Below are positions 1 to 64,000 of a stretch of 64,000 nucleotides of DNA, piece after piece. How positions within the stretch are numbered: position 1 is the first letter of the stretch; the number at the start of each line of letters is the position of its first letter. The notes beneath the pieces were generated by a model. It saw nothing but the letters and a program-made list of their open reading frames with translations. It was not told the DNA's origin and searched no databases. The translations under genes and the position numbers were made by a program. Source of the stretch: Terriglobus sp. RCC_193 (lineage in GTDB: Bacteria > Acidobacteriota > Terriglobia > Terriglobales > Acidobacteriaceae); assembly GCF_041355105.1 (NCBI RefSeq), contig NZ_JBFUPK010000002.1, positions 1,618,037 through 1,682,036 of the forward strand, given 5' to 3'.

Positions 1-82
1 CGTGATCGGCAAGGAAGTCTTCCAGCGCACGCGCAACCACTTCCGGCGACTGATCTTCCACTGTGCGTGAAGATGCCAATGC
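1..82 (-). other. edge sequence, possible coding fragment
   Basis: The first 82 bases lie after the stop of the yfiT-like gene. On the minus strand they stay open and would read as an acidic helix-like stretch (VEDQSPEVVARALEDF), in the same frame as the upstream gene. On the plus strand another frame is open until a TGA at 68-70. Neither has a clear start with a ribosome binding site. A gene beyond the window edge is possible, but its strand cannot be settled from 82 bases. Confidence 0.15.
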
Positions 83-640
83 TTACCAGCCTTTGGCGTG
101 TCGCAGCGAAGTGATGTGTGCCAGGTGATGTCGACTGTGCCAGTCGTACATCAGTACGGCAGTTTGCAGGGTAAGCGGGCCATGTTCCGGATGCACAAAG
201 GTGCGTTGCCATTGCTCGTCATTCAGGGAACGCAGCATCATTACCCAGCGCGCGTGCAGTGCCTCAATAAGTTGTAGGGACCATTCCACCGGCGCGTTCT
301 TGCCGTCCTGTAACTCAGCCCAGAGGGCTTCCTCGTATGTCCTGATCACGGGAGCGTCTTCCGTCAGTGCGAGCTTCATTCGGATGTAGGCATTCATGTG
401 CGAATCGGCTATGTGATGCACTGTCTGCCGCAACGTCCATCCGCCTTCACGATACGGTGTGGCAAGTTGTGCATCATTCAGGTTTGCGACTGCGTTGCGA
501 AGCTGCTGGGGTAGTTCTTCCAGTGTCTTGCGGCCGTTGTTGATAGCAACCGTGTCGACGACCGAAGGCTTGTGGAATCGACCCACGGGATAGCGTGGAT
601 CGCTGGATGGCTGCGTTTGGTTATCGGTTGTCATCCTCAT
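83..640 (-). CDS. yfiT: YfiT-like DinB-fold metal-dependent protein
   Basis: About 185 residues, the usual length for the YfiT / DinB_2 family of four-helix-bundle metal proteins, several of which are thiol-S-transferases (bacillithiol transferases in Firmicutes). The N-terminal RYPVGRF, the TPYREGGWTLRQTVHHIADS block (His75-His76, His81) and the C-terminal WHSRHHLAH (His168, His171-172, His175) supply the expected metal-binding histidines. The actual thiol substrate in this organism is unknown. The longer frame to 706 has an unlikely N-terminus. ATG at 640 or 634 fits the family start, and neither has a strong SD. It is divergent from tldD with about 35 bp between starts, so each promoter probably overlaps the neighbouring gene. 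Confidence 0.88.
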   Translation of the reverse strand: MRMTTDNQTQPSSDPRYPVGRFHKPSVVDTVAINNGRKTLEELPQQLRNAVANLNDAQLATPYREGGWTLRQTVHHIADSHMNAYIRMKLALTEDAPVIRTYEEALWAELQDGKNAPVEWSLQLIEALHARWVMMLRSLNDEQWQRTFVHPEHGPLTLQTAVLMYDWHSRHHLAHITSLRHAKGW

Positions 641-675
641 GAACCTAGCACACAGAGGCGTAGAATCAAGACAGA

Positions 676-2130
676 ATGAGTAGCCTGGCCGCCACGCCGT
701 CCGCATCGACTTCTCCTAACTATTTCCAGGCACGCTTCGGTGTCGACCATGCACTTGTGGCGCGCTGTCTTGCCGCTGCGCTGAGTGCTGGTGGCGACTT
801 CGCCGAGCTGTACTTCGAGTCCGTTACGTCGTCCTCTATTGGGATTGATGAGGGGATTGTGAAGTCGGCGAGTCAGGGCCACAGTATGGGTTGTGGCGTG
901 CGCGTGCTCAGCGGCGAGCGCACGGGTTACAGCTATACGGATTCGCTGGAGGAAGAGCGGCTGATCCACGCGGCGAAGACGGCTGCTCTGATTGCCAGCG
1001 GACCGGCGAAGCAACAGGTTGTGCCGTTTGTAGAGACGCAGGTGCATGATCTGTATCCGGTGATTGGGCTGGATGCGGAGATACGCGAGAAGCTGGCATT
1101 AGTGCAGCGTGCCGACAAAGCGGCGCGTGCGTATGACTCGCGCATCACGCAGGTTCGTGCGGGATTCAACGATGAGGTTCGCCATATCTTCATCGCCGCA
1201 AGTGACGGAACATGGGCTGCAGATACGCAGCCTTTGAGCCGGTTTAGTGTTTTTGTGATTGCGAAGGGGGCGGATGGGGTCACCACGCGCGGGTCTGGCG
1301 GAGGTGGGGGCCGTGTCAGGCTGGACTACTACACTACGGAGCGCACACCGGAGCACTATGCGCATCAAGCCGCACGTCAGGCCATCCTGCAGCTGGATGC
1401 GGTGGCCGCGCCGGCGGGCGAGATGGAAGTGGTGCTGGGGCCGGGATGGCCGGGTGTCCTGATCCATGAGGCTGTGGGGCACGGTCTGGAAGCGGACTTC
1501 AACCGGAAGAAACAGTCGGCCTTTGCCGGGCTGATGGGTGAACGTGTTGCTACGGATAAGGTCACCGTGGTGGACAACGGCACGATTGCCAATCGTCGCG
1601 GGTCACTGAACGTGGATGACGAAGGCACACCCACGCGCAACAATGTCCTGATCGAGAAGGGCATCCTGCGGCAGTACATGAGCGATAAGCTGTCGGCGAA
1701 GGTGCTGGGGTTGCAGTCGACGGGCAGCGGGCGGCGCGAGAGCTATGCGTGCGTACCGATGCCGCGTATGACCAACACCTACATGCTGGCAGGTGAGGAT
1801 GATCCCACGGACATCCTGCGGAGTGTGAAGCGCGGGCTGTATGCGGTGAACTTCTCCGGCGGTTCGGTGGACATTACCAATGGCAAGTTCGTATTCGCCG
1901 CCAGCGAAGCCTACCTCATCGAGGACGGCAAGGTGACCGCTCCGGTGAAGGGCGCGATGCTGATCGGCGATGGTGCTACGGCGCTGAAGCATGTGAGCAT
2001 GGTGGGCCATGACCTGGCGCTGGATGAGGGCATTGGTACCTGCGGCAAGCGTGGGCAGGGTGTGCCTGTGGGCGTTGGTATGCCGACGGTGAAGCTGGAC
2101 AAGATGACGGTCGGCGGGACGGGGAACTAA
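676..2130 (+). CDS. tldD: metalloprotease TldD
   Basis: 484 residues, matching TldD of the TldD/TldE (PmbA) zinc metalloprotease. The catalytic HExxxH is visible as IHEAVGHGLE with His264, Glu265 and His268. The glycine-rich RGSGGGGG before it and the GRRESYACVPMPRMTNTYM and CGKRGQGVPVGVGMPT blocks near the C-terminus are typical. In other bacteria the heterodimer cleaves unfolded or modified peptides such as microcin precursors and CcdA. No peptide modification cluster is seen here, so a housekeeping role is more likely. The gene is 2 bp from tldE, which implies one operon. There is no strong SD before the ATG, and the gene diverges from the yfiT-like gene. Confidence 0.95.
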   Translation: MSSLAATPSASTSPNYFQARFGVDHALVARCLAAALSAGGDFAELYFESVTSSSIGIDEGIVKSASQGHSMGCGVRVLSGERTGYSYTDSLEEERLIHAAKTAALIASGPAKQQVVPFVETQVHDLYPVIGLDAEIREKLALVQRADKAARAYDSRITQVRAGFNDEVRHIFIAASDGTWAADTQPLSRFSVFVIAKGADGVTTRGSGGGGGRVRLDYYTTERTPEHYAHQAARQAILQLDAVAAPAGEMEVVLGPGWPGVLIHEAVGHGLEADFNRKKQSAFAGLMGERVATDKVTVVDNGTIANRRGSLNVDDEGTPTRNNVLIEKGILRQYMSDKLSAKVLGLQSTGSGRRESYACVPMPRMTNTYMLAGEDDPTDILRSVKRGLYAVNFSGGSVDITNGKFVFAASEAYLIEDGKVTAPVKGAMLIGDGATALKHVSMVGHDLALDEGIGTCGKRGQGVPVGVGMPTVKLDKMTVGGTGN

Positions 2131-2132
2131 GC

Positions 2133-3512
2133 ATGGCGACGACGAAGCAGGTGAAGCTGGCTCTGGTGCAGGAGATCGTAGATCGGGCATTACACGCTGG
2201 GGCTACGGATGCTGAGGCCGTGGTGGTGGAGGGGGATGAATTCTCCACCAAGGTGCGGCTGGGGCAGGTGGAGACGCTTACGGAGTCGACCTCGCGGGCG
2301 ATTGGGTTGCGGGTGTTTCATGGCCTGCGTACGGCGAGCACCTCTACCAACGACCTGAGTGAGGAGAGTCTCAAGCGGTTGGTAAGCGGTGCGGTGGAGT
2401 TGGCCCGCATCACCGAGGAGGACCCGTTTGCGGGACTGCCAGATGCGAGTGAGTACGCGACTGTGCGCAATGCGGATGGTCTGCACATCTACTTCGAGGA
2501 TGTGTACAAGCTGGCTGCTGCGGAACGTATTGAACTGGCGCGCGCGGCGGAGGCTGCAGCGATGGCGGCGGATGTGCGTATCCAGAACAGTGACGGCGGC
2601 ACGTTCTCGGCATCTACTTCGTACAAGGCGATGGCCAACTCGCGCGGGTTTGCCGGTGAGTATCGCAAGAGCTATTGCAGCATTGGCGTTACGGCCATTG
2701 CGCAGGATGCTTCCGGGATGCAGCGCGATGGATGGAGCAGCGGCGCGCGGACGCTGACGAAGCTGGAGTCGCCCGAAGCGGTTGGACAAGAGGCGGCGAA
2801 GCGTGCGGTGCGTCGGCTTGGTGCGCGACGGGTGAAGACGCAGAAGGCCTCGGTGGTGTTCTCGCGGGAGATTGCACGCGGCATCATTGGCGACATCTTC
2901 AACGCGGTGAATGGCGATGCGATTTATCGTCATGCGTCGATGTTCGAGGACAAGCTGGGTGAGCAGATTGCCAGTCCGCTGGTGACTGTTGTGGATGATG
3001 GCACGATGATGCTGGAGCCGATGCTGGGCGGGTTTGGCACGCTGCCGTTCGATGGTGATGGCTTGCCGATGCAGCGTAAGGTGATCGTGGATAAAGGTGT
3101 GTTGCAGACGTATGTGACGAACACGTACACCGCGCGCAAACTGGGCGTGAAGAGTACGGGCAATGCTTCGCGCGGGTTGGCTGGAGCGCCGGGCATTGGT
3201 GCGGGCAACTTCTATCTGCAAGCCGGAACGCAGACGCCGCGAGAGATCATTGCCGAGGTGCAGAACGGGCTTTATGTCACCGAGGTTCTGGGCAGTGGTG
3301 TGAACCTGGTGACAGGCGACTATTCGCAGGGCGCTGCCGGTTTGTGGATTGAGAACGGTGAGTTTACCGGAGCGGTGGAAGAGATCACCATTGCAGGCAA
3401 TCTGAAGGACATGTATCGCAACATTGTTGCCGTCGGAAACGACCTGATTTTTCGCGGTGCTTCAGCTTCTCCATGCTTCCGGGTTGAAGGGATGACGATT
3501 GCAGGGGCATGA
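2133..3512 (+). CDS. tldE: metalloprotease TldE/PmbA
   Basis: 459 residues, collinear with PmbA/TldE, the partner of TldD. As expected it lacks an HExxxH motif. Recognisable blocks are the N-terminal EIVDRALHAGATDAEAV, the middle VVFSREIARGIIGDIFNAVNG, and the C-terminal VLGSGVNLVTGDYSQGAAG followed by GNLKDMYRNIVAVGNDL. The ATG lies 2 bp after the tldD stop, so the two are probably co-translated and assemble as a heterodimer in the cytoplasm. The TGA stop sits inside the first stem of a terminator-like hairpin (3505-3522). Confidence 0.95.
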   Translation: MATTKQVKLALVQEIVDRALHAGATDAEAVVVEGDEFSTKVRLGQVETLTESTSRAIGLRVFHGLRTASTSTNDLSEESLKRLVSGAVELARITEEDPFAGLPDASEYATVRNADGLHIYFEDVYKLAAAERIELARAAEAAAMAADVRIQNSDGGTFSASTSYKAMANSRGFAGEYRKSYCSIGVTAIAQDASGMQRDGWSSGARTLTKLESPEAVGQEAAKRAVRRLGARRVKTQKASVVFSREIARGIIGDIFNAVNGDAIYRHASMFEDKLGEQIASPLVTVVDDGTMMLEPMLGGFGTLPFDGDGLPMQRKVIVDKGVLQTYVTNTYTARKLGVKSTGNASRGLAGAPGIGAGNFYLQAGTQTPREIIAEVQNGLYVTEVLGSGVNLVTGDYSQGAAGLWIENGEFTGAVEEITIAGNLKDMYRNIVAVGNDLIFRGASASPCFRVEGMTIAGA

Positions 3513-3536
3513 GGGTATGCCCTTCCTTTGTTTTCT
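3505..3536 (+). terminator. intrinsic terminator of tldD-tldE
   Basis: GGGCAT (3505-3510) pairs with ATGCCC (3517-3522) around a six-base loop and is followed by the T-rich TTCCTTTGTTTTC. The hairpin overlaps the tldE stop codon. The stem is short (6 bp), so a second GC hairpin at 3630-3650 may act as backup. Confidence 0.6.
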
Positions 3537-3632
3537 AAAATCTTCTTTTGATTGGGGTTAGGGTTTTGGTGTCAGTAAAATCCTCTGCCTGTTGGGGTTA
3601 GGGGCAAAATCGTCTTTCTAAAAGGGTTAGGG
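3537..3632 (+). repeat. three 27-nt interspersed units ending GGGTTAGGG
   Basis: Copies at 3537-3563, 3577-3603 and 3606-3632 share AAAATC-N-TCT, eight variable bases, then GGGTTAGGG. The gaps are 13 and 2 nt, so this is not a regular spacer array. It lies just after tldE. Function unknown. Confidence 0.8.
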
Positions 3633-3655
3633 CCGCGCTTTGCGCGGCCCCTTTG
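3630..3655 (+). terminator. GC-rich hairpin, probable terminator
   Basis: A perfect 9-bp stem GGGCCGCGC / GCGCGGCCC (3630-3638 with 3642-3650) with TTT loop, followed by CTTTGT. The strong stem and short T-run fit a secondary terminator downstream of tldE. It could also be only a repeat palindrome. Confidence 0.5.
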
Positions 3656-3971
3656 TGCTCTAGTTCTATTTTAGTGATTCGCTAGAAATAACCTGCCAAC
3701 TTTATTTGGGTTTGATTTGTTGGGGTTGGGTGGTTTGGGGGCTTGACAGGTACTTCGTACCGTTCTTGACGCCTTCGGCGTGGTGCCAGCCATGGTCTTT
3801 TGTGGGCGCGCGGGGTTTGCTTCATGCTCCTGTTTGTTTTTTTGGCCGCGCGGTTTTCTTGATTGAGGATTCTTACGGCAAGGCTGAAGCCCTGCCCTTC
3901 CGAAAGAAGACGTGCTTTGCGCGTTGGATCGCTCCTTTGGAGCGATGGAGAGCGGCTTTTGCCGCTCTGCC

Positions 3972-4000
3972 CAGGTTAGCTTCGCGAACCTGGGGCACCC
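3972..4000 (+). repeat. REP-like palindrome, GGGGCACCC tail
   Basis: CAGGTT and AACCTG arms around AGCTTCGCG, followed directly by the tail GGGGCACCC. The same hairpin recurs at 17613-17641, and a variant with CCAGGT/ACCTGG arms is at 23414-23443. The tail is identical to that of the ACGTCTC palindromes around the RAYT gene. Confidence 0.75.
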
Positions 4001-4057
4001 GGTTTTGTGGTTGCCGATGCGTTTTGGGTTTTCTGGTGCGTTTGTAGCGGGTGTGAA

Positions 4058-4103
4058 GGAATGCAGGTCTTTCAGCTCCGCTTCGCTTCGTTCAGGATGA
4101 CGG
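4058..4103 (-). repeat. dispersed element AATGCAGGTC...CAGGATGAC
   Basis: One of five copies of an interspersed element that starts AATGCAGGTC (or runs GACCTGCATT on the other strand) and ends TTCAGGATGACGG, with GCTTCGCTTCG in between. Other copies: 17698-17743, 22131-22188, 34796-34839 and 59762-59829. All lie between genes. Confidence 0.75.
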
Positions 4104-4410
4104 TCTGCGACCGTAGGAGCTTCGCTGAATGTCTTCGACCGTGGGAGCTTCTCTGGATGGTCTTTGACCTATGAGCTTCACTGAATAGTCTTCGACTGTT
4201 TGAGCTTTGCTGGGTAACGGTCTTTGGATCGTTGGAGCTTCGCTTTTACGAAGCTGGTTTGGTTTGTGGCTGGAAGGGATCGGCGGCTTTGGCGCGGTGA
4301 AGTGTGTCGGGATTCTTCGCTTTGCTCAGAATGACGGCCTTTGGCCGTATGAGCTTCGCTGAATATTACGGTCTTTGAGCTAGGAGTTTCGCTGGGAATC
4401 TAAGCGACGA

Positions 4411-4499
4411 GAGGTTCGTTCGTGTGAGCTTCGTTCGCGTGAGGTTCGTTCGTGTGAGCTTCGTTTCGCGTGAGGTTCGTTTCGCGTGAGGTTCGTTTA
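4411..4499 (+). repeat. 15-16 nt tandem repeat, six units
   Basis: Units of the form GAGSTTCGTTCGYGT start at 4411, 4426, 4441, 4456, 4472 and 4488. The first three are 15 nt, the next two 16 nt (an extra T), and the last is partial. The array runs into the stop codon of the cytochrome gene (TAA at 4499-4497 on the minus strand). It may have expanded by slippage. Confidence 0.85.
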
Positions 4500-5117
4500 G
4501 TGATGTTGCGATTGCGTGGCAAACTCCGCCGGTGAGGGTAGGTGCCGTGGTGGGGTTCGTGGATACCAGTAGGCTGCGTGGCAGGCTTCACATGCAGTGT
4601 CGAGTTCGGCGCCTGCTGTGAGGATTTCTGCTGTGTTGTGTGTCCGGCTTGCGGTCAGCGCGTGGTTCGCTGCCTCTTCTAAGCGGACTGCTGCAGCACG
4701 GAATTTGGCGGGGTCCGCATCAATGTCTTCCCTGATCTGTGCAGCGGTGCGTGTGCCGGGTGTGTCGGCGTCGGCGAGTTTGCTGTGCGCGTTTGCACCT
4801 ACGGGCAGGCCTGGTGTTTGCAGACGCTTTGCACCCGATACGAGTGACTGCGCGTGTCCTGCAACCTTCTGCCACTCTGCTGCTGTGCGTGGTTGCTTCT
4901 CACGCGTTCCGTGGGCTGTCTCTTCCGTGCCAACAGATTCCCAGAGGGAGTCGGCTGCAGGATCGATGAGCAGATCCATTGTTTGCTGGATGCTGGTCGG
5001 AACAAGTTTGGCTGGCGTGCTCTTTGAGTTCTGCGCGATACCTGCAAGCGCCAGAGTGGCGCCGCAGAGAAGGCTGCCTACCGACAAGTAACGTAACGTA
5101 GACCATTGAGATTTCAT
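4497..5117 (-). CDS. exported c-type cytochrome-like protein
   Basis: 206 residues from the ATG at 5117, preceded by AAGAGA. An upstream in-frame TTG at 5135 is less convincing. The N-terminus has a signal peptide (LRYLSVGSLLCGATLALAG). A single haem-binding CEACHAAYWYP motif (Cys176, Cys179, His180) lies near the C-terminus, the position seen in cytochrome c' type four-helix bundles. It is presumably periplasmic and carries one haem c. The exact family is not certain and redox partners are unknown. The gene is probably last in a minus-strand operon with two DUF6644 membrane proteins, an association that suggests a membrane-linked redox role. The 3' end merges into a tandem repeat. Confidence 0.75.
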   Translation of the reverse strand: MKSQWSTLRYLSVGSLLCGATLALAGIAQNSKSTPAKLVPTSIQQTMDLLIDPAADSLWESVGTEETAHGTREKQPRTAAEWQKVAGHAQSLVSGAKRLQTPGLPVGANAHSKLADADTPGTRTAAQIREDIDADPAKFRAAAVRLEEAANHALTASRTHNTAEILTAGAELDTACEACHAAYWYPRTPPRHLPSPAEFATQSQHH

Positions 5118-5144
5118 GCAGTCTCTTTTCTTCAAATGGAACGT

Positions 5145-5615
5145 TTAGAGCAGACCGATGGCACGGCCAGCAACGCCAACACCAAACCACAATGTGAGCG
5201 ATACCGCACCGGCCAAACGCGACCATAGATTTGCCTGGTGCTTATCGGTGCGCAGAAGTGCCGCGCGATGAAACGTGAAATAGAACAGCAATGCTGCGGC
5301 GAGCAGCAACATCTTCCAGCGAAATGCGGGGCTGTGATAGCACTTGAGCGCTTCTTCTGAGGTAAGTGCGATGCCTGTCACGATCATCACTCCGAGGCTG
5401 GTGAACAGCGTGCGGCTTAACCCACGTGCGATGTTGCGTGCCGATTCTGTTTTGAGAATCAGTCCAAGCAGGCGTAGATCGATTACGAGGACGACACCAC
5501 CCAATACGGCTAATCCAAGCAGGTGAACTGCTTCTACTACGGCAAAGCCCCAGCGCGATTGCTGCATGTACTGGCCGAGCCATGAGTGCGATAGTGCGAC
5601 AAACCACGAAAGCAT
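5145..5615 (-). CDS. DUF6644-like membrane protein
   Basis: 156 residues from the ATG at 5615, which has a clear SD (AAAGGAGAGCCAG). The longer frame to 5711 has a cysteine/histidine-rich, unlikely N-terminus. Four membrane segments are visible: VVEAVHLLGLAVLGGVVLVI, LSRTLFTSLGVMIVTGIAL, MLLLAAALLFYFTFH and LTLWFGVGVAGRAIGLL. It is a tandem paralogue of the next gene (shared EAVHLLGL / ESVHVLAI, DLRLLG / DLRMLG and PAFRWKM / PAFRVKL). Conserved His residues at membrane segments (VHLLG, CYHSPAF, TFHRAAL) would suit haem or metal ligands, but that is inference. Function unknown. Confidence 0.8.
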   Translation of the reverse strand: MLSWFVALSHSWLGQYMQQSRWGFAVVEAVHLLGLAVLGGVVLVIDLRLLGLILKTESARNIARGLSRTLFTSLGVMIVTGIALTSEEALKCYHSPAFRWKMLLLAAALLFYFTFHRAALLRTDKHQANLWSRLAGAVSLTLWFGVGVAGRAIGLL

Positions 5616-5626
5616 CTGGCTCTCCT

Positions 5627-6121
5627 TTAGAAATAAGCAATCATGCGGCCGGCAACGATGATGCCGCTCCACAAGGACAGAGACGCGATGGCCGCAGCAC
5701 GTGCACGCCACGGGGATAACTCAAGTAGCTCCCACTCATGTACGCGGCGATAGATGGTGGTGTGAAAGATAAGTGGGTTTAATCCCACCAGCGCAAGTAG
5801 TACCAGCTTGACGCGAAATGCGGGGTTGCCGTAGTTCTTTGCAGCTTCAGCCCAGAACAGCAGAAACCCTGAAACAAACATGATCGCGAAGCCTGACCAA
5901 GTGAGTGGAAAGACCGTGTGTGCGATCCGGGTTACGGATACGCCACGCAGCACAACGCCGAGCATGCGCAGATCGAGCAATGCGATGGAACCGACGAGCA
6001 GCGTGATGGCAAGCACGTGGACTGACTCAATAACGGAGAACGCATAATCCGATTCGCGGATGTATGTGCCGAACTGCGAGTCATAGAGCAATTGGCATAC
6101 GTGTTGAATGAGATGCGACAA
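5627..6121 (-). CDS. DUF6644-like membrane protein, tandem paralogue
   Basis: 164 residues. The start is a TTG at 6121 with GAGGA six bases upstream. Four membrane segments: SVIESVHVLAITLLVGSIALL, TWSGFAIMFVSGFLLFW, VKLVLLALVGLNPLIFH and ASLSLWSGIIVAGRMIAYF. It lies 11 bp upstream of its paralogue, so the pair probably arose by duplication and may form a heterodimer (inference). It follows a secreted protein gene 70 bp upstream and precedes a c-type cytochrome gene. DUF6644 and DUF6152 genes are commonly seen together, and a DUF6152 gene sits nearby at 7556. Confidence 0.8.
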   Translation of the reverse strand: MSHLIQHVCQLLYDSQFGTYIRESDYAFSVIESVHVLAITLLVGSIALLDLRMLGVVLRGVSVTRIAHTVFPLTWSGFAIMFVSGFLLFWAEAAKNYGNPAFRVKLVLLALVGLNPLIFHTTIYRRVHEWELLELSPWRARAAAIASLSLWSGIIVAGRMIAYF

Positions 6122-6193
6122 GCGACGTCCTCAGGAGTGGGGCGGTCCGCGAGAGTCATATCGATTCTCGCGGACGTTTGTTAGGAAAACTAC

Positions 6194-7078
6194 TTATTCC
6201 GGGATGGACGTAGTTGCAGGATGGTCTTTGTCCGGTGGTGGCGGCAAGGGTGCAAGTTTGCCGTAACCGCGCTGTCCATCAGGGCCAATGGGGCCGGGGC
6301 CGGGACCGATGTGAGGCGCATCTACGTTGTCTTCTGCGCAGGAATATTCACGGATGATCTGACCCGGTTTCCCGGCAAACCATGTGCGCTGATAGTGCAG
6401 GGGTTCCTTATAGAACTTGGGATCTTCGACGATGAGCTCAAGGTGAAGATGCGAGACATCGGGGCGCGTCCAGCGTTCAATGGTGTGTTGCTGGTCGCTG
6501 TGTGGATTTGCATTTTCATCAATCCACGTGCGCTCTTCCTTGAAGGATGTGGAGTCGATGACGAAGGTATCGCCTTCCCACCATCCAATCTCATCGCCAA
6601 AGAACGATGGGTCGGGATCGGGGTCGTGCTTCTTCACATCGAACGGGATCAGGCGATAGGTGGTGTACCAGTACAGGAAGGCGACCTGTGATCTGCCTTG
6701 CAGCAGTTGGAATGCAAGGCCGCTTGCATCGTGCCGTGGAATACCGCCGACGATGCAGAGTGCTTCCGGATCGACGGTGTGTTCTACGTTGTGCTTCAGC
6801 GCAGCCTCGCCCGCTGGTGTGAATGGCAACTTATAGCCGGGATAATCCTTGCCGATGTTACCGCCCGGTTTGTCTTTTCTGTTTGGCACCCAATAACCGG
6901 AAAGATCCGGATGGCCATCGGTAAGTCGCGGTGCTGGCCCTTTAGGTAAGTCTGCTTCATTCACGGCATTGGGGTTCGGTCGCCCGGTGCCCGCTTGTGC
7001 GCTGATTTGCACGCAGGCGGAAGGCAACGCAAGAAGCAGGCTGAGCGTAAGTAGCGCTCGTTTGGCATGGACGTACAC
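6194..7078 (-). CDS. exported protein of unknown function
   Basis: 294 residues from a GTG at 7078 placed just after GAGGAGATCACT, a strong SD. The longer frame to 7141 adds an unlikely cysteine-rich start. A signal peptide (RALLTLSLLLALPSACVQISAQA) is followed by RLTDGHPDLSGYWVPNR, a signature common in exported acidobacterial proteins that often lie next to DUF6152 genes. Other features are GWWEGDTFVIDSTSF, WTRPDVSHLHLEL and a proline-rich end. The molecular function is unknown. It is upstream of the two DUF6644 genes on the same strand, so co-transcription is plausible. Confidence 0.75.
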   Translation of the reverse strand: MYVHAKRALLTLSLLLALPSACVQISAQAGTGRPNPNAVNEADLPKGPAPRLTDGHPDLSGYWVPNRKDKPGGNIGKDYPGYKLPFTPAGEAALKHNVEHTVDPEALCIVGGIPRHDASGLAFQLLQGRSQVAFLYWYTTYRLIPFDVKKHDPDPDPSFFGDEIGWWEGDTFVIDSTSFKEERTWIDENANPHSDQQHTIERWTRPDVSHLHLELIVEDPKFYKEPLHYQRTWFAGKPGQIIREYSCAEDNVDAPHIGPGPGPIGPDGQRGYGKLAPLPPPPDKDHPATTSIPE

Positions 7079-7555
7079 AGTGATCTCCTCGCGACGAAGG
7101 GTATGTGCGGTTCCGCAGTTACACGGAAAGCACAACTTCACTCCGCATAAACAAGCGGACCCGCAAAGGATGTTGGAGAAAGGGATGGACGCAGAAAACT
7201 CTGGTTAGAGAACGCGCACGATCACTCCGCGGATCAGCAGATGTGGCCGGCGGCAACAATTCGCGATCGGGAGTAGATGCATGAAATGAAACATAAGTCA
7301 CATTGCGCGACGCGTCAAGTATTCCGTTGACAGGAAGATAAGTTCCGCTTACATTCAAGCCCATGCACACAAGTTTGCAGGCGCGTTGTTGTAACAAGAT
7401 CACCCTTCGTTGGTGTTGCGCCCACTTGTGCCGGTAGAGTTTCACTCTTAACTCGTAGTCACCTGTCAGGCTCGCACCCGGCACCACTGCCAGCGAGCCT
7501 TTCGTTCGTCTGCGCATTTGTTTTCTCTCACATAACAACCAAGGAGACCTTTGCC
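7079..7555. other. 477-bp divergent intergenic region
   Basis: Lies between the minus-strand exported protein and the DUF6152 gene. It holds a good sigma70-type promoter on the plus strand (7327-7355) and then about 195 nt before the DUF6152 start, a long leader with no clear riboswitch fold by eye. A 148-codon minus-strand frame spans it, but its composition (rich in Arg, Pro, Ser and His, no domain) and its overlap of the SD of the DUF6152 gene argue against coding. Confidence 0.7.
7327..7355 (+). promoter_or_regulatory. sigma70-like promoter upstream of DUF6152 gene
   Basis: TTGACA (7327-7332), a 17-nt spacer, then TACATT (7350-7355). The spacing is ideal and the -35 is a consensus match. 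Transcription would start near 7362 and give a leader of about 190 nt before the ATG at 7556. Confidence 0.55.
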
Positions 7556-7987
7556 ATGAAGGCAAAAGTGTTTGCAGCTACGTCTGCTCTTGTGCTGCTT
7601 GCCGCAGTGCCTGCTTTCGCGCACCATTCCTTTGCCGCAGAGTTCGACGGGAGTAAGCCTGTGCGACTTGTGGGTAAACTATCGCGCGTGGAATGGACCA
7701 ATCCTCACTCTTACTTCTATGTCGACGTGGTGGATGCCAAGGGCAATGTAACCACGTGGGGCTGTGAAGGCGCAGGGCCGGGAGCGTTGTCGCGTCGTGG
7801 CTTGAAGAAGGGCGATATCAAGATTGGCGACACACTTGTTGTGGATGGCTATCGTGCGAAGGATGGCTCGCACCTGATCGATGGCCGCCGTGTGACGCTG
7901 CCGGATGGCCGTTCGATTTATGGTGGAACGCCGGGCGATGGTGGTCCTGGTGACGATGGCAGTGGCAATCCGCCGAAGAAGAGTTGA
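7556..7987 (+). CDS. DUF6152 family exported protein
   Basis: 143 residues. The ATG has the SD AAGGAGACC. The N-terminal signal peptide (ATSALVLLAAVPAFA) ends directly before AHHSFAAEFD, the hallmark start of mature DUF6152 proteins. KPVRLVGKLSRVEWTNPHSYFYVDV and a beta-rich core follow (about residues 37-75), with a glycine/proline/aspartate-rich tail. The protein is expected in the periplasm and its function is unknown. The conserved His-His-Ser at the mature N-terminus could bind metal (inference). It is transcribed away from the DUF6644/cytochrome genes and toward the ABC exporter, which is 183 bp away. Confidence 0.85.
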   Translation: MKAKVFAATSALVLLAAVPAFAHHSFAAEFDGSKPVRLVGKLSRVEWTNPHSYFYVDVVDAKGNVTTWGCEGAGPGALSRRGLKKGDIKIGDTLVVDGYRAKDGSHLIDGRRVTLPDGRSIYGGTPGDGGPGDDGSGNPPKKS

Positions 7988-8170
7988 TTGGACTTACAGC
8001 GTTCCTATGTCAGCGCAGGTTGTTCGACTGCGAACAGCTTCGCTGACGTGTGGGTGGCGGGATTGGATTCCCCTTGTCCCGGAAGCTGTGCTTTTATGCA
8101 GTACCGGCGGATTTGAAGCCGATGGTATTCTCCGTTTGCCACAGCAGCGCGTTGTGTTACGGGAGGTACT

Positions 8171-9442
8171 TTGGTACAGCCGGAGCATCGGAGTCGATCC
8201 TGGGTTTTCCTTGTTGCTGGGATTCTTGTTGTCCTCGCGATTGCAGGTTTCTGGTTTTTTCGGCGACCTAAGGTTGTTGCGGTGACCCATCCGCAGCCGG
8301 TATCGCTGACAGAGACAATTGCCAGCAGTGCGCGTGTGGGTGGTGTGCAGGAGAGTGCCGTAGGCGCGCAGTTCACTGGCACGGTGCAGCAATTGCTGGT
8401 GAAGATTGGTGATCGGGTCAAAGCGGGACAGACCATAGCCGTTCTGAAAAACGATGTCACGCAGCTTCAGACAGCGCAGGCGAACATCGCAGTGCAGACG
8501 GCGCGTGCGCGGTTGGCGCAGGCATCGCGCAAGCCGTTGCCATCCGAGATACACGAGGCTGCTGCGCAGGTGACGGAAGCCAATGCGCAGGTGCGACAGA
8601 TTCAGACGGATCTGCAATTGGCGACGACGCAATTTCAACGCAGCCGGCAGATGTATGAGCATCAACTGATTTCCAAAAATGAGTTTGATAACGCGGAGTC
8701 ATTACGCGATAGTCTGCGCGCCAAGCTGCAAGCGGCGAAGGCTACTGTAAAGGTGCGCGAGGCGAAGGTAGAGACGTTGGAGAATACGCCTCGGCCTGAG
8801 GATGTGCAGATTGCGCGGGCACAGCTTGCGGAAGCGGAGCAGGCATTGCAGGTGGCGACACAGCAATCGCGCGACGCGACGGTGGTTGCGCCGTACGACG
8901 GTGTGATCACGAAGCTGAATGCGGAAGCGGGGCAGACGGTTGGGGCAAGCGGTGTGGTGAACATCGTGAGCGATGATCTGGAGATTCGCGTCGATCTGGA
9001 TGAGAACAATCTGGCTGATCTGGAGTTGGGACAGACGGCGGTTCTTTCTGCGCAGGCATTTGGCGATAAGACATTTCGCGCGAAGTTGACGGACATTGGT
9101 GCGGCAGTGGATGAGACGCGCGGCATTGTGACGATCAAGCTGACGCCGATTGATCCGCCTGCGTGGTTGCGACCGGGGCAGACGGTGAATGTGAATCTGC
9201 TGACGAATGAGAAGGTGGAACGGTTGTTAGTGCCTCCGACCGCTGTGGTGCGACAGGGCAGTCGATCTGTGGTGTTGCTGTCGCAGGATGGTCATGCGGT
9301 GGAGCGTCCGGTGATTACGCGTCCGGCGATTGCAGAGGGTATTCCGATTGCGTCTGGGTTGATGGAATCGGATGACGTGGTGGTGGATGCGATCAACCTT
9401 ACGGCTGGGCAGGCCATTCGTACGAAGGCGGCGAAGCCATGA
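8171..9442 (+). CDS. HlyD/MacA-type periplasmic adaptor subunit
   Basis: 423 residues. A TTG start at 8171 has GGGAGG five bases upstream. One N-terminal membrane anchor (VFLVAGILVVLAIAGFWFF) is followed by a biotinyl-lipoyl-like half domain (GTVQQLLVKIGDRVKAGQTIAVL), a long coiled-coil hairpin rich in Ala and Gln (about residues 90-205), the second lipoyl half (DATVVAPYDGVITKLNAEAGQTV) and a beta-barrel/MP domain. This is the membrane fusion protein of a MacAB-like efflux pump. Its stop overlaps the permease start by 4 bp (ATGA). No TolC-like gene is nearby, so the outer-membrane channel must be encoded elsewhere. The substrate is unknown. Confidence 0.92.
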   Translation: MVQPEHRSRSWVFLVAGILVVLAIAGFWFFRRPKVVAVTHPQPVSLTETIASSARVGGVQESAVGAQFTGTVQQLLVKIGDRVKAGQTIAVLKNDVTQLQTAQANIAVQTARARLAQASRKPLPSEIHEAAAQVTEANAQVRQIQTDLQLATTQFQRSRQMYEHQLISKNEFDNAESLRDSLRAKLQAAKATVKVREAKVETLENTPRPEDVQIARAQLAEAEQALQVATQQSRDATVVAPYDGVITKLNAEAGQTVGASGVVNIVSDDLEIRVDLDENNLADLELGQTAVLSAQAFGDKTFRAKLTDIGAAVDETRGIVTIKLTPIDPPAWLRPGQTVNVNLLTNEKVERLLVPPTAVVRQGSRSVVLLSQDGHAVERPVITRPAIAEGIPIASGLMESDDVVVDAINLTAGQAIRTKAAKP

Positions 9443-10698
9443 GCCTGTTCCGGTGGGTGCCGCTTGATTGGCGATTCGAGGTGCGGCTTGCGGTGCGGCA
9501 TCTGACGACGGGTGGCGGGCAGACGGTGCTGACGATGGGTGCGGTTGCGGCGGGTGTAATTGTGATCATCTTTCTTACGGCGCTGATCTTTGGATTGCGC
9601 GCAAAGTTGACGAACATGCTGACGGAGTCGATTCCGCATGTGACGGTGAAGGTGCGTGATCTGGAGCCGGTGCCGCTGAGCGAGATGAGTGATCTTTCGT
9701 CTGCGATGAGCAGCAGCCGCATTGAAAAACAGGCGCCGCAGCAGAAGAACATTGATGACTGGCAGCATGTGGTGGATGTGATTCGGACGATTCCGAATGT
9801 GCGTATGGCGCTGCCTGCGATTCAGGGACAGGGATTTGCTTCCAAGGGCGGCAATCCGGTGGGTGTGTCCGTGGTGGGCGCTGATCCTGCGCAACAGGAT
9901 ATGGTTTCGCCTGTGACGAAGGATTTGATTTCAGGCCACTATGTTGGTTTGGCGAGCGATGAGATTGTCATTGATTACGAATTGGCGAAGGACCTTTCCG
10001 TCACGGTTGGTGATCGGATTCGCATCACGTCGAGCTTTGGCAATACGGAGTCGCTTACGATTGCCGGGATTTATAGCCGGGGGCAGGGACGCGGCGGTGT
10101 GTATGTCACACTGCGCACGGGGCAGAGTTTGTTTGCGGTCGGTAATTCGGTCAACGTGGTGCTGGTGAAGGTTGTTGATCTGTTCGGATCGGATGCAGTT
10201 GCGGACCGCATTCAGGGACTGGTGCCGTATGAAGCGAAGTCGTGGTCGCGTGAGTATCCGAGCTTTGTTTCGTCGTTGACGATGCAGGCTGCGTCGGCTT
10301 ATCTGATCTCTGGATTCAGTTTGATTGCATCGTCGTTTGCGATTGCTTCTGTGCTGATTGTTTCGGTGTTGCAGAAGTCGAAACAGATTGGCATCTTGAA
10401 GAGCATTGGCGCGACGCGCAAACAGATTCAACGGATCTTTACGCTGGAAGGCATGATGATTGCCGTGACGGGGAGTTTCTCTGGTGCGTTGTTGGGTACG
10501 CTTCTGGTGTATCTGATTAGCCTTCCGCTACAGCCAACGGCCAAGCCAGGACATGTGCCGGAGCAGTTGTTCCCGGTGGCGATCCTTCCGATCTATGTGA
10601 TTGGCGCGGTGATTTCTGCTATCTGTGCGACGGTGATTGCGGCGTGGTTTCCGGCGCGTCGTGCTGCGTTAATGAACCCTGTGGATGTGATGCGCTAA
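9439..10698 (+). CDS. FtsX/MacB-type ABC transporter permease
   Basis: 419 residues, overlapping the adaptor gene by 4 bp. Topology is typical of type VII (MacB/LolC) permeases: a first membrane helix (VLTMGAVAAGVIVIIFLTALIFG), a large periplasmic domain (about residues 55-270), and three C-terminal helices (ASAYLISGFSLIASSFAIAS, LEGMMIAVTGSFSGALLG and VIGAVISAICATVIAAWF). KQIGILKSIGATRKQI is the conserved coupling-helix region of the FtsX fold. With the adaptor and the ATPase it forms a tripartite exporter. There is no ATPase domain in this chain, so it is a LolC-like split version and not a MacB fusion. Confidence 0.92.
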   Translation: MSLFRWVPLDWRFEVRLAVRHLTTGGGQTVLTMGAVAAGVIVIIFLTALIFGLRAKLTNMLTESIPHVTVKVRDLEPVPLSEMSDLSSAMSSSRIEKQAPQQKNIDDWQHVVDVIRTIPNVRMALPAIQGQGFASKGGNPVGVSVVGADPAQQDMVSPVTKDLISGHYVGLASDEIVIDYELAKDLSVTVGDRIRITSSFGNTESLTIAGIYSRGQGRGGVYVTLRTGQSLFAVGNSVNVVLVKVVDLFGSDAVADRIQGLVPYEAKSWSREYPSFVSSLTMQAASAYLISGFSLIASSFAIASVLIVSVLQKSKQIGILKSIGATRKQIQRIFTLEGMMIAVTGSFSGALLGTLLVYLISLPLQPTAKPGHVPEQLFPVAILPIYVIGAVISAICATVIAAWFPARRAALMNPVDVMR

Positions 10699-10709
10699 GG
10701 AGCTGAGGC

Positions 10710-11465
10710 TTGGATACGACTACAGGCAACGGCGATGCAAGACAGATTGTGGTGGCGACGCGGGGCCTGAAGAAGACTTACTTTGGCCGCGTGCCCACAC
10801 CGGTGCTGCACGGCATCGACATTGAGATTGCTGCCGGGGAGTTTGTTGCCATCATTGGGCAGTCAGGCAGCGGTAAGTCGACGTTGCTGAATATTCTGGG
10901 CGCGCTGGATGTGCCGACGGAAGGGCAAGTGCTGATCGATGGCGTTGATATTTCGACGCTGAGCGAAGACGGTCTTGCTGCGTTGCGGAATCGTGTAGTG
11001 GGTTTCGTCTTTCAGTTTCACTATCTGCTGGATGAGTTGAGTTGTTTGGAAAATACGTTGACACCGATCACGATTCACAAGGGTGAAGCGAACGAAGAAG
11101 AGACAGCGCGTGTGGTTGGCTTGTTGGAACGCGTGGGATTGGGCGCACAGGTGGATAAGCGTCCGGACACGATGAGCGGCGGGCAGAACCAACGCTGCGC
11201 GATCATCCGTGCGCTGGCGAATGCGCCGAAGATAGTGTTGGCGGATGAACCGACGGGGAATCTTGATAGTCGTTCGGGTGACGAGGTGTTTCGCATTATG
11301 CGTGAGATGAACCATGAGAACCATGTGGCGTTCATCATGGTGACGCATGACGATCGGCTGGCGCAGGAGGCCGATCGCATTTTGATGATTGAAGACGGGT
11401 GGGTGCACGAGGTGAATAAGGCGGAGCACCGCAGTAGATTGATGCGTTCGATGCAAGACACGTAA
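10710..11465 (+). CDS. LolD/MacB-type ABC transporter ATPase
   Basis: 251 residues, the ATP-binding subunit that powers the preceding permease. The start is TTG at 10710 with AAGGAG upstream. Walker A is GQSGSGKST (Lys56), the signature is MSGGQNQR (a variant of LSGGQQQR), Walker B is IVLADEPTGNLD, and the switch His is in VTHD. The sequence resembles the MacB/LolD subfamily (EFVAIIGQSGSGKSTLLNIL). The three genes at 8171-11465 form one operon that ends at a strong hairpin covering the stop codon. Confidence 0.93.
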   Translation: MDTTTGNGDARQIVVATRGLKKTYFGRVPTPVLHGIDIEIAAGEFVAIIGQSGSGKSTLLNILGALDVPTEGQVLIDGVDISTLSEDGLAALRNRVVGFVFQFHYLLDELSCLENTLTPITIHKGEANEEETARVVGLLERVGLGAQVDKRPDTMSGGQNQRCAIIRALANAPKIVLADEPTGNLDSRSGDEVFRIMREMNHENHVAFIMVTHDDRLAQEADRILMIEDGWVHEVNKAEHRSRLMRSMQDT

Positions 11466-11491
11466 GCCCATGCGCATGGCATGGGCTTACG
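11461..11491. terminator. 13-bp hairpin between convergent genes
   Basis: CGTAAGCCCATGC (11461-11473) pairs perfectly with GCATGGGCTTACG (11479-11491) around a 5-nt loop. It includes the TAA of the ABC ATPase gene and lies 22 bp from the end of the convergent oxidoreductase gene. There is no clear T-run on either side, so termination may be imperfect. Confidence 0.6.
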
Positions 11492-11513
11492 CAGCATCGT
11501 CAGGTTTTATGAG

Positions 11514-13139
11514 TTAAGACAGAGCCCAGCCGGTGCGGTTGTTTCGACGGATGAAGGGCGCGGCCTGCGGGCAGTCCTTCGCTTCCATCTTGTGACCGTC
11601 CCATTCGATCTTCTGACCGACGCGCAGGGAGACGCAGCCGAGCAGCATGATCTCCACGAGGCGCGCGCCGACGTCGAAACGTGAGTAGCAGTCCTGGGGC
11701 TTGTTGGCCTTGATGGCTTCAAGCCATTCGGCGGCGTGAGCCTGGACGAGGTTGGCGCCTTTATCGGTAACAACCACGTGTTGGTTGCGCGGGATGCGCT
11801 CGGGATATTTCGCCATCGCCGGATGCTTCAGGTAGTTCACGAATTCCTTCTCGCCCTTGAGCTTGATGAAGAAGTTCGTGCCGTAGTCGTCGGGCGAGAA
11901 GATCATGCCGCCTTCGCCGACGAAGAGGCAACCGCTGTCCGGGAGCTTGCCCTGCAGGGTGACGATGTCCGCGGTGAGTTCTGCAGGCGGCTTGTTGGTG
12001 AGGTCATGGCCGCCACGGAGCGACTCGTCGGGTTGGCCGCCGTCGTACCAGAAGAGTGTGCAGGGATCGTGCTCGATCTTGCGGGTGTGATGGAAGAAGC
12101 TGGGGTGTTCCAGCGGGACGTGTGCGGTGCGCCTGGGGAATTCAAAACGGATTTTGGAGCCGACGGGGTAAGACTCCTTGTTCATGGTGCCGAAGGGAAT
12201 GGCTTCGATTTCGGTGGGGGAATCGAAATCGAGTGCGCGGAAGGGCATGTTGACCGTGTGGCAGGCCATGTCGCCGAGTGCGCCCGTGCCGAAGTCCTGC
12301 CAGCCGCGCCAGTTGAATTGCGTGTAGACGCCGTTCTTGTCTTTCGGGTTACGGTTGCCGACGTAGGGGCGCATGGGCGCCGGGCCGATCCATGTGTCCC
12401 AATCGAGTGTGGCGGGGATGGGGTCCTGGCCGACGGGGCGATCCATGGCCTGTGGCCAGACGGGGCGATTGGTCCAGACGTGCACCTGATGCACCTGTCC
12501 GATGAGGCCGTCCTGAATGACTTCCACACCGCGGCGCAGGCCGGGTGATGCGCTGCCCTGATTGCCCATCTGCGTAACGATCTTGCGGTCGTGCGCCATG
12601 TTGCGGAGATAACGCGCCTCGTAGATGGTCTGCGTGAGCGGCTTCTGGCAGAAGACGGCCTTGTGCCGCTTCATGGCTGCGGAGGCAACGATGGCGTGCA
12701 TGTGATCCGGCGTGGAGACGGTTACGGCGTCGATGCGGTCGCCCAACTGATCGAGCATCTGACGGTAGTCCTTGTAGAACTTCGCGTCCGGATACTTCTT
12801 GGTCTGAATCTGATGTGCGTCGGAACCGGCGTCGACATCGCACAGCGCGATGATGTTTTCTCCGGCGCAGGCGTCAGTGTCGCTGCGGCCTTTGCCGCCG
12901 ATGCCGATGCAGGCGATGTTCAGCTTGCTGTTGAGATGTTGTGCGCGCACGATGGCGGGCGCTCCGATAGCGAGTGCACCTGCGGCCAGAGCGCTGGTTT
13001 TGAGGAAGTCGCGGCGATCGACACGCGCGGGGGCAGCGGTCCCAGTTTTCAGAGAGGGCAGATTTTCAAATGGTTTGGACACGCGCACAGGATACACAGG
13101 GCTCATTACAGACGCCAACGTGATGTCATTACAGGCCAT
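11514..13139 (-). CDS. Tat-exported Gfo/Idh/MocA family oxidoreductase
   Basis: Up to 541 residues. A twin-arginine signal (DRRDFLKTSALAAGALAIGAPAIV, about residues 42-65) precedes the Rossmann domain with CIGIGGKGRSD, then ALCDVDAG and STPDHMHA. The usual EKP motif is CQKPL here, a variant common in exported members. The family performs NAD(P)-dependent sugar or polyol oxidation, or glycoside cleavage through a keto intermediate. The start is uncertain: ATG at 13139 (12 bp after the upstream stop) or ATG at 13106. It follows the arabinofuranosidase-like gene closely, so the two are likely co-transcribed for extracytoplasmic sugar processing. The specific substrate is unknown. Confidence 0.88.
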   Translation of the reverse strand: MACNDITLASVMSPVYPVRVSKPFENLPSLKTGTAAPARVDRRDFLKTSALAAGALAIGAPAIVRAQHLNSKLNIACIGIGGKGRSDTDACAGENIIALCDVDAGSDAHQIQTKKYPDAKFYKDYRQMLDQLGDRIDAVTVSTPDHMHAIVASAAMKRHKAVFCQKPLTQTIYEARYLRNMAHDRKIVTQMGNQGSASPGLRRGVEVIQDGLIGQVHQVHVWTNRPVWPQAMDRPVGQDPIPATLDWDTWIGPAPMRPYVGNRNPKDKNGVYTQFNWRGWQDFGTGALGDMACHTVNMPFRALDFDSPTEIEAIPFGTMNKESYPVGSKIRFEFPRRTAHVPLEHPSFFHHTRKIEHDPCTLFWYDGGQPDESLRGGHDLTNKPPAELTADIVTLQGKLPDSGCLFVGEGGMIFSPDDYGTNFFIKLKGEKEFVNYLKHPAMAKYPERIPRNQHVVVTDKGANLVQAHAAEWLEAIKANKPQDCYSRFDVGARLVEIMLLGCVSLRVGQKIEWDGHKMEAKDCPQAAPFIRRNNRTGWALS

Positions 13140-13150
13140 CGTGTTTTGTA

Positions 13151-15640
13151 TTAGTTGGCGGAAGATGACTCATCCGCGAGGATTACGACGGCGGTGAGTG
13201 GCGCGACACTGACGGCGCTGGCGGCGTTGTTATCGAGTGACTTGCCAACGAGCTTTGCGCTGCCCGGGGCGATGAGAGAGCCGTATTCGTAGCGCACGAT
13301 GTTGGTGAGAGGGCCTTTGCCCTGCACGTTGACGTACGCCGTGTCCGTGGTGCTGCAGTTGATGAGCATGACGGCGAGTTTGCCGTTCTTCTGTTTTGCC
13401 GCGTGGACCAGAAGATTGTCGCTGGCGCTGGTGGACAGGACGAGTTGATCGCCTGCGCTGGCGAGGGTTGTGGCGAGTTGGAAGCCGTAGAAGGCTGGGC
13501 CGGGTGTTTCCGATTCGCTGAGGAAGGTACCCGCACCGCCGTGCAGTTCGAGCCATTCGGCGTTGTCGATGCCTGCTTCAAATGCGGTCAGCAGATCGTG
13601 CGCGGCGAAGAGCGCGGTGGCGATGTCCGGTGTGGTGGTGGCGAGTGTGCCGTTGGGGTTGGTCTCCGTCATGAAGATGGGCATGGGAGTGCGTGAGGTG
13701 GTGCAGAGACTGTTGGTCTGCGATTGAAGGCCCTGCACGATGCCGGGGAAATCCTTCTGCGGATTGGTGAGGAGTTCGTCGGTGGTGACGGCGTTGTAGG
13801 TGCCGGGATAGTAGTGCAGGATGGCGAAGTCGAATTTCGCCTGGTTGCAGGCGGCGGTCAGGACATTGCCCGTCCATGTGGAAGGGATGGGGTCGATGTC
13901 GGAGCCGACGACGATGCCGACCTGAATCGTGGGATCAACGGCGCGCATGGCGTTTGCATACGCTGCGGCGCCGGTACCGTATGCGGTGGGTGACAGCGTG
14001 CTTATGCCCTGGCGGCTATCGGGATCGTTCGAGTAGCCGTTCGAATAGATGAATGGCGCGTGCAGATCGGTTTCGGTCAGGATGCTGTTGTAGCCGTTGT
14101 AGTAGATCTCGTTGCCGATCTCCCAGTAACGGACGCCGATGGGGGCTGTCAGGCCGAGTCGCAGGAAGTTGTAACCGTCGTCCTGCGCGAGTGGCTGGCT
14201 GGCGCGTAGGGAAGCCCAATAGCCGACGGTTTTCCAGTCGTAGCCGGTGGCGTCGGTGCCGATGGTTTGCGTGTTGCCGGGCGCTCCGTTGGCATAGGCG
14301 ACCCATGCGGCGGCTTCCTGCGGCTGGCCGCCGGTGTTGGGGGCGGAGCAGTCGCTGTCGCCGCTCCAACTGATGGAGCGTGTGCCGAAGGCGTCGGCGA
14401 CGCTGGTGCCGTAGTTCACCGTGATGATGCCGGTGGTGCCGCTGGCCTGGAGCAGTCGCGCGAAGTTTCCGAAGTCAGAGTTGGCGGCGAGATAGCCGTT
14501 CCAGATGTTGGTGCAGACTCCGGGGTCGAACGGCACGAAGTTTGGCGTGAGGGTGTGTTGCGCCCAGTGGTAGCGGTCGGAATAGGAGCCGCCGGGGAAG
14601 CGCAGCACCTTTACGCCAGCGATGGGAAGCAACGGCGCCACGCCGCTGATGTCACCGATGGAGTGGTCGTAGACCGAGGTGTGAAGGCCGTAGGCTTCGG
14701 CGGAAACGGCGTGCAGGAGAATGTCGGAGTTCACATGCACGCTGGTGGTGGATACCAGCAGTGTGATGGGGATGGTGATGGTCTTGCGCGGGATGGTGCC
14801 GTCGGAGATGGAGACTATGACGTTGTACGTGCCCGGCTGTGTGATCTGACCCTGCAGGACGCCTGCCGACGTGAGCGTTACGTTGGTTGGCAGGGTGCCG
14901 CTGGTGATGGAGAAGCTGTACGGCGGTGTGCCGCCCTGCACACTCAACGGCTGCAGAATGTTTTGGCCGATGGGAAGGACGAGCGGGGCCACGGGCGCGG
15001 CGACCAGCGGCGGCGCTGTGACGAGGATGTCGAGCGTACCGGTTCCAGTTTGGCCTACGGCGTCTGTCCAGCGAATGTTTGTGGTGAAGGGAGCGGCTAC
15101 GGTGGGAGTGCCGGAGGCGGTTCCGTCTGCGTTGAGTACAAGGCCGTTTGGCAGAGTGCCGCTGAGGATTTGCGGCGTGTAGGGTGGCGTGCCTCCGCTT
15201 AACAGGCGTGAGGTGAAGGGGACTCCCCGGGGTATCTGGATGGACACCGAGGATGCCACCTGCAGACGTGTGGACGAGGTGATGGAAAAGGATTGCGTGA
15301 CTGTTTTGGCCGGGGTTTCGGCATCGGTGAGTGTGACCTGGAACGGGTAGACGCCCGCGGTGGCAGGGTTGCCAACGAGTGTGCCGCCGGAGCTGAGGGA
15401 AAGGCCGGAGGGCAGGTTGCCGCTGGTGATGGCGTAGGTGTACGGCGATGTGCCGTAGCGCGCCAGCAGAGTGGTGTTGTACGTGGTTCCTACGATGGCG
15501 AGCGGAAGCGTAAGCGGCAACAGTTCCGGGGCGGGGATTTGCTGGGGCGGGTCGGGGGACTTTGAGTCCTGCTGACCGCAGCCGGAAAGGAGCAGCAGGG
15601 AGCAAAGGAAAAGCCGGGGGATCGTGCCTGTTCGAATCAT
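13151..15640 (-). CDS. lipoprotein with Ig-like repeats and arabinofuranosidase-like domain
   Basis: 829 residues from the ATG at 15640. The longer frame to 15703 would delay the signal peptide. The lipoprotein signal is LFLCSLLLLSGC. Next come three putative-Ig (He_PIG type) repeats, each with a GTPPYxxxITSGxLP-like core (about residues 35-290), then a TIM-barrel domain resembling GH51/GH39-type clan A enzymes. GNEIYYNGYN gives a candidate acid/base Glu511 and FMTETNPNG a candidate nucleophile Glu659. A beta-sandwich C-terminus follows. It probably attacks arabinose- or uronate-containing polysaccharide at the outer membrane. The exact glycoside hydrolase family is not certain. It heads an operon with the oxidoreductase at 11514. 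Confidence 0.8.
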   Translation of the reverse strand: MIRTGTIPRLFLCSLLLLSGCGQQDSKSPDPPQQIPAPELLPLTLPLAIVGTTYNTTLLARYGTSPYTYAITSGNLPSGLSLSSGGTLVGNPATAGVYPFQVTLTDAETPAKTVTQSFSITSSTRLQVASSVSIQIPRGVPFTSRLLSGGTPPYTPQILSGTLPNGLVLNADGTASGTPTVAAPFTTNIRWTDAVGQTGTGTLDILVTAPPLVAAPVAPLVLPIGQNILQPLSVQGGTPPYSFSITSGTLPTNVTLTSAGVLQGQITQPGTYNVIVSISDGTIPRKTITIPITLLVSTTSVHVNSDILLHAVSAEAYGLHTSVYDHSIGDISGVAPLLPIAGVKVLRFPGGSYSDRYHWAQHTLTPNFVPFDPGVCTNIWNGYLAANSDFGNFARLLQASGTTGIITVNYGTSVADAFGTRSISWSGDSDCSAPNTGGQPQEAAAWVAYANGAPGNTQTIGTDATGYDWKTVGYWASLRASQPLAQDDGYNFLRLGLTAPIGVRYWEIGNEIYYNGYNSILTETDLHAPFIYSNGYSNDPDSRQGISTLSPTAYGTGAAAYANAMRAVDPTIQVGIVVGSDIDPIPSTWTGNVLTAACNQAKFDFAILHYYPGTYNAVTTDELLTNPQKDFPGIVQGLQSQTNSLCTTSRTPMPIFMTETNPNGTLATTTPDIATALFAAHDLLTAFEAGIDNAEWLELHGGAGTFLSESETPGPAFYGFQLATTLASAGDQLVLSTSASDNLLVHAAKQKNGKLAVMLINCSTTDTAYVNVQGKGPLTNIVRYEYGSLIAPGSAKLVGKSLDNNAASAVSVAPLTAVVILADESSSAN

Positions 15641-15737
15641 GTGCCGGTGGGTTGAGGATAGCAGCGACGTGGATATCGTCACGGCGGTTGAAACCGCACT
15701 CACCTACTTTGACCGTTGGAGCTATGCTTTCGCGGAA

Positions 15738-15770
15738 CCCACGTCTCAGAAGCGAGACGTGGGGCACCCA
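15738..15770 (+). repeat. REP palindrome (ACGTCTC) with GGGGCACCC tail
   Basis: CCCACGTCTC and GAGACGTGGG arms around AGAAGC, with the tail GGGGCACCC. It lies between the 5' end of the arabinofuranosidase-like gene and the 3' end of cysM. It is one of five copies of the family found on both sides of the RAYT gene. Confidence 0.85.
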
Positions 15771-15787
15771 ATCTGGTGAGTTGAAGG

Positions 15788-16741
15788 TTAGTCTTCGGTC
15801 CAGAAGCGTTCGCTGAGGTACTTTTCCGCGCCGTCGCAGAGGACGGTGACGATGACGGCTTCGCGGCCTGCGTCGGATTCCTCCTGCGCGATGCGGAGAG
15901 CGGTGTCGACGTTGGCGCCGGCTGAGACGCCGACCATGACGCCGAGTTCGCTGGCGAGACGTTTGCACATGGCGTAGGCAGGCTCGGTTTCGGCCCAGAT
16001 GTTGCGGTCGGCCAGTTCAGGGTCGTAGATGGGCGGCACGATGGCCGTGGGCATGTGCTTCAGGCCTTCCAGGCCGGTGAAGGGCGAATCCGGCTGCATG
16101 CTGATGCACTGAATTTTGGGGTTCAGCTCGCGCAGGCGGCGGGTGTTGCCCATGAAGGTGCCGCTGGTACCCATCGCGGCGATGAAGTGGGTCAGGGTGC
16201 CTTCCGTCTGTTGCCAGATTTCGTTGGCCGTGGTGCGGTAATGGGCCTTCCAGTTGTTGTCGTTGCCGTATTGGTCGGCGTAGAAGTATTTGTCCGGCTG
16301 GCTCTGGTAGAGTTCGCGGACCTTACGGATGGCGCCGTCGCTGCCGTCGCCGCCGGGGGTGAAGATGACTTCCGCGCCATAGGCCTGCAGGATTTTCTTG
16401 CGCTCCGGGCTGGCGGAGGCGGGGACGCAGAGGGTGACGGGGAACTGCAGAGCCGCGCCCAGCATGGCATAGGCGATGCCGGTATTGCCGCTGGTGGCGT
16501 CCAGAAGGGCACGCTCGGGCTGGGTGTCGCCGAGTTCACCGGCGGCCATGGCGGCCTGCACAATGCTCAACGCGGGGCGGTCTTTGACGCTGCCGCCGGG
16601 GTTGGCAAACTCCGCCTTGCCGAGCAGGGTGATGCCGGGAAGGTGGCTGACGATGCGGGTGAGGTTGAGCATGGGGGTGTCCCCAATGCGCTCCACGACA
16701 CTTTTTCCTAGCTTCGAAACGTCGGTTGCGGTGGCTGCCAT
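15788..16741 (-). CDS. cysM: cysteine synthase, CysM-type
   Basis: 317 residues from the ATG at 16741. A TTG at 16771 is an alternative with no better support. This is a PLP enzyme that makes L-cysteine from O-acetylserine (or phosphoserine) and sulfide or thiosulfate. NPGGSVKDRPAL holds the PLP lysine, and TSGNTGIAYAM is the substrate loop. EIWQQTEGTLTHFIAAMGTSGT and the end LCDGAEKYLSERFW resemble CysM more than CysK. The gene is divergent from the small conserved gene at 16835 and has a REP palindrome just past its stop. Confidence 0.9.
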   Translation of the reverse strand: MAATATDVSKLGKSVVERIGDTPMLNLTRIVSHLPGITLLGKAEFANPGGSVKDRPALSIVQAAMAAGELGDTQPERALLDATSGNTGIAYAMLGAALQFPVTLCVPASASPERKKILQAYGAEVIFTPGGDGSDGAIRKVRELYQSQPDKYFYADQYGNDNNWKAHYRTTANEIWQQTEGTLTHFIAAMGTSGTFMGNTRRLRELNPKIQCISMQPDSPFTGLEGLKHMPTAIVPPIYDPELADRNIWAETEPAYAMCKRLASELGVMVGVSAGANVDTALRIAQEESDAGREAVIVTVLCDGAEKYLSERFWTED

Positions 16742-16834
16742 GGTGATGTGATTGGCTCTCCCTGCCTGCAATATGCGAAAGTAAATCGTAACCCGTTTGC
16801 GTTCATGAACGGAAAAACCGCCCGAGGACGTTCC

Positions 16835-17281
16835 ATGTTTTTCAAAAAGAAGACCGAGAAGCGCAGCTTCAACGATGTTCTATCCGCGCTGGGTTCGCAG
16901 AAGTTTGATGTTGCACAGGGCGGCGGCGGTTCGGGAACGTATCGCGTTTCGAAGTATGGTGTGGCCGCGGAGATCCGGCCAAGTTCTGCCGTGAACGAAA
17001 AGATTGTGCCTGCGCCCGCACCGGCCGAGATTGTGTCCCGGGCCGGATGGGTGCTGAACGGGCAGATTGCGAGCCTGTTGGACAAGGGGTATCAGAAGTT
17101 TCTGAAAGCCGGAAAGCTGGAAATTGTGGCCACGGCGGACCATCTGCGTGCGATTCACCAGTTCCAGCAGGAGTTGGACGAGGCTGCAGGCGCGACCATG
17201 CTGTACAACGAAAGCCTGGGCACCACCAGCGACAAGTACATGTACGATCGCGTGGCCGGGCGTGAAGTGCATTCGCACTAG
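16835..17281 (+). CDS. conserved protein of unknown function
   Basis: 148 residues from the ATG at 16835, with GAGGA six bases upstream. Earlier in-frame ATGs at 16748 and 16805 lack an SD. The basic start MFFKKKTEKRSFNDVL is followed by a glycine stretch, a region rich in Pro/Ala, and a helical C-terminal half (GQIASLLDKGYQKFLKAGKLEIVATADHLRAIHQFQQ). There is no signal peptide or membrane segment and no family was recognised. The pattern suggests a cytoplasmic adaptor-like protein. It is a single gene closed by a textbook terminator. Confidence 0.7.
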   Translation: MFFKKKTEKRSFNDVLSALGSQKFDVAQGGGGSGTYRVSKYGVAAEIRPSSAVNEKIVPAPAPAEIVSRAGWVLNGQIASLLDKGYQKFLKAGKLEIVATADHLRAIHQFQQELDEAAGATMLYNESLGTTSDKYMYDRVAGREVHSH

Positions 17282-17298
17282 ATCCTTTGTTTTGAGGA

Positions 17299-17330
17299 GG
17301 CCGGGGCTTTTGCTCCGGCCTTTTTGTTTT
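17299..17330 (+). terminator. rho-independent terminator
   Basis: GGCCGGGGC (17299-17307) pairs with GCTCCGGCC (17312-17320), including one G-U pair, around TTTT and is followed by TTTTTGTTTT. It ends the gene at 16835-17281. Confidence 0.9.
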
Positions 17331-17612
17331 GGGTGATGTTCCCTCAGCGGCTGAAGCCGCTTGTTTCGGGGAACTCTTTACGGCAGGGCTGAAGCCCTAC
17401 CCTTCCGAAGGAAGACGCACTTACGTGCGTTGGAGCTTCGCTTTGCGAAGCTGGGTTGGGTTCGTGGCTGGAAGGTTGTAGGGACTTTGGCAGGATGAGA
17501 GTTCGTCGGGATTCTTCCCCTTCGACAGGCTCAGGGGCAGAATGACGGCCTTTGGTTGTTGGAGCTTCGTTGGACGTACTTCGTCCGTACGAGCTTCGCT
17601 GATCGCGCTTTG

Positions 17613-17641
17613 CAGGTTAGCTTCGCGAACCTGGGGCACCC
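17613..17641 (+). repeat. REP-like palindrome, GGGGCACCC tail
   Basis: The same 29 bases as at 3972-4000: CAGGTT/AACCTG arms, AGCTTCGCG loop, GGGGCACCC tail. The similarity continues for about 100 bases downstream. Confidence 0.75.
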
Positions 17642-17697
17642 GGTTCTTTGGCTGGTGGTTTGTTTTGGGTTTCCTGGTGCGTTGTAGAGGGTGTGGA

Positions 17698-17743
17698 GGA
17701 ATGCAGGTCCTTCAGCTCCGCTTCGCTTCGTTCAGGATGACGA
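17698..17743 (-). repeat. dispersed element AATGCAGGTC...CAGGATGAC
   Basis: Nearly identical to 4058-4103 and at the same distance (85 versus 86 nt) from the preceding REP-like hairpin. Its right end is the first unit of the 34-nt tandem array. Confidence 0.75.
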
Positions 17744-17842
17744 CGGTCGTAGAGCTTCGCTTCGTTCAGGATGACGACGGTCGTAGAGCTTCACTTCGTT
17801 CAGGGACGACGGTCGTAGAGCCTTACTTCGTTCAGGATGACG
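17721..17842 (+). repeat. about 34-nt imperfect tandem repeat, four units
   Basis: The word TTCAGG recurs at 17731, 17765, 17799 and 17831 (period 34, 34, 32), each within CTTCGTTCAGGATGACGACG followed by GTCGTAGAGCTTC. It was formed by local duplication of the end of the preceding dispersed element. Confidence 0.8.
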
Positions 17843-18041
17843 GTCATTGAGCGTATGAGCTTCGCTGGGTTTGGCCGCTACAGCTTCGGCGAATGACGGC
17901 CCTTGATTGTTGGAGCTTTCGTCCGTATGAGCTTCGGTGGGTCATGCGGAGAAGTTGGCGCTTACGCAGAATGGGAGGCTTGCGGTATCCTTCGTCTGCC
18001 TCTTCCGGGGCGTTTTGATTTCCTTTCTGCGGAGTTCTGCT

Positions 18042-18929
18042 ATGACGATGAGTTGTGTTCGCGGCCTTGCGCTTGGCATGGCTTTCAGTGTGGGACTGGC
18101 AGGGAACATCGCGTCGGCGCAGGTGCTGATTGGCGATGAGAAATCGCAGCCGGAGAGCCTGACCGTGGCGCCGGGCGGAACGCTGTACGTGGGCAGCGCG
18201 AGTTCGCCGTTTGTGTACAAGGTGGCACCGGGGGCGAAGACCGCGGAGAAGTTTGTGGACGCGAGCGCCGAAGGGCCGGGGACGTTCTTCTTTGGCATGT
18301 TGGCGGACGGCGCAACGAATACGCTTTGGACGTGCCAGTTGACGCCAGTGCCGAACACGCGTCCTGCGCTGCGGCATACGGCACTGCGTGGGTTTGACCT
18401 GAAGACGGGCACGCAGAAATTGCGTTGGGACCTGCCGGGCGATAACACCACCTGCAATGACTTTGCGATTGGCCCGGACAAGGCGCTGTACATCACGGAC
18501 ACCTCTGTGGGCAGGATTTACCGGCTGGCTCCGGGCGCGTCGACTGCAGAGCTGTTTTCTGACCATCGCGTGCTGAACGGCATTGATGGCATCACGTTTC
18601 TGGATGGCGTGCTGTACATCAACAACGTGTTCTTCAACAAGCTGTACCGGATTCCGGTGGATGCAAACGGCAAGCCCGGAGCGCCGGTGGATATCTGGAT
18701 GGACCAGCCGGTGAAGGGGCCGGATGGTATGCGCGCGGCAAATGGAAAAATTTACGTGGCGGCGAATGGCAGCGGCATGGTGGCGGCGTTGACGATTGAC
18801 GGCGATCGCGCGCATGTGACGGTGATCAAGGATGGATTGAAGACGCCGACCGGCGTTGAGGCTGCGGGCGATACGCTCTGGATTGCTGAACGTGGCGCCG
18901 GGAAGGCAGTGCCGGTTTCGTTGAAGTAG
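18042..18929 (+). CDS. exported SMP-30/gluconolactonase-like beta-propeller
   Basis: 295 residues from the ATG at 18042, which has GCGGAG seven bases upstream. The longer frame from 17937 reads through repeat sequence. A signal peptide (GLALGMAFSVGLAGNIASAQ) is followed by repeated blades with D-x-x-L-Y-hydrophobic patterns (GTLYVGSASS, NTLWTC, KALYITDTSVGRIYRLAPG, GVLYINNVFFNKLYRI, GKIYVAANG, DTLWIAERGAGKAV). This resembles SMP-30/strictosidine-synthase-like six-bladed propellers, probably periplasmic. Enzyme activity and substrate are unknown. It stands alone between repeats. Confidence 0.75.
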   Translation: MTMSCVRGLALGMAFSVGLAGNIASAQVLIGDEKSQPESLTVAPGGTLYVGSASSPFVYKVAPGAKTAEKFVDASAEGPGTFFFGMLADGATNTLWTCQLTPVPNTRPALRHTALRGFDLKTGTQKLRWDLPGDNTTCNDFAIGPDKALYITDTSVGRIYRLAPGASTAELFSDHRVLNGIDGITFLDGVLYINNVFFNKLYRIPVDANGKPGAPVDIWMDQPVKGPDGMRAANGKIYVAANGSGMVAALTIDGDRAHVTVIKDGLKTPTGVEAAGDTLWIAERGAGKAVPVSLK

Positions 18930-18950
18930 TTGATTGGATATTGGATAAAC

Positions 18951-18982
18951 CCACGTCTCAAAATCGAGACGTGGGGCACCCT
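18951..18982 (+). repeat. REP palindrome (ACGTCTC) with GGGGCACCC tail
   Basis: CCCACGTCTC and GAGACGTGGG arms around AAAATC, then GGGGCACCC. Located 22 bp after the stop of the beta-propeller gene, where it could also end transcription. Confidence 0.85.
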
Positions 18983-19039
18983 GCGAATGCAGCGAATCAG
19001 GTGGTTTGACCTGCTCCGGTAGAATCAGGGGAGCCATTT

Positions 19040-20722
19040 TTGATCTGCGGAGCAATGCTTCTGTTCACCTCAATGCCCACCCTTGTCCTGACTCTGCTGT
19101 TTCAGCAGCAGCACGGTCTTCAGCATTATTGGAAGACCCACTACATGCAGAACACGTTCAAGGGCATGTATCACTGGAACGGCTTCGATATTGCGTTGCT
19201 GATCCCTTATTTCATTGTGATGGTGATCCTGGCGTTTTACGGCATCCACCGCTATCAGTTGGTGTGGCTGTACTTCCGCAACAAGAAGAAGGAAGCGACG
19301 AGCAAGAATGCCCCGATGCAGTTTGCGGAGAGCGAACTGCCGTTTGTGACCGTCCAGTTGCCCATCTTCAATGAGCAGTATGTGGTGGATCGGCTGGTGG
19401 ATGCGTGCTGCCGGATTGAGTATCCGCGCGATCGGTTTGAGATCCAGGTGCTGGATGACTCCACCGATGAGACGCACGAGGTAGCGGCGGAGATTGTGCG
19501 CAAGTATGCGGAAGGCACAGCAGGTCTGCCGCCACAGCCGATTTACTATCTGCATCGCACGGACCGTCATGGCTACAAGGCTGGCGCGCTGGATGCGGGA
19601 TTGAAGACGGCGAAAGGTGAACTGATTGCGATCTTCGACGCGGACTTTGTGCCGCCGACGGATTGGTTGCATAAGGTGATTAACCATTTTGCAGAGCCGG
19701 GCGTGGGTATGGTGCAGACGCGCTGGACGCATCTGAACCGCAACTACAGCTTCCTGACACAGGTGGAAGCGATTCTGCTGGATGGTCACTTTGTGCTGGA
19801 GCATGGCGGACGTTCGCGTGCGGGTGTGTTCTTCAACTTCAACGGTACGGCGGGTGCGTGGCGTCGCACGGCGATTGATGAAGCTGGCGGATGGCAGCAT
19901 GACACGCTGACCGAAGATACGGACCTGAGCTATCGTGCGCAATTGAAGGGATGGAAGTTCAAGTATCTGCAGGATGTGGAATGCCCGGCGGAACTGCCCA
20001 TTGAGATGACTGCGTTCAAGACGCAGCAGGCGCGCTGGGCCAAGGGATTGATCCAGACCGGCAAGAAGATTCTGCCGCGTGTGTTGGCCAGCGATGCGCC
20101 GAAGCATACGAAGCTGGAGGCGTGGTATCACCTGACGGCGAACATCAGTTATCCGCTGATGATTATCCTCAGCGTGCTGCTGATGCCGGCGATGATTATC
20201 CGTTCGTGGCAGGGCTGGGTGCAGATGTTGTTGATCGACTTTCCGCTGTTCATGGCGAGCACGATGTCGATCTCAAGTTTCTACCTGGTCAGCCAGAAAG
20301 AACTTTTCCCGAAGACCTGGTACAAGACGTTTCTCTATCTGCCGTTTCTGATGGCGTTGGGTGTTGGCCTGACCATTACGAATACCAAGGCTGTGATGGA
20401 GGCGCTGTTCGGCGTGCAGAGCGCCTTTGCGCGTACGCCGAAGTATCGCGTGCAGAAGAAGGGCGAGAAGAATCTGGCGGCGAAGAAGTATCGCAAGCGG
20501 CTGGGTATTATTCCGTGGATCGAGCTGGCCATTGGCTGCTATTTCGCATTCACGGTCTGGTATGCGGTGAGCAGCGAGAACTATTTCACGGTGCCGTTCC
20601 TGCTGCTGTTTGTGCTGGGGTATTGGTACACCGGATTACTGAGCCTGCTGCAAGGGCGTTTTGAACGCGGCGGGAATCCGAGTGCAGAACTGCATGAGAA
20701 GCCGTATCCTGTGGGCATCTGA
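19040..20722 (+). CDS. membrane glycosyltransferase, GT2 (cellulose/mannan synthase-like)
   Basis: 560 residues. TTG at 19040 has GGGGAG seven bases upstream, and ATG at 19055 is an alternative. An N-terminal helix (IALLIPYFIVMVILAFYGI) leads to a GT-A domain with PIFNEQYVVDRLVDAC, DDSTDET, DRHGYKAGALDAG, DADF, TEDTDLSYRAQLKGW and QQARWAKG, which give the D, DxD, TED and QxxRW motifs of processive beta-glycosyltransferases. Four or more helices follow. The overall form resembles CslA-type mannan/glucan synthases and ceramide glucosyltransferases. It probably makes or exports a cell-surface polysaccharide from a nucleotide sugar. No PilZ domain was seen. A small 4-TM protein follows by 23 bp. 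Confidence 0.88.
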   Translation: MICGAMLLFTSMPTLVLTLLFQQQHGLQHYWKTHYMQNTFKGMYHWNGFDIALLIPYFIVMVILAFYGIHRYQLVWLYFRNKKKEATSKNAPMQFAESELPFVTVQLPIFNEQYVVDRLVDACCRIEYPRDRFEIQVLDDSTDETHEVAAEIVRKYAEGTAGLPPQPIYYLHRTDRHGYKAGALDAGLKTAKGELIAIFDADFVPPTDWLHKVINHFAEPGVGMVQTRWTHLNRNYSFLTQVEAILLDGHFVLEHGGRSRAGVFFNFNGTAGAWRRTAIDEAGGWQHDTLTEDTDLSYRAQLKGWKFKYLQDVECPAELPIEMTAFKTQQARWAKGLIQTGKKILPRVLASDAPKHTKLEAWYHLTANISYPLMIILSVLLMPAMIIRSWQGWVQMLLIDFPLFMASTMSISSFYLVSQKELFPKTWYKTFLYLPFLMALGVGLTITNTKAVMEALFGVQSAFARTPKYRVQKKGEKNLAAKKYRKRLGIIPWIELAIGCYFAFTVWYAVSSENYFTVPFLLLFVLGYWYTGLLSLLQGRFERGGNPSAELHEKPYPVGI

Positions 20723-20745
20723 AAAATAGCGTTTGGGAGGGCTCC

Positions 20746-21120
20746 ATGTTCACGGCGTTTGCAGGCATTGTGTTTGGATATCTGGCCGCGATTACAGTGC
20801 ATATTCTGCTGGGCCTTCTGATTGCGCGTGAAGGCCGCGGTGTGCTGACGGACGGTGCGCGGATGAGCCGTGCGTACTATACGCAGCTTGGGCTTTCGTG
20901 GGTGGTGGCGGGTGCCGCCGGGGCCTGCGTGGGGCTGATCTTCCTGTCAGAGCTGCCGATGGCTGCGATTACGCTGACGGCGATTGCGGCGCTCCTTTGC
21001 TTCGCGATGATTCGCGCACGGAACAAGGCTCCGCATCAGCAGACGGCGGGTGACACGTTGCTGCTGATGCTGTGTGTGCTGGTGGGAACTGCGGTGCCTG
21101 CGTATTTGCAGTTGAGCTAA
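20746..21120 (+). CDS. small four-helix membrane protein
   Basis: 124 residues. The ATG has the SD GGGAGG. Four membrane segments are evident: AGIVFGYLAAITVHILLGLL, LGLSWVVAGAAGACVGLIFL, ITLTAIAALLCFAMI and TLLLMLCVLVGTAVPAYL. No family was recognised. It sits between the GT2 glycosyltransferase and a TIM-barrel protein with 19-23 bp gaps, so an operon is likely. A helper role in polysaccharide export is possible but unproven. Confidence 0.75.
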   Translation: MFTAFAGIVFGYLAAITVHILLGLLIAREGRGVLTDGARMSRAYYTQLGLSWVVAGAAGACVGLIFLSELPMAAITLTAIAALLCFAMIRARNKAPHQQTAGDTLLLMLCVLVGTAVPAYLQLS

Positions 21121-21139
21121 ACGTTCGCAGGAGAACAGC

Positions 21140-22096
21140 ATGTTGAATCGGCGGCAAGTCGTGAAGGGAATGGGCGCTGCAGCATCGCTGCTGTCCATGC
21201 CATCGTGGGCATTGGAAGCAGGCGGCGTGCCGCTTGGATTGCAGACGTATACCTTTCACAATGTGCGGCAGGGTGGGTTGCAGGCCATCGATACCATTTT
21301 GGATGGCACGCGCCAGTTGAAAGTAAACCTGCTGGAGCTATGGGCGCCGCAGGCGGAGCCGTTTGCGTTGCCCGTGCGTTACTGGTCGCCGTGGAGTGGT
21401 GCGCAGACGCAGCCTGTCGAGCAGCTTTCGCAAGCCGAACGGGATAGCCGGAGAAGTGCGGTGCGGGCGTGGCGGACCAATACTCCGGCCAACTATTTCA
21501 CGGAGATTCTGCACCGCTTCTACACGACGCGCGTGAATCTGTTTGCCTACAACTACAGCTTTGAACCGACGATGAACGATGCGGAAATTGAGCACGGTTT
21601 TCTGGCGGCGAAAGCACTCCATGTGAAGTTGATTACAGCCTCCAGCAAAGTCTCCGTGGCAAAGCGAGTGGCTCCATTTGCAGAGAAGCATGGCATTACA
21701 GTGGCGTTTCACAACCATGCGGTGACGAAGGATCCGGACGACCTGGCGAGCATGGATCACTTCCACCAGGTGCTGCGGATGTCGTCGATGTTTCGTATCA
21801 ACCTGGACATTGCGCATTATGCGTCAAGCGGTTTTGATGCTGTAGCTGCGCTGGAAGAGCTGCATCCGAAGATTACGAATCTGCATGTGCATGACCGTAT
21901 GGCGAACGATGGGAAGAGTGTTCCTTATGGTGAAGGTGTCGTGCCGGTGAAGCAGGTGCTGAAGATGAATCGCGATCGCGGATGGAAGCTTCCGTGCTTC
22001 TATGAACTGGAGTACGTGGGTGCCGATGGGCGCGATGTGATCGCGGAAACGCGGCGTGAATTGGATTATGAAGTGCGCGTGTTGCGCGAGAAGTAG
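21140..22096 (+). CDS. exported sugar phosphate isomerase/epimerase-like TIM barrel
   Basis: 318 residues. The N-terminus NRRQVVKGMGAAASLLSM is a twin-arginine type signal. The body matches the AP_endonuc_2 / xylose isomerase-like TIM barrel: LGLQTYTFHNV, KVNLLELWAP, NLFAYNYSFEP, TVAFHNHAV, RINLDIAHYASSG, ITNLHVHDRMAND and CFYELEYVG. The His, Glu and Asp residues in these motifs are the usual metal ligands. It probably isomerises or epimerises a sugar outside the cytoplasm, like other exported members in soil bacteria. Substrate unknown. It is the third gene of the 19040-22096 group. Confidence 0.83.
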   Translation: MLNRRQVVKGMGAAASLLSMPSWALEAGGVPLGLQTYTFHNVRQGGLQAIDTILDGTRQLKVNLLELWAPQAEPFALPVRYWSPWSGAQTQPVEQLSQAERDSRRSAVRAWRTNTPANYFTEILHRFYTTRVNLFAYNYSFEPTMNDAEIEHGFLAAKALHVKLITASSKVSVAKRVAPFAEKHGITVAFHNHAVTKDPDDLASMDHFHQVLRMSSMFRINLDIAHYASSGFDAVAALEELHPKITNLHVHDRMANDGKSVPYGEGVVPVKQVLKMNRDRGWKLPCFYELEYVGADGRDVIAETRRELDYEVRVLREK

Positions 22097-22130
22097 ATTT
22101 GCTGTCCCTGCGGCATTCTCGTGGCACAGA

Positions 22131-22188
22131 GGAATGCAGGTCCCCTTCGCTTCGCTCGAGGGCATGCTTCGTTTCGCTCAGGATGACG
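22131..22188 (-). repeat. dispersed element AATGCAGGTC...CAGGATGAC
   Basis: AATGCAGGTCCCCTTCGCTT at the left, CTCGAGGGCATGC inside and CTCAGGATGACGAC at the right. The same longer form with the CTCGAGGGCATGC insert occurs in the opposite direction at 59762-59829. Confidence 0.75.
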
Positions 22189-22210
22189 ACATTCGGTTGT
22201 ATGCAACAAA

Positions 22211-22242
22211 GGGCATGGCTTCCGCCATGCCCTTGTTCTTTT
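22211..22242. terminator. terminator between convergent genes
   Basis: GGGCATGGC (22211-22219) pairs perfectly with GCCATGCCC (22224-22232) around TTCC, followed by TTGTTCTTTT on the plus strand. It serves the TIM-barrel gene and probably also the convergent alcohol dehydrogenase gene, since AAC/TTTGTT lies on the other side. Confidence 0.85.
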
Positions 22243-22256
22243 AAGGTTGTTGTGGC

Positions 22257-23303
22257 TTAGTTCTTCAGCGAATCGAGGTCGATGACGAAGCGGTAGCGTA
22301 CGTCGCTCTTCAACATGCGCTCGTAGGCCTCGTTGATGTAGTCGGCCTTGATGACTTCGATGTCGCTGACGATGTTGTGACGGCCGCAGAAGTCGAGCAT
22401 TTCCTGCGTCTCTTCAATCGAGCCGATCATGGAACCGGCGAGTGATTTGCGGTTGATGATGAGGCCGAAGGAATTGACCTGCGAATTGCCTTCCGGTGCG
22501 CCGACCAGAACCATGGTGCTGTCTTTCTTCAGCATGGCAAGGTACGGCGTGAAGTCCATCGATACACCCACGGTGCTGATGATGAGGTCGAAGCTGTTGC
22601 CGAGCTTCTTCACCGTTTCCGGATCGTTCATGGAGTAGAACTCGTCTGCGCCGAGTTTCTTCGCGTCCTCTGCCTTCTTCATGCTCTGGCTCAGCACCGT
22701 GACATGTGCGCCCAGGGCGTGCGCCAGCTTGACGCCCATGTGGCCGAGGCCACCAAGGCCGACGATGGCCACACGCTTGCCGGGGCCTGCGTTCCAGTGC
22801 TTCAGCGGGCTGTACAGTGTGATGCCTGCGCAGAGCAGCGGTGATGCTGCATCGAGCGGCAGGTTCTCCGGGATGCGCAGGACGTAGTTCTCGTCGACGA
22901 CGACGTGATCGGAGTAGCCGCCGTAGGTGGGGGCGCCCTGCTTGTCGAGTCCGTTGTAGGTGAGGGTGATGCCGTTCTGGCAATAGTTGTCGTCGCCCGC
23001 GGTGCATTCAATACAGGTGCGACAGCTATCGACGAAACAGCCTACGCCGACATGGTCGCCCACTTTGAAGTGCGTGACGGCGGAGCCGATGGCGCGGACG
23101 ACGCCTGCGATCTCATGGCCGGGCACCATGGGGAAGATGCCGCCGCCCCATTCGTCGCGTGCCTGATGCAGATCGGAGTGGCAGATGCCGCAGAATTTGA
23201 TGTCGATGACTACGTCGTTCGGGCCGGGTTCGCGGCGTTCAAACGAAAAGGGGCCAAGGGGTGTCTTTGCCGACTGCGCGGCGTAACCGGATGCCTGTGA
23301 CAT
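22257..23303 (-). CDS. zinc-dependent NAD(P) alcohol dehydrogenase (YahK/CAD type)
   Basis: 348 residues from the ATG at 23303, with AGGAG upstream. The long frame to 23504 reads through two REP elements and is not coding. The catalytic zinc site is [10 protein letters not shown] and [10 protein letters not shown], and the structural zinc site is [15 protein letters not shown]. The Rossmann motif is [13 protein letters not shown]. The sequence resembles cinnamyl-alcohol-dehydrogenase-like aldehyde reductases such as YahK, which reduce many aldehydes with NADPH. It is cytoplasmic. It follows no obvious pathway partner, and its upstream region holds two palindromic repeats and part of the menG 3' flank. 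Confidence 0.92.
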
Positions 23304-23413
23304 CGTGATGCTCCTGTGCTGTGTTGATTGAAATCGCCGTGGGTCCCCGGCTCGTTGAATTGGATGCAGTACACGGTGCCGTGGATGCGCGGTTCGCGCT
23401 TTCGCGCGAATAT

Positions 23414-23443
23414 CCAGGTGAGCTTCATGCACCTGGGGCACCC
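23414..23443 (+). repeat. REP-like palindrome, CCAGGT arms, GGGGCACCC tail
   Basis: CCAGGT/ACCTGG arms around GAGCTTCATGC, then GGGGCACCC. It is a variant of the hairpin at 3972 and 17613 and lies 31 bp from an ACGTCTC-type palindrome in the same orientation. Confidence 0.75.
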
Positions 23444-23474
23444 AAAGTATCGAGGATGCGCGGGTTCGTGAACA

Positions 23475-23506
23475 CCCACGTCTCAAATGCGAGACGTGGG
23501 GCACCC
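23475..23506 (+). repeat. REP palindrome (ACGTCTC) with GGGGCACCC tail
   Basis: CCCACGTCTC and GAGACGTGGG arms around AAATGC, then GGGGCACCC. It ends 5 bp from the menG stop codon. Confidence 0.85.
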
Positions 23507-23510
23507 AATG

Positions 23511-24263
23511 TTACAAGGCGGTTGCAGACCAGAGGCCCGCGATGCCGAAAAGATATGGCTGCCAGCGCGTCGCTGTAAACGATGCGGTTTCCATCATGCG
23601 GAGGAAGTCTTTCGGAGCAGGGAAGCGTTCCACGCTGGCGGGGAGATACGCGTAGGAGTCCTGCGAGCCGGAGATGATGCCGCCGATGCGTGGCAGAACA
23701 TGGCGGAAGTAAAGGCGATACATCTGCTTCAGCGGCGCGGGCGGCATGGAGAAATCGAGGATGCCGATGCGTCCGCCGGGCTTGAGAACTCGGCGGATTT
23801 CGCGCAGGCCTGCGTTGTAATCCGTGAGATTGCGGAAGCCGAAGGCGCTGACGACGAGGTCGAGCGATGCGTCTTCGAGCGGCAGGTTCAGAGCGTCCGC
23901 CTCGATGAATTCGACGGGCTTGCCTTGCATCTTGATGCGGCCGCGTTCGATCATCTCGTGCGAGAAGTCGACGGCGAGTACGGGCTCAGAGTTTGCGGGA
24001 CGGCGTGCGAGGAGTGCTGCTGTCATGTCTGCGGTGCCGCAGCAGAGGTCGAGGACGCGTGATTGCGGCTGCTGCAATGTTGCGTCAAAGAAGCGCGCGG
24101 TGCTGTTCCACCAGACGCGGTCCATACCCATGCTCAGGATGTGATTGGCGCGGTCGTACTGCGGCGCAATCTCATCGAACATCTTTTGTACGGCGATGGC
24201 TGCTTCTTCGTCGGTGGTTGCGCCTTCGGGGCGTGCGCCCTTTGCGGCTTCCAGGGCGGTCAT
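23511..24263 (-). CDS. menG: demethylmenaquinone methyltransferase
   Basis: 250 residues. UbiE/MenG family: MFDEIAPQYDRANHILSMGMDRVWW at the N-terminus, SAM-binding VLDLCCGTADMTAAL, then SAFGFRNLTDYNAGLREIRRVLKPGG and a C-terminal DFSMPP. It methylates demethylmenaquinone with S-adenosylmethionine, the last step of menaquinone synthesis. Its ATG overlaps the TGA of aroB by 4 bp, so the shikimate-pathway enzyme and the quinone enzyme are translated together, which fits chorismate being the menaquinone precursor. Confidence 0.95.
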   Translation of the reverse strand: MTALEAAKGARPEGATTDEEAAIAVQKMFDEIAPQYDRANHILSMGMDRVWWNSTARFFDATLQQPQSRVLDLCCGTADMTAALLARRPANSEPVLAVDFSHEMIERGRIKMQGKPVEFIEADALNLPLEDASLDLVVSAFGFRNLTDYNAGLREIRRVLKPGGRIGILDFSMPPAPLKQMYRLYFRHVLPRIGGIISGSQDSYAYLPASVERFPAPKDFLRMMETASFTATRWQPYLFGIAGLWSATAL

Positions 24264-25375
24264 GCAGTCACCGCGTTGGCTGCGCGCATCTCCGCGAGCA
24301 TGGATTCGACGGCGGTGAGCAGTTCTGCTTCGGTGACGTCGCGCACGATGTCAACCGTGCCAATGCTGGTGGGCAGGATGAACGACAGCGTGCCGCTGCG
24401 CTTCTTTTTATCGGAGCCTGTGAGAGTAACGAGGCGCTGCGCGTCTGCTTCAAACGGTGGCAGAGGGCCGAAGGCGTGCACGAGTTTCGTGATGCGTGTA
24501 GCTGTTGCGTCATTGAGCAGGTTGCGCGATTGTGCGAGGCGAACAGCGGCGATCATGCCCCAACCGATGGCTTCGCCGTGCAGCAATTGTTTGTAGCCCG
24601 TGGCAGCTTCAATGGCGTGGCCCACGGTGTGGCCGAAGTTCAGGATCATGCGCAGGCCGCTCTCGCGCTCGTCGTTTTCCACGACGTCGGCCTTCATGCG
24701 GATGCTGGCTTCGATGACGGGCTGTAGCGCGGTGAGTTCGCCGTTGCGGATGGCTTCCGCGTTCGTTTCCATGAAGGCAAAGAGTTGCGGGTCGCGGATG
24801 ACTCCTGCTTTCACGCTTTCCTGTAATCCCGCGCGAAGTTCGCGTGGCGGGAGTGTGGAGAGCGTGTCGAGGTCCGCGAAGACGGCGAGCGGATGATAGA
24901 ACGCGCCGACCAGGTTCTTGCCTGCGGCGAGGTTTGCGCCGGTCTTGCCGCCTACTGAGGAATCGACCTGCGAGAGCAAGGTCGTTGGCACCTGGATGAA
25001 GGGCACACCGCGCATCCAGATGGCGGCGAGAAAGCCGGTCATGTCGCCGAGAACACCGCCGCCGAGCGCGACGAGAAGGGTGTCACGGTCGGCTCCGTGC
25101 TGTGCCAGTTCTTCCAGCAGGCGCTCGATGGTGGCCATGCGCTTATGCTGCTCGCCTGCGGGGATGGTCAGCGTGGTGACGGGCTTGTTGAGCGCGAGGA
25201 AGCCGTTGCGAACGGGCTCGCCCCAGAGGCGGTCAATCTCCGGCGAAGTGACGATGAAGACCTGCGAGATTTTCTTTGCGAGTGGAACTGTCTGCTCTGC
25301 GATGGATGCGAGGAGGTTGCGGCCCACATGGACGGTGTAGCTTGCGGACGCAGCTTCAACACGGATATCGCTCAT
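24260..25375 (-). CDS. aroB: 3-dehydroquinate synthase
   Basis: 371 residues from the ATG at 25375. The longer frame to 25549 has no family match at its N-terminus. It converts DAHP to 3-dehydroquinate, the second step of the shikimate pathway, using NAD and a divalent metal. Signatures: GEQHKRMATIERLLEEL, GGGVLGDMTGFLAAIWMRG, QVPTTLLSQVDSSVGGKTG and the metal-binding LNFGHTVGHAIE. It is upstream of menG with a 4-bp overlap. Its start is 55 bp from the divergent alpha-galactosidase gene. Confidence 0.96.
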   Translation of the reverse strand: MSDIRVEAASASYTVHVGRNLLASIAEQTVPLAKKISQVFIVTSPEIDRLWGEPVRNGFLALNKPVTTLTIPAGEQHKRMATIERLLEELAQHGADRDTLLVALGGGVLGDMTGFLAAIWMRGVPFIQVPTTLLSQVDSSVGGKTGANLAAGKNLVGAFYHPLAVFADLDTLSTLPPRELRAGLQESVKAGVIRDPQLFAFMETNAEAIRNGELTALQPVIEASIRMKADVVENDERESGLRMILNFGHTVGHAIEAATGYKQLLHGEAIGWGMIAAVRLAQSRNLLNDATATRITKLVHAFGPLPPFEADAQRLVTLTGSDKKKRSGTLSFILPTSIGTVDIVRDVTEAELLTAVESMLAEMRAANAVTA

Positions 25376-25430
25376 ACATTGATTATCGCAGGGTCGCCAG
25401 CGGGGTGTGGGGCGCGATAAAGTGGCTGAC

Positions 25431-27674
25431 ATGCTGAAGCAGATGGTTTCGCTGGTTCTGTGCGCTGTGGCGAGCTCCTCGTTGGTGGCGCAGGTTGCGG
25501 TGCGTGAAGATGCCGCAAAGAAAACATGGTTCGTAAGTGCGGGCACCATGACGTATGCCGTGGGTGTGAATGATCAGGGCATGTTGCAGTCTTTGTACTG
25601 GGGCCCGAAGCTGCCTGCGAACGCATCGCTGCCTGTGGTGAAGGCGCCGCCGGAACGGGCTTCGTTCGATCCGCAGATTTCGACCACGCCGCTGGAGTAT
25701 CCAGCGTGGGGTGAAGGGCTGTTCACGGAAGTTGCCCTGAAGGCGGACTTCAGCAATGGTGATCGTACTTCGATTCTGAAATTTGAGTCGGCGAAGACAA
25801 GCGCGGATGAGCTTGAGATTGTGCTGAAGGATGCGGCGCAGCCGCTGCGTGTCCACCTGTATTACAAGGCGTATCCCGAAGGCGTGATTGCGCGGTGGTC
25901 GCGCATTGAGAACACGGGTAAGACGCCGGTGCAACTGGAGCAGGCCGCAAGTGCTACGTGGACATTGCCGCAGTATCCCGAGACGGAGAAGTCGGCTTAC
26001 AACCTGAGCTGGTTGACGGGTATGTGGGGCGGTGAGTGGCAGTTGCATAAGGAGACGATCCAGGCGGGCGAACGCGTGCTGGAAAGCCGCAAGGGAAGCA
26101 CATCGCATCGTGCGAATCCGTGGTTTGCCATTGGACGCACGGACCAGACAACGGAAGATGCAGGGCCGGTCTGGTTTGGCGAATTGGGTTGGAGCGGAAG
26201 CTGGCGCATGACGGTGGAAGACACCAGCCTGCACACGGTGAAGGTGACGGGCGGGTTCAATCCGTTTGATTTCCATGCGACGCTGGCGGCAGGGCAGTCG
26301 ATGGAAACGCCCAAGTTTTACGCAGGTTATACCGATGGCGGACAGGGCGCAGCATCGCGTGTGCTGCATCGTTTTCAGACGGATGAGATTCTGCCGCTGC
26401 GGCAGGGAGCAGGGCAGCCGCCGAAGCCTCGCGCCATTGTCTACAACAGTTGGGAAGCCACGGAGATGAACTTCACTGACCAGATGCAGATGCAACTGGC
26501 GGAGAAGGCCGCGAAGCTGGGTGTGGAGCGCTTTGTGATTGACGATGGCTGGTTTGGCGAACGCAACGACGATCATCGTGGGCTGGGCGACTGGTATCTG
26601 AATAAACAGAAGTTTCCCAACGGACTGAAGCCACTGATTGATAAGGTGCATTCGCTGGGCATGGATTTCGGCATCTGGGTGGAACCGGAGATGGCGAACC
26701 CGAACAGCGATCTGTATCGCAAACATCCTGAGTGGGCGATGCAGATGCCGGATCGTCAGCACACGGAGCAGCGCAATCAGTTGCTGCTGAACCTTGCTCG
26801 CGAAGACGTGAAGGAATGGATGTTCGAGTGGCTGGACAAGCTGGTGAGTGAGAACGACATTGCTTACCTGAAGTGGGATTACAACCGCAACTGGAGCGAG
26901 CCGGGATGGGATACGGCTCCGGGCACGAGCGCGGCGCATCGTGATGTGGATGCGGAGAAGGCCATCAACGTGAAATATGTGCAGAACCTGTATGAGGTTC
27001 TGGATCGCCTGCGAAAGAAGCATCCGAAGCTGGAGATTGAATCGTGCAGTGGCGGCGGCGGGCGTGTTGACCTGGGCATTCTGGAACGCACCGATGAGGT
27101 GTGGACCAGCGACAACACGGATGCGCTGGACCGGCTTGATCTGCAGTATGGCTTCTCACACGCATACACGCCGCAGGTGATGGTGGCGTGGACCACGGAT
27201 GTTTCGCATCCGGAACGGCGCGGCATTCCGTTGCAGTATCGCTTTGTGGTGGCGATGCAGGGCGCGCTTGGGATTGGTAACAATCTGAACAAGTTCAGCG
27301 ATGCAGATACGGCGCTGAGTACGAAGCTGGTGTCGTTCTACAAGACGATTCGCACGACGGTGCAGCAGGGTGCGCAGTATCGTTTGCAGTCGCCGCTGGA
27401 TCGCGATGAGACGCAGATGCAGTATGTGTCGCGCGATGGTTCACAGGCTGTGCTGCTGGCGTATCTGCATTCGCAGCGGTTGCGTGTGGCGTATCCGCCG
27501 GTGCGTTTGAAGGGACTTGATCCGAATGCGATGTATCGCGTGCGTGCGCTGGATGCGGAGAAATATCGCGGAGAGCAGACGGTGAGCGGCGCGGTGCTGA
27601 TGGGAGCGGGTGTCACATTGAATCTGCGGGATGATTATGATTCGACCGCTGTGGTGTTTGAGCGTGTGAACTAA
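25431..27674 (+). CDS. exported alpha-galactosidase, GH36
   Basis: 747 residues from the ATG at 25431. A signal peptide (LVLCAVASSSLVAQ) leads to an N-terminal beta-supersandwich domain (to about residue 330), a TIM barrel and a C-terminal beta domain. GH36 signatures: FVIDDGWFGERNDDHRGLGD, GIWVEPEMANPNSDLYR, LKWDYNRNW with the nucleophile Asp483, and SCSGGGGRVDLG followed by TSDNTDALDR with the probable acid/base Asp561. It removes alpha-1,6-galactose from oligosaccharides such as raffinose or galactomannan, probably in the periplasm. There is no clear SD. Monocistronic, with a hairpin (27684-27719) after the stop. Confidence 0.93.
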   Translation: MLKQMVSLVLCAVASSSLVAQVAVREDAAKKTWFVSAGTMTYAVGVNDQGMLQSLYWGPKLPANASLPVVKAPPERASFDPQISTTPLEYPAWGEGLFTEVALKADFSNGDRTSILKFESAKTSADELEIVLKDAAQPLRVHLYYKAYPEGVIARWSRIENTGKTPVQLEQAASATWTLPQYPETEKSAYNLSWLTGMWGGEWQLHKETIQAGERVLESRKGSTSHRANPWFAIGRTDQTTEDAGPVWFGELGWSGSWRMTVEDTSLHTVKVTGGFNPFDFHATLAAGQSMETPKFYAGYTDGGQGAASRVLHRFQTDEILPLRQGAGQPPKPRAIVYNSWEATEMNFTDQMQMQLAEKAAKLGVERFVIDDGWFGERNDDHRGLGDWYLNKQKFPNGLKPLIDKVHSLGMDFGIWVEPEMANPNSDLYRKHPEWAMQMPDRQHTEQRNQLLLNLAREDVKEWMFEWLDKLVSENDIAYLKWDYNRNWSEPGWDTAPGTSAAHRDVDAEKAINVKYVQNLYEVLDRLRKKHPKLEIESCSGGGGRVDLGILERTDEVWTSDNTDALDRLDLQYGFSHAYTPQVMVAWTTDVSHPERRGIPLQYRFVVAMQGALGIGNNLNKFSDADTALSTKLVSFYKTIRTTVQQGAQYRLQSPLDRDETQMQYVSRDGSQAVLLAYLHSQRLRVAYPPVRLKGLDPNAMYRVRALDAEKYRGEQTVSGAVLMGAGVTLNLRDDYDSTAVVFERVN

Positions 27675-27683
27675 TGCGTTTGG

Positions 27684-27719
27684 TCGCGAGCGAGTCTTGT
27701 TCTTAGGATTCGCTCGCGA
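27684..27719. terminator. hairpin between convergent genes
   Basis: TCGCGAGCGA (27684-27693) pairs with TCGCTCGCGA (27710-27719), and the stem can extend by three pairs. No long T-run follows. It lies between the GH36 gene and the convergent envelope protein gene. Confidence 0.5.
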
Positions 27720-27731
27720 TCGATGTTGATC

Positions 27732-28742
27732 TTAGCGTTTGTCGCGTCCATGCAAGCGTGGCGTCAGCTTCGGCACAACAAACTCCTGCATGAGGGCGCC
27801 GAAGACTCCGAACGCTGTTCCGACGGCAGCGTTCTGCAGAGTCAATCCTGCTCCGTGGCGATCGCTGGCGGGATAGTAGAGGTTGCTGATGCCCGCAGCG
27901 GCAAAGTTTCCCAGAACATTGGAGTAATTGAATACCACCTTGTTCTCGTCGTTGCGGCAGAAGATCACGCTGGCGGCGGCGTGGCGCGTGCGCGACATCA
28001 CGGAGCCGCTTCCCTGATAGCGATAGCGCGGGTCCTGATGGAAGACCACCGGCAGAATTGCTCCGCCAAGAAATGTGCCAATGGCGCCGTCTGCAAATGC
28101 TGCGCCGTAGCGTTTCGCATAGCCGGAACCGCCCTGTCCGTACCCGCTGAATTGATCTCCGGACTGCTCAATGCCGGCAACAATTGCCGCTCCGGCAAAG
28201 GACACAGGGTCCAGCGTGGAACGCCATGCCAGGTGAAACTTCTGTCCTTTGGTCAGCGGCGCCGGATTCGCGTCGTAGATCACGTAAAAGTTCGGGATGA
28301 TGCCCAGCACGCGCTGCTTCATCTCGAAGTTCACCTGTTCCGTGGCGATTTCCTTTTCGGTAGCCGTCACGGTGACTGAAGCAAATTTTCCCTCGGGGCG
28401 TAGTTCGATCGTGTCCAGTGCTTTTTCTTCGCCCGGCAGGATTTCTCCGTTGCGCGTGTCCGCAAAGAAGCCAATTGCCGTGATGTGGAGCGTATAGGAG
28501 CCCGGGGTGATGCCGTATGCGTGGAAGATGCCGTCTTCATCTGCGAAGGCGACCGCGGTCACTCCTCCAGACAGGACCTCCACGCGCGCACCCGGCAGCA
28601 GAGCGCCGTCTCCGTCCTGCACCGTGCCCACAAGCGAAGCCTTTGCCACCATGGAAGGGGCCGGGACAGTTTCCTGTGCCATGGCACCCACTGATGCGGC
28701 ACAAAAAAAAGTCAGACCGCACAGCCACGACAAAAGGTGCAT
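27732..28742 (-). CDS. exported protein with carboxypeptidase-regulatory-like domain
   Basis: 336 residues from the ATG at 28742, chosen so that the signal peptide (LLSWLCGLTFFCAASVGAMA) is N-terminal. The frame is open to 28814 without an SD. Residues about 35-115 form a CarboxypepD_reg-like beta domain (LVGTVQDGDGALLPGARVEVL, FADEDGIFHAYGITPGSYTLHI), the type found at the start of acidobacterial TonB-dependent receptors. The C-terminal 180 residues have several glycine-rich hydrophobic stretches (SFAGAAIVAGIEQ, GTFLGGAILPVVF, GTAFGVFGALMQEFVV) that could be membrane or beta-barrel associated. Function unknown. It is too short for a TonB receptor. Confidence 0.7.
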   Translation of the reverse strand: MHLLSWLCGLTFFCAASVGAMAQETVPAPSMVAKASLVGTVQDGDGALLPGARVEVLSGGVTAVAFADEDGIFHAYGITPGSYTLHITAIGFFADTRNGEILPGEEKALDTIELRPEGKFASVTVTATEKEIATEQVNFEMKQRVLGIIPNFYVIYDANPAPLTKGQKFHLAWRSTLDPVSFAGAAIVAGIEQSGDQFSGYGQGGSGYAKRYGAAFADGAIGTFLGGAILPVVFHQDPRYRYQGSGSVMSRTRHAAASVIFCRNDENKVVFNYSNVLGNFAAAGISNLYYPASDRHGAGLTLQNAAVGTAFGVFGALMQEFVVPKLTPRLHGRDKR

Positions 28743-28857
28743 GAAGTACAAGACGGTCGGAATCGGCAGAAGTTCTTGTGGCGACACGCCATACCGCGTC
28801 ATCCTGTTCCCCATTTGGGAGAAAGACGCGAAACGTAGTGGAAATGTTGGATTGCGG

Positions 28858-30018
28858 TTAGCGGCGTTTCTTGCCAGCTTTTTCCTTCTTCTCTACCGGC
28901 TGCAGCTGGGCCTCGGCGGGTGGCTGTGTTCCCGGCGGCAGGACACGCCGCGTGAGGTTGCCTTCCAGACGGTACGTCTTGGTCACAAGCTGACCCCTGG
29001 CGACGCGGAACTGTCCATTTGCATCGGCCTGCGGCACCGGCGCGCCAGCCGCCAGCACCGTGTAGATGTAGGTGGGAGCGGGGCCCGTACCCGGGATGCG
29101 GTCATGTGCAGGCGTCCCCGGATCAGAACCAATCTTCACCGGAAAATAGCCGAGGATGTTTCTATCGCGGTTCGCCGTCTCGTAGCGATGCCGCTTCAGA
29201 TTCCAGGAGTAGACGCGAACCTGGTTGAAGTCGTAGGGCAAGCCTGCCTCATACGGACTGGTTACGGTCACGTACTGTGGAACCTCTTTGCTGACGCCTT
29301 CAATCTCCGGATCGATCACCTTGTTGATGATGTATGCGCCCACAATGCGCTGACCCTCCGCATAACGCGAGATGGCCTCCGGCACATCGGTATTGAGCAG
29401 GCCGCTGGTCATCCAACCCGTGTGATTCTTCGCATCGCGCACCAGCCACCAGTCCTGCATGGGCGGCTTCAGCACTTCGCCTTCCTTTATCTGGATGCCT
29501 TTGGCACGAGCCATGCTTTCCACGGTCTGCCCCGGCGGCAGGGGTTTCTGAATGGAGGCACGCTGCAACAGTTTGAGCTTGTCGCCGTCTGCCAGGCGAT
29601 AAAAACGATCTGTCTGAATGCCCGGCGCAATGTGCAGGTACACATCGTCGCTAACCGTGCCCGTGGCAACGACTGCATCGTTCTCGTGGTCTTTCTGAAG
29701 CTGCTCGAACGCGTCTGCAATTTTTTCTGTGGCGACGGCGCGCTCGTCAATCCAGCCAATCTCTCCGTTGTCTGTCTTCACACGATAGAAGCGGCGATTC
29801 TGTTCCAGAATCTCCAGTCGCTGGCCGTTGACCACGTTCCCGGTGCGGTTGGATACGGCGGCGATGCGATCGCGCAGGAAGGTTCCCTTGGCTGTCACGT
29901 AGACGTAGTGCGTCAGTACCTTCGGCTTGAAATGGTTGCAGCCGGAGACCAGCGAGACCGCCGATCCCAGGGCAAGAACACACGCAAATCGGGCCGAAAA
30001 TGGAGACAATCGCAACAT
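28858..30018 (-). CDS. SH3-domain lipoprotein
   Basis: 386 residues from the ATG at 30018, giving a lipoprotein signal (FACVLALGSAVSLVSGCNH). Starts at 30042 and 30087 are alternatives. Two bacterial SH3-like segments can be seen: VNGQRLEILEQNRRFYRVKTDNGEIGWI (about residues 70-100) and a second around DWWLVRDAKNHTGWM. The middle holds PQYVTVTSPYEAGLPYDFNQVRVYSWN. The C-terminus is rich in Lys, Glu and Pro. It is probably anchored in the outer membrane and binds peptidoglycan or glycan. The family is common in Acidobacteria but has no known role. It may be co-transcribed with the beta-propeller lipoprotein 77 bp upstream. Confidence 0.72.
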   Translation of the reverse strand: MLRLSPFSARFACVLALGSAVSLVSGCNHFKPKVLTHYVYVTAKGTFLRDRIAAVSNRTGNVVNGQRLEILEQNRRFYRVKTDNGEIGWIDERAVATEKIADAFEQLQKDHENDAVVATGTVSDDVYLHIAPGIQTDRFYRLADGDKLKLLQRASIQKPLPPGQTVESMARAKGIQIKEGEVLKPPMQDWWLVRDAKNHTGWMTSGLLNTDVPEAISRYAEGQRIVGAYIINKVIDPEIEGVSKEVPQYVTVTSPYEAGLPYDFNQVRVYSWNLKRHRYETANRDRNILGYFPVKIGSDPGTPAHDRIPGTGPAPTYIYTVLAAGAPVPQADANGQFRVARGQLVTKTYRLEGNLTRRVLPPGTQPPAEAQLQPVEKKEKAGKKRR

Positions 30019-30095
30019 CCGCACTGAACCTGAGGATAGCATCGGGACGTGAACGAATCGTTCGAGCGAACCACGTCTGAGGCGCAAGGCAACCT

Positions 30096-31226
30096 TTAGT
30101 GCGAAAGCGCAACAATGCTGGCGTTCGTTCCCGTTGACGACGTCGCGACGGAGTTCAGCTTGCCCGCCGTGGTGCTGTCAAAGCTATACAGCGTAACATC
30201 CGGTGATCCGGAGTACGCTGCCGCGGCGATGTACTTGCCCGTGGAATCCGCTCCCAGCGACGTTACGGCTACACCGGACGCAAACGGCGATCCGCTGATG
30301 GCCGTCAACTTTGCATTCGCGTCAATTGACCAGCCGGAGATGGTGTTGTCGCCGCGGTTCGCCACATAGACATATTTGCTGGTGTTATCCAGCACAACCG
30401 AGTACGGCTGTGTGCCGGCGGTATAGCTCTGCGAGGTGGTCGGTGTGAGGATTCCAGCGGACGTGATCGTGTTCACCACCAGTCCAGGATTGGTGCCGCT
30501 GCGTGCTTCGTACAGGTAGCTGCCGGTACTGTCGATGGCGATGGCGTTATCACTGGTGAGGTTGGGTGGCTTGGTCTGTGTCAGGTACTGCAGCGCGCCG
30601 GTCGACGTATTGAAGCTGAAGAACAACTCGCCTGCCGTTCCCATCGCTGCAATAACAAATCCCCCCGACGGCGCAATGCGAAGCTGCTTGGGCACTACCG
30701 TTCCCGTTACCGTAAAGCCGAGTCCGCCGTTCGGCCCAATGGTTAGCGTGCCATCGCTGTTAATGCTGAACAGATCCAGTGCATTGCCACTGCCATCCAG
30801 CACGATGAGCCACTTGCCATCCGGCGAGGTCTGCATATCTGCGCAGTTTGCGTTGACGAGAGCGTTGCCACTGTTCATTGAACTCAGCGTGCCGTCGCTG
30901 CCAATCGTAAAGCCGAAGATCTGCGACACAGTTCCTATCCACAGATATTTGTTGTCGCGGCTGACAGTGAGCGCCGTGGGCGTAAAGCTGAAGTTCAGAG
31001 GAGAGCCACTCAATGTGGACAGCGTTCCGGTGGAAGAAATGCCCAATCCCGATACCGAATTCGCGCCCTGATTCGCTACGAAAAGATAATTCCCGGATGT
31101 CGTGCCGCCGCCGCTATTGCCACCGCCCGAATTGCCATTCTCCGGCGTGAAGAACTTGCCGGTGCCGCAACCACTCAAGAGCAACAGGCCAGACAACAAG
31201 GGGACAGCGCGACGAAACGGAAGCAT
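30096..31226 (-). CDS. lactonase-like beta-propeller lipoprotein
   Basis: 376 residues from the ATG at 31226, with AGGAG 11 bases upstream. Lipobox LLLLSGC. A Gly/Ser/Asn-rich linker (about residues 30-45) is followed by seven or so YVTN/lactonase-type blades, each with a pattern such as LFVANQGANSVSG, KYLWIGTVSQIFGF, KWLIVLDGSG, SYLYEARSGT, KYVYVANRGDNTISGWSI. These resemble the 6-phosphogluconolactonase fold but occur here as surface lipoproteins, with enzymatic activity unproven. Related lipoproteins lie at 35816, 37190 and 47083. Confidence 0.8.
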   Translation of the reverse strand: MLPFRRAVPLLSGLLLLSGCGTGKFFTPENGNSGGGNSGGGTTSGNYLFVANQGANSVSGLGISSTGTLSTLSGSPLNFSFTPTALTVSRDNKYLWIGTVSQIFGFTIGSDGTLSSMNSGNALVNANCADMQTSPDGKWLIVLDGSGNALDLFSINSDGTLTIGPNGGLGFTVTGTVVPKQLRIAPSGGFVIAAMGTAGELFFSFNTSTGALQYLTQTKPPNLTSDNAIAIDSTGSYLYEARSGTNPGLVVNTITSAGILTPTTSQSYTAGTQPYSVVLDNTSKYVYVANRGDNTISGWSIDANAKLTAISGSPFASGVAVTSLGADSTGKYIAAAAYSGSPDVTLYSFDSTTAGKLNSVATSSTGTNASIVALSH

Positions 31227-31301
31227 GAAAAAAACCACTCCTGACAGCAGGGAAAGTCAATCCATTGGACGCAACGGAGAAGGAATCGCGCAGGAAAATC
31301 T

Positions 31302-31733
31302 TTAATTTGGCCGAGCCTGACAGTCAGGGCAGACGCCGATCACGTCGATGGAAACGCGTTCCACCAGGAAGCCGCCGGGCATCGCCGTCTGCAAAAGAGG
31401 TGCACCAAACTCGCCGTCCGGCAGGTCCGTTACTTTGCGGCATACGGAGCACACCATGTGATGGTGCGGTACATCGTTCATTTCCACACGCAGGGTGCCG
31501 TGGTGTATGGAAAGCTCGCGAAAGACGCCGCTTTCCACGAAAAGATGAATGTTCTTGTACACCGTTGCCAGTGAAATGGAGGGAATGCGCTGCTTCACCG
31601 CCTCAAAGACCTCTTCCGGCGATGGGTGGCCATACATACTCTGCATCGTCTCGTACAGCACCTGCCGCTGATGCGTCACCGCAATCCCGTGGCGGGCGCA
31701 GAGTTCGCGGAAGGATCGGAGAGTCTCAGGCAT
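31302..31733 (-). CDS. Fur/PerR-family metalloregulator
   Basis: 143 residues from the ATG at 31733. The longer frame to 32153 is antisense to the DUF2203 gene. N-terminal winged helix: TVYKNIHLFVESGVF is the recognition region. Metal motifs: HPSPEEVF (His36), HHHMVCSVC (His90-92, Cys95, Cys98) and CPDC (Cys135, Cys138), so the structural zinc four-Cys site is present. The residue that is Asp85 in B. subtilis PerR is Glu84 here, as in Fur and Zur, so peroxide sensing cannot be assumed. A promoter (31744-31772) ends only a few bases before the start, so the mRNA may have almost no leader. Divergent from DUF2203. Confidence 0.88.
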   Translation of the reverse strand: MPETLRSFRELCARHGIAVTHQRQVLYETMQSMYGHPSPEEVFEAVKQRIPSISLATVYKNIHLFVESGVFRELSIHHGTLRVEMNDVPHHHMVCSVCRKVTDLPDGEFGAPLLQTAMPGGFLVERVSIDVIGVCPDCQARPN

Positions 31734-31743
31734 ATCACCATTT

Positions 31744-31772
31744 AGTAGAAATCCCCCAACTGGCAGTGTCAA
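31744..31772 (-). promoter_or_regulatory. promoter of the Fur/PerR-like gene
   Basis: On the minus strand TTGACA (31772-31767), 17-nt spacer, TCTACT (31749-31744). The expected transcription start is about 31737, only about 4 nt from the ATG, which implies a nearly leaderless message. Confidence 0.4.
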
Positions 31773-31911
31773 GACAGATACCCGGCCACCACCCGTATGA
31801 ATTTCCCCCATCCGACATGCAGATGCGCATAGGATGAAACTCCCTTGGTTGAACTCGCGCCCCATGCACCGTATGCTTGCGCGAAGCACCTCTGCGGAGA
31901 GGAGAAACCCC

Positions 31912-32340
31912 ATGCGTACCTTTACCCTTCCCGAAGCACAAACGCTGCTTCCTGTGCTGGATTCTCTGCTGCAACGCGCGCAGGAGGCAGCCTCTGTGGC
32001 CACCGTGCGCGAAAATGCGCTGGCGGGACTGTCCCAGGCCATCTTCCTCTCCGGGGGCCTGCATGTGGATCTGCAGGAAGTGTCCCGCATCAAGGCCGAA
32101 CACGCCGCCGCCGTCACCCAGGCCAAGGACACATTGGCAGAGATTGAAGCCATTGGCGTGGAGGTCCGCGACCTGGCCAGTGGCCTGCTCGAATTTCCGT
32201 TTCAACTGGGAGACGAGGTTGTGATGCTGTGCTGGCTGCAGGGCGAAAAGAACATTACCCAGTGGCACGCCGTTGAAGCCGGATGGGACGAACGCAAACC
32301 GCTGGATGAACGTTTCACCCGCGGCGACAAACTCCAATAG
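31912..32340 (+). CDS. DUF2203 family protein
   Basis: 142 residues from the ATG at 31912, with the SD GAGGAGAAA. DUF2203 signatures: RTFTLPEAQTLLPVLDSLLQRAQ at the N-terminus, then GLHVDLQEVSRIK, the IEAIGVEVRDLASGLLEFPF block and CWLQGEKNITQWHAVEAGWDERKPL. It is a small cytoplasmic helical protein of unknown function, widespread in Acidobacteria, Chloroflexi and Firmicutes. It sits between the Fur-like regulator and the Tat genes. The SD-supported start drops about 26 unlikely residues from the longest frame. Confidence 0.88.
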   Translation: MRTFTLPEAQTLLPVLDSLLQRAQEAASVATVRENALAGLSQAIFLSGGLHVDLQEVSRIKAEHAAAVTQAKDTLAEIEAIGVEVRDLASGLLEFPFQLGDEVVMLCWLQGEKNITQWHAVEAGWDERKPLDERFTRGDKLQ

Positions 32341-32456
32341 TCGAAAATCTCGCACCCTCAAATCAGCGAAGCTTCTACTACAACGCTTCGCGAGAGGCCA
32401 AAACCCTCTCTCTAACTCCCCGGCAGACCTTCCAACTTGTTATCCTTACAGTCACG

Positions 32457-32939
32457 ATGCCCAGCTTTCAGGACTCCGTTGTCATCTTCATTCTGGCCCT
32501 CATCCTGGTGGGTCCGAAGAACCTGCCCAAACTGGCGCGCCAGCTTGGCAAATTGATGGCTGAGTTCCGCCGCGCCTCCAACGAATTCCGCATGCAGATG
32601 GAAGACGAACTCCGCGTGGAAGAGCAGAAGGAACACGAGGCAAAGGTGGCCGCGCTCGCCGGTCCTGTCTCGGAGACACCTGCCGGCGAAACCACCACGG
32701 AAGGCACCGAAGCTATCGCCACCGAAGCCACGCCCATTGCAGAAGCAGGATCGCTCAAAATGATGCCGCCCTCCACCGGTCTGCCCGTGGAATCAGCCAG
32801 CTATTCCACGCCGGACTTCGCCACAGCCGAGCATCAGGAGATCACCTCTGAGGCTGGCATCAGCAGCGAAGAACCCCGCAAAGAGATCCATGAACTTGTC
32901 CCGGCCGACACTGAAGCCGACCACCGACACAACGACTGA
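32457..32939 (+). CDS. twin-arginine translocase TatA/TatB subunit
   Basis: 160 residues. A short N-terminal membrane helix (DSVVIFILALILVGPKNLPKLARQLG) carries the Gly-Pro hinge and leads into an amphipathic helix (LMAEFRRASNEFRMQMEDEL), the TatA/B fold. An acidic, Ala/Glu/Thr-rich tail of about 95 residues follows and is disordered. The length and the GPKNLPKL hinge lean toward TatB, but a single subunit may serve both roles. With tatC 17 bp downstream it forms the Tat translocase, which could export the RR-signal proteins at 11514, 21140 and 40940. No SD is evident before the ATG. Confidence 0.88.
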   Translation: MPSFQDSVVIFILALILVGPKNLPKLARQLGKLMAEFRRASNEFRMQMEDELRVEEQKEHEAKVAALAGPVSETPAGETTTEGTEAIATEATPIAEAGSLKMMPPSTGLPVESASYSTPDFATAEHQEITSEAGISSEEPRKEIHELVPADTEADHRHND

Positions 32940-32956
32940 TACGTAAGAAAGACGGA

Positions 32957-33736
32957 ATGTCCGACCCGATCGAAAAAGCCCGCGAAGCCTTACATGACCG
33001 CGCCGAACTCCCCGGCATGAGCCTGATGGAGCACCTCACCGAGCTCCGTTCCCGACTCATCCATTCCGTCGTTGCGCTGCTCATCTGCTTCGCCATCGCA
33101 TACATCTTCCATGAGAAGCTGTTCGGCATCATTACGCATCCCATCGATTCGCTGCACTACGAACTGAATTACACGCATCCCACCGATCCGCTGAACCTGT
33201 ACCTGAAGACTTCGCTTTATGGTGGAGCGATCATTGCAGCGCCTTACATCCTCTATCAGCTCTGGCTGTTCATCTCGCCGGGCATGTATCAGAACGAAAA
33301 GAAGTACGTGATCCCGTTCATGGCTGCTACCGTCACGCTGTTCTTTGGCGGAGCATGGTTCGGCTATCACTGGGTGCTGCCTTCCGCGTTGAAGATCCTC
33401 ATCGGCGACTTTGGCCATCGCTTTCATCCCATCATTACGCTTGAGGATTACAACAACTTCTTCCTCTCGATCATCTTTGGCCTGGGCATCACCTTTGAAC
33501 TGCCCATCGTCATCTTTTTCCTGGCAATCTTCGGCATTGTCGATGGCAAGTTCCTTATCCGCCATGCGCGCTACGCCATCCTGATCATCTTTGTCATCGC
33601 GGCCATCATCTGCCCGCTGCCGGATGCACTGAGCATGACGCTTTTCGCCTCACCCATGCTGGTGCTCTACGCGCTCAGCATCGGCGTAGCCTTCCTTGTG
33701 GCGCCCAGGAAGAAAGAGCTGACGGCAGGCAAGTAA
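32957..33736 (+). CDS. tatC: twin-arginine translocase TatC
   Basis: 259 residues, the multi-spanning receptor of the Tat pathway. The conserved N-terminal block LMEHLTELRSRLIHS, the Glu-containing membrane helices (VVALLICFAIAYIFH, YLKTSLYGGAIIAAPYILYQLWLFISPGMYQNEKKY), FELPIVIFFLAIFGIV and the C-terminal PDALSMTLFASPMLVLYALSIGVAFLV are all present. Downstream of tatA/B in one operon that ends at a strong terminator. Confidence 0.96.
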   Translation: MSDPIEKAREALHDRAELPGMSLMEHLTELRSRLIHSVVALLICFAIAYIFHEKLFGIITHPIDSLHYELNYTHPTDPLNLYLKTSLYGGAIIAAPYILYQLWLFISPGMYQNEKKYVIPFMAATVTLFFGGAWFGYHWVLPSALKILIGDFGHRFHPIITLEDYNNFFLSIIFGLGITFELPIVIFFLAIFGIVDGKFLIRHARYAILIIFVIAAIICPLPDALSMTLFASPMLVLYALSIGVAFLVAPRKKELTAGK

Positions 33737-33750
33737 TCTCCGTCAATGAA

Positions 33751-33794
33751 AAGACTGCCCCGTTCGTGACATCGTGAACGGGGCAGTCTTTTGT
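33751..33794 (+). terminator. terminator after tatC
   Basis: AAGACTGCCCCGTTC (33751-33765) pairs perfectly with GAACGGGGCAGTCTT (33776-33790) across a 10-nt loop and is followed by TTG. A 15-bp stem, strong. Confidence 0.88.
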
Positions 33795-33849
33795 AATCTG
33801 TGGGCTGAATTCGCTGACTCGCTCCAAAAGCATTAGCATCAAACTACCG

Positions 33850-34776
33850 ATGCCCAACGCCCAGCCCATCGACTGGATCGTCTTCCACGCCTTGCTTCTG
33901 GTTCTGCTGGGACTGGAGGTCCTGCTGCTGCACAAGACCACGCCAGAGAGCGCACCAAAGCGTTCTTACGTGGCAACAGCCCTGTGGATACTGGGCGCGG
34001 CGGCCTTCGGAGCGTATGTTTACTTCCGCCTGCATCCGCAGCTTGGGCAGGAATTTCTTGCAGGCTATGCACTGGAAGAGTCGCTCTCCATCGACAACCT
34101 CTTCGTCTTCCTGCTGCTCTTCAAGAGCTTCCGCATTGTGCCGGAAAAACAGCGCCGCGTCCTCTTCCTGGGCATCCTTGGCGCAGTCGTCATGCGCGCG
34201 GGATTCATTGTTGCCGGTGTCGAACTGCTGGAGAAGTTCGATTGGATTACCTACATCTTTGCGGTGGTTCTCCTCATCGCCGCGGTGCGCCTCGTGTTGC
34301 CCGAAGATCACGAACATCCGAAGAAGCCAAAGTGGCAGGAATGGTTGGAGAAGCGCCAGCCCATTTCGCTCTCGCAGGATGGCTTGACCGCGATTGAAAA
34401 CGGACGTCGCATCCCGACGGTGTTGGCGCTCGCACTCGTCGGCATCGCTTTCGCGGACTTCGTCTTCGCACTTGACTCCATCCCTGCCGTGCTTTCGATT
34501 ACACGCCACACCTTCATCGCGTACACCTCAAACATCCTTGCGGTGATGGGCCTGCGCAGTCTGTTCTTCGTTCTCACGCACGCACTGGGCAAACTTGCCT
34601 ACCTGCATTTTGGCCTTGCGGCGGTCCTCGCCTTTGCAGCAGCAAAGATGCTCATTGCCCCCTGGTATGGAGTCACGCCACTGGCATCGCTTGTCGTCAT
34701 CTTCGCCGTCCTCGCGGTCACGATTGTGGTTTCGCTACTCCTGCAACGCAATCATCCCGAAGAAACCACCGCCTAG
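33850..34776 (+). CDS. TerC family integral membrane protein
   Basis: 308 residues with about eight membrane segments. TerC signatures: GYALEESLSIDNLFVFLLLF with its acidic membrane residues, GIAFADFVFALDSIPAVLSIT, and GLRSLFFVLTHALGKLAYLHFGLAAVLAFAAAKML. The family (Alx, YkoY, TerC) is linked to manganese efflux or tellurite resistance, and in several bacteria to loading exported metalloenzymes. A role beside the Tat genes is possible but not shown. A stretch of repeat sequence follows the stop. Confidence 0.92.
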   Translation: MPNAQPIDWIVFHALLLVLLGLEVLLLHKTTPESAPKRSYVATALWILGAAAFGAYVYFRLHPQLGQEFLAGYALEESLSIDNLFVFLLLFKSFRIVPEKQRRVLFLGILGAVVMRAGFIVAGVELLEKFDWITYIFAVVLLIAAVRLVLPEDHEHPKKPKWQEWLEKRQPISLSQDGLTAIENGRRIPTVLALALVGIAFADFVFALDSIPAVLSITRHTFIAYTSNILAVMGLRSLFFVLTHALGKLAYLHFGLAAVLAFAAAKMLIAPWYGVTPLASLVVIFAVLAVTIVVSLLLQRNHPEETTA

Positions 34777-34795
34777 GAGTTTCCTCAAAGTCGCT

Positions 34796-34839
34796 GTCAT
34801 CCTGAGCGAAGCGCAGCGAAGTCGAAGGACCTGCATTCA
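34796..34839 (+). repeat. dispersed element CATCCTGAGCGAAG...CTGCATTC
   Basis: Runs GTCATCCTGAGCGAAGCGCA at the left to GGACCTGCATTC at the right, in the opposite orientation to the copies at 4058, 17698 and 22131. Located between TerC and DUF899. Confidence 0.75.
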
Positions 34840-34978
34840 TCCGAACCTTCGACGATTCGGATGACAACCTGCGTCTTTACATGGACCGATCTCAGATAGC
34901 ATGTGAATCGCTTCTGCCCCACTTGCCAAGTATTGCGGGGCAATGTGTACAATGTCCACATTCAGGAGACGCACCCCG

Positions 34979-35716
34979 ATGCCACTGACTCCAGCTACCG
35001 AACTTGCCGCAAAGAACAAGGCCCACCACCCCAACGAATCCCCCGCCTACCGTGAAGCCCGCAACAAACTTCTTGCGGAAGAGATTGAACTCCGCCGCCA
35101 CATCGCTGCCGTTGCAGAACAGCGGCGCGCTTTGCCATTGGGCGGTGAAATCCCGGAGGATTACATGCTCATTGGCCCCAATGGCCCGGTGAAATTCTCC
35201 AGCCTCTTCGGCGACAAGAACACGCTGCTCGTCTACAGCTACATGTTTGGCCCGCAGCGCAAACGACCCTGCCCCATGTGTACGTCCATGCTCAGTTCAT
35301 GGGAAGCAGCAGCCCGCAATTTCACGCAGAAGGCCGCCCTCGCCGTCTTCGCACGCTCACCTATTGAACGTCTTGAGGAATGGAAGAAAGAACGCGGCTG
35401 GAAGAACCTGAAGCTTTATTCCGATGCCGATGGAGCCTATACCCGCACCTACGTTTCACCGGAAGATGCTGACGTGCCGGGCATGAACGTTTTCGCGCGT
35501 CGCGATGGCCGCATCTACCACTTCTGGGCGCCGGAGATGAGCATGGAAATGAACGATCCTGAACAGGACCCGCGCGGTGCCCCCGATCCCGACACGCTGT
35601 GGACCATGTTTGACATGACGCCAGAAGGCCGCGATCCCAAGTGGTATCCCAGCCTCGACGGTGCCGGAGGCATACTCACGCAGATCGACCAGGACGCAAA
35701 GCCATTCGCGTCATGA
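34979..35716 (+). CDS. DUF899 family thioredoxin-like protein
   Basis: 245 residues from the ATG at 34979, with AGGAG ten bases upstream. The upstream in-frame ATGs lack an SD. A helical N-terminus (LTPATELAAKNKAHHPNESPAYREARNKLL) leads to a thioredoxin fold with RPCPMCTSML, a CxxC site (CPMC). This is typical of the DUF899 family, whose physiological role is unclear. YHFWAPEMS and the C-terminal DTLWTMFDMTPEGR follow. Probably a cytoplasmic thiol-redox protein. Single gene with its own downstream terminator. Confidence 0.88.
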   Translation: MPLTPATELAAKNKAHHPNESPAYREARNKLLAEEIELRRHIAAVAEQRRALPLGGEIPEDYMLIGPNGPVKFSSLFGDKNTLLVYSYMFGPQRKRPCPMCTSMLSSWEAAARNFTQKAALAVFARSPIERLEEWKKERGWKNLKLYSDADGAYTRTYVSPEDADVPGMNVFARRDGRIYHFWAPEMSMEMNDPEQDPRGAPDPDTLWTMFDMTPEGRDPKWYPSLDGAGGILTQIDQDAKPFAS

Positions 35717-35763
35717 ATTGCTTTGCTGGCGCTGCCCCTGGGATGAGAATGAAGTAGCAAAAG

Positions 35764-35800
35764 CGAAAGGGATGCGAGTTTATCGCATCCCTTTCGTCTG
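35764..35800. terminator. bidirectional terminator
   Basis: CGAAAGGGATGCGA (35764-35777) pairs perfectly with TCGCATCCCTTTCG (35783-35796) around GTTTA. T-rich runs lie on both sides in the right direction for the DUF899 gene and the convergent beta-propeller gene. Confidence 0.85.
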
Positions 35801-35815
35801 TTCTGAGTTGTTTGA

Positions 35816-37120
35816 TTACTGCGTGACCAACTGGGTCGAGTGCGTTCCGTTGGCGACAGCCGCTGCGCACGACGGTCCGGACGATGCCGGGAACGGCGTA
35901 TTGCGGATCTTCACCAGTTCACCGGTTGCGGGCTTCAGCTGCAGGCCGCCCACGGTGTTGTCCAGGAAGTTCGACGTGTACAGGTAGATGCCCAGCGCGT
36001 TTTCAATCGTCACACAGGTCGGTCCCACGCCGCCGGTGGACTGTGCGCCGGTGCTGGTGGAGGACAGAGCTCCGGTGTTGCTTGCAATGGCGTAAGCGCC
36101 CACGGTGTTGGAGTTGTAGTTCGCGGTGTACAGGAACTGACCACGCGGATCGATCGTCAGGCCCACTGGCTGCGACTGCGTCGCGAACGGGCCGGTAAGA
36201 ATTGCCTGCGGGATACCGGAGGACGGGATCGTGTAACCGATGATCTGGTTTGCGCTCTTGTCCGTGATGTACAGGCGGTTGCCAAGCGGAACGGCTGCGA
36301 TGGCGGATGCCAGAACGCCGGAGTTATAACCGGTGGAGGTACCCGTCCCAGGAGCGATCGTTGTCTGGCCGATGGCAGTGATGACACCCGTGCTGAGCGT
36401 ACGGCGGAATGCCAGCAGGTTGTTGGTCGTGTTGCCGTCCTGGTCGATAACGTAGGCATACGACGAGCAGGTGGTATCCGTGCAGTCGGTGCCGTTGATT
36501 GAGCTTGGCGTGTTGTTATTCACGTTGCTCGTAACGGCGATGCCAGCCGGATTGAAGCCGACAGGGAAGTAGTTCAGGCCGCCGTTGGAGAGCGGTGTCC
36601 CCAGCGAAACGGTTCCGGTGCTGCTATCCGTGGAGAGCGGGAAGACTTCCACGCCGCCAGGGCCGGGGTTCGCCGTGGTGTAACCCGGCTGATAGGTAAA
36701 GGTCACGTACAGGTACTTGCTGTCGCCGGAGATGGCCAGCGCCGTGGGGAATGAACCCGACACGGTGACCGTCTTCTGCGCGTACAGCTTACCGTCTGTG
36801 CCAATGGCAAAGTTGACGATATTGCTATCGTCCTTGTTCACCACGAACACGGTCTTCTGGTTGGAAGTGATGGCCAGCGCCACAGGGTTGCGGCCGCCGG
36901 TGTCCTGGCCTGACGATGCCAGGCGGATCAGCGATCCGGTCTGGTAGTCGATGCCGAACTCATTCAGCACGCCGTTCTGGTTAGCTGTCGTGCTGGCTTT
37001 GGACGAGGTCACATAGAGAAAGCCGACCGTGTAGTCGCGCGAGCAGGCGGTAAGGCCGAGGCAGGCTGCCAGCGAGAGAGCGGATGCGGCGCCGAAACGG
37101 CTGATCTGGTTGAACTTCAT
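35816..37120 (-). CDS. lactonase-like beta-propeller lipoprotein
   Basis: 434 residues from the ATG at 37120, with GAGGA upstream. Lipoprotein signal (AASALSLAACLGLTAC). Mature part begins SRDYTVGFLYVTSSK and carries repeated YVTN/lactonase-type blades (LYVTFTYQPGYTT, RLYITDKSANQIIGYTI, FLYTANYNSNTVGAYAI, YLYTSNFLDNTVGGLQL). A cysteine pair in TDCTDTTCSSY may form a disulfide. It is a close paralogue of the next gene upstream (GSYTVGYLWVM), with 70 bp between them, so the two probably arose by tandem duplication and are co-transcribed. Surface or periplasmic; function unknown. Confidence 0.8.
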   Translation of the reverse strand: MKFNQISRFGAASALSLAACLGLTACSRDYTVGFLYVTSSKASTTANQNGVLNEFGIDYQTGSLIRLASSGQDTGGRNPVALAITSNQKTVFVVNKDDSNIVNFAIGTDGKLYAQKTVTVSGSFPTALAISGDSKYLYVTFTYQPGYTTANPGPGGVEVFPLSTDSSTGTVSLGTPLSNGGLNYFPVGFNPAGIAVTSNVNNNTPSSINGTDCTDTTCSSYAYVIDQDGNTTNNLLAFRRTLSTGVITAIGQTTIAPGTGTSTGYNSGVLASAIAAVPLGNRLYITDKSANQIIGYTIPSSGIPQAILTGPFATQSQPVGLTIDPRGQFLYTANYNSNTVGAYAIASNTGALSSTSTGAQSTGGVGPTCVTIENALGIYLYTSNFLDNTVGGLQLKPATGELVKIRNTPFPASSGPSCAAAVANGTHSTQLVTQ

Positions 37121-37189
37121 GCGTTGCATTTCCTCAAATCGTGTTGCCGGTTGCGGGACGGCCTTGCGACCGTCCCGCATATACCCGAG

Positions 37190-38428
37190 CTAGCTCGTGA
37201 TGCCGCTGACGACCAGGCACGCCGGACGTCCCGTTGCCTGGAAGGTGGAGCCATGCTGCAGAACCTGCAGTGTGCCCTGATTGTGATCGACGTGATAACC
37301 CGTCACCGTTCCATCCTGGTTGGAGGTATACACCCACTGCTTGGAGGGGTCTTCCACCATGCAGACCGGACCGGAGCCCACGGAGTACGGATTCAGCTGG
37401 CCACCCTGCTGCTGCAACTGGCCGGTGCTCAGAATCTGGTACGCGCCGATGGAGCTCTTGGATGTGGAGGTGGAGGTATTGTTCTGGTTCAGAACATACA
37501 GCCACTTGTTGGCGGAATCCGTCATGGTCCAGACCGGGGTCGCGCCGCTGACAAAGTTGCTCACCGTGCCGCCGGTTACTGGCTGAAGCACGCCCGCGCT
37601 GGAAACCGTGTACTGCAGGATACGGTTGTTTGCGCCGTCCGTCAGGTACAGGTAGCTGCCGCCAAGGGTGATGGAGGTGATATTGATGGTCTGCGTCTGG
37701 TCGATGACCTGCGTGGAGTTCGCATTCACCGTCAACTGGCCGCCAGTGCCCACCGCGAGCGAGGTCACCGTCTGGTCGCCGTTCACGACGATTACCGAGG
37801 CGGATGACGTGGTCTTGATGCGGGTCGGCGCCGGGCCGGTGGAGGTGTAGGTCAGGTACGTGCCGTTGTTCTTCACGGACTGGTTCTGCACCAGCGACAG
37901 ACGACCGGTGTCGGGGTCAATCGCAAAGACCGTGATGGCGCCGCAGGGTGCCGTCAACATGCCGGTGGCAGAGGCGCAGGTGGTCTTACTGTCCAGCGAC
38001 ACCTGATCCAGAACATAGAGATAGTCGCCGCCCGTGCTCATATCCATCCAGATGGGGGTTCCGCCCTGGCTGGCAAACGCCTGCTGGAAGGTCAGAACAC
38101 CGTCGCCGCCGACACTGAACTCCGAAACGGAGTTGTTCGGGTCGTTCTGGTTCAGCACATACAGGTAGCGTCCCCCCGGCTTCACCACGCCCATGACCGG
38201 ATTGCTGCCGCCTGCCGGGAAGGGCGAATGGACCATCTCCGTCAAGTTGCCGGAGTAGTTGTCAATCTTGTAGCCGGTAATGGTGCCCGCGGCGCTATTG
38301 CTGCTTGTCTGGCCTTCCATGACCCACAGGTAGCCAACTGTATAGCTGCCGCACGAGGTAATTCCCAGGGAGAGACCTACTGTTGCCGCACAGGCCAGAA
38401 GCTTCCGGCCGATTCCACTCAACTTCAT
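37190..38428 (-). CDS. lactonase-like beta-propeller lipoprotein, tandem paralogue
   Basis: 412 residues from the ATG at 38428, with AAGGAA upstream. Lipoprotein signal (LLACAATVGLSLGITSC), then GSYTVGYLWVMEGQTSSNSA. Repeated blades are RYLYVLNQNDPNNSVSEF, DYLYVLDQVSLDSKTTC, SYLYLTDGANNRILQYTV, KWLYVLNQNNTSTSTS and QWVYTSNQDGTVTGYHV. It differs from its neighbour in loops but not in architecture. Role unknown, with cell-surface adhesion or glycan binding as one possibility. Confidence 0.8.
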   Translation of the reverse strand: MKLSGIGRKLLACAATVGLSLGITSCGSYTVGYLWVMEGQTSSNSAAGTITGYKIDNYSGNLTEMVHSPFPAGGSNPVMGVVKPGGRYLYVLNQNDPNNSVSEFSVGGDGVLTFQQAFASQGGTPIWMDMSTGGDYLYVLDQVSLDSKTTCASATGMLTAPCGAITVFAIDPDTGRLSLVQNQSVKNNGTYLTYTSTGPAPTRIKTTSSASVIVVNGDQTVTSLAVGTGGQLTVNANSTQVIDQTQTINITSITLGGSYLYLTDGANNRILQYTVSSAGVLQPVTGGTVSNFVSGATPVWTMTDSANKWLYVLNQNNTSTSTSKSSIGAYQILSTGQLQQQGGQLNPYSVGSGPVCMVEDPSKQWVYTSNQDGTVTGYHVDHNQGTLQVLQHGSTFQATGRPACLVVSGITS

Positions 38429-38710
38429 GTGTTTCCTTCGATTCCCATGGACGGCCCCGGACACATGCCGCCGGCAAGACACACCTTCGCCTGGGAAGTG
38501 AAAATGCTCTGTTGATTGTATGCGCCGCGGGGGATTTCCGCCACCGCTGCTACCAGAACCTTTACCGCTTCTTATTGCTGTGCCGAGTAGACGGCGATTT
38601 ACGGCAAAGGTTAGCCCTTGTCCAGGCCGTGAAAGGGAAATGTTTTCCTCAGATTAAAGAGGACGCAACTGACGTCAGCCGCGCCCTCGGGTTGTGTGGA
38701 GGGTGCTGGA

Positions 38711-40786
38711 TTACCAGACCCGGCAGGCATTGGTTGGATACATCGGCTGCCCCTGTTTGCAGGAGAATGCCTTCGCAAAGTTGGCCTGGTTCTGTACGCC
38801 ACCGTTGGTGCGGAAGCGTCCGGGCGAGTGGGGATCGGTCTTGGCACGCACACGAGCGGCCTCGTCGCGGGTGTTTTCGCACCACACCTGCGCATAGCCC
38901 AGGTAGAAGCGCTGCTCCGGCGTGTAACCGTCAATGGGTTTGCGTGCATCCGGTCCCAGTTTATTCAGTTCCTTCTGCATGGCCATGTACGCCACCTGCA
39001 AGCCGCCGTTGTCCGCAGTGTTTTCGCCCAGCGTCAGCTTGCCGTTCAGCTTGGTGCCCGGAACCGGCTCGAACGATCCGTATTGGTCCACTTCGCACTG
39101 GGTGCGCTTGTCGAACTCGGCCTTATCGGCCTCTGTCCACCACGAGCGCACGTTGCCCTGCGGATCGAACTTGCTGCCCTGATCGTCGAAGCCGTGGGTC
39201 ATCTCGTGGCCAATCACCACGCCGATGGCGCCGTAGTTCACCGCCGGATCAATCTTGAAGTCATAGAACGGCGGCTGCAGAATGCCGGCAGGGAAGTTGA
39301 TGTCGTTCTGTGCGGGGTTGTAATAGGCGTTCACCGTGGGCGGCGTCATGCCCCATTCCTTCTCATTCACGGGCTTGCCGATCTTGTTCAGGTCACGGCG
39401 ATCTTCAAAGATGGACACGCGATTCAGGTTACCCACGCGGTCATCGCGCTTCACTTCCAGCTTGCTGTAGTCGCGCCAGATTTCGGGATAGCCAATCTTG
39501 TCGCGGAAGGTATTCAGTTTCTTCAGTGCTTCTACCTTGGTGGTGGCGCTCATCCAGTCCAGGTTCTTGATGTCCTCTCCCAGCGCGGCTTCAAGCTGGT
39601 GGACCAGCTCCTGCATGTTGGCCTTGGCTTCCGGCGTGAAGTACTTCGCCACCCAGTCCTGGCCCACGGCTTCACCCAGTGCGCCGTCGGTCTGCTGCGT
39701 GCAACGCTTCCAGCGCGGCGCCTGTTCCTTTTGCCCTTGCAGCGACTGTGCGAAGAAACGGAAGTTCTCCTGGTCAAACGCCTTGCTCAGCGCGCCCGCG
39801 TTGCTGTGGATCACATGCCAGCGCATGTAGCTCTTCAGGTCGTCCGTGCTGGCTGATGCAATCTGTGCGCTCAGACCTTTAAAGAAGTCCGGCGAACTCA
39901 CATTCAGGTTTGTCACCGGCGTTTTGATGGCGGTGAAGTAATCGCTCCACTGGAACTCCGATGTGTAGCTCTGCAACTCGGTCAGCGGCTGTGGATGATA
40001 GCGCTTGGCCGGATCGCGCATCTCCACGCGCGGTGTCTGTGCCTGTGCCAGCGCTGTTTCAATGCGCAGCACGGCTTGTGCCTCTGCCGCAGCTTTTTCC
40101 GGCGTGTCGCCTGCCAGCACGAACATCTTCGTTACGTGCTCAACATATTGCTTGCGCAGCGTGACCATGCGCTCGTCATCCTGCAGATAGTAGTCACGGT
40201 CCGGCAGCGACGTTCCGCCCTGTCCCAGTCCGGGAATCTGTTTGCTGCTGTCCTTCTGATCCTGCTGCGAACCAAAGCCGAAGAACAAGGCGGTGCCGTA
40301 GGTGTCTTCCAGCGTGCCCACCAGCTTTGCCAACTGCTTCTTGTCATTCCAGCCGTCAATCTTCGCCAGGATGGGCTGAATCGGCTTTGCGCCCAGCTTC
40401 TCTGCCAGATCGTCATTCATGCACGCTGCGAAGAAGTTGCCATACTTGGCCTGCAGCGGCGTCTTCGGAGTCGCGGCAGCATCTTTCAGCAGCGCATAGA
40501 CGGTGTAGACGTTGTGCTCCTGCAGTTCGTCAAAGCGGCCGTAGCGCACCTTGTCTGCGGGAATGGGGTGGTCCTTGCGCCAGTTGCCGCAGGCGTAGGC
40601 GTAAAAGTCAGTGCAGGGATCGGCCGTCTTATCGATGGCTGCCAGGTCCATGGAAACCGCGGGCTTCGGAACAGTAATGGAAGCCTCCTGCCCATCCAGA
40701 GCAAGAGACATCTGCTGGGCGGGGGCGGTCATGCCAAGGCCAAAAACGGCAACAGCGGCAATCACAGAACATACAGGAAACTTCAT
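38711..40786 (-). CDS. exported M13 family metallopeptidase (neprilysin/PepO-like)
   Basis: 691 residues from the ATG at 40786, with AAGGA upstream. The longer frame to 40936 adds 50 unlikely residues. A signal peptide (CSVIAAVAVFGLGMTAPAQ) is followed by the M13 N-domain (DPCTDFYAYACGNWRKDHPIP) and the catalytic domain: NAYYNPAQNDINFPAGILQ, zinc motif GHEMTHGFDDQG (His527, Glu528, His531), the downstream ENTADNGGLQVAY (third ligand Glu) and the end PGRFRTNGGVQNQANFAKAF...CRVW. It cleaves small peptides in the periplasm. Monocistronic. Confidence 0.95.
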   Translation of the reverse strand: MKFPVCSVIAAVAVFGLGMTAPAQQMSLALDGQEASITVPKPAVSMDLAAIDKTADPCTDFYAYACGNWRKDHPIPADKVRYGRFDELQEHNVYTVYALLKDAAATPKTPLQAKYGNFFAACMNDDLAEKLGAKPIQPILAKIDGWNDKKQLAKLVGTLEDTYGTALFFGFGSQQDQKDSSKQIPGLGQGGTSLPDRDYYLQDDERMVTLRKQYVEHVTKMFVLAGDTPEKAAAEAQAVLRIETALAQAQTPRVEMRDPAKRYHPQPLTELQSYTSEFQWSDYFTAIKTPVTNLNVSSPDFFKGLSAQIASASTDDLKSYMRWHVIHSNAGALSKAFDQENFRFFAQSLQGQKEQAPRWKRCTQQTDGALGEAVGQDWVAKYFTPEAKANMQELVHQLEAALGEDIKNLDWMSATTKVEALKKLNTFRDKIGYPEIWRDYSKLEVKRDDRVGNLNRVSIFEDRRDLNKIGKPVNEKEWGMTPPTVNAYYNPAQNDINFPAGILQPPFYDFKIDPAVNYGAIGVVIGHEMTHGFDDQGSKFDPQGNVRSWWTEADKAEFDKRTQCEVDQYGSFEPVPGTKLNGKLTLGENTADNGGLQVAYMAMQKELNKLGPDARKPIDGYTPEQRFYLGYAQVWCENTRDEAARVRAKTDPHSPGRFRTNGGVQNQANFAKAFSCKQGQPMYPTNACRVW

Positions 40787-40939
40787 GCGCGGTCCTTCGG
40801 GTAAGTTTTGGAGTAAAGAGGAAACGTACCCCATACTGTAGTGGATTTCACCTGTCAGCGCAGCATTTTCATGGCCCCGGTTGGGCAGATGACAGGCGCA
40901 TCGCTTACGATGACGGGTGCTGCTGGAGGAAAACAAAGC

Positions 40940-42277
40940 ATGTCACTGAATCGCCGTTCATTTCTACGGAACGCCGGCCTTGCCGCTGCGGGAACACAGA
41001 TTCCCCTGTTAAGGACCTTTGCCCAGGAACGCCGCCTGGGGCCGAACGACCAGATCCACGTCGCCCTGATCGGTGCAGGCGGACGCGGTCAGTCCATTAC
41101 CAAATCCGCGCTGACCCTGCCCAACGTCAAACTGCTGGCCGTGGCCGATTGCTACGATGGCCGCCTGGCCCACGCCAAGGAGCTGTGGGGCAATGACCTG
41201 CAGACGACCAGGGATTACAACGAAATCCTGAAGCGCAGCGACATAGACGCCGTCATCATCGGCACGCCGGACCACTGGCACCGTAAGGTTGCCATCGATG
41301 CGATGGCTGCGGGCAAGGACGTCTACTGCGAAAAGCCCATGATCCACGAATATGCGGATGGCCCGCTGATGATTGATGCGGCGAAGAAGTACAACCGCGT
41401 CATCCAGATCGGATCGCAGCGTGTCTCGTCCATGATCTACATCAAGGCGAAGGAGCTGCTGGCCGCCGGCGCCATCGGCAAGCTGAACCTGGTACAGGGT
41501 CACTGGGACCGCAACTCTGCGCAGGGCGCATGGGAGTACACCGTGCCGCTTGATGCCAATGAGCAGACCTGCGACTGGCCGCGCTTCCAGGGCTCCGCTC
41601 CGAAGCACGCATGGGACCCGGAACGCTTCTTCCAGTGGCGCAAGTACAAGGATTACGGCACCGGCGTGGCAGGCGATCTATTCGTCCACCTGTTCAGCGG
41701 AACGCACTTCATCACCGGCACCAACGGCCCCTCGCGCGCCTATGCCACCGGCGGCCTGCGTTACTGGAAGGACGGACGTGATGTTCCCGATGTCCTGCTG
41801 GGCCTGTATGACTACGGTGACTGGAACCTGGAACTGCGCGTGAACTTCGTCGATGGTGGCGAAGAGAGCGAAGGTTTCACCTTCGTCGGCACGGAAGGCA
41901 GCATGGAGATCACCAGCCGCGGCGTCATCGTCAACAAGGTGCCGCGCGAAAAGGGCCCCGGCATGAGCATCGGCTCGTTCACCAACGAAATGCAGGCTCG
42001 CCTGAAGGCCGACTATGCGCAGAAGCACGCGGAAGACGCCGCGGCTCGCGCTGCGCTGATTGCCACGGGCGTGGAGCGTTACATGGCTCCCTCCGGCTAC
42101 GACGATACCGCCGACCACTTCCGCACCTTCTTTGGCTGCATGCGCACTCGCCAGCAGCCCACGGAAAATGCGGTCTTCGGCTATCGGGCGGCAGGTGCGG
42201 CTTTGCTCAGCCTGCTCAGCATGGAGAAGGGCGCCGTTGTTCACTGGGACGCCGATGCCATGAAGCTGAAGAGCTAA
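40940..42277 (+). CDS. Tat-exported Gfo/Idh/MocA family oxidoreductase
   Basis: 445 residues from the ATG at 40940, with GGAGGAAAA upstream. Twin-arginine signal LNRRSFLRNAGLAAAG. Rossmann motif ALIGAGGRGQS, then AVADCYDGR, GTPDHWHRKVA and the CEKPMIHE form of the EKP motif. The second domain contains YGTGVAGDLFVHLFSG. It is related in architecture to the protein at 11514 but clearly diverged. NAD(P)-dependent sugar chemistry outside the cytoplasm is likely, substrate unknown. A terminator directly follows. Confidence 0.9.
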   Translation: MSLNRRSFLRNAGLAAAGTQIPLLRTFAQERRLGPNDQIHVALIGAGGRGQSITKSALTLPNVKLLAVADCYDGRLAHAKELWGNDLQTTRDYNEILKRSDIDAVIIGTPDHWHRKVAIDAMAAGKDVYCEKPMIHEYADGPLMIDAAKKYNRVIQIGSQRVSSMIYIKAKELLAAGAIGKLNLVQGHWDRNSAQGAWEYTVPLDANEQTCDWPRFQGSAPKHAWDPERFFQWRKYKDYGTGVAGDLFVHLFSGTHFITGTNGPSRAYATGGLRYWKDGRDVPDVLLGLYDYGDWNLELRVNFVDGGEESEGFTFVGTEGSMEITSRGVIVNKVPREKGPGMSIGSFTNEMQARLKADYAQKHAEDAAARAALIATGVERYMAPSGYDDTADHFRTFFGCMRTRQQPTENAVFGYRAAGAALLSLLSMEKGAVVHWDADAMKLKS

Positions 42278-42299
42278 TCACTGTTCTATAGAACGAAGA

Positions 42300-42327
42300 G
42301 GCGCAGCTGAAAGGCTGCGCCTTTTTT
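42300..42327 (+). terminator. rho-independent terminator
   Basis: GGCGCAGC (42300-42307) pairs with GCTGCGCC (42314-42321) around TGAAAG, followed by TTTTTT. Ends the oxidoreductase gene. Confidence 0.92.
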
Positions 42328-42481
42328 CTTGCAGCATGGGGCTTAGGTCTCTTGTGCATTGCGCCGCAATGGACCACATGCGACGCTCGCAGGCACCCAT
42401 ATCTACGGTGCGCATCACGGAGCAGAGGAGTGCTCATACTGCGTACCGCTTTTCTTGTGTCATCTCCCGGAGGAACCGTAC

Positions 42482-44269
42482 GTGAACGCTATCAAGACTC
42501 GCCGATACCTCGCCGCTGCTTCCATCGCACTCACCGTCACCAGCGCCTTTGCTGCGGAAAAGGCCGTGGACAAAGGCCGCGCGCCTTCTTCTGAGCAGGT
42601 GGGCTTCAATATCTATCTGCCATTGCAGAACCGCGACGCGCTGGATGCCGACATCGCAGCGCTGCATGATTCCACGTCCTCTCGCTATCAGAAATGGCTT
42701 ACGCCGGACCAGTTCAAGACGAAATACATGCCATCGACGTCGCTGCTGCAGACGGTTCTGGCCCAACTGGCGGCGCAGGGAATTGACGTGACCATTGCCG
42801 GTCCGCAGCGGCTGCATTGCAGCGGCACCGCGTCTGCGGTAGAAGCGGCGTTGCGGACCACGCTCCACGATGGAACGTTCCGCAACGGCAGGAAAACGGT
42901 GATGGCGCAACAGGCGCCCGCGCTTACCGGAGCGTTGTCGCAGACGGGGGCCATCGTCACCGGGCTCTCCGGTTTTGTGCGCGCGCGTTCGTTTGTCCAC
43001 ACCGCACCCGCAGCCAGCCCGCAGAACCGCTACAGCACGGCCGGGCCTTACTGGTTCACAGACCTGAAGCAGGCATACGGCTGGCCGTCGTATACGGCAT
43101 ACACCGGCAAGGGAGTCACCATTGGCATCCTGATGACCGGCGACTACAACCCGACCGACATCGATGCCTACTTCACGCATGAGAAGCTGGCCACGCCGAA
43201 GATCTCCACGGTGCAGATCAATGGTGGCGCGCCTTACGACCCCAGCACTTCCACGGAAACACATCTTGACCTGCAGCAGTCCGGCGGTATGGCACCGCAG
43301 GCGAAGCTGATTCTTTACAACATGCCGGATCTGTCCGACGACAGCATCATGGCGGGCCTGTCGCAGATTGTGAACGACAACAAGGCCGATGTGGTGAGCA
43401 TGTCCTTTGGCTCGCCGGAGGTTTTCTATAAGCCGGAATACAACGACGGCACGGACTTCAGTTACCTACTGAAGGAAGAGGATGACCTGATCGCGCAGGG
43501 AACCGCGCAGGGCATCACCTTCATTGCCAGTTCTGGCGATGCCGGCGCGTTGACGGCATTTCCGCCAGCCTGCTTTGACTACGGCCCGGACTGCGGACCT
43601 GCCATTGCGGCGGTTAGCTTTCCTGCATCCAGCCCGCATGTGGTGGGCGTGGGCGGAACCAATCTGGTGACCACACTGACTTCATCCACAGACCTGAGCT
43701 CTATCTACGTCCGCGAACAGGCTTACGCAGACCCGCTGGAAGGCGATATCTTCTACGGCACGTCGTCCACCGGTCAGTACTGGGGTTCCGGTGGTGGCGA
43801 CAGTGTTTACTTCCGCAAGCCGCTCTACCAGGCACTTGTGAATACCGGCAATGCAAAATTCCGCACGGTGCCGGATGTGTCGCTGCACATGGGCGGTTGC
43901 CCGGCGGGATCCATCACCTGCAACGCGGACGACAGTTCAGACATTGTCACCATTGGCGGCTATAACTATGCCGTGATTGGAACCAGTGCCTCTGCGCCGG
44001 ATTTCGCCGGGCTCACGGCACTTGCAGTGCAGCGCTTCGGTCGACGCATTGGCAATGAGAACTACTACATCTATGCGTTGTCCGCACTACAGAACCTTGG
44101 CCTGGCAAAGGTTTATCGCCAGGGCATCCCCGGCTTCAACGGCCTGTATTCCACCACGTCTAAGGGCTACAACCGCGTGCTGGGCAACGGTACGGTGATC
44201 GGCAAGCAATTCCTGCTTGCTCCACTGGTTCCGTCGGCCGGAACGCCGCAGACGCCGAGCAATCCGTAA
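42482..44269 (+). CDS. exported S53 (sedolisin/kumamolisin) peptidase
   Basis: 595 residues from a GTG at 42482, with GGAGG eight bases upstream. The longer frame from 42359 is unsupported. Signal peptide (YLAAASIALTVTSAFA), then the pro-kumamolisin activation domain (FNIYLPLQNRDALD, SRYQKWLTPDQFKTKY) and the peptidase unit. Catalytic residues of the Ser-Glu-Asp type: TETHLD with Glu259 and Asp263, ASSGDAG with the oxyanion Asp353, and GTSASAPDFAG with Ser502. These acid-active proteases are common in soil Acidobacteria. Monocistronic, with RAYT repeats 25 bp past the stop. Confidence 0.94.
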   Translation: MNAIKTRRYLAAASIALTVTSAFAAEKAVDKGRAPSSEQVGFNIYLPLQNRDALDADIAALHDSTSSRYQKWLTPDQFKTKYMPSTSLLQTVLAQLAAQGIDVTIAGPQRLHCSGTASAVEAALRTTLHDGTFRNGRKTVMAQQAPALTGALSQTGAIVTGLSGFVRARSFVHTAPAASPQNRYSTAGPYWFTDLKQAYGWPSYTAYTGKGVTIGILMTGDYNPTDIDAYFTHEKLATPKISTVQINGGAPYDPSTSTETHLDLQQSGGMAPQAKLILYNMPDLSDDSIMAGLSQIVNDNKADVVSMSFGSPEVFYKPEYNDGTDFSYLLKEEDDLIAQGTAQGITFIASSGDAGALTAFPPACFDYGPDCGPAIAAVSFPASSPHVVGVGGTNLVTTLTSSTDLSSIYVREQAYADPLEGDIFYGTSSTGQYWGSGGGDSVYFRKPLYQALVNTGNAKFRTVPDVSLHMGGCPAGSITCNADDSSDIVTIGGYNYAVIGTSASAPDFAGLTALAVQRFGRRIGNENYYIYALSALQNLGLAKVYRQGIPGFNGLYSTTSKGYNRVLGNGTVIGKQFLLAPLVPSAGTPQTPSNP

Positions 44270-44294
44270 ATCTCGCTTCCATTCGAAAAAGGAA

Positions 44295-44328
44295 GGGGTG
44301 CCCCACGTCTCGCTTTTGAGACGTGGGG
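44295..44328 (-). repeat. left REP of the RAYT unit
   Basis: Read on the minus strand: CCCCACGTCTC, AAAAGC, GAGACGTGGGGCACCCC. It is an exact match in arms and loop to the right-hand copy at 44868-44899. It lies 26 bp after the S53 peptidase stop. Confidence 0.9.
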
Positions 44329-44349
44329 TTTCTTTGTAGAATTCGCACC

Positions 44350-44865
44350 ATGCCAACAGGCCTGGTGCGATATCAACAATCCGGTCATCTCCATGCAGTT
44401 AACTTTTCCTGCGATCAACGTCGCCCCTACCTTGGTACTCCAGAAGCGAGGGACTTATTTGAAGATGCGTTGGAACGGATGCGTCTTCGTTATGGTTTTT
44501 TCGTGAAGGCGTATGTCGTTATGCCAGAACATATCCATATGGTCGTGAGCGAGACAGACCGTAAGAAGCTTTCCACCGCAATCCAGGCACTGAAGCTTTC
44601 GGTGGTTCGGCGTAGACCGGAAAAGCCGTTCTGGCTTAGCCGCTACTACGACTTCAATGTCTTCCATGAAAACAAGCTGGTGGAGAAGATTGATTATCTA
44701 CACCGCAACCCGGTAGCCCGATGTCTCGTCGCTGAACCTCAGGATTGGAAGTGGTCCAGTTACCGTCATTGGCAGACGGGCGAGGAAGGGCCTGTTCAGA
44801 TCGAATCGCCCTGGACCGCACGAAAGCGCGGGGGCCTTCCACCCCAAGCGTTATGTGGCGGATGA
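44350..44865 (+). CDS. REP-associated tyrosine transposase (RAYT)
   Basis: 171 residues from the ATG at 44350. Y1/IS200-type HUH nuclease: PEHIHMVV gives the His61-x-His63 metal site and DYLHRNPVARCLV gives the likely nucleophile Tyr116 in the Y-x-H-x-N-P context typical of RAYTs. WKWSSYRHW near residue 134 is another family mark. RAYTs cut and move single-stranded REP hairpins. Here the gene is bracketed by two REP palindromes and seems intact. It differs from IS200/IS605 elements by the RAYT-specific C-terminal block and the absence of tnpB. No SD is obvious. Confidence 0.9.
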   Translation: MPTGLVRYQQSGHLHAVNFSCDQRRPYLGTPEARDLFEDALERMRLRYGFFVKAYVVMPEHIHMVVSETDRKKLSTAIQALKLSVVRRRPEKPFWLSRYYDFNVFHENKLVEKIDYLHRNPVARCLVAEPQDWKWSSYRHWQTGEEGPVQIESPWTARKRGGLPPQALCGG

Positions 44866-44867
44866 GT

Positions 44868-44899
44868 CCCACGTCTCAAAAGCGAGACGTGGGGCACCC
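44868..44899 (+). repeat. right REP of the RAYT unit
   Basis: CCCACGTCTC and GAGACGTGGG arms around AAAAGC, with the GGGGCACCC tail pointing right. It starts 2 bp after the RAYT stop and lies 14 bp from the end of the convergent thioredoxin-like gene. Confidence 0.9.
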
Positions 44900-44912
44900 G
44901 AACTCAGGGATG

Positions 44913-45551
44913 TTATGACTTCCACTTAATGTTGCAACCCAGGCTTGGCACCTGATGTGCCAGCGGCGGATTGCCGGTGATCAGGTTCTTGATCGCTGCT
45001 TCCAGGTCCGCTCCATGCGCAGCCTGATGAATCTCCGGGTGCCGCTCCACACCCGCCTTTGCGTCGCTCTCGCGGTAGGGGCGTGTGCGGTCAAACTGCG
45101 CGTGGTAGACCAGCTTCCGATCCTGATCGAACAGGTACAGGTCCGGCGTGCAGGCTGCATGGAACTCACGGGCTGTCTCCTGCGAATCATCGTGCAGGTA
45201 GGGAATGGTGCAGCCTTCGCCCTTGTCCCATCCCAGCCGCTTTCCCTGTTCGCGCATCCCCGCGGGGCCGTCGTCCGGGAAGGCAATCTCGTCGTTGGAA
45301 CAGATGCAAACGGTGGCAATTTCCCTGGCATATTTCTTCGCCAACGCAGTGAACGCCACTTCCATGTGCTTCACAAACGGGCAGTGGACGGAAATGAACG
45401 CCACCAGCAATCCTTTGCGAGCGTACGGATCGTCCGGTCCGGCGTAGATATCGTCGCGTCCCAGCGCCTTGTTGCAGAGAACGCATTCCAGTTCAAACGC
45501 CGGGCAGACCGCGCCCAGGGAAAGTTCGGTGTTCGATTCCGTACGTGCCAT
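44913..45551 (-). CDS. thioredoxin-fold AhpC/TSA-like protein
   Basis: 212 residues. Thioredoxin/peroxiredoxin fold: LSLGAVCPAFELECV at the start, KGLLVAFISVHCPFVKHMEVAF with a single active-site cysteine (HCPFVKH replaces CxxC), ATVCICSNDEIAFPDDG, the cis-Pro region ACTPDLYLFD and the end HQVPSLGCNIKWK. This belongs to a widespread redoxin-like family of unproven function. It is probably cytoplasmic since no signal peptide is seen. Extra cysteines (VLCNKA, SLGCN) could resolve a sulfenic acid. Divergent from the lumazine synthase gene. Confidence 0.85.
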   Translation of the reverse strand: MARTESNTELSLGAVCPAFELECVLCNKALGRDDIYAGPDDPYARKGLLVAFISVHCPFVKHMEVAFTALAKKYAREIATVCICSNDEIAFPDDGPAGMREQGKRLGWDKGEGCTIPYLHDDSQETAREFHAACTPDLYLFDQDRKLVYHAQFDRTRPYRESDAKAGVERHPEIHQAAHGADLEAAIKNLITGNPPLAHQVPSLGCNIKWKS

Positions 45552-45584
45552 GAATAGATGCTACCGCTCTTCTACAATCAAAGA

Positions 45585-46553
45585 ATGATCAAGGGTTTGA
45601 CCGTAGTAAAGCCGGTAGGTTCGTCGTCGGCGTGGGAACGGCTCAGCGCGCTTTTTTCGGAGCTTGGCTTCGAGCCGGGCAAGGGATGGGACGACGGCAC
45701 AGGCCGCGGCGTCAGCTTCCTTGCGCCTCTCGGCAACGCTGAGTTTGTCACCGGGCGCCTGCCCACGGTGCCGGAGTTGCTGATTGAATGCACGCAGCTC
45801 GACCTTGTGCATGGCATTGTAAAGCGCTGGCTCAGCACAGAATTGCGCACGGAAGAGATCAGCGGACGCCTCTCCGGCATTTCGGAAACCTACTGGAAAT
45901 CGCGCCTGTTCACGGTTCATCTTGGCGATGACGTGGTCTTCGGTTTCTGGGAGCGCGAAGACGTTCTTGCCGGACGGCCCATCGCTGTAGAGGGCGACCT
46001 GTCCGCTGCTGGCATGAAGTTTGGCATTGTCGTCGCGCGCTGGAATGCCGTCATCACAGACCGTCTGCTGCAGGGATCGCTGGATGCGATTACACGCAGC
46101 GGCGGCAAGCTGACAGACGTGCAGATTGTCCGCGTTCCCGGCGCATGGGAGATTCCCTCTGCCGCACGTATGTTGGCGGATCTTCGTGACGACAGCGGCA
46201 AGCGCAGGTTTGACGCCATCATCACGCTGGGCTGCCTGCTGCGCGGTGAAACGGCGCATTACGAGGCGATTTACAACGAAGCCGCGCGCGGCATCGGTCA
46301 ATCGCAGCAGGACACCGGATTGCCACATGCATTTGGCGTGCTTACCTGCGAAACGCTGGAGCAGGCGCTGAACCGCGCCGGCATTAAAGCAGGCAACAAG
46401 GGATTTGAAGCGGCGATTGCGGCCATTGAGATGGTCAGCATCGCCCGCAAGATTGGTCATGCGGCTGCCGGAGAACACGAAGGCAGCGGCGTCACCGCTG
46501 GAAAGAATGCGCAGGCCGATGTCGACCGCGCCTCGGAAGGATTTGTGAAGTAA
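45585..46553 (+). CDS. ribH: lumazine synthase with extra N-terminal domain
   Basis: 322 residues from the ATG at 45585. Residues about 141-300 are 6,7-dimethyl-8-ribityllumazine synthase: VVARWNAVI, VPGAWEIPSAAR, GCLLRGETAHYEAIYNEA (catalytic His in ETAHYE) and HAFGVLTCETLEQAL. It makes the direct precursor of riboflavin. Ordinary RibH proteins have about 155 residues, so the first about 135 residues (WERLSALFSELGFEPG, GRGVSFLAPLGNAEFV, SRLFTVHLGDDVVFGFWE) are an added domain. Its beta-alpha-beta pattern and final FGFWE strand look like a VOC/glyoxalase fold (inference). The TAA overlaps the nusB ATG by one base, an arrangement known for ribH-nusB. Confidence 0.88.
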   Translation: MIKGLTVVKPVGSSSAWERLSALFSELGFEPGKGWDDGTGRGVSFLAPLGNAEFVTGRLPTVPELLIECTQLDLVHGIVKRWLSTELRTEEISGRLSGISETYWKSRLFTVHLGDDVVFGFWEREDVLAGRPIAVEGDLSAAGMKFGIVVARWNAVITDRLLQGSLDAITRSGGKLTDVQIVRVPGAWEIPSAARMLADLRDDSGKRRFDAIITLGCLLRGETAHYEAIYNEAARGIGQSQQDTGLPHAFGVLTCETLEQALNRAGIKAGNKGFEAAIAAIEMVSIARKIGHAAAGEHEGSGVTAGKNAQADVDRASEGFVK

Positions 46554-46993
46554 TGGGACAACGTAGAAAATCTCGCGAACTTGCCATGCAGATGCTGTAT
46601 CAATCGGACCTGGGCAAGCAGACCGCAGCGGAAGTGCGCCGCGTCTTCTGGAAGAGCCGTCAGGATGATGAGGGCAACGCTACCGTGGACCTGGAGACGC
46701 AGAGCTTTGCGGAAGACCTGTTCCGCGTTGCGGTGGAACGCAGCACTGAGATCGACGAGCTGATCGATAAGCATTCGCAGAACTGGCGCGTGCATCGCAT
46801 GGCCGTTGTGGACCGCAACCTGCTGCGCACAGCCGTGGCGGAGATGATCGCATTCAACGGAACGCCGCATCCCATCGTCATTAACGAAGCGCTCGAGATT
46901 GGCCGCAAATATGCCGCCCCGGAGAGCATTACATTTCTCAACGGAGTGCTGGACGCGATCTCGCGTTCGGTGATGGAGAAGCGGTTCTCCTGA
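46553..46993 (+). CDS. nusB: transcription antitermination factor NusB
   Basis: 146 residues. All-helical RNA-binding protein: RRKSRELAMQMLYQSDLG at the N-terminus, EIDELIDKHSQNWRVHRMAVVDRNLLRTAVAEM in the middle, PIVINEALEIGRKYAAPESITFLNGVLDAI at the end. With NusE (S10) it binds boxA of rRNA and supports antitermination. It is translationally coupled to the ribH fusion (TAATG). A strong terminator follows. Confidence 0.96.
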   Translation: MGQRRKSRELAMQMLYQSDLGKQTAAEVRRVFWKSRQDDEGNATVDLETQSFAEDLFRVAVERSTEIDELIDKHSQNWRVHRMAVVDRNLLRTAVAEMIAFNGTPHPIVINEALEIGRKYAAPESITFLNGVLDAISRSVMEKRFS

Positions 46994-47032
46994 TGTAGCT
47001 GTAGGTGTCTCTGAGTTCCATGCGATAGACCA

Positions 47033-47066
47033 AGAGAAAGGCCGCCATTGCTGGCGGCCTTTCTCT
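47033..47066. terminator. bidirectional terminator after nusB
   Basis: AGAGAAAGGCCGCC (47033-47046) pairs perfectly with GGCGGCCTTTCTCT (47053-47066) around ATTGCT. The T-rich right arm works for nusB and the A-rich left arm for the convergent lipoprotein gene. Confidence 0.88.
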
Positions 47067-47082
47067 TTGGCATTGTCTCTGG

Positions 47083-49446
47083 TTAATTGTTGGTGACAGA
47101 ACGCGGGTACTGTACCAGCAGGTTCGGAACCGCGGTACCGCCGGTCGTCGTCAGGCTGGGCAGTTTCGGATTCAACTGGGTGGTGTCCGTCAGCGTGGAA
47201 CGTGTGATCTGGTGCACCTGGTTGTCGCCGGACGTGCCTGCGAAGAAGAACTTGTTATCCGATGAGAACACGCCCGTTACCGGTGCGGTCGCTCCGTTGG
47301 TCAGCGTGACTGGGGTGACCTTGCCCGCGTTCGCACCCGAGGTTGAGGTCGCGTAGACGGGCAGCGTGGCACCCGTGGAAGGCGAGCCGCTGATCGGCAG
47401 GTAGGTGGCAAAGGCCTGCGTTGCATCCGTGGTGGCATACACGCCCGTGATGGACGTCGCATTTACGCTGGTCGAAACCGTGGTGTTCGCTGCCATGCCA
47501 AATACTGGCGCAGCACCGGACTCAGGGCAGTCGCCTGTCGGTAATACGCCGCTGAAAGTACGCGTACCGTTCGCGCCATCGTTCGCCGTAGAGGTCGGGA
47601 AAGTGATGTCGTTCATGATGGGCGTGCCACCCGAAGTTGGCAGGCGCAGGTCCAGCAGGTGCTTGCCATCATTGGTTGTCACGGCGCGATCATTTACGGC
47701 GGCAGCGACGGTCAGGTTCCCTGCCTGCGGATAGAAGACGGTGGAGACACCAGTGCTGTTCGCACAGTAGGAACGTGCATTTACGGCAGTATTGCCGGTG
47801 ACGAAAGCGCCCACCGAGGGAATGGCAATTGCCACATCTGTGGCGCCGCCCGCGGACAGGTCATAGTTCTGCCAGCTGGTGAAGGTGGAGTACACCAGCA
47901 GGTGGTTGTCCGTGGTCAGAACGTACAGCGTGGAACCATCCGGCGTATAGGCCGCACGTGTTGCCACACCATTGTAGGTGCTGACAATCGCTGGCGTGGA
48001 CGTATTGAAGATGGTGATGACCTTGCGGCTGCTATCGGAGATCACGGCCGTTGCGCTATCCGGTGACACCGTCAGAAGCGAACCCTGGATGCTGGGGTAC
48101 GAGGCCAGCAGGGTGTTGTTCGCGGTTCCGAACGTCATCAGGGCTTCGGTCGATCCCATAAAGATCGTCTGGCCGTTCTGGGCCATGATCATGGAAGTCG
48201 GCGTATAGGGCAGTTTGATGGGCGAGGGGATCACACTGGTCGTGAGGTCGATCGGCACCAGGTACTGCGAATCCGTGCTGCCCACCCAAAGGCGGGTACT
48301 GTTGCTGCCCGGCGTGGTGGACGTAATGGTGTTTGAGGCTACCGGCTTACCGGTGCCCAGCAGACCCACGTTGCCATAGGGAGCAGGGTTGCAGCTCGGC
48401 GGCAGGCAGAACGCGTTAATGGCTGCAACGCCGGGGAAGACCGGCGCAATCGACGAAGACGATGCCGGAACGGCAACCGGGTTGGTTGAGGTCACCGTCA
48501 GGGTCAGGCCCGTCAGCGTAACACCGTTCACGTCCTTCACCACAGCGGTGAGGGGTTCGGTGGTGTTCGGATTGATGACGACGTTGCCGTTCGTCGCATT
48601 GGCGGTGCTGATGGTGATGCTCTTCGGCGGGCAAACAGACATCAGACCGGCGGTGGAGGTGGACTGCGCAATGTTTGCAGTCACAATCGTCGTTCCGGGG
48701 GCCAGTGCGGTGGCGACACCGCTGGTGTCTTCAAAGGTCAGCAGGCCGCTGGTCTGCGCCGTGAAGGTTGCATGGCCTGCGGTATAGGTGATGTTCTGCG
48801 ATCCCGCAAAGAAACGCGCCACAAGCTGGGCGCTTTGGCCGAACGAAATGCACGTATTCGGGACATACGGAGCGGCCGTGGTCACAGCGGAGGCGGTGTA
48901 CTGCGCGCAATTGGTCGCAGGGTCATTCGTACAGTCGGTCGATGCCGTTCCCAGCGTAATGGCTGTGATCAGCGGGTGGACGTAAACCAGAACCTTGTTG
49001 CTGTTCGCGCCGCCGCCGGAAGCAGTCAATTCAGCCACGCCGGACTTGCCCGACGAGGTGCAATAGGTATAGTCCGCGACGCCGCCCGGGTTGTTGCGGT
49101 TCCATGTTCCGGCGCAAAGCTGGCCGGTGGTCGGGTTTACGTCCGCCACAGGAATGTTGGAGGCGTTATTCGGGTCCACCGTGGAATAGGTGTACTTCGA
49201 GATGCTCACCGTGTTGTTCTTGCAGTCCACAGCAGTGGGCGTGGTCACGTTCTGCGTCTGACCGTAGCTCATGCTGAGGCCGCCAACGGTCGGATTCAGG
49301 GTGATGGTCTGCGGATCGCCGACCCGAGGCCCAATAGTGCCGCTGCAATAAGCGGAGCTGGTTCCCTTGGCGCAGCCGGAAAGCGAAATACCGACAGGCA
49401 AAGCGAAGAACAACAGGATGAACAACGAGAGGAAACGACGACGCAA
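47083..49446 (-). CDS. large lipoprotein with Ig-like and beta-propeller regions
   Basis: 787 residues. The start is a TTG at 49446 with GGGGAGG upstream. Lipoprotein signal (FILLFFALPVGISLSGC). Residues about 40-360 hold Ig-like or bacterial Big_2-type repeats with several cysteine pairs (VDCKNN, TDCTNDPATNCAQY, VCPPK, FCLPPSCNPAPYG). From about 380 on come propeller-like strands (RLWVGSTDSQYLVPIDL, TIFMGSTEALMTF, TLYVLTTDNHLLVY, KFFFAGTSGDNQVHQI). It is probably displayed at the cell surface, with no enzymatic motif seen. The Asn/Thr/Ser-rich composition is shared with the other acidobacterial lipoproteins here. Confidence 0.75.
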   Translation of the reverse strand: MRRRFLSLFILLFFALPVGISLSGCAKGTSSAYCSGTIGPRVGDPQTITLNPTVGGLSMSYGQTQNVTTPTAVDCKNNTVSISKYTYSTVDPNNASNIPVADVNPTTGQLCAGTWNRNNPGGVADYTYCTSSGKSGVAELTASGGGANSNKVLVYVHPLITAITLGTASTDCTNDPATNCAQYTASAVTTAAPYVPNTCISFGQSAQLVARFFAGSQNITYTAGHATFTAQTSGLLTFEDTSGVATALAPGTTIVTANIAQSTSTAGLMSVCPPKSITISTANATNGNVVINPNTTEPLTAVVKDVNGVTLTGLTLTVTSTNPVAVPASSSSIAPVFPGVAAINAFCLPPSCNPAPYGNVGLLGTGKPVASNTITSTTPGSNSTRLWVGSTDSQYLVPIDLTTSVIPSPIKLPYTPTSMIMAQNGQTIFMGSTEALMTFGTANNTLLASYPSIQGSLLTVSPDSATAVISDSSRKVITIFNTSTPAIVSTYNGVATRAAYTPDGSTLYVLTTDNHLLVYSTFTSWQNYDLSAGGATDVAIAIPSVGAFVTGNTAVNARSYCANSTGVSTVFYPQAGNLTVAAAVNDRAVTTNDGKHLLDLRLPTSGGTPIMNDITFPTSTANDGANGTRTFSGVLPTGDCPESGAAPVFGMAANTTVSTSVNATSITGVYATTDATQAFATYLPISGSPSTGATLPVYATSTSGANAGKVTPVTLTNGATAPVTGVFSSDNKFFFAGTSGDNQVHQITRSTLTDTTQLNPKLPSLTTTGGTAVPNLLVQYPRSVTNN

Positions 49447-49737
49447 AGAAAACCTCCCCGCAGCGCCTGATGCATAGTGGCGTTGCGGTCTGTACCTGGG
49501 ACGGAAAAAGACCCGGAAATATCTACGGTTCAGTGTAAATCAGAGTTGAGGAAACGTTCGGGCATCCTGGTGATCCGAACCTTTCTTCCTGTAAGACGAA
49601 GAACCCAACCGCCTGGCAGCAGAAGTCCGCCAACATCTTTATATAGTTGTGGTCTGGTGGGGGGAAAGCTGTAAGGACGCCATTTTTGCCTGGGTGGCTG
49701 TCTCTGGCGCTCCAGATGCGATATTCTTCGCTGCACC

Positions 49738-50559
49738 ATGATGCCCGCACGCTTTTTCGCTCTGAGTATCCTTGCTGCCTCGTCTCTTCTGGCCGTCAGC
49801 GCCACGGCCCAGACGGCTGCTCCCAAGCCGTCCCACGAAGATACTGAGTTTTATCACCCGGTTCCGCCCGTCGTGACCCCGGCAGCCACCGTCGGCCAGC
49901 CGCCCTCGGACGCCATCGTGCTTTTCGACGGCAAGGACACCCAGCAGTGGGTCGCCGCCAAGGACAGCACCACCCCCGCCGACTGGGACGTGCATGACGG
50001 CGTCATGACCGTGAAGAAGGGTGGCGTCGGCAACATCGAAACGAAGCACCGCTTCAAGGACTACCAGCTCCACCTGGAGTGGAAGATTCCCGCCAGCATC
50101 ACCGGCGAGGGGCAGGGCCGTGGCAACAGCGGACTTTTCCTGGCCTCCACCGGCAAGGGCGACGCAGGCTACGAAGTCCAGATCATGGACAGCTACAACA
50201 ACCCCACCTACACCAACGGCATGCTCGGCAGTGTTTACAAGCAGGCTGTGCCGCTGGCCAATGCCGCCCGCAAGCCCGGCGAATGGTCCAGCTATGACGT
50301 GGTCTGGACTGCTCCGCGCTTCAACGCCGACGGCAGTCTGAAGACCCCGGCCTACGTCACAGTCTTCCTGAACGGCGTTCTGGTGGAGAACCACTTCGAG
50401 CTGAAGGGCGAAACCGCCTACGTAGGCCAGCCCGTTTACAAGGCGTACGACACAGCGCCCATCAAGCTGCAGGCCCACGGCGACAAGAGCGAACCCATCA
50501 GCTTCCGCAACATCTGGGCCCGCGAAGTCAAGCCCTGGACAGAACCGCTGACGAAGTAG
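49738..50559 (+). CDS. exported DUF1080 (3-keto-disaccharide hydrolase-like) protein
   Basis: 273 residues. Signal peptide (FFALSILAASSLLAVSATAQ). DUF1080/LamG-like jelly-roll: AIVLFDGKDTQQWVAA, WDVHDGVMTVKKGGVGN, DYQLHLEWKIPA, GRGNSGLFLAS, YEVQIMDSYNNPTY and the final PISFRNIWAREV. Members hydrolyse 3-keto glycosides or bind glycans, often near Gfo/Idh/MocA oxidoreductases that make the keto sugar. Two such oxidoreductases are in this window though not adjacent. Single gene ended by a strong hairpin. Confidence 0.88.
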   Translation: MMPARFFALSILAASSLLAVSATAQTAAPKPSHEDTEFYHPVPPVVTPAATVGQPPSDAIVLFDGKDTQQWVAAKDSTTPADWDVHDGVMTVKKGGVGNIETKHRFKDYQLHLEWKIPASITGEGQGRGNSGLFLASTGKGDAGYEVQIMDSYNNPTYTNGMLGSVYKQAVPLANAARKPGEWSSYDVVWTAPRFNADGSLKTPAYVTVFLNGVLVENHFELKGETAYVGQPVYKAYDTAPIKLQAHGDKSEPISFRNIWAREVKPWTEPLTK

Positions 50560-50581
50560 TTTGGATCAAAGCCACATACCA

Positions 50582-50612
50582 AGAGGGACGCGAAAGCGTC
50601 CCTCTCATTTTT
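50582..50612 (+). terminator. rho-independent terminator
   Basis: AGAGGGACGC (50582-50591) pairs with GCGTCCCTCT (50596-50605) around a GAAA tetraloop, followed by CATTTTT. Ends the DUF1080 gene. Confidence 0.9.
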
Positions 50613-50825
50613 CCGGCAATCGAGCAGGCGGCGATAAGCCGAGCTATCGAGACTATTTCATTGTGAAGAGTGTGATTTTTCCGTGAAGCGAGCTCTCCCA
50701 GCCAGGCAGGCATTTAACAGGAAATGCCGCATTCGCATTGGGTTTAGACCAGGCAAACCAGGTAGCGAGAAGTCGTCGGGAGTCGTGATCTTTACCTTCA
50801 ACGACACCTAAGTAGACCGACGCTG

Positions 50826-51506
50826 TTATCGCTTTGAAGCGCGGGATCCGCCGGATCGCTTCGCAATTGCGCTCTTGGGCAACCGCGGAACGGCCTGAAC
50901 ACCTGCCCAAAGCGTGGCAATTGTTTGTTCGACTACGAGAGTCTGGTCCGTCAAGCCGGGCACAACCCCCTGGATGACCATGAGTGTGGCGAGGCCAAAG
51001 ATCGCAAACCACCAGGTGTGGGCTATCACCACGTCATCCCTATTCGGCAATCCTTCATCCCGGGCCACATCGAAAAAGAGCTGTACGAACCGTTGGAACA
51101 ACGGCGCGCCAATGTCGTCGATATATTGTCCAGCGCGGGTGCCATTACGGTTCTCCGGCCCAAAGAAGACATTACGGAACTGCTGCGGATGGGCCGTACA
51201 GAACTGAATCAAGCCGCGTGAGGTCGCAAAAAGGCGCTCTTCGGGTGACAGATGTTTAGCGGCAATCGCGTCGAAGTTCTGAATCATCAACTCGATCGTC
51301 TCCCTGCTCAACTCGGCAAGGATGTGCCATTTGTCGGGAAAGTGCTGATAAATCACGGCGTGCGTATAGCCGATCTCTTTCGCAATCTCGCGAAGCGTTA
51401 CAGCTTCGTAGCCGCGATCGGCAAACATTTTGCTGGCCGCTGCAAGAATTTCGCCCCGCAACTTCTCCTTACGCTCTACCCGGCGACTTGGTGATGTGGA
51501 CGTCAC
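50826..51506 (-). CDS. TetR/AcrR family transcriptional regulator
   Basis: 226 residues from a GTG at 51506. The N-terminal HTH is typical: EILAAASKMFADRGYEAVTLREIAKEIGYTHAVIYQHFPDKWHIL. The ligand-binding C-terminal domain contains WWFAIFGLATLMVIQG. A basic tail ends in SGGSRASKR. It is divergent from the NmrA gene, and two AACC-N3-GGTT palindromes (51558-51568, 51590-51600) in the shared intergenic region are candidate operators, so it probably represses itself and the NmrA gene. Sequence and codon use here look less GC-rich than elsewhere, which hints at transfer. Confidence 0.88.
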   Translation of the reverse strand: MTSTSPSRRVERKEKLRGEILAAASKMFADRGYEAVTLREIAKEIGYTHAVIYQHFPDKWHILAELSRETIELMIQNFDAIAAKHLSPEERLFATSRGLIQFCTAHPQQFRNVFFGPENRNGTRAGQYIDDIGAPLFQRFVQLFFDVARDEGLPNRDDVVIAHTWWFAIFGLATLMVIQGVVPGLTDQTLVVEQTIATLWAGVQAVPRLPKSAIAKRSGGSRASKR

Positions 51507-51557
51507 CTGAACAGCTTAGTCTCTTCTGATGATTTTGACGACCGATTGTTTATTTAT

Positions 51558-51568
51558 AACCGCCGGTT
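51558..51568. promoter_or_regulatory. candidate TetR operator 1
   Basis: AACCGCCGGTT, an 11-bp palindrome (AACCG-C-CGGTT). Its centre is 32 bp from that of a second palindrome, about three helical turns, which suits two dimers on one DNA face. Located 52 bp from the TetR start. Confidence 0.5.
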
Positions 51569-51589
51569 CGTAACCATAGATCAATTTGC

Positions 51590-51600
51590 AACCAATGGTT
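51590..51600. promoter_or_regulatory. candidate TetR operator 2
   Basis: AACCAATGGTT (AACCA-A-TGGTT), matching the same AACC-N3-GGTT form as operator 1. An extra half-site TAACC lies between them at 51571. It is 73 bp upstream of the NmrA gene start. Confidence 0.5.
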
Positions 51601-51672
51601 AGCATTTACCTCTAATCGTCAGGTCGCACATTTGGACAGGCGGCCACATACAAGGCAAAGGGGAAAACCAGC

Positions 51673-52545
51673 ATGTATTTAGTCATGGGCATCACTGGCA
51701 AAGTTGGGGGTGCCACTGCGCGGCACCTGCTGAAGCAAGGCAAAAAAGTGCGGGCACTTGTGCGTGATCGTGAGAGGGCCGCGCAGTGGGCAGACCGGGG
51801 CGTGGAGTTGATCGAGGGAGACTGGAACAATTCGACGGCCATAATCGCGGCGCTCAGTAATGTCGAGGGTGCGTTTGTTATGTTGCCGGCCGTATGGGCA
51901 CCCACGCCTGATTACAGAGAAGCAAAGAGCGTGATTGCGAGCTATGTCGAAGCACTGACCAAGATAGCGCCTCCACGGGTGGTAGCACTCTCGTCGATGG
52001 GCGCAAATAGAACAAGCGGGCTGGGAATGATCACAGCCTTATCACTCCTGGAGCAAGGTTTTCGCAGCTTGCTCTCACCTGTTGCATTTGTGCGCGCAGG
52101 CGGCTTCTTCGAGAATTTCCTCTACGGCTTACAGGCCGCCCAGGGCGGAACACTACCGGTCTTCTACAGTCCTACAAACCGGAAATCGACAATGGTCGCA
52201 ACGGACGACATCGGAGCAGAAGTGGCAAAGCTTCTCACTGGGCCAGCGTGGTCAGGGCATCGCGTCATCGAGTTCGGTTCGATGGTAAGCGCAGATGAAG
52301 TGGCCGCACAATTGGGCGAAGTCTTGACACTCGACGTAAAAGCCTTTGCAGTCCCGCGTGCAGGTTGGGCGGAGGCGTTCCAACAGTTCGGCGTCCCGAA
52401 GGGCCACACCGGGTCTGCTGAAGAAATGTTTGAAAGCATTAATGAGGGATGGATGGACCTTGGAGTCACGGGTACAGAGCACGTAGCGGGTAAGACCTCC
52501 GCACGCGATGTATTTGCGGCTGCGCATAATGCCGTCAACGCATAA
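51673..52545 (+). CDS. NmrA-like NAD(P)-binding oxidoreductase
   Basis: 290 residues. The ATG has the SD AAGGGGAAAA. Atypical short-chain dehydrogenase of the NmrA/QOR2 type: YLVMGITGKVGGATARHLL (dinucleotide-binding glycine motif), VRALVRDRERA, GVELIEGDW, GAFVMLP, RVVALSSMGAN and STMVATDDIGAEVAKLL. Members act as NADPH-dependent quinone or redox sensors. A TetR gene diverges from it and a DoxX-like gene follows by 164 bp, a grouping often seen for electrophile or quinone stress responses. Confidence 0.88.
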   Translation: MYLVMGITGKVGGATARHLLKQGKKVRALVRDRERAAQWADRGVELIEGDWNNSTAIIAALSNVEGAFVMLPAVWAPTPDYREAKSVIASYVEALTKIAPPRVVALSSMGANRTSGLGMITALSLLEQGFRSLLSPVAFVRAGGFFENFLYGLQAAQGGTLPVFYSPTNRKSTMVATDDIGAEVAKLLTGPAWSGHRVIEFGSMVSADEVAAQLGEVLTLDVKAFAVPRAGWAEAFQQFGVPKGHTGSAEEMFESINEGWMDLGVTGTEHVAGKTSARDVFAAAHNAVNA

Positions 52546-52709
52546 GTCCCAGCAAGTTTGGAAACTGTGACGCCAATGTCAAAAAAGACTGGGCTTAAAC
52601 ATGAAAGGTCTTGTTTGGGTGCAACGGGGCGGAACCGGACGGCTGATCGTCCGGTCCGCGCAAACGAAAGGCTATCCCATCAGGACCGCAAGAAAAGGAT
52701 CTTCTTACG

Positions 52710-53129
52710 ATGAAAACTGAACAGGCAATAGGTAAATCGGTGTGGGCAGGCCGAGCAATTCAAATCGCCGCAATGGTAACAACCGTCGTTGTCGCCTTCA
52801 TGTGGATGTATTTCGGAAGGTTATATCTCATTCACGATCCGGTCGAATGGAGGATTGCCAACCAGCAACTCGGATACCCGATCTATATCATCCCTTTGAT
52901 CGGCGTAACGCACATCCTTGGTGGCGTGGGTCTTCTGATTCCAAATGTCCCTCGATTGACTGAGTGGATTTATGCTGGCTGCGCGTTCACGCTTTTACTC
53001 GCATTCTATTCACAACTGAATGGCGGTGGCAGTACCTGGGATAAATTTGACCCAATTCTTGTCATGACGTTCGTCTTTGCTTCGTATGTATTAAGACGCT
53101 GCATGTGTGCAAACAAGTGGTCGATATGA
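52710..53129 (+). CDS. DoxX-like membrane protein
   Basis: 139 residues with four membrane segments: IQIAAMVTTVVVAFMWMYFG, YPIYIIPLIGVTHILGGVGLL, WIYAGCAFTLLLAFY and FDPILVMTFVFASYVL. DoxX-like family by pattern (a Gly-rich second helix and PRLTEWIYAG). The function of most members is unclear; some support respiratory or thiol stress functions. Third gene of the TetR/NmrA group. The last residues (RRCMCANKWSI) are unusual, and a frame change near the end is possible. Confidence 0.75.
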   Translation: MKTEQAIGKSVWAGRAIQIAAMVTTVVVAFMWMYFGRLYLIHDPVEWRIANQQLGYPIYIIPLIGVTHILGGVGLLIPNVPRLTEWIYAGCAFTLLLAFYSQLNGGGSTWDKFDPILVMTFVFASYVLRRCMCANKWSI

Positions 53130-53161
53130 AGGACGCATTCGGCGGGAGGCGGCACTAACCT

Positions 53162-53287
53162 ATGGGCAGAGAAGACTCAAAATGGCGAGAACAGGCCAAT
53201 ACACTCATCACGAGAAGATTGGCAGATAGTGACATCAGTCCTGATCAACGCGCCTATCATTCGTTATGCTCGGACTTCCGTTATTAA
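53162..53287 (+). CDS. possible small protein or gene remnant
   Basis: A 41-codon frame (ATG at 53162, TAA at 53285-53287) reads MGREDSKWREQANTLITRRL and onward to CSDFRY. Its composition is protein-like, but GGGAGG lies 12 bases upstream, too far for a good SD. No family was recognised. It may be a short gene of the TetR group or the left end of a degraded gene. It lies in the 208-bp gap before the esterase. Confidence 0.25.
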   Translation: MGREDSKWREQANTLITRRLADSDISPDQRAYHSLCSDFRY

Positions 53288-53337
53288 CTGTCGCAACAAA
53301 TACACTTATGTCTTCCTTTGTAATTCCGGAGAACCGC

Positions 53338-54168
53338 ATGATTCGCTGGTGTGCCATTGTTTTGCTTTGTGTCCTGACTTTGTCTGCATCCGCGCAGACC
53401 TGGGATCCGCCCATTGGCCATCGTGTCACGTACAAAACTGTCGATGGCCGCGACCTTGGCATGTGGATTGTTGAGCCGAAAGACTTTGGCGCGCAGGACT
53501 ATGCTGCGAAGCGTCCTGCTGTGTTGCTGGTACATGGTGGCGGCTGGGCCAATGGCGCTGCAGGGGTGCATAACGCGCAAGCAAAGGTGATCGCCCAACA
53601 CGGTGCTGTGGCGATTTTGTTGCAGTACAGGCTGTTGCCGCATAACCCGCATGAAGAACCGCGCATCTGCGTGGAAGATACAAAGAGCGCGATACGCTGG
53701 CTTCGCGCACATGCTGGCGAGCTTCGCCTTGATCCAAACAAGATCGCAGCAGGTGGCAGCTCCGCAGGTGGTTATAACGCAGCTTATGCCGCAGTCGGCC
53801 CCGGTTGGAATGACCCGCATGACGACGTTAGTATCTCCGCACGGCCGGATGCCCTGGTGTTGTTAAATCCCGCGTTGGATATCCATTACTCCAACGCGAT
53901 GTTTCATAACGACCAGAAACTCTCACCCATGAGTTACATCAACAAGGACGTCCCGCCAATGCTCATCCTGAGCGGCAGCAACGACGAAGTGATCCATGCC
54001 GATCTGTTGCGTGACTATGCGGAGAAATTAAAGGCTGCAGGTGTCCGTTGTGAGCTTCATATCTACCCCGGCCAGGTGCACACGTTCTATCGCAACGAGC
54101 CCTATCTCTCAGAAACCAACGCGCAGATCATAACGTTCCTGCATTCGTTGGGATTCGTCTCTCCCTGA
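53338..54168 (+). CDS. exported alpha/beta hydrolase (BD-FAE/esterase-like)
   Basis: 276 residues from the ATG at 53338, with CCGGAGAA upstream. The longer frame from 53266 is not needed. Signal peptide (IVLLCVLTLSASAQ). Fold motifs: HGGGWANGA (oxyanion hole), GGSSAGGYN with the nucleophile Ser in GxSxG, SGSNDEVIH with the acid Asp, and GQVHTFYR with the catalytic His. Resembles acetyl-xylan/feruloyl esterases and carboxylesterases of the HSL-like group. It probably deacetylates plant polysaccharide fragments in the periplasm. Terminator 12 bp downstream. Confidence 0.87.
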   Translation: MIRWCAIVLLCVLTLSASAQTWDPPIGHRVTYKTVDGRDLGMWIVEPKDFGAQDYAAKRPAVLLVHGGGWANGAAGVHNAQAKVIAQHGAVAILLQYRLLPHNPHEEPRICVEDTKSAIRWLRAHAGELRLDPNKIAAGGSSAGGYNAAYAAVGPGWNDPHDDVSISARPDALVLLNPALDIHYSNAMFHNDQKLSPMSYINKDVPPMLILSGSNDEVIHADLLRDYAEKLKAAGVRCELHIYPGQVHTFYRNEPYLSETNAQIITFLHSLGFVSP

Positions 54169-54180
54169 CACAAAAGAAGA

Positions 54181-54218
54181 ACGCCACCTCGCAGCAATAT
54201 ATCTGCAAGGTGGCGTCC
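54181..54218 (+). terminator. hairpin terminator between convergent genes
   Basis: ACGCCACCT (54181-54189) pairs with AGGTGGCGT (54208-54216), with inner GCAG/CTGC pairs. It lies between the esterase gene and the convergent MFS gene. The T-run is poor. Confidence 0.6.
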
Positions 54219-54243
54219 TAACATCCGCAGCGAAGTTCAGCCC

Positions 54244-55488
54244 TCAGGCAGACTGTTCTTCCGTATTCATCAGTGCAATCGCTTCGGCATCTGACGATCC
54301 TGCATCGTGCTTCTTACTGGTGTCCGGAAGAAACCCGGTCAGCAATCCGAGCGCAGGCAGGAACGAGCAAACCTTGTACACGTATTCGATGCTCGTATGA
54401 TCGGCCAGCCTGCCCAGCAGTGCCGCGCCCAATCCACCCAATCCAAACGCCAGTCCGAAGAACAAGCCTGAAACCATGCCCACGCGGCCGGGCATCAGCT
54501 CCTGCGCATAGACCAGGATTGCGGAGAATGCGGAGGCCAGCACCAATCCAATCAGAACGCTTAGAACAACGGTGACCGGCAGCGTTACGTATGGCAACAG
54601 CAGCGTCATCGGCAGTACACCCAGAATCGAAATCCAGATGACTTTCTTTCTTCCAATGCGGTCACCCACTGGTCCACCAATGACCGTACCCGCAGCCACA
54701 GCAGCCAGGAACAGGAACAGGTAGAACTGCGCATCCTTCTGCACCAGATGAAAATGCTGCATCAGGTAGAAGACGTAGTAACTCGTAATGCTGGCCAGAT
54801 AGAAATACTTTGACAGCGTCAGCACCACCAGCACGGCAAGCGCACCGCCAACCTTGTTGCGGCTCAAAGTAAGTGTGGTGGCCACAGCATGTTTCTTCTG
54901 GATCGCGTGTCCGTGCAGCTTGTACCAGTGGCCCAGTCCCGTCAGCAGAATGATGCCGAACAGCGCCGCCAGCGTGAACCACGCCATGCTCTTCTGTCCA
55001 CGCGGCAGAACGACAAACGCAATCAGCAAAGGCCCAAGCGACGATCCAAAGTTGCCACCCACCTGGAAGACTGACTGCGCCATGCCATGCGCGCCGCCCG
55101 ATGCCAGCCGCGCCAGCCGCGACGATTCCGGATGAAAGATGGACGAACCAATGCCCAGAAGGGCACCGCCCACCAGCAGCATCGCGTAGTTCTGTGCAAA
55201 CGCCAGCACCAGTAGACCGCTCATGGAGATGGTCATGCCAAAGGGCAGGGAATACGGCTTCGGTTTGCGATCGGTGTAGAAACCCACAAAGGGTTGCAAC
55301 AGCGACGCGGTGATCTGGAACACCAGCGTCAACGTGCCGATCTGCCCAAACGAAAGATTGAAGTTTCCTTTGAATAGCGGATACGCTGCAACAAAAAGTG
55401 ACTGCAACATGTCATTCAGCATGTGGCACAGGCTTGCCGCGCCTAACACGCGATACGCAGTGGTGGATTCCTTTGAGTTCTGGCTCAT
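54244..55488 (-). CDS. fsr: MFS exporter, fosmidomycin-resistance (Fsr)-like
   Basis: 414 residues from the ATG at 55488. The longer frame to 55554 adds no family sequence. Twelve-helix MFS with Fsr signatures: SLCHMLNDMLQSLFVAAYPLFK, FQITASLLQPFVGFYTDRKPKP, GIGSSIFHPESSRLARLASGG, QVGGNFGSSLGPLL and the second-half GPVGDRIGRKKVIWISI. Exports small drugs such as fosmidomycin or related compounds. An AraC-type regulator diverges from it, 86 bp away, and may control it. Confidence 0.92.
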   Translation of the reverse strand: MSQNSKESTTAYRVLGAASLCHMLNDMLQSLFVAAYPLFKGNFNLSFGQIGTLTLVFQITASLLQPFVGFYTDRKPKPYSLPFGMTISMSGLLVLAFAQNYAMLLVGGALLGIGSSIFHPESSRLARLASGGAHGMAQSVFQVGGNFGSSLGPLLIAFVVLPRGQKSMAWFTLAALFGIILLTGLGHWYKLHGHAIQKKHAVATTLTLSRNKVGGALAVLVVLTLSKYFYLASITSYYVFYLMQHFHLVQKDAQFYLFLFLAAVAAGTVIGGPVGDRIGRKKVIWISILGVLPMTLLLPYVTLPVTVVLSVLIGLVLASAFSAILVYAQELMPGRVGMVSGLFFGLAFGLGGLGAALLGRLADHTSIEYVYKVCSFLPALGLLTGFLPDTSKKHDAGSSDAEAIALMNTEEQSA

Positions 55489-55574
55489 GGCATCATCTGC
55501 TTTCTCGAAAAGCTTATCTCTGGACAATACAATGTTGACTAAGAGGCCCACCACCTGAGCCGGGACAAATTTCT

Positions 55575-56360
55575 ATGCGAATGGGCCATCGTTTCAGCAC
55601 CGACATTGATAAATACTTCTCCGATCGCACTCGCCCTGTGCTTGCTTTGGGTGGAACCTATCCTGCCTCGCATCGTGTTCGTCCGCATCGCCATCGCCGC
55701 AGCCAGTTGTTCTGCCCGCTCACCGGGATGGTTATCGCATCCACCTCGCAGGGCACATGGGCTGTTCCCGCACGCCGTGCCTTATGGATTCCCGCAGGCG
55801 TACGTCACGAACTTCGTGCTGTAGGAGAGGTGAAGATGCAGAGTCTTTATTTTGAACCCGGCACGCTGGTGCCCATGCCGGATCACTGCCAGGTGGTGGA
55901 TGTTTCGCCACTGATGCGCAGTCTCATGGACGAGGCCGTAACACTCCCCGTTCGTTATAGTCATGAAGGCCGTTCCGGCGCGTTGATGCAGTTGATTCAA
56001 TATGAAATTGGAACGCTGCCGGAACTGCCACTTTCACTGCCGCTGCCCACGGACAAAAATCTTGCGCGCCTATGCCGCAGGTTCCTGCAACACCCCACAG
56101 CGAAGGACAACATCGATGATTGGGCCACATCGCTGTATCTTAGCCGCCGCACCTTCACGCGTCTCTTCCGTCGAGAAACAGGGCTTAGCTTCGTGGCATG
56201 GCGACAGCAGGCGTGCGTTCTTGCAGCGCTGCCAAAGCTGGCAGCAGGCACATCCGTAACCAATACCGCGCTGGATCTGGGCTATGAAAATCCCGCAGCA
56301 TTTACGACGGTGTTCAAGCGAATACTGAACGCATCGCCCAAGGAATACACTGCGCATTAA
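55575..56360 (+). CDS. AraC family transcriptional regulator
   Basis: 261 residues (ATG at 55575, or 55581). N-terminal cupin sensor domain with PHRHRRSQL and WIPAGVRHEL. C-terminal double HTH: NIDDWATSLYLSRRTFTRLFRRETGLSFVAWRQQ and TALDLGYENPAAFTTVFKRILNASPKEY. This layout is typical of AraC proteins that control a neighbouring efflux gene. It is divergent from the Fsr-like exporter and convergent with the TIGR03435 gene, whose stop is 11 bp from its own. Confidence 0.9.
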   Translation: MRMGHRFSTDIDKYFSDRTRPVLALGGTYPASHRVRPHRHRRSQLFCPLTGMVIASTSQGTWAVPARRALWIPAGVRHELRAVGEVKMQSLYFEPGTLVPMPDHCQVVDVSPLMRSLMDEAVTLPVRYSHEGRSGALMQLIQYEIGTLPELPLSLPLPTDKNLARLCRRFLQHPTAKDNIDDWATSLYLSRRTFTRLFRRETGLSFVAWRQQACVLAALPKLAAGTSVTNTALDLGYENPAAFTTVFKRILNASPKEYTAH

Positions 56361-56370
56361 GTTGCGCGTT

Positions 56371-57243
56371 TTAGTTTTCCGAAGGATGATCCATGCTATC
56401 CACCACCAGCACTTCAACCTGTCCGCGTGAAGGTAGTAACTTCAACCCAAGCTGGTCCTGTATCGCAGCGAAAAGATATTGATTGGTTCCTTCCGAGCCT
56501 TCGCGCGACCATACCATCTCGCAGTCATACGATCCATCCAGCCCGGTGTCATCAATCACAGGTTTGCCATTCAACTCTGGTTGATGACTAAGCATCGCGG
56601 CCAACAACCAGAAGGGCCAGCCGCGTGTGCGCAGATGCAGGGACTGCTGCATCCGCGCCATCTCCGCAGGCGAAGGTGGGTGATATCCCGGAGGCGGTGG
56701 CGGAGGAGGGAGCATAGAAGGCAAACGAAACCGAGGCCGTGATGGGTCCGCAATCGCTGGCGGCGATGTTGTATCGCGCGGACATTTGAATCCACCCTTC
56801 GCAATCTGCAGACGGTATACCGGCATCTCGCGTGTCTCAAAGTGATACGTCAGGTGAAAGCGTTCCTTCAATAGTGTCTGCACCATCAGTCGCATCTGTT
56901 CTTCGCGGTCATCGCGACTCATCTTGCGAAATGCAGGTGCAGCATCTGCATCCAGCTTCCCTTGAATATCGAACTGCTCGCTTTTCATCCAGGAAGGGCC
57001 ACCGTAAAGTTCCTGGTCGAAACCCAAGCCGAATGCATACGCCAGCACGACATCCATCGTGGTGTGGCCCGCGTAATAGCTATCGTCACGCACGCTGCCA
57101 CGTGGACCTTCTTCATCCGGCTTGCTGGGCCGCACACTCACCACGGAGAAGCTTGGCATCGGCGTTGCAGGATGCAGCAGCGGCACAGGTGTCTCTTGCA
57201 CCATGAAAACAAAACTGAGCAGAAACAATCTCGAAAGCATCAT
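56371..57243 (-). CDS. TIGR03435 family exported protein
   Basis: 290 residues. Acidobacteria-enriched TIGR03435 family: FSVVSVRPSKPDEEG at the mature start, MDVVLAYAFG, GGPSWMKSEQFDIQGKLDA, MVQTLLKERFHLTYHFETREMPVYRLQIAKGG, GKPVIDDTGLDGSYDCEM and the closing QDQLGLKLLPSRGQVEVLVVDSMDHPSEN. The N-terminus (MLSRLFLLSFVFMV) is a short signal. Genomes of soil acidobacteria carry many copies, and the function is unknown. It is the last gene of a PadR-led operon and is separated from the next upstream gene by 31 bp. Confidence 0.92.
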   Translation of the reverse strand: MMLSRLFLLSFVFMVQETPVPLLHPATPMPSFSVVSVRPSKPDEEGPRGSVRDDSYYAGHTTMDVVLAYAFGLGFDQELYGGPSWMKSEQFDIQGKLDADAAPAFRKMSRDDREEQMRLMVQTLLKERFHLTYHFETREMPVYRLQIAKGGFKCPRDTTSPPAIADPSRPRFRLPSMLPPPPPPPGYHPPSPAEMARMQQSLHLRTRGWPFWLLAAMLSHQPELNGKPVIDDTGLDGSYDCEMVWSREGSEGTNQYLFAAIQDQLGLKLLPSRGQVEVLVVDSMDHPSEN

Positions 57244-57274
57244 GCAACTACCTCGTCTTCATCGCGAATGAAGA

Positions 57275-57700
57275 TCATTCGCAGGGAATAGCAACCTGCT
57301 CCGGATGCCGTTTTCTCGCATCACACAGACCCCATCCTGCGCGCCGCACTTCAAAGTGTTTTGGTGGACGAGGCAGCGGAACAGACTGCGTCAGCAACTT
57401 AAAGAATCCCAGGGCAACCAGTGTGGCTAATATCGTTACCTGCGCCAGAAGCCGCGGGCTGAGAGACTGCGTGGGCAGTCTTCCAAACATGTCTGCGGCG
57501 GCGCGTGGACTCACATCGTTTGCCGCCCACTGCTTCATTACGGACAGTGTGCCGTCGGCCAATGCATGACACACTCCGGTGTCTCCAACGGTCTGGTCAA
57601 ATACCCACAGCATCTCCTGCGCAAAGCGTTCGCGAAACGCGGCAGGATGCAGCGCCAGCAGCAACTGATACACCCCGCGTGCGCAGCGAAGCCGTGTCAT
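57275..57700 (-). CDS. single-pass membrane protein of PadR operon
   Basis: 141 residues. Starts [36 protein letters not shown], a helical motif that recurs in small acidobacterial proteins next to PadR genes and ABC permeases. One membrane helix (LLAQVTILATLVALGFFKLL, about residues 85-104) and a basic C-terminus. The ATG overlaps the PadR stop by 4 bp, so the two are translated together. Function unknown; perhaps a sensor or a membrane partner for the TIGR03435 protein (inference). Confidence 0.75.
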   Translation of the reverse strand: MTRLRCARGVYQLLLALHPAAFRERFAQEMLWVFDQTVGDTGVCHALADGTLSVMKQWAANDVSPRAAADMFGRLPTQSLSPRLLAQVTILATLVALGFFKLLTQSVPLPRPPKHFEVRRAGWGLCDARKRHPEQVAIPCE

Positions 57701-58050
57701 GCTCTACCGCCTTCATCGGCCAACATGCGACTGGCCACGCGCACAATGCGCTTCATGCGGCTGACATCGGCTCCCAGCACACGGCGACCTTCGTCTGTGA
57801 TGCGATACATCCTTCGCGTCTCGCCGCTGCCGGATTCCTGCTCCTCGTAATCCTCCACCCACCCCTGATGCAGCAGTTTCTTCAAATTGTCATAAAGCGT
57901 TCCGGAGCCTACGCGATAGGTGGCGGCGGAAAGGCGGCTCACCTCCTGGATGATCCCGTAGCCATGCCGGTCCTCCGACGCCAGCGCAAGCAGGACGTAG
58001 AGCGTGGCAGCAGGTAAAGGAGTTACGGATTCGTTTTCAGCGTGTGCCAT
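57697..58050 (-). CDS. PadR family transcriptional regulator
   Basis: 117 residues from the ATG at 58050. The longer frame to 58191 runs through the promoter. Winged helix: [52 protein letters not shown] is the PadR signature, followed by [12 protein letters not shown] and a short dimerisation helix. Probably represses its own operon (with 57275 and 56371) in the absence of its ligand. The promoter at 58063-58092 overlaps a palindrome (58069-58079). Confidence 0.9.
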
Positions 58051-58060
58051 GGTCGGTCCC

Positions 58061-58092
58061 CGACTATATCGGAATCCGACTATCAAGTGCAA
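58061..58092 (-). promoter_or_regulatory. PadR operon promoter with overlapping operator
   Basis: On the minus strand TTGCAC (58092-58087), 18-nt spacer, TATAGT (58068-58063). The spacer holds the palindrome TCGGA-T-TCCGA (58079-58069), and two CGACTAT words (plus strand 58061 and 58077) lie 16 bp apart. The position suits repression by PadR. Confidence 0.55.
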
Positions 58093-58184
58093 GCGCAATC
58101 CGGCTTGGCAAATGTCGGTGGAAAGGAGCAGGATGTAGACCATCTGAAGACGCCCTGGACGCGTCTCTTCTGAAGGAGCAGCAC

Positions 58185-59720
58185 ATGGCAACAGCAGAGG
58201 TCACCCTGGACCCCACGCATTCCGGCGCAACCCCCGTCCCATTCCGCAAGCGCTACGGTAACTACATTGGCGGCGCATGGGTGGAGCCGGTTGAAGGTCA
58301 GTACTTTGAAAACATCACGCCGGTCACCGGCAAAGTTCTGTGCGAAGTGCCGCGTTCCGGCGCGAAGGATGTAGAGAAGGCACTCGATGCTGCGCACAAA
58401 GCGAAGGCCGCATGGGGAAGGGCATCCGTTACTGAGCGCTCCAATCTGCTCATCCGCATCGCGCAGGTCATTGAAGAAAATTCAGACCTCCTTGCCGCCG
58501 CGGAGACATGGGACAACGGCAAACCCATTCGCGAAACCACCGGAGCGGACGTACCGCTCAGCGCCGATCACTTCCGTTATTTTGCAGGCGCCATCCGCGC
58601 GCAGCAGGGCGGCATCTCTGAGATTGATCACGATACTGTCGCGTATCACTTTCACGAGCCGCTCGGCGTCGTTGGACAGATCATTCCATGGAACTTCCCG
58701 CTGCTCATGGCCGCATGGAAGCTGGCTCCGGCACTCGCCGCAGGCAACTGTGTTGTGCTGAAACCCGCGGAACAGACACCCGTATCCATCCTCATCCTGA
58801 TGGAACTCATCGGCGACATCCTGCCTGCCGGTGTGTTGAACGTGGTGAACGGCTTCGGTCGCGAAGTGGGCAAGGAACTTGCCAGCAACCCGCGCATCAA
58901 CAAGGTCGCATTCACCGGATCGACGGTCACAGGCCGCATGATCATGCAGTATGCATCCGAAAACATTATCCCGCTCACGCTGGAACTCGGCGGCAAATCG
59001 CCCAACATCTTCTTTGAAGATGTGATGGATTCCGATGAGGATTACATCGACAAGGCCATTGAAGGCATGGTGCTGTTCGCCTTCAACCAGGGCGAAGTCT
59101 GCACCTGCCCGTCGCGCGCACTCATCCACGAAAAGATCTATGACAAGTTCATGGAGCGCGCCATCAAGCGTGTCGCAGCAATCAAGCAGGCCAACCCGTT
59201 CGATCCATCCACGCAGGTTGGTGCACAGGCATCGAAGCAGCAGTTTGAAAAGATCCTGTCGTATCTCGACCTCGGTCGCAAGGAAGGTGCGGAACTTCTC
59301 GTCGGCGGCAATGCAGCCAGGCTCGAAGGCGATCTTGCCGGTGGTTACTACATCCAGCCGACAGTCTTCAAGGGCAACAACAAGATGCGCATCTTCCAGG
59401 AGGAAATCTTCGGACCGGTGCTATCGGTTACGACCTTCAAGAACGATGAAGAAGCTCTTGAGATTGCGAATGACACGCTCTACGGCTTGGGTGCAGGCGT
59501 GTGGACGCGCGACATCAATCGCGCGTATCGCTTTGGTCGCAACATTGAAGCAGGCCGTGTCTGGACCAACTGCTACCACATGTATCCCGCACACGCAGCC
59601 TTCGGCGGCTACAAGCAGAGCGGTATCGGACGCGAAAACCATCTGATGATGTTGAACCACTATCAGCAGACGAAGAATCAGCTCATCAGCTACAGCACCA
59701 AGGCGCTGGGACTGTTCTAG
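58185..59720 (+). CDS. NAD(P)-dependent aldehyde dehydrogenase (ExaC/AldB-like)
   Basis: 511 residues from the ATG at 58185, with AAGGAG six bases upstream. ALDH superfamily: [53 protein letters not shown] (NAD site), [15 protein letters not shown] with the general-base Glu, and [11 protein letters not shown] with the nucleophile Cys306. [10 protein letters not shown] and [11 protein letters not shown] close the fold. It oxidises acetaldehyde or similar aldehydes to acids. The downstream DUF779 gene is a usual partner of this enzyme type. Divergent from the PadR operon. Confidence 0.93.
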
Positions 59721-59761
59721 TCCGGCTATCACTTCGGCAACGCTGCGCTTCTCTCTTGAAT

Positions 59762-59829
59762 CGTCATCCTGAGCGAAGCGCAGCGCAGTCCAAGCATGCC
59801 CTCGAGCAAAGCGAAGGGACCCTGCATTC
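59762..59829 (+). repeat. dispersed element CATCCTGAGCGAAG...CTGCATTC
   Basis: The long form with a GCATGCCCTCGAG insert, the reverse complement of the copy at 22131-22188. It lies between the aldehyde dehydrogenase and the DUF779 genes and may interrupt their operon. Confidence 0.75.
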
Positions 59830-59860
59830 TTCTCTGCAACGAGAAGGTAGAAGGGAGAGC

Positions 59861-60244
59861 ATGAATTCCGCAACCATTCCAGATCAGGTACTCGCCACAC
59901 CCGCGGCATTGGAGCTGATCGACCAACTCCAGGCGCAACATGGCCCGGTGATGTTTTATCAATCCGGCGGCTGCTGCGAAGGCAGTGCGCCCATGTGTTT
60001 TCCTGTCGGCGAATTCCGCATCGGATCGCGTGATAAGAAGGTCGGCGAGATCGGCGGCGCGGAGTTCTTCATCTCGCCGCAGCAGTTTGAGTATTGGAAA
60101 CACACGCAGATCATCATCGACGTGGTGCCCGGATTCGGCGCCGCGTTTTCACTCGAAGGCCCAGGGGGCCTGCAGTTCCACACACGCTCCCGCGTCTTCA
60201 CGGATGAAGAGATTCATGCGTTGCGCGACGCAGGAAAAATCTAG
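59861..60244 (+). CDS. DUF779 family protein
   Basis: 127 residues from the ATG at 59861, with AAGGGAGA upstream. The longer frame from 59756 crosses a repeat. DUF779 signatures: LELIDQLQAQHGPVMFYQSGGCCEGSAPMCF with a Cys-Cys pair and a third Cys, GEFRIGSRDKKVGEI, GAEFFISPQQFEYWKHTQIIIDVVPG and FSLEGPGGLQFHTRSRVF. Commonly adjacent to aldehyde dehydrogenases, as here; a metal-binding or redox partner role is suspected, not proven. Its stop directly abuts the convergent AhpD-like gene. Confidence 0.9.
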   Translation: MNSATIPDQVLATPAALELIDQLQAQHGPVMFYQSGGCCEGSAPMCFPVGEFRIGSRDKKVGEIGGAEFFISPQQFEYWKHTQIIIDVVPGFGAAFSLEGPGGLQFHTRSRVFTDEEIHALRDAGKI

Positions 60245-60625
60245 CTATTCCCACGGAGCACGGTCCAGTGCTGCTGGATCCTGCTCCAGCTTTCCCATCG
60301 CATCCTCGAATAGCTTCATCGTCAACAGCCCATGCCCCACGGCTCCGCCCGCGCGCAGCGCCGCTGCCATGAAGACGGTTTCCGCAATCTCTTCACGCGT
60401 TGCACCAGCCTTCGCGGCATTGCATGTGTGTGAATCCAGGCAGTAAGAGCACTGTGTTGTGAGTGCCACCGCAAGCGCGATCAATTCGCGATACTTCGCC
60501 GGAATCACGCCATCGCCGCGTTCTGTAACTGCCTTCAGTTTGAAGAAAGCCTCGGCCTCCGCCGGTGCCCCTGCAATCAGCTTCTTGGCATAACGCATGT
60601 CGTCCGGGCTTTGATATTCCGCCAT
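60245..60625 (-). CDS. carboxymuconolactone decarboxylase/AhpD-like protein
   Basis: 126 residues from the ATG at 60625, with GGAGG ten bases upstream (ATG at 60634 is too close to it). AhpD-like fold: IPAKYRELIALAVALTTQCSYCLDSHTCNAAKAGATREEIAETVFMAAALRAGGAVGHGL. The CxxC with a following His (CSYCLDSH) is the peroxidase-type active site of AhpD and related alkylhydroperoxidases. Probably reduces organic peroxides. It lies downstream of the ADOP permease on the same strand and convergent with DUF779. Confidence 0.9.
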   Translation of the reverse strand: MAEYQSPDDMRYAKKLIAGAPAEAEAFFKLKAVTERGDGVIPAKYRELIALAVALTTQCSYCLDSHTCNAAKAGATREEIAETVFMAAALRAGGAVGHGLLTMKLFEDAMGKLEQDPAALDRAPWE

Positions 60626-60686
60626 GTCATCCATTCCTCCAGCACAGCGAAGCATATCGGAAAAGAATGCTTCGCCATAGAGGGGA

Positions 60687-63303
60687 TTACTCGTTGCGCA
60701 GTGCCTGCATCGGGTCCATGCGCGCCGCATGCCATGCAGGCAGGAAGCATGCAAACGCAGCCACAACCAGCAGCAATCCCGTAACCGAAGCAAACACCGC
60801 TGGATCAAGTGGCTTTGTGCCATACAGCATGGATCGAATCCACTGCACGCACACCGCGCTGGCACTCAGTCCCACAATCACACCCAGCAATGCAGGCCGA
60901 ATGCCATCCAACAACATCTGCCGCAACACATCCTGTCGCTGCGCGCCCAGTGCCATCCGAATGCCAATCTCTCCGGTTCGCTGCGTTACAAGATAGGATA
61001 AGACGCCGTACAAGCCCACTGCTGCCAGCACCAGCGAGATCACTGCAAACGCCAACACCAGCATCGACGTTACATTCGCATCCATCGTCGCCAGGCCCAG
61101 CGATTGCTCCATGGTCAGCACGTTTGCCACAGGCAGGCCCGGGTCCATTTGCGCAATCAGTTTCTGCACTGGCAGCGCAAGGCTTTCCACGTTGTGGTCT
61201 GCTCTCACGGCAATGGTTACGTTGTTCCATCCGCCGTAATACAGCGGGAAGTACATTGTGGATCCTTCCTGTTCATCCAGATGCCAAAGCGTGTTGCCTG
61301 CGACGCCGACGATCTCAAAGCCCCCATCTGGAAAATCGCCAAAGTTGATTGCTTGAATGTGCTTGCCCAGCGCATCACCATTTGGAAAATACTGCCGTGC
61401 AAACGACTCGCTGATAATCACGCTGCGAGCGTTCTGCAGCCGCTCACGATCTTCAAAGAAGCGGCCCTGCCGCAGTGGAATCTGTACCGATTTGAAATAG
61501 CCCGGGTCTACGCCGCGCAACATTGCCACATGCTGCATCTTTCCCAGCGAAGGATTCTCCGGAATCGAAAAAGGCGTATCGCCACCATAACCCTGCCCTG
61601 GCAAAGCAGTGGACAATCCAGCCGCAGCCACGCCCGGCAACACGCGGATCCGTTCAATCAACTGCGAATAAAACGCTGTCACCTGTTGCGCCGTTTTGTA
61701 CTTCACATCCGGCAATCCCACCCGCATGGTCAGTACGTTCTGCGTCGTGCAGCCAATGTCAATGGAGCGCATCTGCCGATAACTCTTCAACAGCAATCCC
61801 GCGCTTACCAGCAACACCATCGTCACAGCCACTTCCGTCACCAGCAGCGCTTTCCGCAGTCGTGCTGCGGATAATCCTTTGCTGCTGCCGCGCGATGCTT
61901 CCTGCAGATTCTCCAGCAGCGGACCGCGCAGCAACGTCACGCTGGGGATAATGCCCGCCAGCACAGCGCACAAAATCACAATGCCTGCGGCAAACAAAAT
62001 CACCGTGCCATCCATCTGCACAGAGTGGATGCGTGCCATGTCCGGCCTTGCCACGACAAGCCACCGCACCTCGGCCCACGCCAGCGGAATACCTAACGCA
62101 CCTGCGGCCAGCGCCAGCAATACGCTCTCTGTCACTTGCTCTGCCAGCAACTGCCAACGGCTGCCGCCCAGCGATGCGCGAATCGAAATCTCCTTGCGCC
62201 GCGCTGCAGACCGCGCCACCAGCAGGTTTGCCACATTCAGGCACGCAATCAATAACACGCATCCCGTTGCGCCAAACAGTACCATAGAGTTGCGTCTTCG
62301 CATCATGCACCACACCTTCCAGCAGGCTGCGCGCATTCGCGTTGCTGCTTACAAAGCGTGACGAACTGTTCTGGTGAACGCGCTTGGTCACCGTATCCAC
62401 TTCGCTCAACGCCTGCGCCAGTGTTGCGCCGGGCTTCAGCCGCGCGATCACAAAGTAGTTGTGTATCTCGGGGCTTTGCATCGCCTTGGGATCTTGCTCG
62501 TGATAAATCGTCGCCCATAACTGCGTCTCCGTATCCGGATACAGAAACCATGCGGGCAACACACCCACTACGGTGTAAGGCTGTGTATTCAACTGGATGG
62601 TTTTGCCAATAATGTTGCGGTCGCCGCCATACCGCCGCATCCACAAACTGTGCGTCAGCATCACTGTGCCCGGCACACCATGCTTGTCTTCATCCCGCGT
62701 AAACAAACGCCCTAACTCCGGCTGCACACCAAGAGTGGTGAACAGATCCCACGATCCATGTGCATACCGTATGCGTTCCGGCAACTGGCCGCCGTCGTCG
62801 GAGAGGTTATTGCTGTCCGTGCCATAGATGCCCATCTGCTCCACGCTGGGCGTGTTGTTCTTCCATGCGGCATACATGCCGCCTGCCACATAGCTGTACG
62901 GACGCGCTCCATTCTGCAACTGCTCATATAACTGGATGAGTCGTTCCGGTTCGCGAAACGGCAGCGGCTTCAGCAGAACATTGCGAACCACGGTAAACAG
63001 CGCCACATTCGTGCTGATGCCCAGCGTCATCACTGCAATCGCAACCAGCGCAAATCCCGGCGTGCGCAGCAGCGTCCGCGCACCATAGCGAACGTTGCGC
63101 CACAGCGAATCCAGCCAGTCCCATCCCCACGTCGAACGCGTCTGCTCGCGGATCAGCAGGGGATTGCCAAAGGCGCGCAACGCCGCGTGTTTCGCTTCAT
63201 CGGCATTCAGCCCACTCTCGCGCTGTTCTTCTTCTTCCAGTTCCAGGTCTGCTTGAAGTTCGCGCTCCAGGTCGGCATTCCGTTTGCTCGTGGGCCACTT
63301 CAT
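60687..63303 (-). pseudogene. ADOP-type ABC permease with one-base frameshift
   Basis: Two overlapping frames together make one about 870-residue ADOP/MacB-like permease (acidobacterial duplicated orphan permease). The first part (from ATG 63303) has the prefix ADLERELQADLELEEEEQRE, LLRTPGFALVAIAVMTLGISTN and the periplasmic domain. The second part has VLFGATGCVLLIACLNVANLLVARSA, a second periplasmic domain, VLAFAVISLVLAAVGLYGVL and the final MDPMQALRNE. The frames join near 62286, where HDAKTQL should run into MVLFGATGC. One extra base in the reading strand explains the shift. It could be real, a sequencing error or a programmed shift. It starts 1 bp after the PadR stop. Confidence 0.8.
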
Positions 63304-63304
63304 G

Positions 63305-63661
63305 TCAGTACTCCTCTGCCGCCGGCCACATCACACGGGCTACGGCTTCCGCCATCTGCTTCCACTGCGACTCTTCCACCACAAGCTGCTTCTTGCCTTC
63401 GGGGGTCAGCCGGTAATACTTGAATTCGCGATTGCGGTCGGGCGCGGTCTCCCACTTCGCAGAGATCCAGCCCTTCTTTTCCATGCGGTGCAGCGCCGGA
63501 TACAGCGATCCATGCTGCATCTGCAGAAAGTCATTCGTGGTGGCTTGAATGTGCTTGCCAATCTGGTGGCCATGCGCCGCGCCATACAGCAGCGTGCGCA
63601 GAATCAGCATGTCCAGCGTGCCCTGCAACAGGCTCGATCGTTGCGTGGTCTCTTTCGCCAT
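63305..63661 (-). CDS. PadR family transcriptional regulator, acidobacterial type
   Basis: 118 residues. PadR fold (acidobacterial subfamily, TIGR03433 style): SSLLQGTLDMLILRTLLYGAAHGHQIGKHI, LQMQHGSLYPALHRMEKKGWI, KYYRLTPEGKKQL, then a dimerisation helix. Paired with an ADOP permease whose ATG follows by one base, the standard arrangement in this phylum. The start codon lies at the edge of a perfect 21-bp inverted repeat, with no SD, so translation may be leaderless and the repeat is the likely operator. Confidence 0.92.
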   Translation of the reverse strand: MAKETTQRSSLLQGTLDMLILRTLLYGAAHGHQIGKHIQATTNDFLQMQHGSLYPALHRMEKKGWISAKWETAPDRNREFKYYRLTPEGKKQLVVEESQWKQMAEAVARVMWPAAEEY

Positions 63662-63710
63662 AGTCGAATGTCTACCCTCAAATTTGTACTGAGGGTAGAC
63701 ATTCGACTAT
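63660..63710. promoter_or_regulatory. 21-bp perfect inverted repeat at PadR start
   Basis: Left arm 63660-63680 and right arm 63690-63710 are exact reverse complements (ATAGTCGAATGTCTACCC... and ...GGGTAGACATTCGACTAT), with spacer AATTTGTAC. The left arm includes two bases of the PadR start codon. TTGACA on the minus strand (63720-63715) lies just outside. It is probably the PadR operator, but it could also form an mRNA hairpin that hides the start. Confidence 0.7.
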
Positions 63711-63911
63711 CGCCTGTCAATGGATTCTTTTCGCGCAATCGCTTCTTCCGGGAGCATCCGTTTCAGCGGCTGATGCAAGCCGCCCCGGTGATACAGTCAA
63801 ACTGTTTTCACAGAACAAACAAAACATTCACTGACAGCTTTCTCTTCCGGTCTTCCTGTCTGACACCCGCCAGGTGGCGGAAACAAATACTGCAGCTCAC
63901 CCGGAGGTGGC

Positions 63912-64000
63912 ATGGCCAGCATTCCTGTTGCATTTCACATGGAAGATGAGGACGAGGTAGACGACGAGTACCTGAGAACGCCTTCCACCCGAATTTCCAG
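63912..64000 (+). CDS. start of an unidentified gene, cut by the window
   Basis: An ATG at 63912 follows GGAGGTGGC and opens a frame that runs to the edge: MASIPVAFHMEDEDEV and on to STRIS. Acidic residues 11-19 stand out. The good SD and the uninterrupted frame support a real gene. Only 29 codons are visible, so no function can be given. It is divergent from the PadR gene, with 250 bp between. Confidence 0.5.
   Translation, partial: MASIPVAFHMEDEDEVDDEYLRTPSTRIS

Follow-up and report, generated by a model that had tools for sequence, protein, structure and literature searches.

A RAYT gene and its inverted REP sequences form a probable REPtron in the acidobacterium Terriglobus sp. RCC_193

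Introduction

In published REPtrons, the enzyme binds a single-stranded hairpin together with a 5' tetranucleotide that helps to choose the cut (PMC8266576), and members of the RAYT/TnpA-REP family with feet other than GTAG have been described (PMC6006769). In Acidobacteria, RAYT relatives with non-GTAG terminal repeats, the TIRYT/TIRtron group, were reported by Di Nocera et al. in 2013, and the main text of that study (PMC3733652) names T. saanensis 392, G. mallensis 794, A. capsulatum 645 and K. versatilis. According to the same text, the motif GGGGWSAS is carried by only some of the TIRs. The statement in a preliminary description of the present locus that known RAYTs move REPs in Gammaproteobacteria is too narrow in view of these acidobacterial relatives. 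Knowledge of REP choice by RAYTs, and of whether REPs are still being moved, comes mainly from GTAG-tagged systems of Proteobacteria.

The DNA analysed here (the window) is a stretch of 64,000 nucleotides of the soil acidobacterium Terriglobus sp. RCC_193 (contig NZ_JBFUPK010000002.1, positions 1,618,037 to 1,682,036). The system found in it is, in all likelihood, a REPtron: a single-copy RAYT gene, encoding a Y1 HUH endonuclease, with a cognate 32-nt REP in inverted orientation at both gene ends.

The RAYT gene and its product

The RAYT (TnpA-REP) gene is located on the plus strand at 44350..44865. Its reading frame is intact from the ATG at 44350 to the stop at 44865 and translates into 171 amino acids; an alternative GTG start at 44323 would run into the left palindrome, which makes the ATG the likelier start. 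Residues counted on the translation place HIH at 61-63 and YLHRNP at 116-121, with the catalytic tyrosine at Y116 and the asparagine at N120. The intact HIH motif and Tyr116 context, already noted in the preliminary description, are confirmed by the translation and by two profiles against which the protein scores above the cut-off: Y1_Tnp (30.7 bits; cut-off 23) and NCBIfam NF047646, the REP-associated tyrosine transposase REP_Tyr_transpos (89.1 bits; cut-off 80). The label "active-looking" was over-stated, since activity is not readable from sequence, and the gene is single-copy and stands at the same locus in another genome (G011). The sole PDB match is E. coli TnpA-REP (4er8, E 7e-7). Within the clade H61/H63 are kept in 56/56 and Y116 in 52/52 ungapped sequences; both catalytic hallmarks of RAYT/TnpA-REP, HUH and Y-x-x-x-N-P, are present in the 171-residue protein and conserved among its relatives.

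Two other identities were rejected. Against the IS200/IS605 (TnpA-IS200) profile NF033573 the protein reaches 21 bits (cut-off 55), and the near-identical multiple copies expected of such elements are at odds with the one copy in the genome. The Y----Q signature of class 3 TnpA-Y1 is absent, the protein reading Y-L-H-R-N.

The gene is bracketed by inverted REPs that are also dispersed in the genome, as is characteristic of RAYT/TnpA-REP. The tetranucleotide GTAG (or GT[AG]G) is absent 5' of the hairpin, the tag strand carrying GGGTGC before the stem CCC; GTAG marks canonical REPs rather than the protein family. In E. coli TnpA-REP, R104 is a contact to GTAG (PMC2817692, PMC8266576). In our alignment its equivalent is F, the clade being mostly aromatic at this position, and the equivalent of Q95 is L in the Terriglobus protein and Q in most of the clade, while D101 is conserved. 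The R104 to F and Q95 to L changes would fit an altered contact with the tag.

The gene is single-copy, the genome's other four Y1_Tnp genes being distant from it, and is found in G011, another member of the genus, at the same peptidase/redoxin locus; on these grounds it looks vertically inherited. In the two relatives used for comparison, G003 and G013 (about 84-93% DNA identity, both without this RAYT), a different gene lies between the same neighbours. Given its presence in G011, the RAYT is probably old at this locus and was lost in G003/G013.

REP elements of the window

The RAYT gene stands between two identical 32-bp class A REPs of opposite orientation with outward tails and the same loop: the left one at 44296..44327 on the minus strand, whose 32-bp unit reads GGGTGCCCCACGTCTCGCTTTTGAGACGTGGG on the plus strand, and the right one at 44868..44899 on the plus strand. 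Three dispersed class A copies, all on the plus strand, are located (i) at 15738..15769, between genes and at a synteny break with G003/G013; (ii) at 18950..18981, where G003/G013 have a decayed palindrome with no tail; (iii) at 23475..23506, in a position where the copy is missing in G003/G013. Both the bracketing palindromes and the three further copies (given as 15738, 18951 and 23475) had been recognised in the preliminary description and are borne out: the exact pattern CACGTCTC-N6-GAGACGTGGGGCACCC occurs five times in the window (15740+, 18952+, 23477+, 44296- and 44870+), where shuffles lead one to expect 0. Class B REPs, with CCCAGGTTAGCTTCGCGAACCTGGGGCACCC, were found on the plus strand at 3970..4000, preceded by a second hairpin, at 17611..17641, with a degenerate left arm and within a larger repeated stretch, and at 23413..23443, 31 bp upstream of the class A copy at 23475. 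Between 17341 and 17801, class B copies lie within longer repeats (about 150-400 bp) that have many related copies in the genome.

As single-stranded DNA, both hairpins at the RAYT ends fold well below shuffles (z about -4.5). The left REP, located after the peptidase gene and succeeded by TTTCTTT, is scored as a terminator, and this segment (44296-44329) may double as the terminator of that gene. The terminator-like hairpin found at the same position in G003/G013 is unrelated; its CCCCACG stem is similar. It might be proposed that the palindromes in general are intrinsic terminators, or other RNA hairpins, merely flanking the RAYT. The score of the left copy and the position of REPs mostly downstream of or between genes speak for this, but GGGTGC, dispensable for a terminator, is part of the 32-bp unit, and a conserved T-run is lacking; in addition, the in-frame copies within genes and the outward orientation at 55 RAYT loci, both described below, would be left unexplained. 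We regard this proposal as extremely improbable.

Repeat families in the genome

The tail TGGGGCACCC occurs at 139 sites of the genome, compared to 4 for the reversed control. Class A accounts for a minority of these sites (roughly 30 copies in the stretches read), and in the selected stretches most of the others are class B, which has CCCAGGTTAGCTTCGCGAACCTGGGGCACCC with the same tail and usually follows another, variable hairpin. Because most TGGGGCACCC copies bear another palindrome, the common denominator of the repeats is the tail and not the CACGTCTC palindrome. The suggestion that this acidobacterium has a REP grammar of its own is supported, the tag being GGGTGC instead of GTAG; the CACGTCTC palindrome marks only a minority of TGGGGCACCC sites. 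No RAYT belonging to class B was found in the genome.

The comparison of 27 de-duplicated class A copies of the genome gives a unit of exactly 32 nt, GGGTGCCCCAC[G/A]TCTC-N6-GAGA[C/T]GTGGG, with few changes. The boundaries of the unit are sharp, and the adjoining bases come close to random, apart from a weak preference for a pyrimidine at -1 and for purines at -3 and -5. In the CAC/GTG stem, a compensated A-T variant, CACATCTC...GAGATGTG, is about as frequent as the G-C version. Many copies are letter-perfect apart from the loop, and the 32-bp unit is common to both RAYT ends and the dispersed copies. In the genome under study, class A copies stand alone or as tandems of one orientation; a REPIN, that is, two closely spaced inverted REPs forming a dispersed unit, was not seen among them. 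In one class B element, the left part of the hairpin is replaced by a class A hairpin (L181:1290-1308), and two tails follow in succession. Several further class A copies stand after the variable hairpin typical of class B.

Of 39 REPs between codirectional genes, with genes taken from a simple ORF picker, 30 have the tag on the side of the upstream gene (P 0.001), and REPs avoid divergent gene pairs (2, compared to 24 convergent).

Association of RAYT genes with REPs across genomes

The other Y1_Tnp genes of the genome were ruled out as a source of the REPs, as no tails occur near any of the four. Close RAYT homologues in related genomes have tails nearby, with stems that are different but self-matching. 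At 55 related RAYT loci the tails are directed outward upstream in 42 and downstream in 37 cases and inward in 3 and 9, respectively. At 62/79 ends, no more than one mismatch interrupts the pairing of the 3' arm with the sequence upstream of it, compared to 121/1500 pairings with the arm of another element. The two ends have the arm in common in 19/29 elements, and in 2.3% of comparisons between elements. On the RAYT tree, the backbone of which is weakly supported, class A-type ends form clusters (7 changes; shuffled mean 10.8; 3/500 as low).

The exact class A pattern was found in 106 of 398 sampled family genomes. The median number of copies is 11 where the sampled RAYT has class A ends and 0 otherwise, one RAYT being sampled per genome and kinship being ignored, and the tail density is modestly higher in genomes with a close RAYT (P about 0.02-0.03, again ignoring kinship). 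RAYT presence alone is a weak predictor of class A copies, since a RAYT of some kind, with another stem, is present in most family genomes. Copy numbers vary strongly within the genus. G107 has 82 copies and only a distant RAYT (33% identity). Class A copies without a close RAYT occur in G004, G005, G010 and G016, which is best read as RAYT loss after spread, although incomplete assemblies may account for some cases. The preliminary description regarded an equal occurrence of the palindrome in genomes lacking this RAYT as contrary to its proposal. Such an occurrence is found in part, namely in these four genomes. Its proposal of an acidobacterial RAYT accompanied by cognate REPs is supported, and RAYT and palindrome co-segregate between the genomes compared.

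A related question is whether REP-RAYT-REP moves as a unit, as a small IS of which solo REPs would be leftovers or MITE-like copies. Two near-identical RAYT copies each in G019 and G033, with homology stopping about 25-40 bp past the REP tail, and the inverted ends matching in 19/29 elements agree with this. However, the G019/G033 copies lie at contig ends with boundaries visible on one side only, and the genome under study has one copy, at a conserved locus. We consider this account unlikely. In G008 as compared to G002 (L072 and L075), the RAYT cassette is inverted in place, with breakpoints at the 52-bp inverted ends and colinear flanks. The G019/G033 duplicates together with this inversion suggest mobility of the whole cassette, but simple recombination across inverted repeats could also have produced the inversion.

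Sites with and without a copy

In 15 of 16 testable sites of the genome, the two RAYT ends being counted as two, both flanks are colinear in G003 and G013 with no tail between them; the 16th, at 15738, is a synteny break. Orthologous sites with and without a copy, the comparison called for in the preliminary description, are thereby shown. The cleanest empty site is in hisC, where the insert consists of 54 extra bases and nothing else; few empty sites are base-exact, and inserts usually bring extra flanking bases. Since G003/G013 retain a decayed, tail-less palindrome at 18950, the copy there is judged to be ancestral and to have decayed in these genomes. The insert in polA is common to the genome under study (G000) and G011, and the one at the N-terminus of hisC to G000 and G005; both are absent from the nearer G003/G013, a pattern that requires loss or repeated insertion at the same site. 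The his operon (L176:9175-13116) contains five class A REPs, two intergenic, two in hisC and one in hisB, none of which is present in G003/G013.

The spread of REPs by recombination or gene conversion between repeats, with no role of the RAYT, has also been considered. The class A hairpin inside a class B element at L181 and the cassette inversion between G002 and G008 would agree with such events, but a pre-existing repeat is required, and none is present in relatives at the hisC, hisB and polA inserts; moreover, dispersed copies have unrelated flanks. This route is therefore very unlikely.

A weightier alternative is that the RAYT is domesticated and the REPs are fossils, which spread in the past and are now only inherited and decaying, serving as mRNA 3'-end hairpins or tolerated peptides. 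The single-copy state of the gene at one locus in G000 and G011, the retention of class A in RAYT-less genomes, the decay of the palindrome at 18952 in G003/G013 and the polA and hisC inserts common to distant genomes all point in this direction. Against it stand the intact RAYT reading frame, the many copies letter-perfect outside the loop, the strong differences in copy number within the genus and the duplicate RAYT elements of G019 and G033, which suggest recent mobility there. We hold this alternative to be a serious possibility that falls short of probable.

In-frame copies inside genes

Class A copies inside genes were identified by a frame-neutral scan of coding composition with Pfam support for each gene, the short gene names being taken from Pfam matches and sequence recognition. 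A total of 20 were found, 6 in the genome under study: hisC (two), hisB, polA, lysS and glmS. The 14 sampled elsewhere are in polA (G011), hisC (G005), folC (G219 and G138), pheT (G304), argS (G243), panC (G088), mnmG and uvrD (G010), glmS and lhr (G292), rimO (G371), and xseA and a phosphoglucomutase/phosphomannomutase gene (G319). Reading frames spanning REPs at L264 and L278 were not taken as genes as they have no Pfam match, and one at L118 was set aside by composition only; the copies at L254 (purC) and L112 precede the domain, may be 5' of the gene, and were not counted.

In 19 of the 20 copies the peptide reads GAP[RH]LxSE[TM]W, the coding strand being the tag strand; the panC copy is read from the other strand as PRLKGETWGT, with the same PRLxxETW core. 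All 20 share P-[RH]-L-x-x-E-[TM]-W. Stop codons are lacking in five of the six frames of the class A consensus, so that chance would not be expected to yield a single peptide core; some dependence within the hisC, polA and glmS pairs is possible, however. In queA and rimO, class B copies use another frame, VPQVREANLG. In rimO-like genes, a class B REP of the genome (L191:3428-4999) and a class A REP of G371 (L281:841-2592) occupy the same inter-domain stretch, which suggests a tolerated hot spot. The inserts of hisC (L176:11720-13006) and polA (L179:9758-12808) also hold HSERSQESP and RHPERSAAELK, which look like another translated palindromic repeat family.

Class A may, as a tentative and rather doubtful proposal, be a protein-compatible mobile hairpin, the sequence of which is held so that landings add the tolerated GAP[RH]LxSE[TM]W, coding constraint thus shaping the repeat. 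If so, a protein-compatible hairpin would give a RAYT-driven repeat access to essential genes (tRNA synthetases, polA, hisC, glmS). In-frame REPs in essential genes would allow the tolerance of a moving hairpin to be measured for each gene.

Proposed mechanism

The REPtron reading proposed above builds on the observed anatomy, the identity of the gene ends with dispersed copies, the co-segregation between genomes and the empty sites. The cognate REP is GGGTGC-CCCACGTCTC-N6-GAGACGTGGG, with the tag overlapping the base of the stem. Its binding and cleavage, the role of the tag and a present activity of the RAYT are presumed from published REPtrons. The tag strand would become single-stranded during replication or repair; the RAYT would recognise the folded hairpin with the 5' GGGTGC tag, which takes the usual place of GTAG, and would cut near the tag through Y116. 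Joining of the cut REP elsewhere would scatter solo REPs, and insertions would survive where tolerated: after genes, between convergent genes, and in frame in linkers of housekeeping proteins.

Comparison with known systems

The TIRYT/TIRtron group, as presented in the main text of PMC3733652, likewise consists of acidobacterial RAYT relatives with non-GTAG inverted repeats, some of them repeated in the genome. The Terriglobus locus agrees with this description, having a RAYT-like protein and non-GTAG inverted repeats in an acidobacterium, and departs from the GGGGWSAS motif, as GGGGCACC has C at the W position. The RAYT at 465 kb in T. saanensis (G007) is probably tsa 392, as inferred from the gene number. 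That main text reports no co-segregation of stem and RAYT, empty sites or intragenic copies for the group. The shared CCC...GGGGCACCC grammar, the stem/RAYT co-segregation, the empty sites and the constancy of the reading frame go beyond the literature found.

The RAYT/TnpA-REP REPtrons of E. coli, Stenotrophomonas and Marinomonas (PMC2817692, PMC8266576) share with the present system a Y1 HUH enzyme with Y-x-x-x-N-P, encoded in few copies next to inverted cognate REPs, the location of most dispersed REPs at the 3' ends of genes and the avoidance of divergent gene pairs. However, the Terriglobus tag is GGGTGC next to CCC/GGG, and theirs is GTAG. The system offers a family-wide natural series with a different tag, in which specificity swaps could draw on dozens of RAYT/stem pairs, and has relatives that provide both full and empty REP sites.

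Class 3 TnpA-Y1 (PMC6006769) is likewise present in Acidobacteria and has repeated hairpins with a non-GTAG foot. In contrast to the Y-x-x-x-N-P and GGGTGC of Terriglobus, it is characterized by Y----Q and the foot CnGA. Intragenic REPs and the Rickettsia palindromic elements, as treated in the main text of PMC3733652 and references therein, also lie in frame in housekeeping, replication and repair genes. The present repeats differ from them in that a cognate RAYT-type transposase is linked to the palindrome and one frame is used throughout the sampled genes.
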